From Leucosporidium creatinivorum (lineage: Eukaryota > Basidiomycota > Microbotryomycetes > Leucosporidiales > Leucosporidiaceae), in contig BCKL01000002.1 of the NCBI GenBank assembly GCA_001600635.1, forward strand, positions 1,305,425 through 1,369,424: a DNA stretch of 64,000 bases, read 5' to 3'. Shown here in pieces: positions 1-64,000 of the stretch; the first letter of the stretch is position 1, and each line of letters starts with the position of its first letter. The notes beneath the pieces are model-generated. The model worked only from the letters and a program-made list of their open reading frames with translations, made no database searches and was not told where the DNA came from. Both the position numbers and the translations under genes were made by a program.

Positions 1-3000
1 TGCTTCCCTTCTCGCAGAGGGCGAGTTCCAAGCCATCAGCCTCAGCGCTCCCCTCGACTCGCTCTTCTCGGACGCGTTCCAGAAGGTCCTTCTGACGAGG
101 AGGAGCAACTCGGGCTGCGGATGGGCGGGAGCGGAGCATCACTGCTTGCAGCCCGACTCGAGTAAGGATGGGTTTGACAAGAAGACGTGTCGCGAGGCCG
201 ACAAGGAGGAGAAGGCCATATCGGGGTCGTACTTGGTGAGTCCCGATAGCCTTAGGACCAGAGCTAGAGCTGACGACTACTCTACAGCTCCCCAAGGATC
301 CGATGAGCAAGTCGAGCAAGCCGACGAGCAACTACCCTCTCCTCGCCTTCTCCTACCTCCTTCGTCGCTTCGTCATGTGCCCTCGCTTCTGTCTCATCTG
401 CTTCAAGTGCGCTTGAACCTCTTTGCTCCCTCCTCGCTGTTCGCTGACCCTCGCCGTGCTCTTTCACAGGACTGTCGACCAAACGATCACGGCGCTCAAG
501 CCCTTCGTCTGCGACTCGCAACTCTGCCTCTTCCAGCTCATCTCGCTCGGCCTCGGTCCTTCCCTCGAACACGAGATCAAGACGAACGCTTCGGCCGTGG
601 ACCTCCTCGTCCAGCTCGCCTTCACCAGTGCCAAGGAGAATGCGCTCAAGGGCGAGCACCAACCTCAGGGATTGAGCTTGGAGGTCCCCGCCAACCCGCT
701 CTCGTACAAGAAGGGAGATGCGACGGTCGAGTTTGATGGATTGGATCAGTTTGCGAGGAACGCTGGAGTCGTCGCCCTCATCGCCGAGCTGCCTCCCGTC
801 GTAAGTTCTCCTTGCCCTCGACCGACCCTCGCTCGGAGAAAATGTGCTGACCTCACACTTTCACACCACAACAGCTCGACATGCGCGCCTGGCTCGCGGG
901 CGAAGACCTCTCGGACAACGACCGCCTCCTCAACCGCAACCGCAAGCTCCCCGACATGCGCGACGGATCCATCTCCAACTCTGCCTGGAAGCTCTTGCGC
1001 TGGATCGTCGCTTCCAACACGTCGTACCTTAAGCAGATCGAGGATGAGGACGAGCTGGTCCAAGGCGTCCCCAAGGCGTACAGGCAGTTCAGGCTCGTCG
1101 TGGGAAGTCCGGCGAAGGAGCATTTGCTCAAGGAGGCGATCAAGGCTGCGCAGGCGAAGAACGCGAACGCTAGGTCGTACCCTACGCTCTACGCTTGGCA
1201 TGGAAGCGCGGTCAAGAACTGGCATTCGATGTGAGTTGCTCAGCTCGCCTCGTCTCGTCGTCGCCGAGCTGATTCTCGCTTTCCACTCGACAGCCTCCGT
1301 GAGGGCCTTCACTTCAAGGAGACCATCAACGGACGTGCCTACGGCCATGGAGTCTACACCGCCAAAGACGGAGCCATCTCGATGGGCACCTACTCGCAGC
1401 CGTCGCAGGGCACCTGGAAGAACGCCGAGTTCGGAATCGGCAAGATGGCCGCGCTTGTCGAATTGGTCAACTTGCCCAACGAGTTCGTGTGAGTAGTTGA
1501 TCGTCTCCTGCTCGACTGTCTACCTCAACCGAGCTAACCTTGTTCGGTCGCCTTCGCAGCTCGAGCAACCCCTACCTCGTCGTCGACAAGCTCGACTGGA
1601 TCCAGTGCCGCTACCTCCTCATCCAGCGCACCACCACTTACAGCAGTACCTCGGAGACGACTGGCTCGGGTGAGGAAGCCGTCGGCGCCGCGAGGGGCCA
1701 CCTTACTCGTCCCATCGCTCTCGACCCGGCGCACCCTCTCGTCCTCAATAGCGCCAGGATTAGCATTCCCGATGTAACGCCCAAGTTGGAGGCGATGGAT
1801 AGGAAGTTGGCGGGAACGTTTGAGGAGCTGTGAGTCGATCTTGTTCGCCCGACCGAGGAGTGAAAACTGACCCTTCGCCTCGCCTCGTCTCGCAGCAACA
1901 TGTCCGACACCGAACTGATGAAGGACCCTCCTCCCAAGCGTCCCCTCGGTGCCAACTCCTCGTCCAACTTTCTCAGCTCGACTTCGCTCTCCCAGTCCCA
2001 ATCTCAAGGCGCCTCGTCCTCGGCGAAGGCCAAGCAGCCCAACCCCTTCGTCCCCGCCGACGCTACTCGCCTCAAGCTCATTCGTCTCCTTCCTCCGCCC
2101 TCTCAGCCCAATAAGGGAGCGAGCATGACCATTCAGAGGGAGATGAGGGTCATGATCAAGTCGCAGGACGAGAAGGGACCGACCGAGGCGGGCTTTTACT
2201 TTGATCCCGTGCTTTCGAGGGTTCCTTGAGAATGGGACGAGACCGATGGCTGACCCTTTCTCGTTTACAGGAGAGGAGCAATGACAATATCTTCACCTGG
2301 GTGGTCGAGCTCATCGGCTTCGACCCTGACTTGCCCATCGCCAAGTACGTCGCCCCGTTCCTCATTTTAACTGAGTTGAGGCTGACTCATCTTCTACCCC
2401 ATCTCGCAGAGATATGAAGGCCAAGGGCGTCACCAGTCTCTTGTTCGAGATCCGCTTTGGCGACAGGTGAGCGCTCAGCCTCTTCTGCCTGTCGCCGAGC
2501 TAATCATCTCCTCTTCACACAGCTACCCCCTCTCCCCTCCTTTCTTCCGCATGGTCCATCCGAGGTTCCTTCCTTTCATCCACGGCGGTGGAGGTGCGTT
2601 GAAAGCCGATGAGGAGGCTGAGGGCTCGGGAAGCTCACTTGTCTCGCTCGCGCAGGTCACGTCACGGGAGGAGGATCCATCTGCATGGACCTGCTCACTC
2701 CCAACGGATGGAATCCTGTCTATCAGATCGAAGCCGTGCTGCTTCAAATCCGCATGGCCATGTGAGTTTGGTCTTGCTCTCTCGGCGCTGCTCCTCAGCC
2801 CTCGCCGAAAGCTGACCGTTCCTCCTGTCCGCCCTCGCTCAATGTACTTCTCCATCTACTCTCACTCCACAGCTCCAACCTCGAACCCCGCCCCGCCCGC
2901 CTCGACCCTCAGCGCTGGAACGAGCCCTACACCATCAGCGAAGCCGTCGAGGGCTTCAAGCGCGCCGCCAGCACCCACGGCTGGTCGAGTGAGTCCCTCA

Positions 3001-3084
3001 TATCGCTGACCCTCGCGCTCCTGATGCTGACCTACTGCTCTAACAGTCCCCGAAGACCTCGACAAGCTTACTCGCGCCTACTGA
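1..3084 (+). CDS. PARP catalytic domain fused to UBE2Q-like ubiquitin-conjugating (E2) domain, 5' end outside window
   Basis: Spliced gene of about 12 visible exons, cut at the left edge. The first visible exon follows an acceptor near position 17. The N-terminal part has Cys pairs near 380-530 (MCPRFCLICFK, then CDSQLC). The middle (about 880-1800) is a PARP ADP-ribosyltransferase fold of the PARP6/8/16 type: YAWHGSAVKNWHS carries the NAD-binding His, and AYGHGVYTA the Tyr. The C-terminus is an E2 fold: SYPLSPPFFRMVHPRF, then GGGSICMDLLTPNGWNP with the catalytic Cys, as in UBE2Q. It ends LDKLTRAY with TGA at 3082-3084. PARP-UBC fusions are known from fungi, so ADP-ribosylation and ubiquitination are probably coupled on one chain; substrates are unknown. 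The last two exons lie inside the left inverted-repeat arm and are intact here. Introns use CTGAC or CTAAC branch sites. Confidence 0.85.
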
Positions 3085-4019
3085 TCGAGCTCGGACTCGG
3101 CTTGACCCTACTTGATCTCTCTTCCTCGCTTTCCCCTCTGCGCTCTGTTTTACCCCTCGCTCGCAAAATGTACCCTCTTCTCCCGTTGTGTACCTACACC
3201 CTCTCTAGCTCTAGCTCAGCTTGCCCTCGTTACCCTTCTCCCTCTCTCGCGTAGCTTTGCTGAAAGCCGCCGATTCTTTGACCTTAAGGACCAAGAGTGA
3301 GACTTGCGAAGTGGTACAGAGGAGAACACACGAATCAAGGAGACTATGAGCCGGTGTACCGAAGTCACTCGCCGCACCAAGCTCGAAGCTTGATCGCCGA
3401 GCTTGCCTCTCGAACCGCCGGACCCCTCCCGCTGGCTCGCTGATGCTCTACAGCTCGACCTCAGGATGATGTGAATCGATGTGATAATGATAAACGATGC
3501 TCCTACTACTAACTCCCTCCAAACCTCGCGTTCTGGCCGTTAATCTATGAAAAAGACCCGCTAAATCGACCCGGCTCGCCTCCCTGCGTCCACCCGGTCA
3601 GGTGGCAAACACCCCAAACAGCTTGAACTTGTAATTATCTACTCCTGGTTGTCCTGCGATCCGTAAGAGGTGTCCGGAGCGATTGGGATGGGTGCGAAGG
3701 AGCGAAAATGGCCGTACGCCGNAATATTGGACAGGACGTGTTTGGAGGTGATCATGAAGGTGATGGTTGGTGGAGAGTGATGAGAGCGATGTTGTGAGTG
3801 ATGGTGGTGAAGTTAGAAAGGTGTTGTAGGGTGACATGGTGCAAAACGAGCGGCGGTGAGGGAAGAAGGGAGGGTCAGCTCGGCTCTCCTTTTCTGACAC
3901 TGTACGCGACAAGACGCACCCTGCAGCTCGCATTCGACGTAGTGAGGTCCCTCGGTAACACCTTGGTCGATCTGAGTGACGCTGTAGCGGGGCAGCAGAA
4001 GGAGCGGAGGGTCAGCTCG
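2641..4019 (+). repeat. Left arm of a 1.38 kb inverted repeat
   Basis: This stretch reads as the reverse complement of 9803-11181. Positions pair as i with 13822 minus i almost throughout, so indels are few and balanced. Identity looks complete over several hundred bases around 3600-3930 and drops towards both edges. The arm contains the true last two exons of the PARP-UBC gene, the intergenic segment, and an antisense copy of the last two exons of the SGNH gene. An ambiguous base (n) lies at 3722, mirrored by an n at 10100. Outside the edges the similarity stops abruptly. Confidence 0.93.
3598..4019 (-). pseudogene. Detached 3' fragment of the SGNH gene
   Basis: On the minus strand this carries a copy of the last two exons of the SGNH gene that ends at 10224. 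The final exon is identical (VDNYKFKLFGVFAT then stop at 3598). The penultimate exon, starting at 3981, differs by at least two amino-acid changes (Lys to Glu and Val to Glu). There is no upstream coding sequence, promoter or start codon, because GT69 coding sequence follows from 4313 in the same orientation. It is a by-product of the inverted duplication and not a gene. It might still act as a 3' UTR or terminator for the flanking genes. Confidence 0.8.
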
Positions 4020-4312
4020 ACCCTCGAATCGCCGAGCTCCTGCGGTCTAGGAGTGCGGGCAGCAAGTCATGTCGCTCGTCTCAATGCGCATAAGGTCGTT
4101 TTCTGGGCTCAATGGAGCACGGGGTAGATGTTTGAGCGTCTGCGCAAGCTTCGGGCGAAGTAGTAGATCACTCGCCGAATCTTTTCGCAACGCCAAACGC
4201 TCTCAAGCTCGAGGTCGGGGACGAGATGATAAGAATAAGATACCTGATGATGCAAATGTGATACCCCGAGCTCCCTCTCTTCTAGCTAGCTCCCCCACTC
4301 CCCCTCCGCCGT

Positions 4313-7015
4313 CTAAGTTGGGCGCCATCCGTTGAGTAGCAAACGAGCCATCTGGAAGCCAGTGCGGCGCTGCTGCTTGGGTGCGATGCGACCTGTGAAA
4401 AGTGAATTGGTCAGCTGAAGTTCAGCGACGAGTTGAAAGAAGAAAGCTCACCTCCGGTCGTCCTCATCTCCTGGCAGACGAAGCTCTCTGGCGGCGTCCT
4501 CCATTCGTCGAGGACATACTTGCCGGAATGACTGAGTCCCGACTCCTTCTCCTCTCCCGTGCCGAACAGATCCAGCGCGAGCTGGGTGTGCGAGACCCCA
4601 GCGTAGGTCGTCACGCAGCGAGGGTTGACCAGGATCTTGGCCACAGCGTAGTCGAAGTCCTGATTGGGCAGCGAGCGAGGTCGGCGCTTCTCGTGACGGT
4701 GAAGCTTGACCTCCTCGACGACGGTGGGTGCAGAATCCTCCTCGACGGTCTCCGAGCCAAAGCCGAACCATCCGCGCTTCTTGAGCTTGGGAGCGGCGTC
4801 GTCCTTCTTCTGCTCGGCCTTCTTCACGTCGGCCTTCTTGACCTCCTTCTCCTTGACGGCCTTGTCCTTCTTGACGGCGGCGACGGGATCGGCAGCGTCG
4901 GGCATCTCGACCTTGGCCCACTGCTGAGCGGCGAGGGGCGCCTTGGCGGGCTCGAGGTCGGCAGGGGCGGCGAGGAAAGGGTCGTCCTTGGCGGGAAGGT
5001 TGGGCTGAGCGGCGGCGGCGGCACCAGCAGCTCCGGCGAGGGCAGCGGCGGCTCCTCCGGCAGCAGCAGCTCCTTCGGCGGCGACTCCTTCTCCTACGAG
5101 GGCAGCTGCTTCGGGAGCAGCAGCCTTAGGAGCGGCCTTGGGAGCGGGAGGTGCGGCGGGCTTGATCTTCTCGACAACGGCGGCGGGCTCCTCGGCGATG
5201 GGCTTGAGCTCGTCCTCGATCTTGACGGCGAGGTCGATAGGCCTTCCGACTCCTCCCTCGTCCTCATCGTACGCCTCGACCGGCCCTCCTTCGCTATCTC
5301 CCTCTCCCCCTTCCTCTTCGTACTCTTCATCATCCTCTTCCTCCTCCTCCTCGGATCCAGGCGGCAGGGGCGAGTTGCTCGCCTCGTTGTCCATCCCAGG
5401 ACCTCCACCCGGCGCCGCTCCCGTCTCATCGGCGAGGTAGTCGCCCGAGTTGGCGTATCCGATGCGAGGGTTGGAGGTAGGAGCGTACGAGGAGAGCATG
5501 GACTGGATGAGCTCCTCCATGAAGGGGTGGACCTTGCGCGCCTTGCCGAGTCGCTCGTCGTGGGCCAATCGCTTGGCCTCCTCCTTGACTCCCTCGCGGA
5601 AGGCGACCATCCACATATCGCGGCAGAAGTGGAGCTGTGAGGAATCCATACAGGGACCTTCGGACCAGCGAGGCGTCTTGCCGTCCGATGCGGCCGAGGT
5701 ATTGAAGACTCCAGCGACTGAGGATTGGTAGGTGACGCCGTGGTAGTAGGACTTGTGTGGGTCGACGATATGGGCGCCCGACTCGCAGCAGAAGACCTGG
5801 AAGGGGAGGTGAAGGGTGTAGCGAGCTCCTCCGTAGGCGTCGTGAGGGGGAGCTTCGTCGATGGGCGAGGTCGACTTGGAGCCACGGAAGAGGTTGCCGT
5901 CCATATCGCGAGTGCGCCAGCGGTCGTTGTAGATAAAGAAGCCGTTGTGCTCCTTCCAGTCCATCGAGCACACCATCGACGCCTCGTTGACCTCGCTCAC
6001 GCGGATCGTTTCGAGAATGTCGTTGGGGCAGGTGAAGCCCTTGAGCCAGATGACTCGGCTGAACTTGACCTTGCGGCGCTCCCACAGCTCGACGAGGGGT
6101 TCCAGGGCGAGGTTGCGAGTGTAGGCCTCCTCGAGAGGGTAGTAGGAGGCGGTGGGGTCGGCGGTCATGGGAGGGACTTGGCGGATTCGGAAGGAGATGC
6201 CGAGGAGGATCATTACTGCTTCGGCGATGTCGCAGATGAAGGGGGTCGAGTCGTTGGAGGCGTAGTCGACGAGGGAGACAAAGATGGAGTTGGGACCGAG
6301 GCGCTTGGAAAGCTGGACGATGACGGCGAGTTGGTCAATGAGGAAGTGGTCGGCGCCGTGCACGACGAGGGCAAAGTAGTAGAGGGCTCCTGGGCGAGCG
6401 AGGTCGCTCCAGTCATCCTCGCGCTGTTGCACGCCGAATGGCCTCGTCAAGGAGGAGCATGCAGCGGCAGCCCATCCGTTGAAGCCGAGGAGCTCGTCGA
6501 CGGCTCCGCGAACGACCTGCTCGTCGAGGTGGTAGGTGTCGGAGCTGAGGACGAAGGGCTTCTGAAAGCGATCCCAAAAGTCCTTGATGCCGTTTTGGAT
6601 GTCGCCGTCAAAGAGGTCGGGGTCCTCGTCGCGGTTGATGCGAGACTGGAGGAAGGCGTACTTGCGAGTGTCGAGGGCTTGGCCGGACAGAGGGGAGCCG
6701 AGGGTGATGCGCTCGAGGATGGCGGGATGAGCGATCTCGCCATATGGTGTAGGAGGCTGCAGCGGAGGGCGGCGGAAGAAGCGAAGGCGAGAACGCGTGT
6801 TAGCTCTGCTTTCTTGTAGCTCGGCAGCCAGCTGCAGCTCACCTTGGAGTCCCAGAAGACCCATTTACAGACAAAGATGAAGAGGATGCCACCTAGAACC
6901 CGCAGCCCGAAGCGATGTTGAGGAGTGAGGATGATCTGGCGTGTTGCGTGAAGCGAAGAGGTCAGTCCAGCGCTGTAGGGTTGCAGATCGCTTGTCAGCA
7001 GCTCACCGAAGCCAT
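4313..7015 (-). CDS. CAP59/CMT1-family (GT69) alpha-1,3-mannosyltransferase, type II membrane protein
   Basis: Four exons, about 830 residues. The first coding exon is only nine bases (Met-Ala-Ser, 7007-7015). The second encodes LRVLGGILFIFVCKWVFW, a signal-anchor consistent with a Golgi type II enzyme. The GT69 domain follows (residues about 60-370): FNGWAAAACSSLTRPF, VSLVDYASNDSTPFICDIAE, VIWLKGFTCPNDILETI, and DWKEHNGFFIYNDRWRTRDM with an acidic cluster. Cryptococcal CMT1 transfers mannose in alpha-1,3 linkage, and CAP59 is needed for capsule export. After the domain comes a low-complexity stretch of about 250 residues rich in Glu, Ala and Pro. The conserved tail then resumes (NPRCVTTYAGVSHTQLALDL). 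The last exon encodes GRIAPKQQRRTGFQM and ends at 4313. The gene is divergent from the SGNH gene and enclosed by the inverted repeat. Likely role: cell-wall or capsule polysaccharide synthesis. Acceptor and product are not deducible. Confidence 0.85.
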
Positions 7016-7788
7016 GATGATAGTGAGCTCAAGCCCTGCTCATGCGCAAGCGCCAAAGGACGACCTGGAGCTGCTCGACGAGGGAGAGAGCGCTCTCGTG
7101 GCGCGGTGAAGCTGAGCTGTAGCCTGCTAGACGAGCGCGCGGTGACTCTGCAGGGCTTGCAAGCTTGCTGCAGTCGACCAGTCGAGAAGAGAGGAGACGA
7201 AGAAGCGAGCGAAACGGACGAGGGAGAAAGGCGAGACGGCCAAGTACGAGCAGGAGACTAACTTTCGGCGGTAAATTCGAGTCTGTGCGCTCCGCAAAGG
7301 CCGTACGCTGAGCTCCTGAGAGTATATCTTGCAAATTTAAAGCTCCTGTACTTCATTTCAAGCCGCCGAGACCAGCGCCGAGAAGCTGGCCTTTGCGCCG
7401 AGGTGTACTGCAATAGAGCCGAGTTTGCAATGAAAGCTTCCTAGAGCTGACGAGCAGATTTACTAGCTGTACTAGACAGCAATTGGGTGCAGGAACTTTC
7501 AAGGTCTCGGCCCTGGCGCTTAGCTCTTCGTCGCTCAACCTCTTTCTCCTCCTCCGCCTCGTCGAATCGTCCTACAGCAGCAGTTCGGGCAGGGAGCAGC
7601 CACTCGACTCGCTTCTCCTTCTACCAGCTACGACAAGTCCACAGGGTTACAGGTTTAAGAGCTGCAGCACGGCCAGCCTCCTTGACACGCGTTCTCCGTC
7701 ACGCTTCTCTCGATTCGCCAGCTCGCCGAGCACGGAGCTCTGACGACCTACACGTACGGATCGAATCAATAACTATAGCACTACCAAC
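7016..7788. promoter_or_regulatory. Shared divergent 5' region of the GT69 and SGNH genes
   Basis: A 773 bp gap separates the two start codons. No ORF here looks real. It must hold both promoters and allows co-regulation. It lies close to the symmetry centre of the inverted repeat (about 6911), so an inversion between the arms would carry both promoters with their genes. Confidence 0.5.
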
Positions 7789-10224
7789 ATGCTGCACCGA
7801 CGTCGCCAGGACGTAGACGCCGACTCTGGACGGAGCTCGCCTGCCCCACCGCCTTCACGCTCCGCTCAACCTCCCTCGGCATTCGCTTCGCTGTTTCGAG
7901 GGACCAATCCCGACGGTTCAGCCAAGCAGTCAGCCTCGCGACGTCGGTTGCTCCTCATCGGCACCCCCGTCGTCCTCCTCTTCCTCTTCCTCCTCTCCTC
8001 CCCATCCAGCGACGCTTCCACCTCTTCTTCCTACGGCAGGGGGCGCTCCCTGCCCGGATTTAGCTCGCGTAGCGCTTTCGCCGCTTCTCGGAGGACAGAC
8101 GCTCTCGTACGAGCAGCGAGGAAGCAGCGCGCCCAGGCAGCCATCTCGCACGGAGGAACTGGAGGCTACGGTCCCGCCAACTTTAGTGAACCGCCTCCGT
8201 TCACCTTCTGCCCAACCTTCGGCAACAGCGATGAGCTCGGCAACGTCTACGGCCAGGAGGCCATCATGAAGACGAGGGCTCACGTTGGCTCGTCGGAGCG
8301 CATCAAGAAAGTCATCAAGCGCGCCATGGCAGGCTTGCCCATCACCATCGGAGTCCTCGGCGGTAGTGTTTCCTCCTGCCATGGACTGGACACCACCCAA
8401 GCCCACCCGCTCGGCAACCCAATCGGACCAAACTGCTACCCTCACCGCGTCTTTAGTTGGCTCAACGACGTGTTCCCGCATCCCGCCAACGAGCTTACTA
8501 ACGGTGCATGTGAGTAGTTGAATTGTCTTGCTCGAGAGCTATCGTATCGTTGCTTTACGCCCGTCCGAAATGCTCTCGGAAGCTCAAATCGCTGATCCAT
8601 TCCTCCCCCTCCCTACTTCGCCTCGCAGTGCGCCGAACTGGAACCTCCTACTTCGGCTTCTGCTCGGATATGCACTTGCCCGACCGTGTCGATCTCGTCA
8701 TCGTCGAATTCGACACCGAGGATCCTCAGTACGTCGCCTGCTCGGCGGAAGGTCTCTCGCTGCGGATGAGGCTAACCTCCCTCTTCCCTCCTACAGCGAC
8801 CCTACCTCCCTTTCAACTACCGACCTCCTCATTCGCTCGCTTCTCCTTCGTCCGGACCAACCCGCTGTCATCATGCTCGGCCACTTCAGTCCTCAGATCC
8901 AAGGAGAGCACGGATTCGCCGGTCCAGAGGTCTGGCATGCGGCTGTAGCTCAGTTCTACGATGTCGTTCACTTGAGGTGGGCTCGCAGTATCATACATCG
9001 CCTTTCACGGAGCTGACTCTCATCACACCAACAGCGTCAAGGGATTGCTCTACGAGGAGTACCTCATGAACCCTCAAAAGGTCCGTCAGTCGTACTTCCT
9101 CGACCCCATCCTCGCCAACTCGAAGGGACACGAGCTCCTCGCCGACACTCTGATCGCCTACCTCGAGTCGGAGATCTGTACCGTCTGGGATCAAGCCGCC
9201 CTCGAAACCGACATCGCCTTCCTCGGCGGCACCGTCCCCGTCTCCCCTCTCAACCTCGGCGAGGACTACCCCTCCCTCCTCTCCGGCAAGGGACTTCGCA
9301 AAGCCGCCGACGCAGGCCTCGATGCCGAGGATGCCGATGGAGCTTCTGGTCGCGCCGCTTCGTCGAGGAGCGCCTACCTCCGAATCCCTCCCTTCCGCAT
9401 TACCGACAAGCCTCACACGCTCTCCCACTTCCGCGAGATCAAGCCCAACTGCGCCTCGGCCAACGATCTGATCAACCCCCTTCCCGCCTCCGTCTTTGCC
9501 GGCTCGGGATGGAACCCCGTCGTCCCTCATCCCGACGACGAGGATGAGACGCACTACTGGTACACCGATGCGCCGGGAAGTCTGTTGAAGATTCCCATCA
9601 AGTGCGGTGCTGGTGATATCGCGGTCTACTACCTGAGGGGACCCGAGACGCAGGGATGGGGAACCGTTCTGTGCTGGGTCGACGACAACACCGAGGGTGC
9701 GGTCGAGTTGAAGGGTAGTTGGAACAGGGAGTACGGACAGCCTACGTGAGTTTTGCGTCTTCTTTCGACGTCGAGCTGCTCGAGGCGCCGAGCAACCCGG
9801 AGCGCCGAGCTGACCCGTCCCTCTGTCTGCCCCGCTACAGCGTCACTCAAATCGACCAAGGTGTTACCAAGGGACCTCACTACGTCGTATGCGAGCTGCA
9901 GGGTGCGTCTTGTCGCGTACAGTGTCAGAAAAGGAGAGCCGAGCTGACCCTCCCTTCTTCCCTCACCGCCGCTCGTTTTGCACCATGTCACCCTACAACA
10001 CCTTTCTAACTTCACCACCATCACTCACAACATCGCTCTCATCACTCTCCACCAACCATCACCTTCATGATCACCTCCAAACACGTCCTGTCCAATATTN
10101 CGGCGTACGGCCATTTTCGCTCCTTCGCACCCATCCCAATCGCTCCGGACACCTCTTACGGATCGCAGGACAACCAGGAGTAGATAATTACAAGTTCAAG
10201 CTGTTTGGGGTGTTTGCCACCTGA
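7789..10224 (+). CDS. Membrane-anchored SGNH/GDSL-type protein, probable cell-surface glycan-modifying or capsule-associated protein
   Basis: Six exons, about 610 residues. Residues about 45-65 form a hydrophobic anchor (LLLIGTPVVLLFLFLL) after a basic N-terminus, so it is probably a type II membrane protein. The SGNH block I nucleophile region is visible as ITIGVLGGSVSSCHG. Block III, normally ending in Asn-Asp, reads VDLVIVEFDTED. Block V (FLDPILANSKGHELLADTLI) has Leu where Asp-x-x-His is usual. Catalysis may therefore be altered or lost. A jelly-roll-like C-terminal region follows and the protein ends VDNYKFKLFGVFAT. The last intron (about 9904-10167) is much longer than its neighbours and contains the ambiguous base at 10100, so the final splice is the least certain part. 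The pairing with GT69 suggests surface polysaccharide work; no substrate can be named. Confidence 0.72.
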
Positions 10225-11181
10225 CCGGGTGGACGCAGGGAGGCGACCCGGGTCGATTTAGCGGGTCTTTTTCATAGATTAACGGCCAGAACGCGAGATT
10301 TGGAGGGAGTTAGTAGTAGGAGCATCGTTTATCATTATCACATCGATTCACATCATCCTGAGGTCGAGCTGTAGAGCATCATCGAGCCAGCGGGAGGGGT
10401 CCGGCGGTTCGAGAGGCAAGCTCGGCGATCAAGCTTCGAGCTTGGTGCGGCGAGTGACTTCGGTACACCGGCTCATAGTCTCCTTGATTCGTGTGTTCTC
10501 CTCTGTACCACTTCGCAAGTCTCACTCTTGGTCCTTAAGGTCAAAGAATCGGCGGCTTTCAGCAAAGCTACGCGAGAGAGGGAGAAGGGTAACGAGGGCA
10601 AGCTGAGCTAGAGCTAGAGAGGGTGTAGGTACACAACGGGAGAAGAGGGTACGTATTGCGAGCGAGGGGTAAAACAGAGCACAGAGGGGAAAGCGAGGAA
10701 GAGAGATCAAGTAGGGTCAAGCCGAGCCGAGGTCGAATCAGTAGGCGCGAGTAAGCTTGTCGAGGTCTTCGGGGACTGTTAGAGCAGTAGGTCTGCATCA
10801 GAAGCGATGGTCAGCGATATGAGGGACTCACTCGACCAGCCGTGGGTGCTGGCGGCGCGCTTGAAGCCCTCGACGGCTTCGCTGATGGTGTAGGGCTCGT
10901 TCCAGCGCTGAGGGTCGAGGCAGGCGGGGCAGGGTTCGAGGTTGGAGCTGTGGAGTGAGAGTAGATGGTGGAGTAGATTGAGCGAGGGCGGAGAGGAGGA
11001 ACGGTCAGCTTTCGGCGAGGGCTGAGGGGAGCAGCGCAGAGAGAGCAAGACCAAACTCACATGGCCATGCGGGTCTGAAGCAGCACGGCTTCGATCTGAT
11101 AGACAGGGTTCCACCCGTTGGGAGTAAGCAGGCCCATGCATATGGATCCTCCTCCCGTGACGTGACCTGCGCGAGCGAGAC
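9803..11181 (-). repeat. Right arm of the 1.38 kb inverted repeat
   Basis: Reverse complement of 2641-4019. It contains the true last two exons of the SGNH gene, the intergenic segment, and an antisense copy of the last two exons of the PARP-UBC gene. The edges show small indels (around 9810-9830) and scattered substitutions. The central part, including the ambiguous base at 10100, matches the left arm exactly by eye. Confidence 0.93.
10738..11181 (-). pseudogene. Detached 3' fragment of the PARP-UBC gene (E2 active-site region)
   Basis: The minus strand carries the E2 exon beginning at the acceptor near 11166, the next exon and the stop at 10738-10740. The reading frame and the active-site segment GGGSICMGLLTPNGWNP are still open. 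It differs from the intact copy by Asp to Gly after SICM, Ile to Thr in the LLQTRMA segment, and two Arg to Cys changes. The upstream E2 and PARP exons are missing, so no complete domain can be made from it. It sits antisense to nothing annotated and runs away from TAF13. It is read as a duplication remnant. Confidence 0.82.
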
Positions 11182-11405
11182 GATGCAGCTCACCGAGACT
11201 CGACGTTTCGGCGCCGAGCTGTTACAGAACATCGAAGTGGAATGAACTTACTCTCGTGCATCTCACAGGAGCCAAAGAGCGTTGCTCGGAGTATCTAGAG
11301 GAAGGGCATAGAGAGGTGATAGCCAGGCCGGAATCGCGAGTCATGCTCTCGGCGCCGAAGCTCGAGGATAATATAACAAGGGGCACTGCCATTCAAAGAC
11401 CGAGA

Positions 11406-12073
11406 CTAAAGCACAGCCTTCTCCTTTCCCTTCTTGCTCTTCTTCTTGCTTCCTTCTGCTCCTCCACTCCCAGCCGCTGCCGCCGTCGCTCCACCTTTCT
11501 TGCTCGCCGCCTCGGCCGCCGCCTTCTCAGCCTTCTCCTTCTCCTTCGCCGCCAGCGCCGCTCCTATGCTCATGTCGGCCTTCTTCTTGGCCTCCTCGGC
11601 AGCAGCTTCCTCCTCGGCCACTTGAATCAAATCGTCCTTGCCGCGAGCGCGAGCAATCACCTCTGTCATGAAGAGCAGCTCGTCGACTCGGGCGAGCTTC
11701 TTGGGGTCTTTGCGCAGAGCGAACTTGAAGTCGTCGACCTTGATCTTGCCGCGAGTGGAGGAGACGCGCTGAGCTTGGGCGCACTGGGGTGCAGAGGGTC
11801 GATTAGCTGGGCGAGCGACTAAAGCTGGAGCGAGAGCGAGCTCACCACGTCCGAGATGTGCTCAATCACTAGCTCCTCCATTACTCCGATAGTGTCTGCT
11901 GCAGGTGACTCGTCGCCGAAGCCGTACATCATGGCTGACACTGTGGAGAGCGAGCGGTGAGCTGGGAGAGACGCGTGAGGGAGGTAGATTGACGTACAAT
12001 CCTTTGCAAACAAGCCCTTCTTCAAGATCCTGGCTTTGTGTACTTTGGCATCTTTGGCTACATCCTTGGACAT
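11406..12073 (-). CDS. TAF13: TFIID subunit TAF13 (histone-fold)
   Basis: Three exons. The start MSKDVAKDAKVHKARILKKG leads into GLFAKDLSAMMYGFGDES, the hallmark opening of TAF13. Exon 2 holds the first histone-fold helices (ADTIGVMEELVIEHISDV). Exon 3 holds CAQAQRVSSTRGKIKVDD then FKFALRKDPKKLARVDELL, the most conserved part of the family. After that comes a Lys/Ala/Glu-rich tail ending GKEKAVL. TAF13 pairs with TAF11 in TFIID and contacts TBP. The tail of about 70 residues beyond the histone fold is longer than in human TAF13. It is divergent from ELP2 with a gap of only 95 bp. Confidence 0.93.
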
Positions 12074-12168
12074 CGTCCCCAGCTGATTCGAGGTTCTGAA
12101 GCGAGCAGCGGTGAATAGCAGGAGAGAGAGCCCAAAGTTGACGGCTTTCCCTTCGACCGTTCGTTTCC
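12074..12168. promoter_or_regulatory. Very short bidirectional promoter, TAF13/ELP2
   Basis: Only 95 bp separate the two start codons, so both 5' UTRs and core promoters must overlap or lie inside the genes. No TATA box is obvious. Confidence 0.5.
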
Positions 12169-15100
12169 ATGCCTTCCGCCTCGAGCACCTACATCGCAGC
12201 TTCGGCCAACAGGGCCCCTACCTCAGCCTGTAGGCCATCAGATGGTCTCGTAGCTTTCGGCTCAGGCCACTTTGTCGCTCTCTGGCACTCCTCCGTGAGC
12301 AGCTTCTCTCGCTGCTTCCTCTCACGCCTGAGCTGACAGGTATACACCGGAACAGGATAAACGCGCTGCTGGGGTACATGCTACGCTGCCAGGTCACCAG
12401 GGCGACGTATCGGCGCTCAAGTTCTTGCAGACGCACCTGCAGCCCTCTCGCTACTTTGTGAGCGGAGACAGCGCCGGAGTCGTGCGCTTGTGGGAGGAGC
12501 AACAGGATGGACAAGTGAGCTCTCATTCATGCTGTGCTTCCGACGCTTCCTCAGCTGACCACCTTCCTTCTCCTGCGAAGTGGTCGACCTCCGCCGTCCT
12601 CACCGGGCACACTCAATCGGTTTCCGCACTCGCTATCCTCGAGCTCCCCCAAGGACAGGGACAGCAGACGGATCTCCTCGTGCTGAGCGGGGGATCAGAG
12701 GGCGTGATCCAGGCTTGGAGGGTCTCGGCGGGAGGAGCTGGTGAGTTCGCTACTCTGCCCTCTCTCGCATGACTAGAAGCTGACCCAGTCGATATGAACA
12801 GAGCTCCTACAGAAGATCGACCTCGGAGGCAAGATCCCCCTCGAGATGGCCATGAGCCTGCTGCCCGACTCGTCGAGTAAGTTCGGCGCCCCTCCTTCGC
12901 CGAATCGCCGTATGCTGACCTGCTCCTCCTCACTCGCAGGCATCGTTCTCGCCGTCGGAAGCACCGAGACTCGTATCCAGATCTTCTCCACCACCACCAC
13001 CGACAAGATCGCTGTTCGTTGTCTCTGTCCTGCCTTTGCTCGGCGATTCGCTGACCCCTTCCTACCCCTTCAAACAGTTCGCCAAGTCCCTCTCCCTCGA
13101 AGGCCACTCCGACTGGGTTCGCTGCCTCGACTTCACCCTCCCCATCCCTCTCAGCTCCACTCCCTCCCTCTCCCTCGCCTACGACATCTCACCCGGCGAG
13201 CTGCTCCTCGCCTCCGGCTCGCAAGACAACTACATCCGTCTCTGGCGCTTCTCTCGCCTTTCCCATCAAGCTACCGCGCCTTCTACACCTACCAACACCG
13301 GCCTCGAAGCCCTCGACGAGCTGGAACGAGCCCTCGACGCTCCGCTAGAGGACACCGGCGCAGGAGAGCTTCGCGTCAAGGCGCATGATTGGAGGGTCGC
13401 AGGCGATGGCGAGTTCTCCTGCTCTGCCGAGGCAGTACTACTCGGCCATGACGCCTGGGTCACTGGCCTTCACTGGGCACCTCGGCCGCTGGACAACCCT
13501 ACCGCTCCGGCGCCATTGCAGCTCCTTTCCGCTTCGGCAGATCGTTCCATGATCCTCTGGACGCCCGAGAAAACAGGCGTCGATCCCTCGAGCAGCACAG
13601 CGCCTACGACGGCTAGCATCTGGACCTCGGCGCGGCGGTTTGGCGAGTTTAGCAGTGCGACCAATCTGGGCTTCTTTGGGGCGTTGTGGGGCAAGAAGGG
13701 GAGGAGTGTGTTGGCTAGTGGGTGGGGAGGGAGCTGGCATGTCTGGAGGTGCAAGGAGGAGGAGGGAGAGGATTTGGAGCATGCAGAGTGGGACCCGGTC
13801 GTTGCCGTTGCGGGCCATTTCGCGGCGGTCAAGAGCGTGCAGTGGGAGCCTGAGGGGGAGTATCTGTTGAGTGCTGGGTGAGTTGAGCTTGTGGAGGGCG
13901 GTGGTCGAGCAGAAGGCTGATCAGACTGAATCGCAGAGCCGACATGTCGACTCGCCTTCACTCTCCTTGGCGACGTACAGTCGAGGGACAAGAACTCGAG
14001 ACCTGGCACGGTACTTTTCAATTCGCTCTCGACTCACCTTTCCTCTCGCTCACTTGCTTCTCTCGACTTGCAGAGCTCGGCCGCCCTCAAATCCACGGCT
14101 ACCCCCTCGCCTCAATCGCCTTCACCTCTCGTGTCCAATTCGTCTCTGGCGCAGACGAGAAGATCGTGCGAGTATTTGATGCGCCGAAGGTGTTCGTTAG
14201 TAGTGCGAGGAAGCTGTCTGGCGTCGAGTTGGGAGACGAGGTGGGTGCTAGAAATGAGCTCGGCGGAGAAGGAGACGAGCTGACGCAGCTATTCTTGCAG
14301 GAGTCGAGGCCTATGGCTGCCAACGTACCACCACTAGGACTTTCCAACCGAGCCATCGCCAGTAAGCTGCTCGACTTCCTCTCGACTACGATTCGCCGCT
14401 GAAGCTCCCTCTTCGCAGACACCGCTGAAGCCGAGCAGCTCGTCCCCGACTCGAAGGACCCATTCGACCAACTCCTCCCTGTCAACTTTACCGTCGAGGC
14501 TCACCCACCATTCGAGGAGCAGCTACTAGGCTCGACCCTCTGGCCCGAGGTAAGCTTTCCCCTTCTACCCTCCCGCTTTCCTTCGCTTATCGTTCTCCCT
14601 CCCCCCAGACTGAGAAGCTCTACGGCCACGGCTTCGAGCTCATCGCCCTCCACTCCGCTCACACCCTTCCCTTCATCGCCACCGCCTGCAAGGCCACTTC
14701 CTCCGAGCACGCCGTCATCCGCCTCTTCGACTCCAAAACCTGGAAGACTATCCCTGGTCAGCTACCTCTCGAAGGACATGCGCTCACGATCACGAGCGTC
14801 AAGTTCAGTCGGGACGATCGGTGGTTGTTGAGTACTTCGAGGGACAGGACTTGGAGGCTGTTTGAGAGGAGGGGAGGTGAGTCGGCCTTCTCGACGCTGC
14901 CAGAGGAAGAGATCGCTAACCTGCTCGTTTCCTGCCCTCAGGCGCTTACGTACCAGCCGCTTCCGCCAAGTCGCACGCTCGCATCATCTGGGATGGCTGC
15001 TGGGCTGCCGACGATTCCTTCTTCGCCACCGCTTCGCGCGACAAGATGGTTCGTGTTCGCTCTTCGCGTCGAGCTGAATGATCGCTGAAGCCGGATGTAC

Positions 15101-15582
15101 CTACAGGTCAAGGTCTGGACTCTCCCCTCTGCATCAGCCACAGCAGCAGAGTGGACTTGTGCCGCAACGCTCAAGTTTGAGGAGGCAGCTACCGCCGTCG
15201 CTGCTGCCGTTCTACCAGGACAGAGGTGCGTCTGCTCCTCTTTCGCCCGATCAAGAAAGCTTCACTGATGCTCCTGTCTCTTCCGCATCTAGCGCGCACC
15301 TTCTCGCCGTCGGCCTGGAGAACGGAGAGATCCGCCTTCTCACCGCCCCCGTCGCCGAGCCGACCTCATGGACGCCCTTCTTGACTCTCGACGCATCGTG
15401 CGTTGTGCTTCCACGTCTTCTCTTCCCCTTCCCTCACTGACCTCGCTCACTCCTGCAGCGTCGCCCACGTGCTGACCGTTACGAGCCTCGATTTCTCGCC
15501 GAAAGCCTTCCCCGACGGCCGACTACGCCTCGCCAGCGGCAGTGATGATCGCAGCGTGCGCATCATCGATATCCTGCCATAG
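12169..15582 (+). CDS. ELP2: Elongator complex subunit 2 (WD40 protein)
   Basis: Multi-exon gene (at least 13 exons) for a protein of roughly 850 residues built of two WD40 propellers. Recognisable blades include GHQGDVSALKFLQ, LTGHTQSVSALAIL, LEGHSDWVRCLDF, ASGSQDNYIRLWRFS, LLGHDAWVTGLHWAP, LSASADRSMILWTPEKTG, GHFAAVKSVQWEPEGEYL, GHALTITSVKFSRDDRWL, ATASRDKMVKVWTL and LASGSDDRSVRIIDI. Order and spacing match Elp2, including the HGYPLASIAF region and the HGFELIALHSAH region. Elongator modifies wobble uridines of tRNA. The first intron acceptor is inferred from frame to be the second AG, giving ALWHSSDKRAAGVHATL. Two internal splice sites near 14250-14360 are less certain. Confidence 0.9.
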
Positions 15583-15743
15583 CCTTTACTCTCGATATAG
15601 CTGTGGAAACGACACGATGTGCATAGCAAGGGATGGACCTCATTCGCGGTGGCAATAGAAGAGGGGGACGATATTAATGCTGAAACGGAGTGCAGCGAGA
15701 GATACGAGGGTACTGAACAAGCAAGTGGAACACATAACAGCGT

Positions 15744-20300
<4,557 letters not shown>

Positions 20301-20961
20301 AGCCGATGAGGAGGGGAAAGCGCTGGGGGAGAGCTGCTGGCGGGTGAGGAGGTGCTTTGGCTGAGTGTTGAGAGTCGAAGAAGGGGACGAAGACGACGAG
20401 TGGGTCGATGAGGCGAGCGAGAGTTGGAGGCCCGAGCTGAGGCGTGGAAGGGGTGGGAGCGGAGGAGGTACTGCTACACGCCGAACCGTCTTCCTTTCTG
20501 TACTCTTGGACGATTCCAGCGCGAGTTCAAGTGCTGCAACGAAGAGGTGGGAGTTGAAGAGCGAAGTTCGGCGTCGGTCGTTCGCTGAGGTCTCGAGGAG
20601 GTTGAGCAGACGAGAGACGTTGTCGAGTGCTCGTTGCTACACATGACCAGTTCAGAACACCGGATACTTCCCCTGCAGACTTCTGACGCGACGTCAGCTG
20701 CAGCTCGGGGCTGCCGCCCCTTTCTCGGCGATGACAGCGCCGACGCGACTTCATTCCCTTTCCCGTCGACTTTCCCACGCTCAGCGCGAGTCGCGGAGCT
20801 CCTTCAGTGATCTTCCCCTTCCGCCAGCCTTTTCAACTTGAACGAGTGTCGACAACTCTGGTCTTGATGCGCCGAGGGGGCCTTTCTTGGGCTCTCGCTC
20901 TCTCCTCTCACGTTCAGCCCAGCCAACATACGAGCGCCGTTCCTCTATTGCACACCACCCT
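20301..20961. other. Intergenic, 5' region of NDR kinase
   Basis: 661 bp between the kinase start and the IBA57 stop, both on the minus strand. ORFs here have no domain or codon pattern that convinces. It should hold the kinase promoter and 5' UTR and the IBA57 3' UTR. Confidence 0.5.
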
Positions 20962-22508
20962 TTACTCCTTGAACTTCCCCTTCGCCTCCTCCTCCAGCTT
21001 CCTGTCTAACCACTCACTCCCAAAAGCCTTCGCCAACCACCTGCCTCCCTCTTCCTCCGCTTCCCCCTCCCCATTCCCGACCTCCCCATCCTCCGTCTTA
21101 GGCGGCTTAACCACAAACACACCAGCAAACTCCCTGCCCGCCTCATCCTCCGATTGAGGCTCCAAGTGCTCGAGACGAACGGAACCGAAGGCGAGGGTGA
21201 TGGTGGAGAGGCCGGAGCGGGAGAGGAGGGGGAGGGAGGTGCCGAGCTTGCCGGAGGGGCGGGGGCGGGAGGTGGTAGAGTGTAGGAGAGTTAGGGTGGA
21301 GCCTGGGGGTGGGACGGGGAAGAGAGAGGGGTAGGGGACGAGGTGGCCTTCGGGGAGGAGGGTCGAGGGGACGCTGTTCGAGAGGAGAGAGAAAGAGGGG
21401 TCAGCCCTGCGTTGACAAACGAGAAGCTGGAAGGTTCGAGCGCCTCGCTGCCGCACTTCAACTTGAGAGCGCGAAGTAAAGAGCGCGCCGAATAAAGCCC
21501 AGCCGAGCGAAACAACTCACTCCTCCCCCTCCCTAAACAGCCTCAACCCCACTCCCCGTTTCCTGACCACACCCTTATGATGCGTCCTGGCCGTCAACTC
21601 TTGACCCACATAGCACCCCTTCTTATAATCCACCCCTCCCATGAAATCGACGTTGGCTTCGAGGGGGAGGGGAGGGAAATCCTCGGGCCCTTCTGGGACG
21701 GCGTGAGCGAGTCGGTGCAGGTGGTAGTGATGCGGTGTGGTGGCTTGGAAGAGGTCGGTGGAGGCTGCGCGAGACAGGATGGTCAACGTGCGAGCAACGC
21801 CGAGTGGAAGAACACCGCCGACTCACCTTGCTCCACGCTCGGCTCAGAAGCAGCGCACCACCTCCACCCCATCCCCTCGACTCTCTCATCCCTCCCCGCC
21901 CTCACAGTGCCCTCCAACCACCGTTCCGCCTCCTCCCGCTGCTCGGCGCTCACCCCCTCCTCCAAATTCCGCCAGGCGACCATCACCTTCGCTTCCTGCT
22001 CGCCTTCGGCAGGTCTGGGCATCTTGACCTTCGAACGGAGGATATGGCGCTTGAGGTATTTCCTGATGGTGTCGGAGGCGGAGGTGGGGTGGTCCAGCAG
22101 GAAGGCGGTCGGGGCGGTCGGCGGTGCTTCTGCGTCGGCAGAGGTGGTGGGAGCAGGGAGGTGTAGGAAGATATCATGTAGCATCCTTCCCTGCGAAGTT
22201 CCCCCCTCATCAGCTCACCCAGCGCACACGGGGGAGAAGGAGAGCCAACTCACATCAGCCTTCATCATCGCAGCGTACATCACTCGTCTCTCCCCGCCAA
22301 GCTTAGCTACATCATTCGAAACCAACCCCTGCAACAACTTGGTCGCATCCTTCCCCTCGAGACGGAGTACCGAGCGGGAGGGAAGGGAAGTGAGGTGGTA
22401 AGGAGCGAATGAGGCGGGCGTGGTTGATAACTGTCGACGCGGGCTGGGACTTGTTGTAGGGCGATAGGAGCAGGTGCACGGTGGTCGGCGTAGAGCACGG
22501 AGCAGCAT
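20962..22508 (-). CDS. IBA57: Mitochondrial Fe-S assembly factor IBA57 (GcvT-like)
   Basis: About five exons. The N-terminus is Arg/Ser/Thr-rich without acidic residues ([10 protein letters not shown]...), a good mitochondrial presequence. Then come [20 protein letters not shown] and [20 protein letters not shown], typical of the GcvT-like folate-binding fold. The diagnostic motif [19 protein letters not shown] contains the conserved Cys. Iba57 works with Isa1/Isa2 to make [4Fe-4S] clusters for aconitase-type and radical-SAM enzymes. The C-terminal part (FGSVRLEHL, then FVVKPPK) completes the family fold. There is an acidic insert ([17 protein letters not shown]) before the end. The stop is at 20962-20964. 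Confidence 0.92.
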
Positions 22509-22780
22509 GGTGAGGTGTGGTAGAGACGAGTGAAGCGGCAGAGGGAGAAGCGGCGCCGCGATCCGGCGAGCTCAAGCGGAGCCGAAGAGGGGCAGAGCAC
22601 AGTGACTGTCGGTGGCTGTATACATGATGCGTAGCGCTTCTCCTCTTTCCCTCTCAACGCTCTTCTACCACCCTACACTCCCTTCGCTCACGCAAAGCCG
22701 ATGCTGCTCGGCGCCCTCGTCCTCTTCCTCGTTCGGCGACCAGCGCTCTAGTTGCTCCTTTGACGTCCTACAAAACCCCG

Positions 22781-23314
22781 CTACTGCCCTCCCTCATCCT
22801 GCGCCTTAGTAGGAATGCTCTGCCCCGGCTCAATACCGCGGAACCGCTTCCTGTGAAGCAGGCAGCAAGAGGGTCAGTTTCGTGCTGTCCAGCGCACCCC
22901 CGAGGTCCAGGAAGGCGTCGGTGAGGAACGGGTGAGCAGAGGTAGGTAGTAGAGATCGGTCTGCAGCGCCTGGTGATGTGGAAGGGGGGTTTTACCTCAT
23001 GTCGAGCTGCAGAAACGCGTTCAAAGAGGGGCGGTCAGCTCTGCTGTGCTGCCCCCTCTGTAGCTCCATTCCTGCACATCATCCCGGCCCTAGCAGCTCC
23101 CAGAGCCCCCACATCCACCAGAGTTAGATGCAGCAAGAAGACTCACCATCCCCCTCTTACACTCAAAGAAGGCCTTCCTCAAATGCTGGCACTCGATCGG
23201 CAGCTCGTCTGCGTGCTTCTGTAGGCAGTCCGAGGGCGTGTTTTGTTGCTTGAGGACGCAGTCGGTTTTAAGGAGACAGTCGGCCAAGGCGGTGCGGACC
23301 GAGGAGCAGGACAT
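22781..23314 (-). CDS. PET191: Cytochrome c oxidase assembly factor PET191/COA5, with an 11-nt microexon
   Basis: Three coding exons: 23147-23314, 22996-23006 and 22781-22850. The protein starts MSCSSVRTALADCLLKTDC and continues CLQKHADELPIECQHLRKAF, with the twin CX9C-type Cys pairs of the mitochondrial intermembrane-space family. The 11-base middle exon encodes Leu-Asp-Met and the first two bases of Arg, which rebuilds the conserved join FFECKRGM-LDMR-KRFRG. The protein ends QSIPTKAQDEGGQ. PET191 is needed for complex IV assembly. All splice sites are GT-AG. The microexon is supported by frame and by family conservation. Confidence 0.92.
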
Positions 23315-23342
23315 GGCTTGATTGAGGTAGGGGGGCCGGGGA

Positions 23343-23364
23343 AGAGAGAGAGAGAGAGAGAGAG
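23343..23364. repeat. GA dinucleotide repeat upstream of PET191
   Basis: About eleven AG units, 30-50 bp upstream of the PET191 start (a CT tract on the coding strand). Similar GA tracts occur near 25458 (5' of PPX1) and 26712 (3' of NAC alpha). A CT-rich core promoter role is possible. Confidence 0.85.
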
Positions 23365-23745
23365 GCGGAGGGCGAAGGGGGAGGGGAAGAGATGAGGTGT
23401 ATTGACTCGAGTAGAGGTACAAAGGAATAGTAGGAGCCTCATTTCCAGAGCATGTCTCGCTGGTTTGTCTCCGCTTCGCTACGCTACAGACACTCGAAAG
23501 CCCGAGCTCCCGTTCGGCGCTCGTCTCGTCTCTCTTTCGCTCTGCCCTCTCCTCTTCCCTCACTTCTTCTCCACCTCTCTCCTTCTCCAGAAAAGAAAAT
23601 TCACAGAGTATATCAACGCCTCCCTATCTTCCCATCCTCAAGCACGCCCTCCATCTCCTCACCTCCAGCACTCCCAATCTGGCTCGGCGCCGCGCCCCTC
23701 CCCTACCTCCTCCCTCTCGCCTCATAGCCGCCTCCTCCTCAACAT

Positions 23746-25368
23746 TCACAGCCCCTGAATCAACGCCTTGATAACAGGAGCAACCTGCTTGCGAGTAGCT
23801 TTGACGTTGCCTGTTTTGCCGTGTACGAGCGAAGAGAGTCGAGTCAGCGAGTGAGCGGGTTCCGCGCCGAGTTGCGCTCCCTCTTCCCTCCTCGCAGGGA
23901 GGGAGAGAGGGCAGGGGACGGGAGGATGAGAGAGAAGAAACCGTAACGCACCCTGCTGCCACACCCTCCACCCCTCTCCTCCCCTCGTTTCCTGCCCGCC
24001 AGCGCCTCCCCTCCACTCGGCCAATTGCAAGCTCCCCTCGCTCTCCAACCCCTCCAACAACCCCTTCAACAACCTCCCCTCTCCCCCCTCCCCAAAAACT
24101 CCAACATGCACCATCAACTCCCTCGCATGTTTCCCTACTCCTCCATTCTTCTTGCCCCCGACCCTACTCGGATGCTCGGCGGGCAAATCGAACGATGTGA
24201 GGATAGCGGCCATCTGCAACCCTCGCTCCGCTTTCCACGCCTCCACCTCGCTGAGCACCAACTCCCAGCCCGTCTTGCCTCCCTCTCCCTCTCCCTCCGA
24301 GGTCTTGGCCAACCAGGCGGAGAGAGGAAGAGGGACCGTCGAGAGGCCATACCTCACCGAGGCCGAAGGGTCGTCGAGCTCATACTCCTTGTAATCCCTC
24401 CTCAGCAGATCCCTGCCCCCCAGATGGGCTACATCAAACTTCTTGGCTCCCAACACCTTGCCCACCGCGAGCAACCCCGCGTAGGGCTCTCCCCTCTCAC
24501 CTCCTTGCGCCGAGATGGAGGGAGGAGGGGGGGCTCGGAACGAGGCGCTGGCGAAAGGGAGGAGCAGGTCCACTGCTGCTAGGTCGATCGCCGTGGCTTT
24601 CCCGCCTCCTGCGGCGGTGGAGGGCTTGAGGGACGTGTCGATGAGGAGGGAGGAGAGGATCAAATCGGCGAGTCCTTGGGGCACTTTCTCGGCGAGGGAG
24701 GGGTTGGAGGAGAGGGAGAGGAAGTGCTGCACGACGAGGGAGACGCAGGACCCTACTGCTATGATGGTGCGCGGCGATGCAGAGAGATGGGCGCCTTCAT
24801 CGGCGTGGTGGTCCAGGATTGCTGCGACCTGCTCCTCCTCTGCCTCTCCCTCTCCATCGGGGTCGGCGCGCAGGGAGGGTAAGAGGACATTATGGTCGAC
24901 GAGAGCGTAGTGCGGGCCGCCCTTGGAAGGTGAGCGACGAAGAACTGAAGTGGGGATCTCGTCGATGCAGAGCAAGGAGGAGGAAGGGGAGAGGGAGGAG
25001 GAAGAGAGGGCAAAGAGGTTCTCGGGGCGGAGGTAGAGGTCGGTTGAGTGGGTTTGGAGGAGGGGGATGTGGCGCCGAGGGGAGGTGGTGGTGGTGGTGA
25101 GAGTGAGAGAGGAGAAGTAGGAGAAGGCGAGAGAGGAGGCGAGTGAGTCGAGGTCTGCCGCACGCCGAGCAGGGAGGGTTAGCTTGAGTTGAGCGAGCGA
25201 GGGAGAAGGGAGAAGGGAGAAGGGAGAAGGAGCAGGAGACGGACCGCCAGCTTCGTTCCCTGTGCACACCACCCAATTACTAAGATCTTCCCCTTTGTTA
25301 ACAGCAGCGAGAAAGTCGTGTTTGGCCGAGTCGAGGAAGTTGGAGAGTGGGGAGTTGGTTGAGGCCAT
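23746..25368 (-). CDS. PPX1: Exopolyphosphatase PPX1-type (DHH family)
   Basis: Three exons. The start MASTNSPLSNFLDSAKHDF was chosen over an upstream in-frame Met because it matches the short N-terminus of Ppx1. The first intron sits in the metal-binding motif NEAGDLDSLASS; the intron interior contains tandem AGAAGGG units. Further motifs are HYALVDHN and AAILDHHADEG, with the DHH signature, plus the DHHA2 C-terminal region (LTSFDLPAEHPS, KHARELMVHVGVFG). Ppx1 removes phosphate from polyphosphate chain ends in a metal-dependent reaction. The last exon encodes NVKATRKQVAPVIKALIQGL. It is divergent from NAC alpha. Confidence 0.9.
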   Translation of the reverse strand: MASTNSPLSNFLDSAKHDFLAAVNKGEDLSNWVVCTGNEAGGPSPAPSPFSLLPSPSLAQLKLTLPARRAADLDSLASSLAFSYFSSLTLTTTTTSPRRHIPLLQTHSTDLYLRPENLFALSSSSLSPSSSLLCIDEIPTSVLRRSPSKGGPHYALVDHNVLLPSLRADPDGEGEAEEEQVAAILDHHADEGAHLSASPRTIIAVGSCVSLVVQHFLSLSSNPSLAEKVPQGLADLILSSLLIDTSLKPSTAAGGGKATAIDLAAVDLLLPFASASFRAPPPPSISAQGGERGEPYAGLLAVGKVLGAKKFDVAHLGGRDLLRRDYKEYELDDPSASVRYGLSTVPLPLSAWLAKTSEGEGEGGKTGWELVLSEVEAWKAERGLQMAAILTSFDLPAEHPSRVGGKKNGGVGKHARELMVHVGVFGEGGEGRLLKGLLEGLESEGSLQLAEWRGGAGGQETRGGEGWRVWQQGALRFLLSHPPVPCPLSLPARREEGAQLGAEPAHSLTRLSSLVHGKTGNVKATRKQVAPVIKALIQGL

Positions 25369-25632
25369 GAGAGGTGGGTGAGGTGGGAGGAGAGGGTCGA
25401 GTTGTAGGTTGATCAAGAGGAGGAGGGAGATGAGTACAAAAGTACAGAAACTGGCTAGAGAGAGAGAGAGAGCTGGGGCCAGTGTAGGAGAGCAGAATCG
25501 AGCAAGTTGAGCGCAAGAGGACAAGCTTCGACGGGCGTCGAACTGCTCGTTAACGTTGACTTCTCCCCACATCTACATCACTTAGACTCTCTCTCGTCTT
25601 CTCTCACCTCCTCTACCGACCTACAGAACAAC
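25369..25632. promoter_or_regulatory. Bidirectional promoter, PPX1/NAC alpha
   Basis: 264 bp between divergent start codons. It contains a GA run near 25458-25472 and a CT-rich, CA-ended leader just before the NAC alpha ATG, typical of highly expressed fungal genes. Confidence 0.5.
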
Positions 25633-26611
25633 ATGTCTGAGCAAGCACAAGGAACTGTTACTATTGATACCGTCGAGGGCACTCGCTCCAGGGGAGAGAC
25701 CAAGTCTCGCAAGGGTCAGTCTTTGGCAGTCCTCTCCCTCTGCTAACATCTGTAGCTTTGTACATCAGACAGCTGACTTCTCTCTCTCTCTTTCATGTAC
25801 ACTACACCGCTCTAGCCCTGTCCAAGTTGGGACTGCAAAAGGTCGAGGGCATCAACCGTGTCGTGATGCGTCGTCCCAAGGGTGTAGGCTGTTCATTGTC
25901 TCTTCTGTAGCGCTCTACCTCTCGCTAATCCCTCTCTACTACTCTAACAGCAACTCGTCATCATCGCCCAACCCGAGGTATTCAAGTCGTGCGCCCTCTC
26001 TCTCCCTCACCCGCCTTCTCCCACCCTTACTAACCTCTCTTGCTCTGTATCAAAGGCCCATCTCCGACTCGTACATCGTCTTTGGCGAGTCCGTCACCGA
26101 GAACAACGCCCAGAACCAATTCGCCATGGCCCAGCAGCAGATGATGCAGGCTGAGGCGATGGCTCAGGCCCAGAGGGCTGCCGAGGGGCAGGAGCAGGAG
26201 GGGAATGGAAAGGCCGCGGTCAAGGAGAGTGGAGAGGAGGAGGATGGTGAGGAGGAGGTTAGTGAGGAGGGATTGGACGCGGGGGATAGTGAGTAGAGTC
26301 TTGAGCTGTTCGCGACTAGAATGTGAGGGGTCGGAGCTGACACGGCGTCGCTGCTACTCTCCTGCAGTCGATGTCATCATGCAGCAGGTAACGCTCTCAC
26401 CTCCCCTCTTTCTCTTCTACAGCGCTAACCCCCTCCCTTCGTTCTGCTCTGCTCCACAGGCCAGCTGCTCACGAGCCAAGGGTGCGCCTTCGCCTCTCTC
26501 TCCCCCTCTTAACGCCTACTAACCCTCTTGTTCTGACGTCTTACAGCCGCCCAGGCACTCAAAAACACCAAGGGCGACTTGGTACAGGCCATCCTCGATG
26601 CTCAGGCTTGA
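25633..26611 (+). CDS. EGD2: Nascent polypeptide-associated complex subunit alpha
   Basis: Seven coding exons, several tiny. The start MSEQAQGTVTIDTVEG leads to the NAC domain: ALSKLGLQKVEGINRVVMRR, PKGQLVIIAQPEVFKS, then PISDSYIVFGES. A Gln/Met/Ala-rich linker and an acidic stretch follow. The UBA domain is assembled from exons of 20 nt (26368-26387) and 22 nt (26460-26481) and the last exon: GDIDVIMQQ-ASCSRAK-AAQALKNTKG. NAC binds nascent chains at the ribosome exit as an alpha/beta dimer. The beta subunit is not in this window. The stop is at 26609-26611. Confidence 0.95.
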
Positions 26612-26940
26612 TTGTAGCCCGACGAAAGACGGCGCTTCGCTTCGGTCCGCGGAGAGCAAACCAAGGGGGGAGAGAAATTGAAAGCCTACTGTTCAAGGCA
26701 GCTATGAATTGCAGAGAGAGAGAGAGAGATTTCGAGAGCTGATAGAGAGCTATGTGCCGAAGCGAGATGAGGTACAGCTCGAGTTGGAGCTGAGATGAGC
26801 GCTTGGCCCGACCGAAACCGTCGACGTCTCGACGCGCTGCTCTCGCTCTGGTCCTCCTCATCCTGCTCGTCGTCTCTTCTCACCGCCCTCGCCTCCCGTC
26901 GCCCGATTCTGCACCTCACCTCACCAACCCTTCTCTCACG
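26612..26940. other. Intergenic between NAC alpha and the SIKE-like gene
   Basis: 329 bp. It holds a GA repeat at 26712-26729. An in-frame Met at 26794 could extend the downstream gene by 49 Ser/Leu/Arg-rich residues, but nothing in that stretch looks conserved. Confidence 0.4.
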
Positions 26941-28663
26941 GATGACTTTCGTCGACCAACCCTCCTCCTCCTCCTCTCTCCCTCCAAACGCCAACACCAA
27001 CAATGGCGCAGGGGGGGGACCTCTCCCTCCAAACCCAACCGGAGGAGGCGGGGGCACCGAGCTGGACAAGCTCTGGTCCCTCCTCGGTGAGCTCAGTAAC
27101 CAGCTCAGTCATAATCGACAGCAGACGGAGGAGCTACATCGAAGGGCTGAGGAGCTCAAGGTGCGTGCTTGTTGCTCGCTCGCTGTCGGAGGGAGGGTTG
27201 AGCTGACCGGTTGAACTGGGGACTGGGCGGGCAATTGGGATGGACAGACCCAGGCGGTGCATGATAAGACGGGGTTTACGTTGAGGAGGTTTAATGTTGA
27301 TGTGACGAAAGGTGAGTCCGAGTGGAGCTGAGGCGATGAGCGAGCGGGCGGGGGGGAGCTGGCGCGCTGCGCTGGCGAGAGGGCTGGAAAGTGGTGTATG
27401 TAGAGGAGGAGCTGATATTTGGCTTTGCTTTCTGTACCACTCTATATTCCCTCGCAATCCGCCTTCGCCCTCCTCGCCGGCACCTCGTTGCGCACCTCAC
27501 CTCGCCTCAATCCCCGCTCGCTACCACCAATCTCCTACATCTCGCCCCATCTCCCCACACCACCCACACGCCTTCCCTTCCCCACTGCGTCCCCCCCAAT
27601 CAATCGAGCAGAGGAATTCGACTCTGAACTCGAACGGCTCAACATCTCGCTCGTGTTGGAGAATCAAACCCTCCAGCAAGAGAACCGACAACTGAGCGTC
27701 TTGTTGAAGGATTATGAAGGGACATTGGAGGCTGTTATGGGCAAGTTCAGGGGGTATGCGGTGAGTTTGGTGGTTCTCTCTTGCTTCTCTCGCTCGGCGC
27801 TGAGGGAGGAGGAGGGGAGGGGAGCAAGGGGAGAAGGAAGCTGATGCGGTGGGACATGATGCAAACAGCACGCAACACAACAACATCACCTCGACCTCGT
27901 CCGGCACTACGAGTCCATCCTCCTTTCCCTTCCCAGCGCCTCCACCGACACCCTCTCGGCCGACGACCCCTCCCCCTCGCCTCAGCAAACCCAACTAGAC
28001 CCACTGCACCTCCAACTCTCGCTTGCGCACTTGGGGTCGCTCGTCCGAAAAGCGCTGAGGAGTCTGCAAGGCGAGGATCCGGAGGACGTTAGGGGTAGTC
28101 CCATGTTACTGCCTTTTGGCGCTGGGGGGCCGAGTAGTGCAGGAGGCGAGGGGATGGGAGGCGAGTTTGAGGGACAGGAAAAGCTGGTAGGACTCGCCGC
28201 CGCTCTGAGCGGTGGGGGTGGGGGTGCAGCAGGGGGAGGGGGAGGGGGAGGGGGAGCAGCGGAAGGAGCAGGAGGAGGAGAGAGCAGGAGGGGGGAAAGG
28301 GAGAGGGAACCGAGGGACGTCTCCACGGGGGGTTATATCGGTCGAACAGCCTCTACCAACCCTCACTACATACCCACTACATCGACATCCTCGCTCGTCT
28401 CCTCCCCACCCCGTTCCTCCTCCTCATCCTCTTCCTCTTCATCATCCACCGGCGCCGAAGCAGCAGGCGGAGGGGGGATGATGAGGCACGACAATGAGCT
28501 CAGAGGACCAGTGGACGATGCGCTGGAGAGGGAGATTGAGTTGGAGCAGTTGAGGAGGGAGAATGAGGAATTGAGGAGGTTGTTGGGGATCAGTGTCGAG
28601 ATGGAGGAGGGTTTGGCGGCTGAGGCAATGGAGGTTGGCGAAGAGATGGGGGAGAGGCCATGA
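26941..28663 (+). CDS. Coiled-coil protein, SIKE/FGFR1OP2-like candidate STRIPAK component
   Basis: Four exons. The chosen start [11 protein letters not shown] is followed by a Gly/Pro-rich leader. The helical core reads [20 protein letters not shown], then [12 protein letters not shown], then [20 protein letters not shown] and [20 protein letters not shown]. The pattern of an Asn/Glu-rich coiled coil followed by a Lys-Tyr/Phe-Arg end resembles SIKE1/FGFR1OP2 and fission yeast Csc4 of the STRIPAK/SIP complex. The C-terminal half has long Gly, Ser and Ala runs and ends in another coiled coil ([20 protein letters not shown]). The family call rests on pattern similarity only. A generic coiled-coil scaffold is the alternative. 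Confidence 0.55.
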
Positions 28664-29053
28664 GCGGGCGAGGCGAGGGCGTGTATAGTGTGATGCCGAG
28701 GAGTAATTTGTCGTTTCGTTTTGCAGTCATCTCCGCCGCGCTGTGAGCGAGCGAGCGCGCAAGTCTCGGCGACACGATTTGGGCGCTCGTCGCTCGGAAT
28801 CGAGGAGCAAGCAGTTTCGTTCTTAACCCCCCTCCCTCCCTCCCTCACTCACTCGCTGCTGCTCTCCTCTGCCGCGCCGCCTCCCTCGCGCCGCCCCAGT
28901 CTCGGCGTTGCGTTCGCTTAAAACCACCCTCCTTCGTCGAATATTGCAAGACCAGCTCGCTACATAGTCACCCTCCCTCTCCTTCTCCCTGCCCTCCCAT
29001 CGCCTTCGACCCCCCCTCCATTGGCCACCTGGGTCCTCCAGCGAGCCACATAG
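28664..29053. other. Convergent 3' intergenic region
   Basis: 390 bp between the stops of two converging genes. CT-rich, with no ORF or structured RNA that I recognise. Confidence 0.5.
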
Positions 29054-30367
29054 TCAATCAAAAGGCAACGGCGGCACGGGCGGCAAACTCGAGAAACTAG
29101 CCTCGGCGCCGAGCTTCATCAATCGTTTGGGCTCGAGTCTCGTGCCATCTGGAGGAGCTTCTCTTGCTGCTCCTCCTCCCCCTGCATCGAATGAGGGTGA
29201 GGTGGTGGTGGGAAAGGTATGGGGAAGGCGGTAGGGGTGGTGGGAAGGCACAGTCGGCGGCCGGTGCTCTGAGGAGGAGAAGGAGGACGGGTACGGAGGG
29301 GCGTGGGAAGCGGGAGCGAGGAAGATGCCGCTTGAGCCTGAGCTGGAGGGTCGGGGAGGCGAGTAGTGCGAGTGGGAGGGTACAGAAGTGCGTCTTGTCG
29401 TCGTCGGAGGAGGAGGCGGCGGATAGTCCAAGTGGCTGTGGCTGTGGCTGAACGCGTTGCTCGGTCGCCGCTCCCCTTCCGCCGAGCTGGAGGGTAGCGG
29501 CTCGTTGATCCGCGTCCAGAAGTCTTCGTACGAGGTCGTTGGTTCCAGTACTTCTGCTTCCTGAGTTTCTTGCGAGGACGAGTCACCGTTAATGACGGAG
29601 CGAAAGGACCATTGGGGCGCGAGAGTCGGTGAGTGGGAATGCGACTCGGAGTGCTCAGCGGTGTGCAGGGAGGGGCGTGTGGGCGGTGCTGGTTGCGGTG
29701 GTGGGGATGATGAGGGAGCTTTTCGCTTTCCCAGCGAGACGGCGCTGCTGCTCCTCTGCTCCTTCTTCTGCGCCGAGCCCTGCCACTCCTGCTCCGAGCG
29801 CCGAGCCCCCTGCTCTCTCCCCGCAACCCTCGCCTTCCTCGCCTCCTCTTCCACCTTCCGTTCCCTCTCCCTCTTCTCAGCTTGCTCCTTGAACCGTCTG
29901 CATCACCTCGAATCGTCAGCTCAACCCACCGAGGAGGACAAGAGGGCTCAGCAAGGCTCACCCGAACTCCAAGTTCTCGACCTCCTCAAAGCGTTGTTTG
30001 GTCCATCCTCTCTGTAGTTTGAAGTTGGAGTACTCCAGTCGGAGTGCCAAGGCCTGGGAGAGCTGTACAAGGTGGTGCAGATGCAGGGTGAGCTAGCGTC
30101 TCATAAACAAGCTGTACGCACCTCTGAGGCTCGCTGGAGTCGATTCTGCTGTACTTGAGCTGCGGGAGGTGGGTACAGAGATGATGGTGGTACTGCTCCT
30201 GGGTCTGCTGCTGAGGTGGAAGCGAGAGCAGCGGCGGGAGGAGAGCGAGAGGTTGGACGACGAGCAGCTGCTGCTGGAGGGGGAGGCGGGGAGGTGTGTA
30301 GGTCGTGTGAGTCTGGATTTGATGTACTGCTCTTCCTCCGCTTTGAACCTCGAGGAGGGGCGAACAT
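29054..30367 (-). CDS. Uncharacterised nuclear-type protein
   Basis: Not recognised. Three exons. It starts MFAPPRGSKRRKSSTSNPDS, with a basic nuclear-localisation-like cluster, then Pro/Ala-rich sequence. The only ordered-looking segment is SQALALRLEYSNFKLQRGWT followed by KQRFEEVENLEFGRFKEQ, an amphipathic helix pair leading into a charged coiled coil (EKRERERKVEEEARKARVA). The rest is Ser/Pro/His-rich and disordered, with short poly-Pro runs, ending FSSLPPVPPLPFD. The single conserved helix block could be a protein-docking motif of a transcription or chromatin factor; this is a guess. Confidence 0.6.
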
Positions 30368-31523
30368 GGAAGCGAGGCGAGTGAGAAGCGGGAGGACAAG
30401 CCTGGCAGAGAAGCGGAGCGGGGGAAGCTGGCTCATTGTGAGCGGAGTTCTACAGGTTGGTAGAGCAGGGTAGTGCTTCACTATACTTATCAAGACTGCC
30501 TATAGCCTGCGCAGAGCTCCTCAGCCTATGGGCAGCTCGACCGAAGTCAGAACCGCTTCTTTTCGAGGGCTCAGTCCAATGAGGCTTGTCAGACGGTGTA
30601 CAAGGCAGCTCTTCCAGGTTAAACATATGTGCGCATCTATCCTGCACCCCCAAGCGAGCTAAGGATGCTCGGCCCCGCGAGAACCACTCAAGAAGCCATC
30701 GCCGAGCTGCCTTTACCGAGCTGTAGCGCGGTAGGCATCTTTTGAGCGGCCCCTCTTCATCCAGCAGGAGGCTCAACATTACTCAGCCTCAATACCGAGG
30801 GGCGCCAGCACCCATGTGACCTTTGGTGCCCCAGTCACCGAAGCTCGGTCGAGCAAATCTCGTGGAGTCCCTCTCGGCTGGGTTTTGCTCGTGAAGAAAA
30901 CGAGCAGAAGCTGTCGCTCTTGTGAGGTAGCTACAACTCACAAGTGTAGAGATGCTTTGAGAGACTGCGGCAGCGATTTGTACTGTAATAGCATGTAGGG
31001 GAAGTTCCTAATCTGAGACCGGCGGGAGAGAGTTGGTGGGTCGAAGCGGAGATGTAAGCTGAAGATGAAGAGGTCAGATAGCTCGGAGTTGGCTAATAAT
31101 AATGCTGGGCAGCTACCCACAGCTTATGCAAGCCTGTTGACGCACAGAAACCGGCTTCGGAGGAAGGGAAAGGAGCGGCCTTCTGCGAAGGAGCAGAGAT
31201 GGGGTGTAGAAGCGCGACAAGAGCGAGGGTGAGCTCGTAGTGATAGTACAATGCTATCTGCAGCTCGAATTGATCGTATTTGACTTGCTGAAAGTAGTGA
31301 GCAATTCTCTCAGCTCTCCAACCGGGACGCATCTCTGCTGGACGGCTCAGCTTCCGCCCACATCTTCCTCTCGTCCCTCTCTCGGCTACAGGCTTCTCGC
31401 ATCGCTTAGCAGGTATCCCTATCGACCTACACGCGCTCTCAGGCATCTTCTAGACTTTTCCCCTCTCTCATTCGACCCTCTCGGCAGCTTTGAACGAGGA
31501 AGCGAGCTACCCGCTTACGGACC
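30368..31523. other. 1.16 kb divergent intergenic region upstream of SCH9
   Basis: No ORF with convincing codon use or domains. It is less GC-rich than its surroundings. It presumably holds the promoters of both flanking genes and a long SCH9 leader. Several short ATG-started frames could be uORFs. Confidence 0.45.
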
Positions 31524-34500
31524 ATGTTCAAGCTCTTTGGCGGCGTATCATCTGCACCGGACCAGACGACGCCCAAAGCCTCGGCGCAAGCTACACCCAA
31601 CCCCTTTGATTCCCTACCCCAGCCTCCTACAACTTCAACACCGCAACGAACAAACTCGATCGCTTCCCTCGCCGCCTTGCTCCCCTCGGGCGCTCGTACT
31701 CCCACCGTTCGACAGCACCCGCCGTCTGCAGGACAACAGCAGCGTGATTCCATCAGCGGCGGAGGTTTCTTCTCCGCAACCGCTGGTCCAGGGGATGTCA
31801 CGCCAGGGGGACTAGGCGCAGGCCCAGCACCAGTGACGCCCGGCGGGCTGCCAACGACCGGTACGTTTCCAACTCAAACAAAGAGGGGGGGCTACAGAGG
31901 CTATGTGGGGGGTGCATCATCCTTGTACAGCCGATTCTGACGCCCATTTCCCTCTCTCTCTCTCTCCCTCTTACCATCCTCTTCGAAATGGGCGCCCCGA
32001 CTGAATTCCCCTTTCCTCATCTGCCTACGCCGCTCCCCTCGCCTCCCGCAACAGCCATCTCCCGAGTGGAACCCGACTTCTCGTTCAAAACCCAGCCCGC
32101 CGCGCTCGCTCGCAAGAAGGACTCGGCCTACTCGCCCAAAGGCAAGCTCTTCGTCAAGCTCATCGCCGCCCGACACCTCTCGGCCCCTTCCGCCGCCTCA
32201 CGCCCGTACGTCGTCGTCACGTTCGACCAAAACGAATTCGTCTCGAGGGAGCCGATACACGAGGAAGGAGAGGAAGCCGTCGGAGTCGCTCGCATTAAGG
32301 GAGACGCGAGCCCCGGCCCTGCTGCGAAGGGCCTCCCTTCCCCCTCGAATGGGGCGACCAAGCTGCCCGAGGAGCCCATGAACAGCCCTCCGAGCACGAC
32401 TACCACGCTCTCCCCACCACCACTGGGATCAGGCCTTGGTCGAGCGCTGAGCCAGAGCCCGCGGAATGGATCCGTCGCCTCCTCCGACGAAGGCAGCAGC
32501 AGCAATGGAACGGCATCGCCTGCACCACCACCGCGGTTGGCTCCCGTCGACGCGCCAGCAATGAAGGTCGATGGCGAGATTACCCCTCAAGCGGAGAATG
32601 TCGCCGACCCGCTCGCCTCGCTCTCAGCTTACAACCCTACTTGGAAGCACGAGGTCTTCTTGTGCGTTCGCGTCTTCAGTTTCAGCTCGAGGAAGATGGA
32701 GGCTAACCTCGGTCACCTTACAGCGACGTCATGAACGAGAAGAGTGTGCTGCAGATTTCCATCTACGACCGCTCGGTGGAGGAGGAGATGTTCTTGGGAA
32801 CCGTCGAGGTCCGGCCGAAGCTCGTTAACGGACATACCGTCGACCAGTGGTTTGAGTGAGTTGTTTCTCGGTGTGGGAGAGTGGAGTAAAGCTGACCCTT
32901 CTGTTTCCACGCAGGCTCGTACCTCGGTGGGAGGAGGAGGAAGCCGTTACGGGCGAGATTCGCGTTCAGATTCGCTTCGAGAAGTCCGAGGTCCGTCACA
33001 ACCGTCTTCTCACTCTTTGCGTATCCGCCGCTAACCACATCTCTGATCAGCAGGGCAAGCGAGGCCTCCAGGTCAACGACTTCGACTTTCTCCGAATGAT
33101 CGGCAAGGGCACCTTCGGCCGAGTCTTCCAAGTTCGCAAGAAGGACACGCACCGCATCTACGCCATGAAGGTTCTCTCCAAGCGCGAGATTGTCGCCAAG
33201 AAGGAGGTGGCCCACACGATTGGCGAGCGCAAGATCCTGCAGAAGTCGAGCGACAGCCCCTTCCTCCTCGGCCTCAAGTTCTCGTTCCAGTCGGAAACCG
33301 ACCTCTACCTCGTCATGGACTACAAGTGCGGAGGAGAGCTCTTTCATCACCTGCAGAAGGAGGGACGCTTCACCGAGGATCGCGCTCGCTTCTACACGGC
33401 CGAGATTGTCCTCGCGTTCGAGCATCTGCACAAATACGATATCGTCTACCGGTTCGTCTTTTTCCCTCTCTTCCTGGGAGCTCCTCGCTGACCTAGCATC
33501 CATACCACAGCGACCTCAAGCCCGAGAACATCCTCCTCGACGCGACCGGCCACATCGTCCTCTGCGATTTCGGCCTCTCCAAGCCCGACCTCCCCTCGGA
33601 CGCCCTTACCAATACCTTCTGCGGCACGACCGAGTACCTCGCACCCGAAGTACTGCTCGACGACCATGGATACTCCAAGCTCGTCGACTTCTGGTGAGTG
33701 GGCGTGGCCGTCGGCGCTGGTCCGCAGCAGAAGCTCATTTAACCTCGTCATTATCATCGCAGGTCATTGGGCGTGTTGCTCTTCGAGATGTGCTGTGGAT
33801 GGAGTCCGTTCTACGCAGAGGATACGCAGCAGATGTACAAGCTCATGTACGTCGTCTTGCAGCGCCTCGCCGTCTCGAGCTCGCCGAGCCGGGCCGACTC
33901 CTCACAGCGCCGAAACTGACGCTCATTCCTACTCGCAGTTGCTTCGGCAAGGTCAAGTTCCCTCGAGGTGTCATCGGCGAGGATGGCAAGCAGTTCGTCA
34001 AGGGCGTAAGTCGTCGCTTATTCGGACCCCTCCCTATCTTTCTCGAGGCTGACTTTGGGCCTCCCCCCGCCCACAGCTCCTCAACCGCAACCCCAAGCAC
34101 CGACTCGGAGCTACCCGCGACGCCGAGGAGCTCAAGGAGCACGCCTTCTTCAAATCCATCGACTGGGACCACCTCGCCGCGCGGCAAATCGCTCCTCCTT
34201 TCAAGCCCTACGTCGATTCGGACGAGTCGGTCGCCAACTTTGATCCCGAGTTCACCGAGGCAAACCTTTTCGACGAGGCGCCAGCAGATGTCAACTTTGA
34301 CGAGGACGATCCGAGTCCCGCGTGGCTGGATCAGGCGAGCAAGCAGGCGAGGGCGTCGACAACGGCGGCCGCGCCGATAGAGATGCGACCGCAGAAGAGG
34401 CCGCCAATGGAGACGCTCTCCAACAGTCTGCAGGAGAACTTCCGTGAGTTCTTTGCCCCTCTTCCGCGTTCTCGAGCTCGAGACTGACCTTGCTTCTTCT

Positions 34501-34657
34501 CGACCGAACAGGCGGCTTCACCTTCTCTGGCGAGGGCGAGTCGATGATCCACCACGCAGCAGGCGTCTTTGCCAACACCCGCATTCACTCTCCGTCGCCT
34601 CCTTCATCAACGGACAAGGACGACGAGTGGGAGGATACGCCGATGAAGGGAGCCTAG
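31524..34657 (+). CDS. SCH9: AGC kinase SCH9 (C2 domain plus kinase)
   Basis: Ten or so exons. The order is a Ser/Thr/Pro-rich leader, a C2 domain split by a Ser/Pro-rich insert ([34 protein letters not shown], then after the insert [27 protein letters not shown]), then the kinase domain: [47 protein letters not shown], and an activation loop [15 protein letters not shown]. The AGC tail contains [10 protein letters not shown] as the hydrophobic motif. Sch9 is the fungal S6K/Akt-like kinase downstream of TORC1. The His of the His-Arg-Asp triad is replaced, since the exon join reads IVYR-DLKPEN; Tyr-Arg-Asp is usual in this family. The protein ends [10 protein letters not shown]. Confidence 0.93.
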
Positions 34658-35053
34658 AGCCGTCGTCGAGTCGAGTAGAGGTCAGGCCTCGTCGTAGGGC
34701 ACACGAGGCGCCTCGCAGGTTGCAGAGGAGGAGGAGGGAGACCGAACAAACGAACGAACGAGCACGCTATGGACCCTATTACCTTTCCCTTTCTACACGC
34801 ACCTACCCTTTTCATTCCCCTTTTTCTTCTCCCTCTCTCGCTGTGCATACTAGCATTTGAGTCTTCCCTCTTCCTCTCAGCCTTATGAATAATTCCTCTA
34901 GCCTTCTCCCTCTTGCATGTAACCCTTCCATCATCTTTCCTCTCGAGGGCGGAAGCGAGAGCCGAGCGAGCGCGAGCCGAGACGAAGGAAGCTGACTCCC
35001 TCGTTACAAGCCGAGATCTCGACGCACACCACAAGCAAGCTTTTCGTCGCTAC
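34658..35053. other. Convergent 3' intergenic region
   Basis: 396 bp between the SCH9 stop and the MYND gene stop. It contains CT-rich 3' UTR-like sequence and no recognisable gene. Confidence 0.5.
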
Positions 35054-37205
35054 TCAGTCCTGCTCATCGACCTTGCTGTCCTCCATCTCTCTGAGCAGAT
35101 CGTCGGCGTTGCTGTCGTTCGGCGCCAAGTCAGCGCCGAATCGATGAAGGGCGGAGAGGGGAGAGGGAACAGTGGACTTTGGCTCACCCTGGTCCAGTGA
35201 TGACGATGAACATGAACTTCATCGCCTCCCTCAAGCACTCGGGCATGTCCTTCATCCCAGGGCTGTCCTCGACGATGAAGTCGCCTGCTCGTCCTCGGTC
35301 GTAGAGATCCCGACGGCGCTCGTGCTCTTGACTGTAGAGGCGCAGCGAGGGAGAAGGTATCAACTCGACTGCGAAGCCTGCAGAGAAGCGAGCCGAACTG
35401 ACCGAAAGTAGATCGCGTTGCGCCAAGTCGTCCTCTCCACCTCCCTTCCCGGCTCCGACAAGGCTTCCCTCCCCACCTCAATCAACTCCTCGACCTTCTC
35501 CTCGGCGATCTCGAACGCCGCCATCAGCTGCTTCAAAAGCTCGGCGCGGTCCACCTTCCCACAGTCTGCTTCCTCGGGCGTGGGATCCCTCTTGGCTGCT
35601 CCAAAGTCGCGCGTGAAGCTAGGCTTGTTCCGATTCCACATGAGCTCGGGACATTCGAGGAGGCAGCCGAGGAGGATACCGAGCGACTTGTCGTCCCGTT
35701 GGTGAATTGCCGAATCGCGGATGGCCATCATGCGCTCGCTTTGCTGCTGGGTCGTGAAGAGGTCGCCTCCAGCTTTGCCGACGACGTAGAGAGGAGCCTG
35801 ACACAAGCGACCGGATCCTTCTATGCGCCCGCCGAAGAACCAGAGCGCCTCCGCCTCTGCATTGAACGCCTCAAAGCTGCGAAGCTGGACTTGGAGAAGC
35901 TGGTTGAGAGGGGAAGAGAGCGAGGTAGACGAAAAGAGGGGGATGGCCGATGCATCTCTGAGCGCCTGACCGCAGGTATCCTTGTGCTTCACGCCGAGCT
36001 TGTGGTTTGCTCGCTGGCATTCCCTGTCATACGGTGAAGTCGAGGGTCAGTCTCGAGGTGCAAGGAATGAAGCTACGACGCACGAAGAGCACCAGGGTAC
36101 ATGTCGTGCGGCTTTGAGGCATTTGCTGCAGTAGAGGAACTTCTTGGACGCGAGCCAGTTGGCTATTGAAAGCGCCGAACTCGGCGTCAGCGGACGCCGA
36201 AGAGCGAACGAGCGAGCCTCCACGCATCTTACCCCTCATAGGACATCCGGTACAGGTCTCGAAGACCGGCTCGTGTTCTCCTAGCTGGGGAAGACGACCC
36301 TCGATGGCGATGAAAGCCGAGTTGTTGCTCGTCGTGTACTCGCGAGGGTTGAAGTTGATCATTCCGACTGGGACGAGCTCTTTACCCTCCTACACAAGCA
36401 GAAGCGTCAGCTTGATGTCGCTCGCAGACTGAGGCGAGCTTACAATGACGCTGAAGAGGTCCACAACGACTTCGAGGAGGTATGAATGACGGGTGAGGCG
36501 CTGCTCCTCCTGGAAAGCGCGGAGAGCTCTCGATGCGGGAAGGAGAGTCTCCTGGTCGAAGTCGAAGAGGAACTTGCGCTCGAAGGACTTGTTGCGCACA
36601 AACACCGACCACTGACCGTCCTGCGACCATCCTTCGACGACGAGCGAGTTGGCGAGCTTGAGCAGGCCGTCTCCGCTGCTGGCGAGCTGCTCGAGAGTGA
36701 TCTCGGGTGCGAGGAAGCGCATCATCTCTCCCCTCTCCGGTCCAGCCGCCCTCCCGCGATGCACATTCTCAAGCACCTGCAGAACGAGCTTCTCCCGCTC
36801 CCCCCTCGTCTTCCTCCTCCACGGCTCGGCGTACCTCTGCTCGAAGTCCTGAGCTGTCGTCTTCTCCATGAGCAGCAGACCTTCTCCTCTGACCGACTTT
36901 GCTCCCGCCTCCCGACAGGTGTAGGCCCATTCGTCGACGTAGGCAGTCAACTCGACGGCATCCTCCTTCTCATCGATGAAGGGCGGTGATTCGGGGTCGT
37001 AGAAGACGGCGAGACGGCGCTCCCATTCGGCGTTCCACTCCCGCACGTCGTTGTAGTCGAGTATCGTCAAGCGCTCGTCTTCGGGAGGAGGGGGAGCCGC
37101 CGAGGTGAAGCGACGAGTCGAGCTGGGGAGAGGGCGAGAATCGTTGCTAGCGCTCGAGGGAGATGGGCGAGGGCGGGGAGGCTTTTTCCGACGTGGTGCA
37201 GGCAT
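35054..37205 (-). CDS. MYND zinc-finger protein, upstream-duplicated paralogue A
   Basis: About six exons. It starts MPAPRRKKPPRPRPSPSSAS. The helical N-terminal half (EWNAEWERRLAVFYDPESPP, LTAYVDEWAYTCREAG, LAPEITLEQLASSGDGLLKL) has no known domain. A MYND-type zinc site follows, spread over introns: ETCTGC, then YCSKC, WCSSECQ and HKDTCG. The C-terminal part (RDSAIHQRDDKSLGILLGCL, LKQLMAAFEIAEEKVEELIE) is also shared with the neighbour. The last exon encodes NADDLLREMEDSKVDEQD. MYND fingers bind Pro-rich peptides, so a protein-interaction role is likely. The function is otherwise unknown. Confidence 0.75.
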
Positions 37206-37537
37206 CCTGAGCTCTGAGACGGAGGGTCGAAACGAGAGCGAAGGGCGAGAGTCTGAAGAACGAGGTTGTGGGAGGAGGAAGTGAGGCGAAAGCTCAGCAG
37301 CTCGCCTCTTCGTTCGTCCGCGAGGGGCTAAGAATTGACCTGCAGAGCTGCTGAGTGCGCTCACTCGTAAGAAAGAAAGATGAAGGAAAGAGCACCAGTA
37401 GTCCACTTCAGACTTGACTGAGAGCAGCTCGAACGACACCTGCGCCGAGCTGCTTTTGCAGGTCCCCGCACTCTCTGCCTCGCTCTCTCATCTCTTTAAG
37501 GGAGGTAGAATCCTGCATAATGATAGTTCCGTCAAAT
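37206..37537. other. Intergenic between the two MYND paralogues
   Basis: 332 bp. Promoter of paralogue A and 3' UTR of paralogue B. No copy of the other gene's flanks is apparent by eye. Confidence 0.45.
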
Positions 37538-39456
37538 CTAATCAAAGCTAGAGCTAGTCTCGGCGTCACTGCCCTCCTCCTCGCTGCTCTCCTCGCTGCT
37601 CTCCCACTCATCGTCCTTGCCCGCGTTCTCCAACCTCGCCACATCCGCCGGACTCATCTTTGCCAGCTCACCAGGTGTCAACAGCTTCCCTCCCACCCCA
37701 GCACCGGTACCGAACCACCACAAATAGGCGGGCAGCGTCTTGCCCTCCCTCTGCGCCCGGAACCACGCCGCCCTGTCGGCCTCGTCCTTCTCCCTGAGCT
37801 TGACGAACCGCTCGATAATCTCTCGCTCGACCTCGCGACCGTCCTGCGAAAGCGCCGCTTTGCCAATGTTGATGAGCTCGGCGACTCGGTCGTCGTCGAC
37901 CTCGAAGGCGTCCTTGAGCTGCTGCTTCAGCACATCAGGCTGGATCATGCTGGCGTAGGGGTCGTCCAGCTCGAAGGCTTCGGGTGTTGAATCTCCTCGA
38001 CCGCGGATGTTGGTCGGTCCTCGCGCAGCGCGATCCCAGACGGCTCCGGGGCATTCGAGGAGGAAGGCGAGAAGGATGCCGAGCGAGTCGTCGTCGCGTT
38101 CGTGGATGGCCGAGTCGCGAATCTCGATCATCCGTTTTTTGTCTCGTTGGGCGGTATGTACGGGCTCCTCGACTGCCAAAGGATTAAACCTGACGGGATC
38201 TGCGCCCTTCGCTGGGCGCACGAACCACCAAGCCGCGACCGATTCGGGGAAGGCGTCGACGAGGCGAATGATGGTGAGGAGATGGATGTTGAGGTTCGTG
38301 ATGGAGGGCTCGGCGGAGAAGGTGGGGACGAGAGTGGCGTGTTGGAGGGCTTGACCGCACGACTCCTTGTGCTTCCAGCCGCCCTTCCAATTGTTGCGCT
38401 GGCAGGCTGGAGAGCAGTACGGAACGATTCGACCGATTTTGAAGCATTTGCCGCAGTTGCTGAACGTCCGAGGCTTGATTTAAGCGGCTGCGAAAGTCGA
38501 ACGCCGAGATTAGCTTTCGCGCTCGAAGCTAAGACAGCGAAAGCATACCAGTCTTGTAGCATCCAGCGCAGCACTTGACGGTGGGGTCGAACGAGTTGAC
38601 CTTGGGTAGAAAGCCCTCACGTGCGGCGACTCCTCCTCGCTCCCGATCCGCTGGCTTCGTTTTCGGCGCCTTGAATCGGTCGCGTCGCCTGAAACCGGCG
38701 TCGGGATCACACTGTCGAGGCAGTAGGGTAAGCCTACAATCTCCGTCTAGTTTCGTACGGCAAGGGACGTACAAGGAAGTGTAGCACGCCTCCACAAACC
38801 TCGAGAAGCTTGGAGTGCCGTTGCAGTCTCATCTCCTCCTGATACGCTCGAAGGGCCTTGGAGGGCGGTAGCGCGGTCTCATCGTCGAGCTTGAAGCCGT
38901 GCTTCTTCTCCCAGGCGGCGTTGCGGACAAAGATCTGCCGCTCTGCGTCGATGATCCTTCCCTCGGTCATGCAAGCGTCTACCAGCTTGAGAAAGCCGGA
39001 ACCATCGCCGCCGACCATGCGCTCGAGGGTGAACTCGGGACAGTGCATTCGTGCTATGACTGAAATCCCCTGCTGCGTCTCTGCGATCTCCGCCGAGCGA
39101 GCGAGTACGTCTAAGAAGCGATCCTCCCGCTCCTTCACCGAGAAAGCCTTCCACGGTCGAAGGTACGTCGCTTGCCAGTCGCTGGCGGTGACCCTCTCGG
39201 CGAGACGGTCGGCTTGGTCCTGGACCATCCTCTTTCCCTCCTCCCTATCCGCGAATGACGCCTCGTCGAGATAGGAAGCGAGCTCAACGGAGCTAATCTT
39301 CTCGGGCGGTTGGGCGAAGTAAAGGTCGACTTGCTTCTCCGTCAAGAGCGCCCAGTTCCGGAGGTCGCCTTGCTCTCGCCAAGGGCCCGGCATGTGGTAG
39401 TCATCGGGCGCCGGCTGGTGAGGACGAGGAGGGGCGTTGCGGCGACGAGGAGGCAT
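37538..39456 (-). CDS. MYND zinc-finger protein, paralogue B
   Basis: About four exons. It has the same architecture as the neighbour: start MPPRRRNAPPRPHQPAPDD, then helical N-terminal half (SSVELASYLDEASFADREEG, HCPEFTLERMVGGDGSGFLK, LPPSKALRAYQEEMRLQRHS). The MYND site is canonical: KCCAGC, CGKC, YCSPACQRNNW and WKHKESCG. The C-terminal half matches the neighbour (EIRDSAIHERDDDSLGILLA, LKQQLKDAFEVDDDRVAELI). It ends in an acidic Ser/Glu tail absent from paralogue A. The shared blocks LRAFQEEQRLTRHS and LRAYQEEMRLQRHS show clear tandem duplication but substantial age. Confidence 0.78.
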
Positions 39457-39776
39457 GGCGCTTTGGAGAGGAGGGTTTCTGCACCCTTTTACGGCAGTTG
39501 GTGCTCGTAGGTCGATCGGCGAGTCGACGCGAGAACAGCGAGCAAGAGGAGGGGAGAGTTCAAGAGAGAGCGGCGAACTTTGGAGTTGAGGGGAAGCGAA
39601 AAGGGGCCGAGTCGGAGTAGAGGTGCCGAGGGGCGGTGGAGGAGTATATTAGGCAGCTTTATTCGCTCTGTAGGGTCCCGCCGAGCCCTGAGAAGCGAGC
39701 CTGAGTGCAACCTCAAGGCATCAGCAGCGAACGAAGCGCACCACTAGCCTTCTTTCGCTCCCGCTTCTCGTCCAAG
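39457..39776. promoter_or_regulatory. Bidirectional promoter, MYND paralogue B / YVH1
   Basis: 320 bp between divergent starts. A sequence near 39645 reads TATATT on the plus strand, a possible TATA-like element about 130 bp before the YVH1 ATG. Confidence 0.35.
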
Positions 39777-41634
39777 ATGACCAACATGCACCAAGTGATG
39801 AGCAACCTCTGGATTGGCGACTACGCCTCCAGCCAGAACACTGCAGAGCTTACCAAGCTCGGCATCACCCACATCGTCTGCGCCAGTACGTCTCGAGAGA
39901 GCTGAGCGGCTCCGCAAAAAGGCAGCTAATCCGTTCTCTCTGCAGTGAAGCAAGGCTACGCCGACCCAGCAGGGTTTAAGATGCACCGCATTCTCGTCGA
40001 CGATACCGACCGCACCAACATCATCGAGCACTTCCCCGCCGCCTGCGACTTCATCGCGGAAGCTCGACTGCACTCGAAGGGAGTTCTCGTCCACTGCCAG
40101 GCAGGAGTCTCGCGCTCGGCCACCTTGGTCGCAGCCTACTTGATGCGCGAGATGGGCCTCACGACGGAACAGGCGCTGCAGAAGATTCGCAAGACTAGGA
40201 AGCAGGCGGAGCCGACCGAGTTCTTCATGCTTCAGCTCGAATTGTGGGAGCGCTGTGACTGCGAATGGAAGCCCGTCAAGGTGCGTGGGCTCCTATAGAC
40301 TGAGATGAACTTCCGCTGACCCGTCGAACTCTGCAGTACGCCGAGGAGCGCCGCTTCTTGATGTCCTTCGCCCAGACTCAGATCATGGGTTCGTCGCTCG
40401 CTGTAGAGCTCCAGCAACGTCCGCTGACCATGCCCATCCCACAGACGGAGCCTCTCCTTCTATTGTTATGGCCTACTACCCCTCGCCCGACCCTTCGCCT
40501 GCCACCCCCACCGCGCCCGAGCTCCCCTCGCCGAAAGGATCCCCTTTCACCTCGGCTGCATCTTCTACTTCCCGATCTTCCACCACGTCGACTTTTACCC
40601 CCGCTCCCACTCTGGACGACCCGCCGAAGCACAAGCGGTTGACGGCAAAGTCTCCAGCTCGGCTCGCCGAGGAGAAGGCTGCCGAGGAGAAGGAGAAGGA
40701 GAGCAAGGAGAAGGCCACGGTTGAGAAGATCGGTAGCAAGGGCGAGGTGGTGGTCGTCGGCAAGCGGATACGCTGCAAGATGTGCCGGTGAGTCTTGCTC
40801 TCTCGTGCATTCCTTCCCTCGGCGCTGACTTCCTCTCCTCCGCCCAACAGCCGAGAGCTCGCCGGTCGTGAGCACATCCTCTTCCACGAACCAGGAAAGG
40901 GACAACAAGCCTTCGCACCCAACCGCCGTGACATGGGCGCCCACCGCCTCGAATTCGAAGCTCGACGAATGGACGAAGTCGACCGCGAGAACCGCGAGAA
41001 GGTCGAAGCGGCCTCTGCGGCTCCCGAGCCAACTCCTACGCCCTCCGAACCAGCTTCGGCGGTAGCACCTACTCCGGCAGCTGTGACCCCTCCCTCCGTC
41101 GCTGGTCTTCGCATCTCTCAACCTCGCATCGCCGTCCCAGGCCTCCGCGTCGCCATGCCTCGTCCTCAACCCGGTTCGCGCCCTCCCGTCGGTCGTCCCA
41201 CACCCGGCTCCTCCACCACCACAGCCCCTGCTCCTACTCCTACAACCACCTCAGGCGCCACCCTCCCCGTCGACGACATCCTCTCGGCCGCTCCCCCTCC
41301 CGCCGCACTCCCCACCGCTCCCTCCTCCTCCGCCGAGCCTCCCCTCCTTCCCTCCCATCTCTGCTCGAGCTACTTTGTGGAGCCGTTGAGCTGGATGAGC
41401 CCTATTCTCGAGAGCGGAGTGCTCGCGGGAAAGCTCGTTTGCCCGGGAGCCAAGTGCGGAGCGAAGCTGGGAAACTTTGATTGGGCTGGGGCGCGTGAGT
41501 GGTCTTGTCCTCGCTTCGTGCATGATAAGAAGTGAAGCTGACTGGTTTGGCGACTCGCAGAATGCTCCTGTGGAGCTTGGGTCTGCCCAGGATTCGCCTT
41601 GAACGTGAGCCGAGTGGACGAGATTTCTCGGTGA
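39777..41634 (+). CDS. YVH1: Dual-specificity phosphatase YVH1/DUSP12
   Basis: About six exons. The phosphatase domain starts MTNMHQVMSNLWIGDYASSQ. The general acid region is ILVDDTDRTNI, and the P-loop is VHCQAGVSRSATLVAAYLM, with catalytic Cys and Arg present. A Pro/Ser-rich linker follows. The C-terminal zinc-binding domain is complete: RIRCKMCRRELAGREHILFH, CSSYFVEPLSWM, CPGAKCGAKLGNFDW and CSCGAWVCPGFALNVSRVDE. Yvh1 releases Mrt4 from pre-60S ribosomes, mainly through the zinc domain. The linker of about 170 residues inside the zinc domain region, between the HEP and CSSYF segments, is longer than in yeast. The stop is at 41632-41634. Confidence 0.93.
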
Positions 41635-41815
41635 AAGGGTGAAAGGGTCCCGCGACTCAGCCGCTGTAGTTCGAGGTGGAAATATAATCCTCTTATCATA
41701 TCTAACAACGACTAATAACTAACGAGTGTGCTACTACTTTTGGCTGCTTCGAGTGTCTTTGAACGAGTGTCCTGTGAAAAGTGTCCCTGCTCCGCCCCTG
41801 CGCCGAACTCCCGCC

Positions 41816-43672
41816 TCAATAGCCCAAATTCTCCCTAATCCTCATCCTCAACACCTCACTTTCCATCTCCCACGTCTCCTTCGTCTTTCTCCTCCCCTCC
41901 CTGAATCTCACCTTCCCATCCCCTACCACCTCCTCCTCGCTCGGCGCCGTGTCCATCGTAGAAGCTACGATCGTCCTAAAACGATCCATCGACATTCCTC
42001 GACCTCGGCTCTCGCTCATCGAAGGTGGGAGAACCGTCTGCGCTCGTCCTCGACCTCGACCTTTCCCTGCCGGCGGCCCTGCTCGGCGAGCAGAGAGTTT
42101 CCTCCCCAGCGCGCCAACGAATCCGCATCCCTTCCCTCCTGCTCCTGCTCTGCTGGAGGTGACCACCGGGCTCGCCGACCCACTCCCAAACATCGGCGGG
42201 CGGTAAGTCGTCTCCAATGGCGCTCTCGGCGAACCAGGCGAGGAAGGGGAAGGGGAGGAAAAATTGCCGAGTCCTTCGAGGGAGAGGTCGGGGAGACTGG
42301 TGGATGCGAGACCGTGCCTCTGTTCTAGAGCATGGCGGCGGCGGGCGCCGAAGGTGTTGGATTTGGGGGCGGGGGCGGGGGAGGAGGAGGAAGCCGCCGA
42401 GCGATGGTGACGAGGCGAGGAGGGGCCCGAGTCGAGACTTTGCTTTGGCGCAGAGGTAGCAGCGGAAGAAGGCGACCCTCTTCCTCCTCCGGGGACGCAG
42501 GCCGACCAGAAACTCTTCACCGTCGACGCGGTGGCCGAGCGTGTCGAAGGCGCGACGAGCGACAAGCCCGAGTCTGCTGATCCTCGGCGGTCGGTGATAG
42601 CGAAGGAGGGGCGCGGGGCGAGGTAGTACTCGAGGTGTGAGGGAGTGGAAGGGGGGGGAGAAGGGGAGTAGGCCGAGCGCCGGAGGATGGGAGAGAAGGG
42701 AAGGAGAGCGGTGAAGGATGAGGAAGGGGTCGGGTTTGGTGGTGGTGGTGGGACGTGAATGGGGGGCAGGAGGCCGAGGAGGGCTGCTGCTTTTGGTGGG
42801 AGGGAGCCGAGGGGCGGTGCCGAGTCGGTGCGGGTGGGGCGAGGGCGGCGAGTCAGGCGAGGGGAGGATGGTCGGCCCAGGGTTGGGGTTGGCGCTGGTG
42901 CGCCGACTGAGAGGGTGCCGGAGAGGTCGTGTGGTAGGAACTGGTAGTAGAGTGATGGGTAAGGAGCGGGGGTTGGTGCTGTGGTGTTGAAGCGCTGTTG
43001 TGAGAGACGGAGGCGAGCGGGAGTCATCGCCGGGTCGAGGCCGAGGGAGGTCGTTCGGATGGGGAGAGTTGGGAGGTGCTCTTCGTGAGAGGAGACGTTG
43101 ACTTCGGACGATGAAGGAGTGCCGATCGGCGAGAGAGGCAGATGGAGAGCCCCGAGGGAAAAGGCGGAGGAGAAGACTGCTCGGTTGCCGAGAGTCGAGA
43201 TCAGCTCGGCTCTCTCGTCCGGAAGAAACCTCGACAACTCACCCTCACTCCCCTCCATCAACCTCCTCAGCTCATCCACTCCCTCTCCCTCCCCTTCCTC
43301 CCCCTCCTCCTCCCTCTCGATAGCAACCTCATCCGCGACCTCCTCCCTCCAATTCTCCACCGCCCTCTCGCCCACCTCCCTCTTCCTCCACTCGGCGACC
43401 CTTTTTTCCCTCCCCACAACCTCAACAGCAGCTAGTGCCTCTCGGAACGTCAGCTTCACTGTCGCCCCCGACGACCCGGACGACTTCGACGATTTCGAGG
43501 GAGTGTGCGCCAACTGGCGACGGGAGGAACGGCGCCGGACGAGCAGTTGGGAGAAGGAGGTGGAGGTGCGCAGGAGGGGGATGACTGGCGGGGAGACTGC
43601 TGCCGAGGGCGCTGAAGGGGGCATAGCCAGCTCGACGCGATGGCGGGGGAGAAGTGAGAAGCAGGAGGGCAA
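41816..43672 (-). CDS. Large uncharacterised Ser/Pro-rich protein, single exon
   Basis: 618 residues in one uninterrupted frame (41816-43672), unusual beside intron-rich neighbours. Not recognised. It opens MPSCFSLLPRHRVELAMPPS; an internal Met at residue 17 could be the true start. One charged helical block is present (LTFREALAAVEVVGREKRVA, EWRKREVGERAVENWREEVA). Much of the rest is low-complexity Ser/Pro/Thr. Small ordered-looking motifs include SPSPPPSTPSHLEYYLAPR and the C-terminal EMESEVLRMRIRENLGY. Basic-Ser motifs hint at phosphorylation by AGC kinases, as in fungal polarity or signalling scaffolds; no function can be assigned. Confidence 0.65.
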   Translation of the reverse strand: MPSCFSLLPRHRVELAMPPSAPSAAVSPPVIPLLRTSTSFSQLLVRRRSSRRQLAHTPSKSSKSSGSSGATVKLTFREALAAVEVVGREKRVAEWRKREVGERAVENWREEVADEVAIEREEEGEEGEGEGVDELRRLMEGSEGELSRFLPDERAELISTLGNRAVFSSAFSLGALHLPLSPIGTPSSSEVNVSSHEEHLPTLPIRTTSLGLDPAMTPARLRLSQQRFNTTAPTPAPYPSLYYQFLPHDLSGTLSVGAPAPTPTLGRPSSPRLTRRPRPTRTDSAPPLGSLPPKAAALLGLLPPIHVPPPPPNPTPSSSFTALLPFSPILRRSAYSPSPPPSTPSHLEYYLAPRPSFAITDRRGSADSGLSLVAPSTRSATASTVKSFWSACVPGGGRGSPSSAATSAPKQSLDSGPSSPRHHRSAASSSSPAPAPKSNTFGARRRHALEQRHGLASTSLPDLSLEGLGNFSSPSPSSPGSPRAPLETTYRPPMFGSGSASPVVTSSRAGAGGKGCGFVGALGRKLSARRAGPPAGKGRGRGRAQTVLPPSMSESRGRGMSMDRFRTIVASTMDTAPSEEEVVGDGKVRFREGRRKTKETWEMESEVLRMRIRENLGY

Positions 43673-44568
43673 GAGAGGAATCCGGAGCGAGGGAGAGGAG
43701 CAGAGGCGTTAGTGAAACTGCGAGCAGAGTGTCTGTAGGTCTGTCGAAGCACGAACGGACAGAGCGTCCGCTGCTCTCTGCTTCCTCAGCAGGGCTTCCC
43801 CCCGGCCGGCGCCAGAGTTCGGCGCTAGCCTTCCTCTCTTCCCTAGCAGCTCGACAGCGTCTCTCCGCTTCACCTACCTCGACGCTACAGATCCCTTCAG
43901 ACTAAGCTGAAGAACCTCCTCAAGCGCCGAGCAGCTCACACGACGCCTCTGAGGCCTCTGCTCTTTCGTCCGAAGGGGTGCCTGCTCACCGAGCAAACGG
44001 ACGGAGGGTGGAAGGCCCCGACTAGGTGAGCTGAGCGGCAGGCTTCGAGATTCAGTTGTACAGGGCGCTCGATCCTCGATAGAGTGGTGGATAGACGGGG
44101 TATGGGGACGAGGGAACGAGGGGTCGGGGGAGCGCCGAGAGTTGAGTTGAGTTGAGGTGGAGGGTGGGGAGGGCATATATAATCCCTCGCTCCCTCGCTC
44201 ATTGTGATGCACAGACGGAGCGGAGACAAGCCGCTGTACGTCAATTTGAAGGCGTGGAAGGGTGGAAGTCGAAGACCGCCGAGATGGGGGTTGAAGGTCG
44301 AACGAGCGCCGAAACTTGAGCATGCGAGGCTCTTGAGCTTGATGAAAGGGTAACAAGCCCGTGCGGAAAGGTCCTCGATGCCCCCATAACCGGCGAGCAT
44401 CCCCAAAGCTCCCTCCCAGCTCAGCTAAGCCATCCCTCGCCTTCTCCTCTCGCGCCGAGCCCATCTCACCCACCCAAGCTGCTTTGCAACGTCCACACAC
44501 AGAATTCCATCACTATCCTTACAACCTACGCGTCTCCTCGTCTCTTCCTAGCCCTCCTACGAGCGAGC
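43673..44568. other. Intergenic region, 0.9 kb
   Basis: 5' side of the 618-residue gene and 3' side of NDUFA12. The longest frames here (for example minus-strand 43874-44500) lack domains and have mixed codon use. I see no gene. Confidence 0.45.
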
Positions 44569-45321
44569 TCAAGCGCGCTGAGCGACCTTTGGCTCCCATC
44601 CCGCAATCTTGGGCTTGACCGTCGAGTACGTCTTGAACGCTCCCCTCGTTCCCGTGAGGTTCTCAAAGTGTGGCTGGTTATATCACCGAGCGTCAGCTGC
44701 AGCGCGCGAGAAAAAGGGCGAGGGAAGGAGAGAGGAAAGGGCGCCGCAACGCACTGTCTGCCAAGGCTGCTTAGAGGCTTGCATGATGGGATCCTCGTGA
44801 GGAGGGAGGTGGCGGATGTGGGTGAGCCAGGCGTGCCATTCGGGAGTGACTTGCGAGGCGTTGAAGTCGTGCTGTCGGTTCAAGCGCGGAGGAGGGTCAG
44901 CGGACGGCAGAGAGAGCTGGGCAGCGAGAGCAAGACGTACAGACTTGAAGTCGACCCAGCGGTGGCGCCAAAGAGTCTCGTTCTGGTTCTCGAAGAACTT
45001 GTTGCCGTGTCTGTTGGGGAGTAGAGCTGGCTTAGCTTGAGAACCAATGAGGCAGCAGCCAGTCGAGACTCACTCGTCTTCTCCACAGTAGCGACCAGCC
45101 TTCATGTCACCGATGTAGTTCAAGTCCCTCCATGCTTCTGTAGTACGGTAGATCGTCGTCAGTGAGGGCTGAGAGCAGCGAGACGAGCGAGAGAGACTTA
45201 CGGCGGAGGCCTACTTGACGGACGTTTGCTACTACGCGCTGGATTGAAGGGGTGAGGATCTGTAGTAGAGTGGTATTAGTAAGCTGTAGCTCTTCACAGC
45301 TTGTGAGCGAGAACTGACCAT
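44569..45321 (-). CDS. NDUFA12: Mitochondrial complex I subunit NDUFA12 (B17.2 family)
   Basis: About six coding exons. The start ATG (45319-45321) is followed directly by a GT donor, so the first coding exon is the start codon alone. Exon 2 encodes ILTPSIQRVVANVRQVGLRR. Then come EAWRDLNYIGDMKAGRYCGE, RHGNKFFENQNETLWRHRW, VDFKS-HDFNASQVTPEWHAW and LTHIRHLPPHEDPI, the core of the B17.2 family, and a last exon ending IAGWEPKVAQRA. A longer N-terminus from 45420 (MGALPQVAASRR...) is possible in frame but unlike the family. The protein is an accessory subunit of the peripheral arm of NADH:ubiquinone oxidoreductase, which implies that this fungus has complex I. Confidence 0.9.
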
Positions 45322-45507
45322 GACGAGGTGTAGGGCGAAAGAGAGAGGGGAGGCCTCGATCTCGTCGACTTGGCCGCTTCGAGCGCGACGAGAGGCAGCG
45401 ACCTGAGGGAGAGCTCCCATGCCCAGCTTGGCTCCTGCTACATCTCTCGTTTCTCTTCTCGCTCGTCTTTCAGCTGTACCAGAGCAGCTCCCCCTGCCAA
45501 GCTAGCG

Positions 45508-48308
45508 ATGGGCAGTCAAGACGGCCACGACGATACTCGAGACTCGACGACAGCTCCCCCGCTCGAACGGACCACCAGCCACGCTTCAACTCAGCAATCC
45601 GACGACCAATTCGACGAAGCTCCTACTGGTTCATCCCCAGCATTAGATCAGCAGGGGGAGAGCACAGGACAAGATTCTGTAGCTCATCCCACTCCTTCTC
45701 ACCAAGACGACAATGCCACCCTCGCCGCCCTCGCCGCTTCCTCTTCTTCCTCCCTTCCTATCTCTCCCGCCGGCCCTCGCACACCAGGAGAAGAGCTCGA
45801 CATTGACCCCAACTCACCCTCCTTCATCCTCGTAGCAGCCCTCCGCTCTCAAATCACCGATCTCTCCTCCCAGGTCACCAGCCTCAATTCCAAGCTCGTC
45901 CGCTCCTATACTAGCATTGGGGACCTCGAGGATGAGGTACATGAGAGGAGGGAAGGAGAACGGAGAGCTAAGGCCAAGGCGGTCGAGTTGGAGCAGGATA
46001 AGCAGCGCTGGGAGCGGGAGATTGAACGTGGAGGTTGGGTCGAGAGGGTCAGTCTTTGCCGCTGTTTGATCGGGCTGCAGGAGGAGGAGAGCTAACGATT
46101 ACTCAACTACAACAGGACCACGTCTCTGGGGAGATGCAGCGGTTGATGTCCAAGGTGCTCGAGGAGACCAAATCGCGCGAAACCGCCGTGGAGGCCCACA
46201 CTCAACTCGAGACCGAGATTGACACTCTCACCTCGCAACTCTTCGACGAAGCCAACAAGATGGTCGTGGTGGAGCGCCTGGCCCGCGCCCGGGCCGAGGA
46301 GAAGATGAGGAGCTTGGAGGAGGCGGGAACGAACCTCCAGGCTGTGTTCGAAGAGGTGCAGGCGCAGTTGAGGGAGACGGTCGAGAAGCTCGAACAGAGG
46401 GAAGGGGAGTTGGATGAGTGCAGGAGGAGGATGACCAAGGCGGGGGTTCCCTTCGACTCGCCCGAGCCGGAGAAGGGAGCAAAGGAGGCCAACACGCTCT
46501 CCTTCTCGGATGGCGACAACGTAGTCCCCCTCGACAACAAAGCCCTCGTACAAGATCCTTTCAACCCCCCTCTCTCCCCCTCGCAACACGCGCCCCCTCG
46601 TCTCCTCAACAACGTCCTCCCCTACCACGAGTTCCTCGCGTTCATCCACCATCTCCGTCAACTGCGAATCTCGGTCCTCTCCCGCCCATTCGACAACCCC
46701 GCCTATCCCCACCCCTACACCTCTACCGCCTCCTCCCTAGCCCACCGCGGGTTCGGCACGACCCCCCACCCCTCCTCCACCACCGTCACCCAAACAACGC
46801 TCATCAACCCTCCCTCGCCCGCCCAACTCCTCACCCCTCACCTCCTCCTCTCCACGCATCTCTCCCAACCCTTCCTCAAACGCTGCGTAGAAGAGGATTC
46901 CGACCCCTCCCTCCGCCTCGACCTAGCCCCCGGATTGGGCTTCCTCTCCCGCCGTTCGATCGGCACGGCCATCGTCGATGGAACGCTACTCATCGAGCCC
47001 TTCTTCTCGGCCTCGGAGCTGCCGAGCGATAAATGCGCCCTCTGTGGCGTGGGACTCGAGCGGTGGAGCAAGGGAGCGAGCGTGGCCAAGGCGACGGGCA
47101 CGGCGGCTGGAGTAGCTGGTGTGAGGAAAGTGCTAGGCGGCGGAGGATGGTCGTTACCAAACTTCTCTTCTTCCTCCTCCTCCAACTCCAACGGCGGCGG
47201 CAAGACGACCCCACCTCCCCTCTCTTCGCCCACCAAATCCTCCTTCGACCCCTTCACCTTCTCCACTCCCTCCTCCTCCTCCCTGCCCCCTCCCCCAGCG
47301 CACGAGCAAATCCACATCTTCCGCGCCAACGACGCGGCCACGACCTCGCGCTACGCCGTTTGCCCGACGTATTGCCTCCAGCGCTTGAGGGCCGTGTGCG
47401 AGTTTTGGACGTACGTGAGGGTCATTGAGAGGGGTTTGCTGTTGGAGGAGAGGTTCAGGTTTGTGCAGGGGAGGGGGACGGATGGCGCTGGTGGGGGGAG
47501 TGCCAGTGCGAGGGCTAGTGTCGAGGGGCTTGGCTTGAGTGGAGGAGGAGCGGGGGAGAAGGTTGTAGGAGGGGGAAAAGAGGAGGCGGGATTGTTTGCG
47601 AGGAGGGAGAGTCTACAGTTGGCGGAGGGGAAGGTGCCGGATGAGTTTGTGATGGATGGGGGGGAGTTGGAGATTAGTCGGGAGGAGGAGGAGGAGGAGG
47701 AGAGGGAGGAGAGGGAGAGGGGGGAGAGGGAGATGAAGGAGGCTGAGGGTGAGTGTGAGGCGGAGAAGAAGGATGGCAAGGAGGGGGACCAGAAGGAGGA
47801 AGAGACGAGCGCCGGCGCCGAGAAGGCCGCCGACAACGAAGACTCGGGCGACAAGAAGGAGGAGCAACACTCTGGCTCCGATTCCGATAATAAGGAAACC
47901 GACCACCCCTCGCCCTCCTCCTCGCCGACCATCCCTCAACACTCGAACGGCAAGCCTCCCGTGCCCAAACGCTCGGCCGCTCGCACTCCCGGCTCCACGA
48001 CCCCCGTTCTCGGCTCCTCCTCTCCCGTCATTCCCACCCCCTCCTCCCCTACGCCACGGGAAGAGACTCAAGCCTCCTCCTCGGCGCCAAAACTTCCTCC
48101 TCGCCGCTCCCCCGCTCCTCCTCCTCGTCACCCCTCCACCACCGCTCCCACCGCACCAGGCGACATCCTCGCCTCCGCCATGGGGTGGGAAGATCGCTGC
48201 TGGAGTGAGGTCGTTAGGCTCAAAGAGAGCGTGTTTTGGGCCCGAGTCGCCGCGGTCAGCCAGGATGGGGAGCAGGTCGCTAGTCGGTTGGCGAAGGTGC
48301 AGGATTAG
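45508..48308 (+). CDS. SEC2: Sec2-type Rab GEF (Rabin8-like)
   Basis: Two main exons joined at about 46048/46114. A Ser/Thr-rich leader is followed by a long coiled coil (LRSQITDLSSQVTSLNSKLV, RLMSKVLEETKSRETAVEAH). The Sec2/Rabin8 GEF signature is TLTSQLFDEANKMVVVERLA. Sec2 activates the exocytic Rab Sec4. Further on are the conserved fungal Sec2 C-terminal blocks LPYHEFLAFIHHLRQLRISV, FLKRCVEEDSDPSLRLDLAP and LSRRSIGTAIVDGTLLIEPF, and a Cys set (KCALCG, then YAVCPTYCLQRLRAVCEFW) that could bind a metal. An acidic, then Pro-rich, tail ends the protein. The upstream in-frame Met at 45370 lies on the NDUFA12 side and is less likely. Confidence 0.88.
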
Positions 48309-49073
48309 AGGGAGAAGAAGGGGAGGGGGTTCGTAGTGGTAGCAGTAATATTTCAGTCTTGTTCTCGTTTCGCATTCGTCTTGTTTCCTCGCGCAAGGGA
48401 AGAGCAGCTTGGCGATGAAATTTGGGTTCGGCGATGGCAGTCGAGCTTCGACGCGCACCAGGGGAGTCGCCTAGTTGACCAGCTAGTCTGCTACCTCTTT
48501 CTGTACCTTCGCCAGCGCTGCTTCTGCTTGGAGCTTGACTCACGAACGGATTACAGGCGCTTCGCTCGGCCCAGCCTTTGTTCGGCGAGGGCTCGCCGAT
48601 TCATTCGCAGTCGATTGAGGGCATGTACGAAGACTCAAGGGTGTCCTGTAGACTGACAGCTCTCCTCCATCACCGACGACAAGCTTTCGACCGACGCCTC
48701 CGAGTCGGCTCGCAGCTGGCTCGGCTCGCTTTTCTTCCTCCTCGCTCTCGTCCTCGGAGTGTTCGTCAGCCCACTGTGAGTGCGATGAGCTTTCTACAGC
48801 GTGTATCGTCCAGCTGACCCCGCCTCTCACTGTTCGTAGCCTCCCCTCCAACGATTCGGGCTCGGACTCGGAGCTCGATTCTGACAGCGAGGCGAACTGA
48901 GATTGACCGGCGAGAACGTGAGGGTGAAAGAAGCTTGAGTTTGCGAGATACTGGAGTAGCTCTGTCTGCTGCAAAGGGCGCTGTTGCTGTCCTTCTCAGC
49001 TTCTGGGTTCCGCGATCGCAAAGTCCGCTCGGCGCTCTTCCAGCTCTGCACTATGCTACTACACGCTCGAGGT
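48309..49073. other. Intergenic with a doubtful minus-strand ORF
   Basis: 765 bp between the SEC2 and allantoinase stops. A minus-strand frame at 48540-48974 (start MQQTELLQYLANSSFF, with SLSESSSESEPESLEG and an acidic DEHSEDESEEEEKR block) could be an exon of a small acidic protein. A GT donor near 48827 and AG acceptors near 48780 fit an intron. It lacks any family match and may be 3' UTR. Confidence 0.35.
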
Positions 49074-50487
49074 CTACGCTTGATAAGGGTGCTCTACAGC
49101 CCAATGGTCGGCGATAGCCTCCCTCGTCGTGAACCAGCCGCCCTTGCTCTTGGCGTGCTCGATGAACTTGCGAAGGCCTCCAATCCTGCCCGGCCTGCCA
49201 ATCACTCGACAGTGCAGTCCGATGGACATCATCTTGGGTGTGCCCGCCTCGCCCTCGCGGTGAAGCTCGTCGAAGGTAGCGATGAGGTCTGCAGAGGAAG
49301 GAGAGGTCAGCGCCGAGCGCCAAGCGAGCACGAGCGGGAAGAAAGGCGACGAACACTCGGCGAACTCGTCTCCGGTGATGAAGCCGTTGAGCTGAGCGAA
49401 CTTGTAATCGTTGCAGTCGAGCGAGTCTGTGCGCGAGGCGGCGGGATGTGCAGGGGAGACAGGTCAGCAAGCCTCGACGAGGGTTCGGTGAGGAACCGCG
49501 GGACTAACAGGGAATGATGAGCAGTCCTTCCTCCGGCTTGCCACCAGGGTACGGCACCCAATGCGGCAGGTCATCACTGTAGTCATCTGAGTAGTATCTG
49601 GCAGTTTTTTGGACGTCAGCTCTCGCACGAGCGCCGAACCTCATCGCCGAGCTCACTTCAAAGGGATGCCCTCCTCCTTGAAGCCACGAGCAACAAGACC
49701 ACGGGAGCGAGCGCCAGCCTCAGACTCGATGTGACCATAGTACCATCCGACGGGAGGTGTGTCGCGCGGTGAAGTGGCCTTGATGGCTGTTCGTGGAGGT
49801 CGGAATCAGCGCCCCCTTCGTTACAAATTGCAGCCGGAGCGAGAGGCTCACCTTTGATAGCTTTCTTGACGTTCTCCAACTCTTCCTCTGCGCTCTGCTG
49901 AGTCCTGTCGACCCACCTGTACCCATGGCTCGCGACTTCGTGGCCTCCGGTGGAGAAAGCCTCGGCCACCTTCGGCGCGAGCTCGAGGGCCTTTCCGCAT
50001 GCGTAGGCCGTGCAGGGGACTCCTTGCTCGGAGAAGAGGCGGAAGATGCTGTGAATCGGTGCAAGAGCGAAGAAGAAAGTGAGCAACTTGGAGCGCAGGA
50101 GGAGGAAAAGGGAGGAGAAGTACGAACCGCCAGACTCCACTTCGCGAGCCATACTCGTAGACAGACTCCATGTTCACGTCACGCTGATTCCGCATGGGCT
50201 TCAAGCCAGGACCGATCTCGCTGCATCCCGTCTCAGTGATGGTATCGCCGTTCGAAGGAGCGAGCTGCTCGGCGTCGAGGGAAAAGGGAGTGTCAGCTCG
50301 CTTCGCTCTCTATCGGAGAAAGGCAGGGGGAGGAAGGCAAGTGAATAGGAACAAGGCTCACCTCACAGCCTTCCTCGTAGTTCAACACGAGCGAGATGGC
50401 AACCTTGGCGCCGTTCGGCCAAACTACCTTCGGTAGATGCTCGCCATAGCCCACGAGATCACGAGGAGAGTACTCGTACGAGTTCAT
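49074..50487 (-). CDS. PuuE-type allantoinase (polysaccharide-deacetylase fold)
   Basis: Seven exons, about 320 residues. It starts MNSYEYSPRDLVGYGEHLPK. It follows bacterial PuuE nearly along its whole length: AISLVLNYEEGCE, MESVYEYGSRSGVWR, HEVASHGYRWVD, PPVGWYYGHI, YSDDYSDDLPHW, KMMSIGLHCRVIGRPGR and WFTTREAIADHW. PuuE hydrolyses allantoin to allantoate without a metal cofactor, unlike the amidohydrolase-type fungal DAL1. A chitin-deacetylase label is likely in automatic annotation but fits less well, because the PuuE-specific motifs are kept. It would give the fungus use of purine nitrogen. No other allantoin-pathway gene is in the window. Confidence 0.8.
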
Positions 50488-50870
50488 GGTGAGTGAGCTG
50501 TCGGTCGAGGTGAGGTGTAGGTCGAGGTGAGGTCTCAAAGGGCGGCGAAGAGTCGACGGCGAGGCGAAAGCGGGTAGGAAGAAGGGGAGAGAGAGATGGA
50601 GGCGAACACGAGCGGGGAGATAGCGGAAGATACTCGAATGCCCGCCGTTGCCTAGCTGCTAAACGGCCGAGAAGTGGGAGTAAGTGAGCGGTCGGAGGTT
50701 GAGCAGCGGAAGCGAGAGCCGAAATCCGGGGTATCGGGTCAGCTTGCCTGCTCGCCTTGCCCTTCGTCGCGCGTCAATCACAACCAAGAGAGTGCATACT
50801 ATAGACAGAACATCACGACAACGGAAGAACTCATGCACAGCAGAACGACGGATTCGGGGCGCTTCCTCGC
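50488..50870. other. Intergenic, 5' region of the PuuE-type gene
   Basis: 383 bp holding its promoter and the 3' UTR of the BAR-like gene. Nothing else seen. Confidence 0.45.
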
Positions 50871-52645
50871 TCAGTTTTGACCGCCTCGATACGAATCCTG
50901 TATGGAGAGCGAGGTCAGCTTCAGCGCCGGGAAGCAGACAAGAATAATAAGCTTACTTCTCCACTATCGTATTCGCCATCTCCATTCATCACCGGCGAGA
51001 GGTTCCGACCGTACTCGGGCGCTCCCCAATCCCCCGCCATTGGATCATTCTCCGTCTCGCTCACTCGAGCAAGCTGCGCCCTCCTACTCTTCCCCTTGCC
51101 CTTCTTCGGCGTCTGCGTCCTGACCGACAAGCCGCTCGCTGCGACTCGTACTGGTGAAGGCGAGTCGGGCGCCGAGTCCTGCGAGTCGAAGGGCGCGGAA
51201 GTAGGAGCTGAAGGCGAGTCGCCGGATACGGAGGTTGGTGTAGGGGAAGAAGAATTCGAAGCGAAGGGGTTGTCGTGCGGTGGTGGAGGTGGGTGGTGGC
51301 GATGGGTGTGTCTCGGCGTCGTCTCCAATCGCTCCTCGTCCGCCGAATCGGGCTCCGTATCTTCCGCCGAGTCGGTCGCCGTTCCCGCATTGATGCCGAG
51401 TACATCTGCCATCGATACGGGCGTTTTTTTCGCTGAGGCCTGGCGAGGAGTAAGGGTTGCGCTCGAGTCCTCCTTGCCCGCGCGCTCGGCTTCCTTGTCG
51501 AGGTCAATCACGCTGCCTCGTTTGCTTCCTCCCAATCCAAGGTTCATCCCCAGCGGCGGTAGGACGGTGAAGACGTCTCGCTCCTCCTCGTTCTCGGTGC
51601 GGTACGAGTCGAAGGGATCGGGATGCTCGTTGAGCATGGATTCGATGATGGGGTCGGACGTAGCCTTCGAAGCGAGTCGGTCGGAGAGGTCGAGTGTGGA
51701 GCGCAGGACGAGCGAGACCTTCGACGTGATGGAAGAGGTCAGCATCTCGGACTCGAATCCATTGCCGAGCGCCAAGAACTCACCTTGCCCGAGATGAGCT
51801 CCCAAGTCTCCGACTCATGATCCAGCACCTCATTGTAGTAGGACTTCTTGACCGCCTCAACCTCCCTGACCTGCTCCTGCAGCTTCTCCAGCGCTCGCCG
51901 AAACTGCGACAGGTCTCGGCTCTTCTTCCTGCCCTGCTTGAGGTTGTCGGCTTCGGTTTGACGGATCGCCGCTGTACGCTCGGCCAGCAGAGCTTCGTAT
52001 TCGGCGTGACGAGTAGTGGTGGTAGCGACGTAGGTATCGTAGGCATGAAGGAGGGGGATCTCAAAGGAGCGGTAGAGAGTATCGCTCTGTAGCGCCGAGC
52101 GGTAAGCTACTAGTCTCGGTGACCAGTCTGAGATAGAAGTAGACGTACGAGGACCTGTCCCGAGTTGGCGACCATGTACTGCAGCCCGCTGGCGGCGAGC
52201 AGCTGCTCCCCACTCTCCCCGGCTCCCTTGACGCGCGCGCATTCTTCCAGAGCTCCAGCGAAAGCAGTAGAGGCTGTGAGATACGTACAGGGTCAGTGGA
52301 GTGCGCCCTGCGCCGTAAGAAGACGCCTCGAGAGGCCCAGCGAGACATACCCAAGCTGAGCGCGAGCATCGCGTTGCGGTAGGCCTTTGCTGCTGCCAGC
52401 AGATTCTCGTAGGCGGCGACGGAGGCTCGGAGCTGTTGTATGAGTACACAGGTCAGCATACAGACGTGCAGAATGCTCAACGGGCGACGTACATCCGCTC
52501 TAGTGACTATGACGCGAGGTGCACCGTCCTCTCCCCAGTCAAACGCGCTCGCTGAGGTAGTTGCAGTCAGCGTCGGGCTCAGCTGAGGATCCTTGTAGCT
52601 CTTGGGCGGCTTCGACGACCGAAAGCTCCGAATTGAGGGGACCAT
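50871..52645 (-). CDS. BAR-like coiled-coil protein, possibly Ivy1-related
   Basis: Six exons. It starts MVPSIRSFRSSKPPKSYKDP, then a long helical region: LRASVAAYENLLAAAKAYRN, ASTAFAGALEECARVKGAGE, LLHAYDTYVATTTTRHAEYE, then DLSQFRRALEKLQEQVREVE and VKKSYYNEVLDHESETWELI. Three long charged helices of this spacing fit a BAR or I-BAR membrane-curving domain, as in yeast Ivy1, which binds phosphoinositides and Ypt7. The C-terminal half is disordered and acidic, with a basic patch (QTPKKGKGKSRRAQLARVS). The last exon encodes only DSYRGGQN. The fold call rests on helix pattern; the Ivy1 link is weaker. Confidence 0.6.
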
Positions 52646-53012
52646 CGCGCTGGTTGGTGTCTAAGAAGCGAGTCGGAGCGCTGTTCGTTTGGCCTCTCTC
52701 TCGCTCCCGCTACATCCTGCTTGTTCTCCTTCGACGCGTTTCAGTGGTCAGATATAGTACAGACGGTCCTCCAAGGTGAGCCCTTGCTACTCTGTAACCC
52801 TGCTGCCTTCGCTGACCGCCTTGCTCAGCTCTCTCTTCGCACGTGCAAACTGTGAGCCGAGGGTTTCGGACGTAGATGCAGTACAGAGGACTCTCAACTG
52901 ATTTTAAGCTCCATCGCTAGACCCGCCGGCTAGCCTCGCATCATCCTCTCACAGCTCAGCGACCCCTGCCCTCCTCCTCTCGGCGCTCCTCCGTCAAACC
53001 CTCCTCGCCAAC
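52646..53012. promoter_or_regulatory. Divergent 5' region, BAR-like / DUF202
   Basis: 367 bp between divergent start codons, CT-rich on the DUF202 side. No specific site recognised. Confidence 0.4.
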
Positions 53013-53495
53013 ATGACCGCTCCTCGTCCACCCTCGTTCTTCCGCATGCTCTTCAAGGGCTACCCACAAGTCCCCAACACCGGCAGCTGCGCGCGGGACC
53101 ACCTGGCCAACGAACGAACCAGCTTGGCGTGGATGCGCTCCTCCCTCGCCCTCGTAGCCCTCGGCATTGGACTCGAGCGATTCGAGACACTACGCGAGGA
53201 CATTGTCCGGGCTGCTGCCCCTACACCCACGGCAGCTGACGAGGTCAAGGAGAAACCACCATCGAAGTCCCTCCTCGCCCTCAGCTCCTCGAAGCAGATC
53301 TCTCTGCTGCTGTGCGGGACGGGGGCTATCGTCGCCATGTCTTCAACAGTTCGCTACTATCAAGTGATGCTCGAACTACAGCATTCGCCGAGCCGCTTCA
53401 CTCCTAATGTCAGGGGGATTGGCCTCGTCTCGCTGATGTGCTTCGGCGTGTTCGGCGCGGTGTTGGGCACGGAGCTGAGGCAGAGGGAGGATTGA
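53013..53495 (+). CDS. DUF202/YidH-family small membrane protein
   Basis: Single exon, 160 residues. The family signature ARDHLANERTSLAWMRSSLA starts at about residue 28. Three hydrophobic segments follow: SLALVALGIGLERF, ISLLLCGTGAIVAMS and GIGLVSLMCFGVFGAVLGT. The loop between segments 1 and 2 is Pro/Lys-rich and likely cytosolic. DUF202 also forms the membrane domain of the VTC polyphosphate polymerase; here it stands alone, so only membrane location can be inferred. Confidence 0.85.
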   Translation: MTAPRPPSFFRMLFKGYPQVPNTGSCARDHLANERTSLAWMRSSLALVALGIGLERFETLREDIVRAAAPTPTAADEVKEKPPSKSLLALSSSKQISLLLCGTGAIVAMSSTVRYYQVMLELQHSPSRFTPNVRGIGLVSLMCFGVFGAVLGTELRQRED

Positions 53496-54382
53496 GGGTC
53501 GGTTGAAACTGAAGGAAGGGGGATTTTGCGCTAGAAGAGCTGGGAGTCGCTTGGACAGAGGTTCAGGATGCTTCGGGGCTGAGGGGATGGAGCATGGTGG
53601 CCGGTGATGATGGGAAGGTGGAACGGCGGGGCTGGGAAGGCAGAGGAGAGCCGCACGGCGGGGGATGCGTCACTTCAGATTGTACTCTACTCTAGGGCAA
53701 GTGAATGATCTTATTGGATGCTTTCCCCGAGGCTGTCTTTACCTCGGCGCTGACCCTCTCCCTCCTTGCCGTCGTCCTTGCTCACTCAAACAGGCCGTCA
53801 TTAGACCGCCACCGCATGCCAAGAGCAATAGACCTACACATATTTATTTCGCAAGCCTATTGAAAAGTTTCAAACTTCATCGAAAGGCGCTCAGCTAACG
53901 CCAGAGCTGCTCGGCGAACGTCGTCGTCCAGGTCGATGGGCAGCCAGCGGCATTCGACCATACAGCCTTTCGCTGCTCATGCAGGCATATCGCAAAGCCT
54001 GCTTCGCTGCAGTCGAGCTGGCCTACCAAACTACAGATTCCGCTTGTGACCGCCCGAAGAAGCTCGGTTCGGGCCATCGCCGAGTCGGGCTCTCTCGATT
54101 TTCTATTACCAACGAGCTCATCCTCGCATGGGCATGACGAAGATGACGAACATGACGCCTCCACTTGTAACACCTCCACAGAACGTTCGAAGTCTTTCTT
54201 CCCTCGGGGATTGCTGAGGCAGCAGCAGGACCGCGAGGCTGGTCAGGCGAACTTGGAACACATCTCTGCTCTTCCTTTCACAACAACCTCTCGACATCTC
54301 ACACGTCTCGACCACACTTAGCAACCTCGTCTCGACGCCTCACCACACTTGAATACAGACCAACCTCAACACAAGCTTCAAC
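53496..54382. other. Intergenic region, 0.9 kb
   Basis: No convincing ORF. The last 90 bp are CA-rich and pyrimidine-rich (up to the ATG at 54383), the kind of leader seen at strongly expressed fungal genes, so the HSP31-like promoter lies here. Confidence 0.5.
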
Positions 54383-55399
54383 ATGTCCCCTCCCCGCACC
54401 GCCCTCATCGCAGTCACCTCTGCTCACATCGCTCTGTACCCCGAGGGAAAGGAGACTGGTCTCTTCATCTCTGAGGCTCTTCACCCTTACAACGTCCTCG
54501 TCAAGGCCGGCTTCAAGGTCGACTTCGCATCTGAGGATGGAACTTGGTGCGTCATATACGGCCAAAGCAGGCGAGTCAGAGGATGGAGGCTGACCACCGT
54601 GCAATACACAGGACTCCCGACTTCAACTCGGAGCAGGAGGACTTCCTCAACGGTGAGGACAAGAAGGACTACGAGAACAAGAGCTCGCCCTTCCGCAAGG
54701 CGCTCGATGGCCTCGTCAAGGCTGATGATGTCGACCCCAAGAAGGTGAGCTTACAGTTCTGTCTATTGCTGTGACTCGACGGAGGCGAGAAGAACCAAGA
54801 ACGTCGAGCTGGCACGGATCAGCCTTCGCCGAGCATGATGAGCGGAGAGATTCGAGCCGAGCCGACACCTACTCGCGTTCACTGAGCACGAGTCTGACAT
54901 TCTTACCCTCATTCACAGTACGGTGTCTTCTTCGCTGCTGGAGGACACGCCGCTCTTCTCGACTTCCCTACCGCGCGCAAGCTCCAGAAGATCGCCTCCA
55001 CCATCTACAAGGATGGAGGAATCGTTTCCGCCGTCTGCCACGGACCTGCCATCATTGCTGGTCTTGACGCCGATGTCATCAAGGGCAAGAAGGTCACTGG
55101 TTTCACCAAGAAGTGAGTCGCCGGGGCGCCGAGCTTCGCCTCATTCTGTACGGGAGCTGACCGAGTCTGTTCTTCACCACAGGGGAGAGGAGGACCTCAG
55201 CGTCCTCAGCACCATCGAGGATGACTGGAAGCGCAAGCTCATCGCCGACTACGCGAAGGATGTCGGAGCCGAGTACGTCTCGCCCGCTGGCCCTTGGGAC
55301 GCCTTCACCGTCACCGACCAGCGCATCGTCACCGGGGCCAACCCCCAGAGTGCCCACAAGACCGGAGAGGAGATCGTCGCCGAGTTCGAGAAGCTTTGA
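54383..55399 (+). CDS. DJ-1/PfpI family, Hsp31-like glyoxalase III/chaperone
   Basis: Four exons, about 240 residues. It starts [20 protein letters not shown]. Glu in [10 protein letters not shown] and Cys-His in [16 protein letters not shown] form the Glu-Cys-His active site of the Hsp31 class. [17 protein letters not shown] is the family's Gly-rich turn, and [14 protein letters not shown] matches the Hsp31 cap region. Hsp31-type enzymes turn methylglyoxal into D-lactate without cofactor and protect against stress. The splice before WTPDF was set by frame. The end is [13 protein letters not shown]. Confidence 0.9.
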
Positions 55400-55789
55400 A
55401 GCACCTCAGAAGAGCGAGACTCTTGGCGTTGAGCCAGAGACCAAAGAATAGCCTGTCAATAGCAGTACTCAGTTCCACCGATCCACCGTGTACCATCTCA
55501 CCGAGCTACAAGCGAAGTGGCCTCATGTGCATCTCTTCCGGCGAGGCGGCAGAGGGTTCGGCGCTTCGCGTGAGAGTCTCCTGGGCCTGTCGAGAGCTGG
55601 GAGGGAGAGCAGACCTCTGAAAACGCTACATGCGACTCACACTACTCCTCTGCACCCTCCCAGCGCCATGTCTGCAATTGCAATTCGTTCCTAATGCGCC
55701 TTACTCGGTGCTTACTCGACTCGCTTGAGCGAATTGGCCTCAGCAGCTTGACTTCCTTCCTCGCTCGTCGCTTCTTCAACTCGCTCAGG
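55400..55789. other. Intergenic between HSP31-like gene and ARP4
   Basis: 390 bp between genes in the same orientation. It holds the 3' UTR of the first and the promoter of ARP4; no element recognised. Confidence 0.45.
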
Positions 55790-57823
55790 ATGGTTCCTCC
55801 AGTCCAGTACGGTGGAGATGAGGGTGAGCTTACCACGCCAAGCTCATACAAGCCTACAGAACCCCGCTAACAACCTGCAAACACGCGCTCCCTTCCCAGT
55901 CTCCGCCATAGTCCTCGACATTGGAAGCCACACTACTCGCGCTGGGTGAGCCTTGCCGCTTGCCAACAGCTACAGATTTACAGCAGCTGACCTTACACTC
56001 CTACACAGCTACGCCGGCGAGGACTCGCCCAAAACCGTCTTTCCCACCTCCTTCTCCACCGTCCCGGGCGACCCACCAACCTACACGCACGGCAACTCGT
56101 TGAACCTCTACCGGCCCAACTCGATCCACGCCCCTCTGCTCTCCGACGGGATGGTGACCGACTGGCCCGCTCTTTCGAGGACGTTGGACCACGCCTTTCG
56201 GGATAGGATGCGCTTGCCTGATTTGAGCGAGTTCCCGCTGTTGGTCACCGAGGCGAGTTGGAATACCAAGGAGAATAGGGAGAAGATGTGCGAGGTCGCT
56301 TTTGAGGAGTGGAAGACCCCGGCGTATTATGCGGTGGACAAGGCGGTCATGAGCGCGTGAGTCCTTGGTGCTGTGCGAGAGTGATGAAGGCGGAAGCGAT
56401 GGATGTAGTTGATATGTTCGGACGACTACAGATTCGCCTCGGGCAAGGGCTCGGCCCTGGTAATTGATATCGGCGATGAGATGACCTCCGTCGTGCCCAT
56501 CTACGACGGCTTTGTCCTTCGCAAGGGTAAGGGGTGCTCTTTGCATCATCTTCTCACTTTTCCAACCGTGCTGACCCCTTCGCGTCGCCCAACAGCCATC
56601 CAAAAGCAACGCGTTGGCGGCAATCTCCTCTCCTCGGTCCTTCTCTCCCACCTCAAGAAATCCACCCCTCCCACTCCTATCGTTCCTCACTACCTCGTCA
56701 AAACCAAGGAGGCTGTCCCTGCTGGCGCTCCCGCCAAGGCGACTCTTCGGTGAGTCGCTGCTCTGCGCTCCCAAACCTGAACCGAGCTGACCTGATTCGG
56801 TTCGAACAGCGATGAACGCGCGTTCAACCCTGAGGATCCCAACTGCCCTACGACCCCTTCCTATCATCTCGCGCAAGAGATGCGCGTGATGCACGAGTTC
56901 AAGGAGTCGACTTGCGAGGTGCTGAGCGGAGGATGGGACGATGCGTGAGTTCGGCCTTGGCTCTTTGGCTTCGACGAGCGGAAAGCCAATGCCTTCTCGT
57001 CTCACAGTACCGCCGCTTCGACTCCTACGCGGCCATTCGAGTTCCCCGACGGCTACAACGCCCTCTTCGGACTCGAAAGGCTCACCGTCCCCGAGATCCT
57101 CTTCAACCCTCAGCGCTTCCTTCCTCAAGAGGTGAGCTCTCGCCTCTCACCTCTCTCCCTCACTCTCGATTGACCTTCTCCGTGACCTCCCCACAGTTCC
57201 AACAAATGCCCCTTCCTCCCTCGCCCTCGACCATCACCACGCACCCGAACGACAAGCTCAACCCCATCTCGCGCCTGTTCAGCAACTCGCTCGTGCAGAT
57301 TGATCCTGATCTTCATTCCACCTTCTTTAATAACGTGGTCGTTACGGGTGGAACTACCTTGACGCAAGGATTCGTCGATAGGCTGCAGGCCGAGTTGACG
57401 GCGTTGGGTGGAGGGATGAAGACCAAGATTCGTGAGGTTCCTTTTCTCTTTGGGGATATAGAGGTGGACGCTGACGCTCGAGATGGATAGACGCCGCTTC
57501 TTCCCCGGCTGAGAGGATGCACTCGTCTTGGCTCGGCGGGTCGATCCTTGCTTCGCTTGGGACATTCCACCAAGTGAGTCTGCCTTTTGCTCGGCGCTTG
57601 GACCCTGCCATTTCGTTGAAAGTTTACTGATATTCTCGCATCGTCTCTGCTACAGCTCTGGATCGGAAAGGACGAGTACGAGGAGGTCGGAAGCTCCATC
57701 GTCACTCGGCGAGGAGGAAAGTGAGCAGGGTGAGTTCGACCCGGCTCCCTTCCTGCAGCTCAAAGACTGACGAACATATCTCCCTACAGCGCCTACCCGA
57801 GGCAGCCGACGACAAGCAATTGA
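55790..57823 (+). CDS. ARP4: Actin-related protein 4
   Basis: About eleven exons. It starts MVPPVQYGGDE, then VSAIVLDIGSHTTRAGYAGE, the Arp4 N-terminus. Further motifs are LLSDGMVTDWPALSRTLDHA, PLLVTEASWNTKENREKMCE, GSALVIDIGDEMTSVVPIYD, RVGGNLLSSVLLSHL, FNNVVVTGGTTLTQGF, SSWLGGSILASLGTFHQ and LWIGKDEYEEVGSSIV. Arp4 is a shared subunit of NuA4, SWR1 and INO80. The last splice (about 57720/57791) gives an ending GGNAYPRQPTTSN with TGA at 57821. Another frame of the same exon stays open to 57951, so the C-terminus is uncertain. Confidence 0.88.
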
Positions 57824-58294
57824 ATCGCGATCGCAAGGCTGCGGGAAAGTTGAATGATGCGCCGAAGGGGATCGAGGAGAAGGAGGGCGGGAGGGCGGGC
57901 GCGGCGACAGAAGGCTTTCAGTTTGAGGAGCTTTGCAGGGTCGCCGTGTAGTCGGGTAGGGTGATGGGAGCTGGGAATCGACGATGTTGTACATCAGCTG
58001 CTCGAGAGCTGTACACGAAACTCATCTCTGAGCGCGAGAGAAGTGTTTGCCCAGCCCCGAGTCGCTTCGCCTCTCTTGGTCCTGCCGTTCACTTCGTCTC
58101 TGCGCTTCTTCGCCTCTTCGTCTTGCTTTCGGACAGTTTCCAGTACACTTGGTCAGCAGCAGCTTCTGCAGGTCAGTACCACATCCGTCTGTAGCTTGAA
58201 ACAGCAACGCTGACCGCTTTGGACGCGCAGCAGACTCGGACCACCCTCTCCCTCTCCTCCCGTCTCGTTGTACGAGAGCAGGCGCGCGCTCAAT
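57824..58294. other. Intergenic between ARP4 and membrane protein gene
   Basis: 471 bp. The first 130 bp remain open in one frame on the plus strand, possibly an alternative ARP4 tail. The rest is pyrimidine-rich leader of the next gene. Confidence 0.4.
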
Positions 58295-59833
58295 ATGGCG
58301 GCCTCGTACGTGCACCCCGCCGTGCTCATCGCCAGCAGCGCTCCCCTCGGCGCCATGTCGACGACAACCCTCAGTATAACGGCCACCGCCTTCTCGAGCT
58401 TCAACACTCCCGCCATCACCGTCCCCTTCCCTACGGGCTACGGCTCCAAGCAGACCCAACTCCCGTACAGCTGGACTGGCACCGCCACGAATGGAGGACA
58501 GCCCACCTCGACGATTGGAGGAGTCGCCGCGACGAGTGGCTACGCCTCCGTCATGGCCGGCTATGTAGCGCCTACAGGAGGATCCAGCACGAGTGGGAGC
58601 GCCGCCAGTGGATTCGAATGGCCTACATGGGCCACGGGAGTCATCGTCGGCTGTGGAGTGCTGGCGCTGCTCGTGTTGGTCGGCGCGCTTTGGTGCTGGA
58701 GGCGGAGGGCCAAGAGGAGACGCGCAGCGGGCATGGTGCCCGCGAAACGAGGCAAGAAGAGCAAGAAGGGTGCAGCGGTCCTCACCGAGAAGGAGGATCA
58801 TCCCCGTCGCAAGCTCAACAAGGGAGGCCATCACCAGCAGCAGCGCAAGGGAGGAGACCCCGCCGAGTTCGACACGGTGCCGCTCGACAACAACTACCCT
58901 CCTTACCCTACACCTCCTCCCGTCGCCGCTGGCACCGAATACCGTCAAGGAGCGCCCTACCGCCCCGTCGCCAACGATTCCGTCTACTCGCTGCATAACG
59001 GTTCCTCCGCCGCTCTCCCTGCTCGTGGACCGTCCGCCGAGCCTCATTACAATGGCGTCCTCGCACCCGCCTACAACCCTACACCATACCCCATCGACCC
59101 TTACGGCCAACCCATCAACCCGCCCTCGCGTCACCACCGCATGGCCTCAGTCGACACCGCCGACTCGGGCTACGACACCCCGGGCAATCGTACGGGACCC
59201 GACGTCTCCTCCACCTCCATTTCTGGCTCCCCAGCTCGTCTCATCGCCAACGCTGCGCCCATGCCGACGCGCGGTGGAGCGGGCACCTACCGCTGGCAGA
59301 ACGAGTCGACGGATCGGGACGTCGGTTCGGCGATTGGGAGCGCGATGATGGGAGGAGGAGGCGACCGGGATGAGCTGCCTCCCCCTGTGCTGCCCGGCGA
59401 GGCTATCGGTCACGCACGAGGGGGCTCGCCCGTTCACGAGGGAGCGCACCGAGCAGGTCGTCAAGAGGTCGAGGCGCCGCTGCTCTATCCTCAGGGAGAC
59501 GTTCGGAACCGTCGACTCGCTGCTGGAGCAGCAGCAGCAGCCGGCCACTCGGGACCTCCTTCACCCACACTCGACGTCCCAGCGCACTACCAAGGCGGCG
59601 CTCCTACCGGCCGAACCGACTCCTCCCAATCGCACTACACCGAAGCTCGCTCCGGCTCGTCGCAATCTAACCGCAGCGGAGGCAGCTCGGAACGTCGTCG
59701 CCAACGCAAAGAGGCTCCATCACCCGTCCACGCCCCAGCCTACGACTCGAACTATGGCGTCCCTGGCTCGCCTGCGATGGATCAGAGTTGGGAGCAGCAG
59801 CAGCAGCCTCAGCAGGGTTATGAGCGGTATTAG
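58295..59833 (+). CDS. Single-pass membrane protein with Ser/Thr-rich ectodomain
   Basis: Single exon, about 512 residues from MAASYVHPAVLIASSAPLGA; an upstream in-frame Met at 58268 is possible. About 105 Ser/Thr/Gly-rich residues precede one transmembrane helix (TGVIVGCGVLALLVLVGALW), followed by a stop-transfer cluster (CWRRRAKRRR). The long cytosolic tail is Pro/Tyr-rich with Ser-rich and Gln-rich ends (SWEQQQQPQQGYERY). No cleaved signal peptide is clear. The layout resembles fungal cell-wall sensors of the Mid2/Wsc kind, but no WSC domain is present. Role unknown. Confidence 0.75.
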   Translation: MAASYVHPAVLIASSAPLGAMSTTTLSITATAFSSFNTPAITVPFPTGYGSKQTQLPYSWTGTATNGGQPTSTIGGVAATSGYASVMAGYVAPTGGSSTSGSAASGFEWPTWATGVIVGCGVLALLVLVGALWCWRRRAKRRRAAGMVPAKRGKKSKKGAAVLTEKEDHPRRKLNKGGHHQQQRKGGDPAEFDTVPLDNNYPPYPTPPPVAAGTEYRQGAPYRPVANDSVYSLHNGSSAALPARGPSAEPHYNGVLAPAYNPTPYPIDPYGQPINPPSRHHRMASVDTADSGYDTPGNRTGPDVSSTSISGSPARLIANAAPMPTRGGAGTYRWQNESTDRDVGSAIGSAMMGGGGDRDELPPPVLPGEAIGHARGGSPVHEGAHRAGRQEVEAPLLYPQGDVRNRRLAAGAAAAAGHSGPPSPTLDVPAHYQGGAPTGRTDSSQSHYTEARSGSSQSNRSGGSSERRRQRKEAPSPVHAPAYDSNYGVPGSPAMDQSWEQQQQPQQGYERY

Positions 59834-60374
59834 AGCTCGTGATGCTGTGGGGGATGTTTATTTATGATGCGGTGGAGCGATGGACAATACCGCGGCTTCC
59901 TCTATTACTTGTGTACGACTAGTCTTGATACCCCCCACCCCTGCTTGCCAAGTTGATCCCGTTCGCTCGTGTATTGCTTTCAAGAGATGTCGGCGAATGT
60001 TTCACATGAGATTGAGATCACAAGGCTTCAGTGTAGCGAATCTTGACTCCGCAGCATCGCAGGGTGAACCGGAAGCTCATGGCCGAAGTCCCCGCCCTCG
60101 ACTTTCTACTCCTTCTCCTTGAGGCGCGACACACTTCCACCTCCATCATCACCGCCCTCGCCTTCTCGTCCAACATGCTATCCTGGCTCATGCTGACACC
60201 GCGTGAAGGCGAGCTACCCTCCGAAGGCCGATCGCTGAGCTGAGGCGAGCAGCTCGGCGTTACATAAGGCGAGGAGTTCGCACGCCTCTCAGGCTCGCTT
60301 GAAAAGGTCGCCAGACGAACGAACCGGGTATAAACTGAATTCTGAACCTAACAAACTACCATTGAGAGTCCCTA
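59834..60374. other. Convergent 3' intergenic region
   Basis: 541 bp between two stops. No gene or RNA recognised. Confidence 0.5.
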
Positions 60375-63300
60375 TCAAGCGCCAATGTCCTTCATCTCCC
60401 TCTTCTCGCGCCTCTGTCGCCTCTCGCGCTCGTCCCTCCTTCTCCTCCACTCGCCAATCTCGACGACCTCGGTCACGCCGTGCTCCACCAAAACTCGCTG
60501 CAGCTCCCTGGGATCCGCGTTTGCTTGCGCCGCGGTAAACTCGAGCCAGTTGAATGGCACGGGCTGGACGGGAGCGGTGGTGGGGGCGGGAGGAGGAGCC
60601 AAAGCGTCGAGGACGGGGGTGGCGGTGGGTACGGCGCGGGCGTGAGGATGGTGTGCGGTAGGCTCGGCGTCTCGGCGGGCGACTGTAGGAGGAGGAAGGT
60701 CAGCTTGGAGTGCGCCGAGGGAGAGAAGAGACGACGAACGTCGGGCGGCGCTTTGAGCTGTGAGGTGTAGAGTCCACAAGTCAGCTCTTTGCTCCAGGGA
60801 CATGAGAAGGTCGCGCAAGAACTGACCAGCACAGAGAGCCGGTAAAAGCGTGCAGGCGGCGCCTCCGACGGCGCTGGTTGCCTGATCCACGGCGCTGGGG
60901 AGAGCCGCCGCACTCGTAACTTGTGCTACGATACTGGAAGCCTCGCTGACCACGGTTGCGACGGGAGGCACGGCGGAGGTGATATCGCTGACGACAGATC
61001 CTGCGAGGGACGTAGCCTGCGAAACGGCCGACCCGGCCACACTCGTAACGCCTCCTACCAAGCTCGTAGCGTCGCTCACGACGCTTCCTGCGATCGAGGT
61101 AACATCCGAGACCACACTTCCGGCGAGGGAAGTAACGCCCGAGACGATGGAGGAAACGTCCGAAATCGCCGACGAGAGAATGGCGGTCGGCGCCTGGATG
61201 AGGGAGGTGAGGAAGCCAGGAAGGTTGCCGAGGAGGCTGGAAGGAAGACCGGGAAGGAGGGTGAGGACGCCGCCGACGCATTGGGTGATTTGCGTGAGCG
61301 AGGTCAAGAGGCCGGTGAGGGCGCCGATGGGGTTGCTTCCGAGTGAGCCGAGGCTGAGGACTGATCCTCCGGCTGTGGGGACGATGGTGTAGGGTACTGC
61401 CTTCTGCTGGTACTTGAGCGAAGGAGCGACGTATCCTCCGATTGAAACGCGAGACGTAATATCGATGTCGAGACCTTGCGCCGAGGTGCCGAGAAGCGTG
61501 AGCGAGGCGACGGGGCCAGCCGATAGCTTGACGGGCGAGATCATTTCTGTCCGTGCATGAAAAGTTAGTGGGAGCACGGCGAGCGAGAAGGAAAAGCACC
61601 TACGAGAGTAAGGACCTGGGTTCTGGCCGGCGCCGGTGGTGAAGTCTTGCGTAAAGGTAAAGTCGAACTCGGCGTACTGTACACCATTCTGCGAGGCGGT
61701 TCCACTAAGCTGCAAGAGCTGGATCGAAGTGTGGAGGTTGTTGTCCAAGCGCGTCTCGATGGTGACGGTCGAGTTGCAGAGACCTTGAACGAGGTCGAAG
61801 TAGATGACGATGTCGTTGACGAGAGGGATGCCTTGGCCAGGGAAGCTGGAGGTAGCGAGATGACCGTCAGCGACATACTCGAGAGCGAGAGCGAGCGCTG
61901 GAAGGCGTACGAGGTCTCCAAAGTGACGCCAGAGAGAGCGGGCTGAAGCGAGCCGTACGGCGACGATGAGCTGTCGCCCTGGATGGTGAGAGGAATCTGA
62001 GAAGGTGGAAGGGTCAGCATCGTCTCGAAACGTAGCAGAGGGGATGGTGCACACCTGGCTCTTGACTTCGAGGTACTGGGCGAGGAGATCCTGCGCCGTA
62101 GCATCGCTGGGGTCGGAGGGCTGTCGAAGAGGCGAAGTCAGCGTCGCTCTTCTGTTTGAGTTCGTAGAGACACTCACCATATAGTGGAACTCGGTAGGAA
62201 GCGTGTTTGATCCTATGTGGAGAAAAGAGAGTGAGCACGAGCGAGAGTGCGAAGCGGGCGCCGAACTCACCTTCGAGAAGATCCAGCGGGTTGACGTATG
62301 CACGACCGACGAGTACAGATTTGTAGAGTACCTCGAACGAAACTTGGTTGGTGTGGAGAATGAGGGGCGCGGGGTTGTCGAGGATCGTATCGAGCGAGAT
62401 CCTGCGGAGAGCGAGAGATGAGCGATCGCACTCGGCGCGAAGGGCAAGAAAGAGCTCACCTGAGGAAGTCTGAACCACCAGTCTCACTGAAGGGATCACC
62501 TCCTCCTCCGCCGAGAACGACAGGAGCTGTAGTGGAGCCTAGATCAGCAGCTGAGCGACGAGGTGGAGGGAAGCGAACTCACTTTCGGGGATCGTAGCTT
62601 TGCCGCCAAAGCCGGCAATTCCCTCAAAGGCCGTCTTGACGTCGAAGGGGATGCCAGAGATGGGGATGTTGCCTGCTGCCGTTTGAGCGGTGACTGAGGG
62701 CGGCAGCGGAAGTCAGCGAGGGGGGCCGAGGACATGCCACGCTTCGAGCTCACCGTTTGCTCCTCCGTGCAGACCGAAGTCGACGTTGGCCTGATTCGTG
62801 ATAGCTGAGAAGAAGGACTGGTACGCTCCGTTGTTGAGAGACTCGAAGGTCGCCGCCTGCAGGATTTGGATGACGAGTTCGGCCTGGGAGAGCAGGGTAA
62901 GTGAGGTTAAAGTGTGACTGCGAGACGACTCCACTCACTTCTTGGCCAGTAGAAGTATCAGAGCGAACGACATCTTGAACGGGAACGAGGAGCACGCCGG
63001 CGTCGGTTCCACCGTAGTTGCTGGACAGCGAGATGTGGGTTAGCGCCGACTCACGGATCGAAACAGCTGCGGAACGTACATGATGAAGTTGCCACCAGCT
63101 TGGATCGGCTTGAGGGAGAATCCGAAGGGGTTCCTGCGCGCCGCGAGGGTCAGTCGAGAATCAGCCGCGAGGAAGAAGCGTCGAACTCACTTGAACGTCA
63201 CATCGGTCTCGTTGTTCTGCACCAAAGCAGCGTAGTCTTGACTCGCCTGCTGTAGAGTGACTGTGAGATCCTTGAGAGTGATGTCGTAGATGATCTGGTA

Positions 63301-64000
63301 CTTCTCGCCGGGGAGCGAGACGTTGAGGGCGAGCTGTGGAGTGTGGAAGGTCAGCGCGCCGCCTCGCCGAGCTCTGCGACAGTACGTACCTCCTTGAAGG
63401 CTGCCGATAGCCAGTTGACTGGGCGCGAAGGCTGAGCGGGCGAGATGACAGATTCTCCCGTAACGGTTAGCGGTACGTCCTCGCCGGCCAAGAACATCGA
63501 GAAGACCTCGCCGAGCGAGTCCAAGCCCGCTTGATCCGAGCGGTAGAGGATGGTGCCCGTGAGAGGAAGAGCAGTGGTGGACTTTGGCGGGAGTGTGAGA
63601 TCCTTGCCGTTGACGGGTCCAATCTCCTGTCCCTTGTAGGAGGCGATAAAGGAGACGTCTCCGAGAGTGATGCCGAGGTTCGAGGGCGAGGGAATGAGCG
63701 AGTCGAGGGACAGCTTGATTCCTGGTGGAGAGGAGGAATCTCCAGGGAAGTCGGGCTGTGAGAAAGGCGATACAGCGCAGTAGAGTAGAGGGATGGGAGT
63801 GAAGTGAAAAAGTCAGCCGTGCTCCGAGAGGAGGAGGCGAGGAGAAGCGGCTCACGTTGGTGACAGTGACTCCCGGCGCGAGCTTGTTGAAGGCGTCGAA
63901 CGTAACATTCTTGGTAAGAGTGACGTTGTCGAAGATTGTTCCTGCGAGAGCGAAGGGGGTCAGCTCGATCCTGCGCCGAACCTCGCATCTCACTTACCAA
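60375..64000 (-). CDS. Large DUF3712 protein, Tag1-like vacuolar membrane protein, 5' end outside window
   Basis: Many exons, cut at the right edge. Repeated beta-rich modules of the DUF3712 type are visible: NVTFDAFNKLAPGVTVTN, GTILYRSDQAGLDSLGEVFS, YQIIYDITLKDLTVTLQQAS, ISGIPFDVKTAFEGIAGFGG, LHTNQVSFEVLYKSVLVGRA and NDIVIYFDLVQGLCNSTVTI. Such LEA-like modules occur in the lumenal part of yeast Tag1, which acts in ending autophagy at the vacuole. The transmembrane segment would be upstream of the window. The C-terminus has a Val/Ser/Thr repeat (60950-61170) and a final coiled charged tail (EIGEWRRRRDERERRQRREK). The Tag1 link is from domain type only. Confidence 0.72.
60950..61170 (-). repeat. 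Coding tandem repeat in the DUF3712 gene
   Basis: The minus strand encodes about eight degenerate units of 11-14 residues on the pattern SLAGSVVSDVTS, for example SIAGSVVSDATSLVGG and SVAGSAVSQATSLAGS. The spacing suggests an amphipathic surface or a stalk. Confidence 0.85.

What the first reader, a model, noticed from the sequence alone, without database searches (positions are those of the whole stretch)
2641..11181. Polysaccharide gene pair enclosed by a 1.38 kb inverted repeat that carries both neighbours' 3' ends
Arms 2641-4019 and 9803-11181 are mirror images about position 6911. Each holds the last exons of PARP-UBC and of the SGNH gene, tail to tail. A simple history fits: PARP-UBC once converged on the SGNH gene, and the SGNH-GT69 block inverted with a staggered break that duplicated the junction. 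Because each arm carries both tails, recombination between arms would flip the 5.8 kb block and still leave PARP-UBC, SGNH and GT69 complete. The block could thus be a flip-tolerant cassette that varies in orientation between strains. The sequence shows the arms; the history and flipping are inference.
Basis: partly seen in the sequence, partly recalled or inferred. Interest (0 to 1): 0.78.

Follow-up and report, generated by a model that had tools for sequence, protein, structure and literature searches.

The report
Inverted duplication flanking two fungal genes
A small two-gene block in a fungal chromosome is bracketed by mirror-image copies of the place where it probably once met its neighbour, most likely a scar of an old inversion; the copies seem to exchange sequence, so the block might flip again, but nothing here shows that it does.

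Summary
Arms 2641-4019 and 9803-11181 are inverted copies, 97% identical; 980 bp of the arm match at two places in the 27.7 Mb assembly. Each arm carries the last three PARP-UBC exons and the last two SGNH exons, tail to tail. The shared junction implies that PARP-UBC and SGNH once converged and that an inversion of the SGNH-GT69 block duplicated the junction, the signature described for staggered-break inversions in Drosophila (passages). No outgroup was available; the history is inferred.

New here: the arms are a mosaic. Substitutions are 4.0% and 4.8% at the edges but 0.4% over 764 bp in the middle, as expected if the arms exchange sequence, though assembly merging is not excluded. The spare gene tails carry changed residues. 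Two known flipping loci in fungi have identical arms, so habitual flipping is unlikely; occasional flipping remains possible. Two more inverted pairs lie in the 264 kb compared; one encloses another SGNH-like gene. Orientation polymorphism was not testable. A new member of a known kind.

The parts
2641..4019 (+). Left arm (A): last exons of PARP-UBC, intergenic stretch, spare copy of the SGNH tail (reversed)
   Evidence: 97% identical to the reverse complement of 9803-11181; two places in the assembly
9803..11181 (-). Right arm (B): last exons of SGNH, intergenic stretch, spare copy of the PARP-UBC tail (reversed)
3170..3933 (.). Near-identical middle of arm A (3 substitutions in 764 bp, plus one N)
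   Evidence: permutation of 27 substitutions reached the observed contrast in 1 of 2000
9889..10652 (.). Near-identical middle of arm B (mirror of 3170-3933)
1..3084 (+). PARP-UBC fusion gene (5' end outside the window), 13 exon pieces in my model
   Evidence: splice model; Pfam PF00644 and PF00179
3598..3981 (-). Spare SGNH tail in arm A (exon copies 3981-3920 and 3653-3598); K to E and V to E against the copy in arm B
4313..7015 (-). GT69 gene (CAP59_mtransfer); start and last exon by inspection
   Evidence: Pfam PF11735 E 3.9e-30; end codons
7016..7788 (.). 773-bp intergenic stretch between the divergent GT69 and SGNH genes (probable shared promoter, inferred)
   Evidence: gene models
7789..10224 (+). 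SGNH-like gene, six exons in my model
   Evidence: splice model; paralogue with Lipase_GDSL_2
10738..11166 (-). Spare PARP-UBC tail in arm B (exon copies 11166-11061, 10947-10832, 10775-10738); 4 nonsynonymous and 5 synonymous codon changes
11406..11861 (-). TAF13-like gene (main open frame), right-hand neighbour
   Evidence: Pfam PF02269 E 1.1e-10
3722..3722 (.). Single N, mirrored by N at 10100
10100..10100 (.). Single N, mirror of 3722

Best explanation
The arms are the scar of an inversion. The ancestral order was PARP-UBC, then SGNH reversed, then GT69, then TAF13 reversed, with PARP-UBC and SGNH converging (inferred from the shared junction). One break was staggered over about 1.38 kb, from an intron of PARP-UBC to an intron of SGNH; the other lay between GT69 and TAF13. 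When the SGNH-GT69 block was rejoined the other way round, the staggered stretch was filled in at both ends. Every gene therefore kept its own 3' end, and a spare pair of gene tails was left beside GT69 and beside TAF13. Afterwards the spare tails decayed at the arm edges, while the arm middles were kept alike by recombination between the arms (gene conversion, with or without crossover). A crossover in the middle would flip the block and restore the ancestral PARP-UBC/SGNH junction without changing a protein. Such flips are possible and probably rare. Shown here: the arms, the gene tails in both, the single pair in the assembly, the mosaic divergence, the changed residues of the spare tails. 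Inferred: the inversion, the staggered break, the gene conversion, the ability to flip.
For: Both arms hold one continuous junction, PARP-UBC tail / about 513 bp / SGNH tail reversed, while the PARP-UBC gene body joins arm A and the SGNH gene body joins arm B. This needs a past adjacency of the two genes, or two events that met at one junction. The spare PARP-UBC copy shows decay: at the D and I that change to G and T in arm B, the solved relatives 2qgx (UBE2Q1) and 1zuo have E and I, and 2aak has D and I. Not a dispersed element: two places for the arm, one full copy of the block. Mosaic: 21 substitutions in 529 bp, 3 in 764 bp, 3 in 62 bp; 1 of 2000 permutations is as extreme. Non-coding sequence agrees: two PARP-UBC introns 8 of 169 against SGNH intron 5 with 0 of 266 (one of these an N), Fisher p 0.0005. 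Inverted duplication at both breakpoints that stems from one breakpoint of the standard order is held to fit only the staggered-break mechanism in Drosophila subobscura (PMC5080602, passages).
Against: No related genome, reads or second strain could be searched, so the ancestral order is not tested. The interval 3170-3933 was chosen by a scan of the same data; the permutation repeats that scan, the Fisher tests do not. Indels and the ill-aligned ends (outside 2641-3995) were left out of the counts. The mirrored N shows that at least one base in the middle was not resolved, so part of the identity could be assembly merging. The nearby pair Y seems, by eye, to be an inverted copy of a piece from inside a permease-like gene, which a simple inversion would not give, so this genome may also make inverted copies in another way.
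Confidence: 0.65

Rival explanations
1. Inverted templated insertion rather than inversion: a copy of the PARP-UBC tail was first pasted behind SGNH (template switching during repair), and later gene conversion or repair synthesis carried the SGNH tail back behind PARP-UBC. No block was inverted.
For: Pair Y, about 193 kb upstream, may be such a case: 358 bp, 98% identical, that lies, by eye and without a gene model, inside a permease-like gene and again in inverted orientation behind another gene. The PARP edge and the middle of the arms are separated by a step in divergence at 3169/3170.
Against: It needs two events that end at one common junction; the SGNH edge (3934-3995) is again diverged (3 of 62), which a single young extension does not predict.
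Confidence: 0.15
2. Assembly effect: the arms are real but their middles were merged by the assembler, so the low divergence there, or even the orientation of the block, is not biological.
For: Single N at mirrored positions 3722/10100, and a mirrored N in pair X as well. In Candida albicans the reference may be misoriented for a 32-kb block between 1.7-kb inverted repeats (PMC6591007, passages).
Against: Three differences inside the middle were kept apart (3440, 3524, 3575). Nine of 17 single Ns lie in a stretch with no second copy in the assembly, so Ns do not simply mark merged repeats. Differences run inward for about 530 bp from the PARP edge but only about 85 bp from the SGNH edge, an asymmetry that merging alone does not predict.
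Confidence: 0.1
3. A flipping cassette in regular use: the block changes orientation often, as at mating-type loci, and the change alters expression of the SGNH and GT69 genes.
For: Arm length (1.38 kb) and spacing (5.8 kb) lie in the range tested and found to recombine in engineered yeast repeats, as cited in PMC6591007 (passages); by the gene models all genes stay complete in both orientations; the middles are near-identical.
Against: Arms in two regular flippers are identical: 250 bp in all 36 isolates of Sclerotinia sclerotiorum, 2049 bp in Hansenula polymorpha. Here the edges differ by 4-5%. The intergenic stretch from which both genes start lies inside the block and would move with it, so a flip would change only 3' and wider surroundings.
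Confidence: 0.06
4. The two arms are two haplotypes of one junction, joined into one contig from a heterozygous strain.
For: Divergence of about 3% could be allelic (general knowledge); single Ns could be heterozygous sites.
Against: No third copy of the arm and no second full copy of the block was found in the assembly. STE3 receptor matches lie at one place only, as expected of a haploid. The joins of arm to GT69 and of arm to TAF13 would not exist in either simple haplotype.
Confidence: 0.04

Closest known systems
Staggered-break inversions of Drosophila subobscura (PMC5080602, passages seen)
   Different: Those were shown by comparing inverted and standard chromosomes; here only one arrangement is known. 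Block here is 5.8 kb with two genes
Sclerotinia sclerotiorum MAT inversion (PMC3574095, passages seen, parts of the abstract among them)
   Same: A small fungal block (3.6 kb) between inverted repeats that are a partial gene
   Different: Repeats are 250 bp and identical in 36 isolates, both orientations segregate 1:1, and one gene is truncated by the flip; here edges have diverged and no gene would be broken by a flip in the middle
Hansenula polymorpha MAT1/MAT2 inversion (PMC4238957, passages seen)
   Same: Long inverted arms (2049 bp); the C-terminal half of a neighbour gene (SLA2) stands at the second locus
   Different: Arms identical, loci about 18 kb apart, flip switches mating type
Inversions at long inverted repeats in Candida albicans (PMC6591007, passages seen)
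   Same: Repeats of about 1.7 kb; most putative inversions lie at repeats with ORFs, and the unique DNA between is inverted
   Different: There inversions at two loci were shown by PCR; here nothing was tested on DNA
Human inversions between inverted repeats (PMC3961182, passages seen)
   Same: Blocks between inverted repeats that flip repeatedly by recombination of the repeats
   Different: Human; recurrence was shown by shared SNPs and by both orientations in other primates

Membership tests
Staggered-break inversion | Same stretch in inverted orientation at both ends of the block | tested here: met
Staggered-break inversion | Duplicated stretch is one junction, with gene tails of both presumed original neighbours in each copy | tested here: met
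   PARP-UBC and SGNH tails in both arms; that the junction is ancestral is inferred
Staggered-break inversion | Non-inverted arrangement with a single copy exists in relatives | not testable with these tools
   states that the genome has no relatives here; the genome and contig collections offered are prokaryotic, viral or capped at no scan
Staggered-break inversion | No dispersed repeat at the breakpoints (against inversion by pre-existing repeats) | tested here: met
   two places in the assembly for 980 bp of the arm (counts are lower bounds)
Recombination-driven flip locus | Both orientations occur | not testable with these tools
   one assembly, no reads
Recombination-driven flip locus | Arms kept identical over their length, as in the two fungal loci compared | tested here: not met
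   middle 0.4%, edges 4.0% and 4.8%
Recombination-driven flip locus | Arms long and close enough to recombine | tested here: met
   1.38 kb arms, 5.8 kb apart; tested range from PMC6591007
Site-specific invertible element | Short recombination sites and a dedicated recombinase | not tested
   arms are gene tails, not short sites; a recombinase gene was not searched for
Transposon with terminal inverted repeats | Further copies in the genome | tested here: not met
   no third copy of the arm and no second full copy of the block found

The most novel reading that the evidence does not exclude
The block is a low-frequency flip cassette of a basidiomycete: arm middles kept alike by ongoing crossovers, both orientations present in the species, and each arm working as a spare two-way 3' end (terminator) so that all four genes stay insulated in either orientation. 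SGNH-like genes may be drawn to such settings: both of those found in the 264 kb lie between inverted arms.
Probability: 0.12. Interest if true: 0.6.

Novelty: new member of a known kind. Interest (0 to 1): 0.33.

Why it matters
It is a small, readable example of how an inversion could occur in a gene-dense fungal genome without breaking a gene, and how it would leave behind repeats that allow further inversion. Diverged edges and a near-identical middle can be read as a record of exchange between the arms. If local inverted pairs are as common in the rest of this genome as in the 264 kb compared, assemblies of such fungi may hold blocks whose orientation is uncertain or variable.

Tried and rejected
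Transposon or dispersed repeat: rejected, two copies found. Mating-type link: the STE3 matches lie on another contig, C25, so the block is not beside the pheromone receptor gene; HD genes were not searched. Known RNA families: none at gathering scores in the window; ARAGORN found no tRNA (bacterial settings). Breakpoint motif: both arm ends lie in introns near a GCTGAC-like stretch; 5% of window positions lie within 15 nt of GCTGAC, and two ends are too few for a claim. Single Ns as marks of merged repeats: not upheld, as nine of 17 lie in a stretch with one place in the assembly. A link of SGNH-like genes with inverted pairs: both SGNH-like places in the 264 kb lie between inverted arms, which with their blocks cover about 34 of 264 kb; four weaker places on other contigs could not be looked at. 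The 15.5-17 kb between the arms of pair X were not annotated; searches place no SGNH or GT69 match there. Species: not identified. One paper search listed four papers, none followed; a basidiomycete of the Microbotryomycetes is my guess from recalled features. Paper searches that returned nothing. Fungal inversion breakpoints with inverted duplications: one search listed 8 papers, none holding the term 'inverted duplications'; I saw the listing only. One search listed 8 papers, of which I looked into one (PMC6591007).
Full report
OBSERVATION. The inverted repeat is real and at the stated place. A gapped alignment of the two arms runs from 2625-4025 against 11197-9800 with 1358 of 1405 columns identical; an ungapped search gives the same arms in three pieces of 98, 94 and 92%. 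It is by far the strongest self-match in the window. The window is C2:1305425-1369424 of an unnamed 27.7 Mb, 63-contig assembly, and 980 bp of the arm match at these two places (counts are lower bounds). The 5.8-kb block has one full copy; one 62-bp piece at 82% lies on another contig.

GENES. The left neighbour is a PARP-UBC fusion (PF00644, PF00179), with the last exon ending at 3084. Inside the block GT69 (PF11735, CAP59_mtransfer) runs leftward, 7015-4313, and an SGNH-like gene runs rightward, 7789-10224, in six exons. They diverge from a 773-bp intergenic stretch. To the right lies a TAF13-like gene (PF02269). Splice models were made by eye. The SGNH-like protein has no Pfam match up to E 5. 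Its name rests on recalled motifs and on a paralogue at C2:1112049-1112564, 32% identical over 170 columns, which matches Lipase_GDSL_2 at 31.8 bits, slightly under the cut-off of 32.9.

ANATOMY OF THE ARMS. Each arm holds the last three exons of PARP-UBC, about 513 bp between the stop codons, and the last two exons of SGNH in reverse. Both tails have open frames and stop codons in both arms. The PARP-UBC gene body joins arm A, the SGNH gene body joins arm B. The spare PARP-UBC tail in arm B differs at nine codons, four of them nonsynonymous (D to G, I to T, R to C twice). The solved relatives 2qgx (UBE2Q1) and 1zuo carry E and I at the first two places, so the arm B residues look like the changed ones; the two R sites were not informative. 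The spare SGNH tail in arm A has three base differences in its first exon and none in its last, giving K to E and V to E. The arm ends lie in an intron of PARP-UBC (2594-2655) and an intron of SGNH (9746-9840).

MOSAIC DIVERGENCE. The alignment has 33 substitutions and 9 indel events. I counted the 27 substitutions between 2641 and 3995 and left out six at the ill-aligned ends and all indels. Of the 27, 21 lie in the outer 529 bp, 3 in the next 764 bp and 3 in the inner 62 bp. A scan for the interval of lowest rate picked 3170-3933; the same scan on permuted positions was as extreme in 1 of 2000. Non-coding sequence shows the contrast too: 8 of 169 sites in two PARP-UBC introns against 0 of 266 in the last SGNH intron, which holds the N (Fisher p 0.0005). 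The simplest reading is recombination between the arms that has renewed the middle. Central crossovers would leave this pattern, because the edges stay linked to their own flanks; a non-crossover conversion looks the same. An assembly effect cannot be excluded: there is a single N at mirrored places 3722 and 10100, and another mirrored N in pair X. Against pure merging, three differences inside the middle were kept apart, and nine of the 17 single Ns in 264 kb lie in a stretch that has one place in the assembly.

SURROUNDINGS. I fetched 200 kb upstream and aligned it with the window to itself, 264 kb or about 1% of the assembly (blastn, words of 16, low-complexity filter on). It holds two more inverted pairs over 300 bp. 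Pair X, C2:1278338-1280976 and 1296505-1299111, is 95% and 90-92% identical in its two main pieces, 15.5-17 kb apart. Its arms carry what reads like an outer gene's tail, a piece of an eL42-like ribosomal protein gene and an F-box-like gene; these names come from reading the sequence. The frames that I gave to Pfam had no match over cut-off, and the eL42-like exons were not among them. No SGNH or GT69 match lies inside pair X. It too is a mosaic: 5 of 28 bins of 100 bp have no difference, although the mean is about 8.6. Pair Y, C2:1110823-1111180 and 1115121-1115474 (98%), encloses the SGNH-like paralogue. One of its arms lies, by eye and without a gene model, inside a permease-like gene, so it looks more like a templated insertion than an inversion. 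So both SGNH-like places in this stretch lie between inverted arms, while pair X shows that such pairs occur without SGNH or GT69.

MECHANISM. One continuous junction in both arms points to a past adjacency of PARP-UBC and SGNH. Inversion of the SGNH-GT69 block with one staggered break explains both arms in one step. [quoted passage not shown] The main rival, an inverted insertion followed by conversion, needs two steps that end at the same junction. A flip by recombination is possible in principle: inverted repeats of about 1.7 kb are linked to inversion of the DNA between them in Candida albicans (PMC6591007, passages). It leaves the proteins unchanged only if the crossover falls in the middle. 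The identical arms of Sclerotinia sclerotiorum and Hansenula polymorpha show what regular flipping looks like, and these arms do not look like that.

VERDICT. Observation confirmed; history likely but untested by outgroup; flipping possible, probably rare, not shown. STE3 matches lie at one place, as expected of a haploid, so a hidden second haplotype is unlikely. A new member of a known kind: inversion scar with duplicated breakpoint.

Noticed in passing
L020:2914-5552 and L022:1081-3687 (C2:1278338-1280976 / 1296505-1299111): A second, larger inverted pair (about 2.6 kb arms, 15.5-17 kb apart) with mosaic identity, a mirrored N and a third 285-bp piece at C2:1295600.
   Followed up: partly
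L003:5399-5756 and L003:9697 to L004:53 (C2:1110823-1111180 / 1115121-1115477): Inverted pair of about 358 bp around a second SGNH-like gene; one arm seems, by eye, to lie inside a permease-like gene, so it may be a templated insertion.
   Followed up: partly
window 7789-10224 and L003:6394-7479: Both SGNH-like places found in the 264 kb lie between inverted arms, although the three pairs with their blocks cover about 34 of 264 kb. Two cases are too few to judge.
   Followed up: partly
window 7789-10224: The SGNH-like protein has D-P-I-L where its paralogue has D-L-H-H before the shared N..GHELL stretch, so the usual catalytic His of SGNH enzymes (recalled) seems absent; it may be a non-catalytic relative.
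   Followed up: no
L004:1096-3350 (C2:1116520-1118774): Nine single Ns in 2.3 kb of a permease-like stretch (named by eye) that has one place in the assembly; cause unknown, perhaps an unassembled second copy.
   Followed up: partly
L019, C2:1266547-1266916 and 1270086-1270455: A direct repeat of 370 bp at 98.9% identity, copies 3.2 kb apart.
   Followed up: no
window 35631-35719 and 38031-38119: A direct 90-bp repeat at 81% identity.
   Followed up: no
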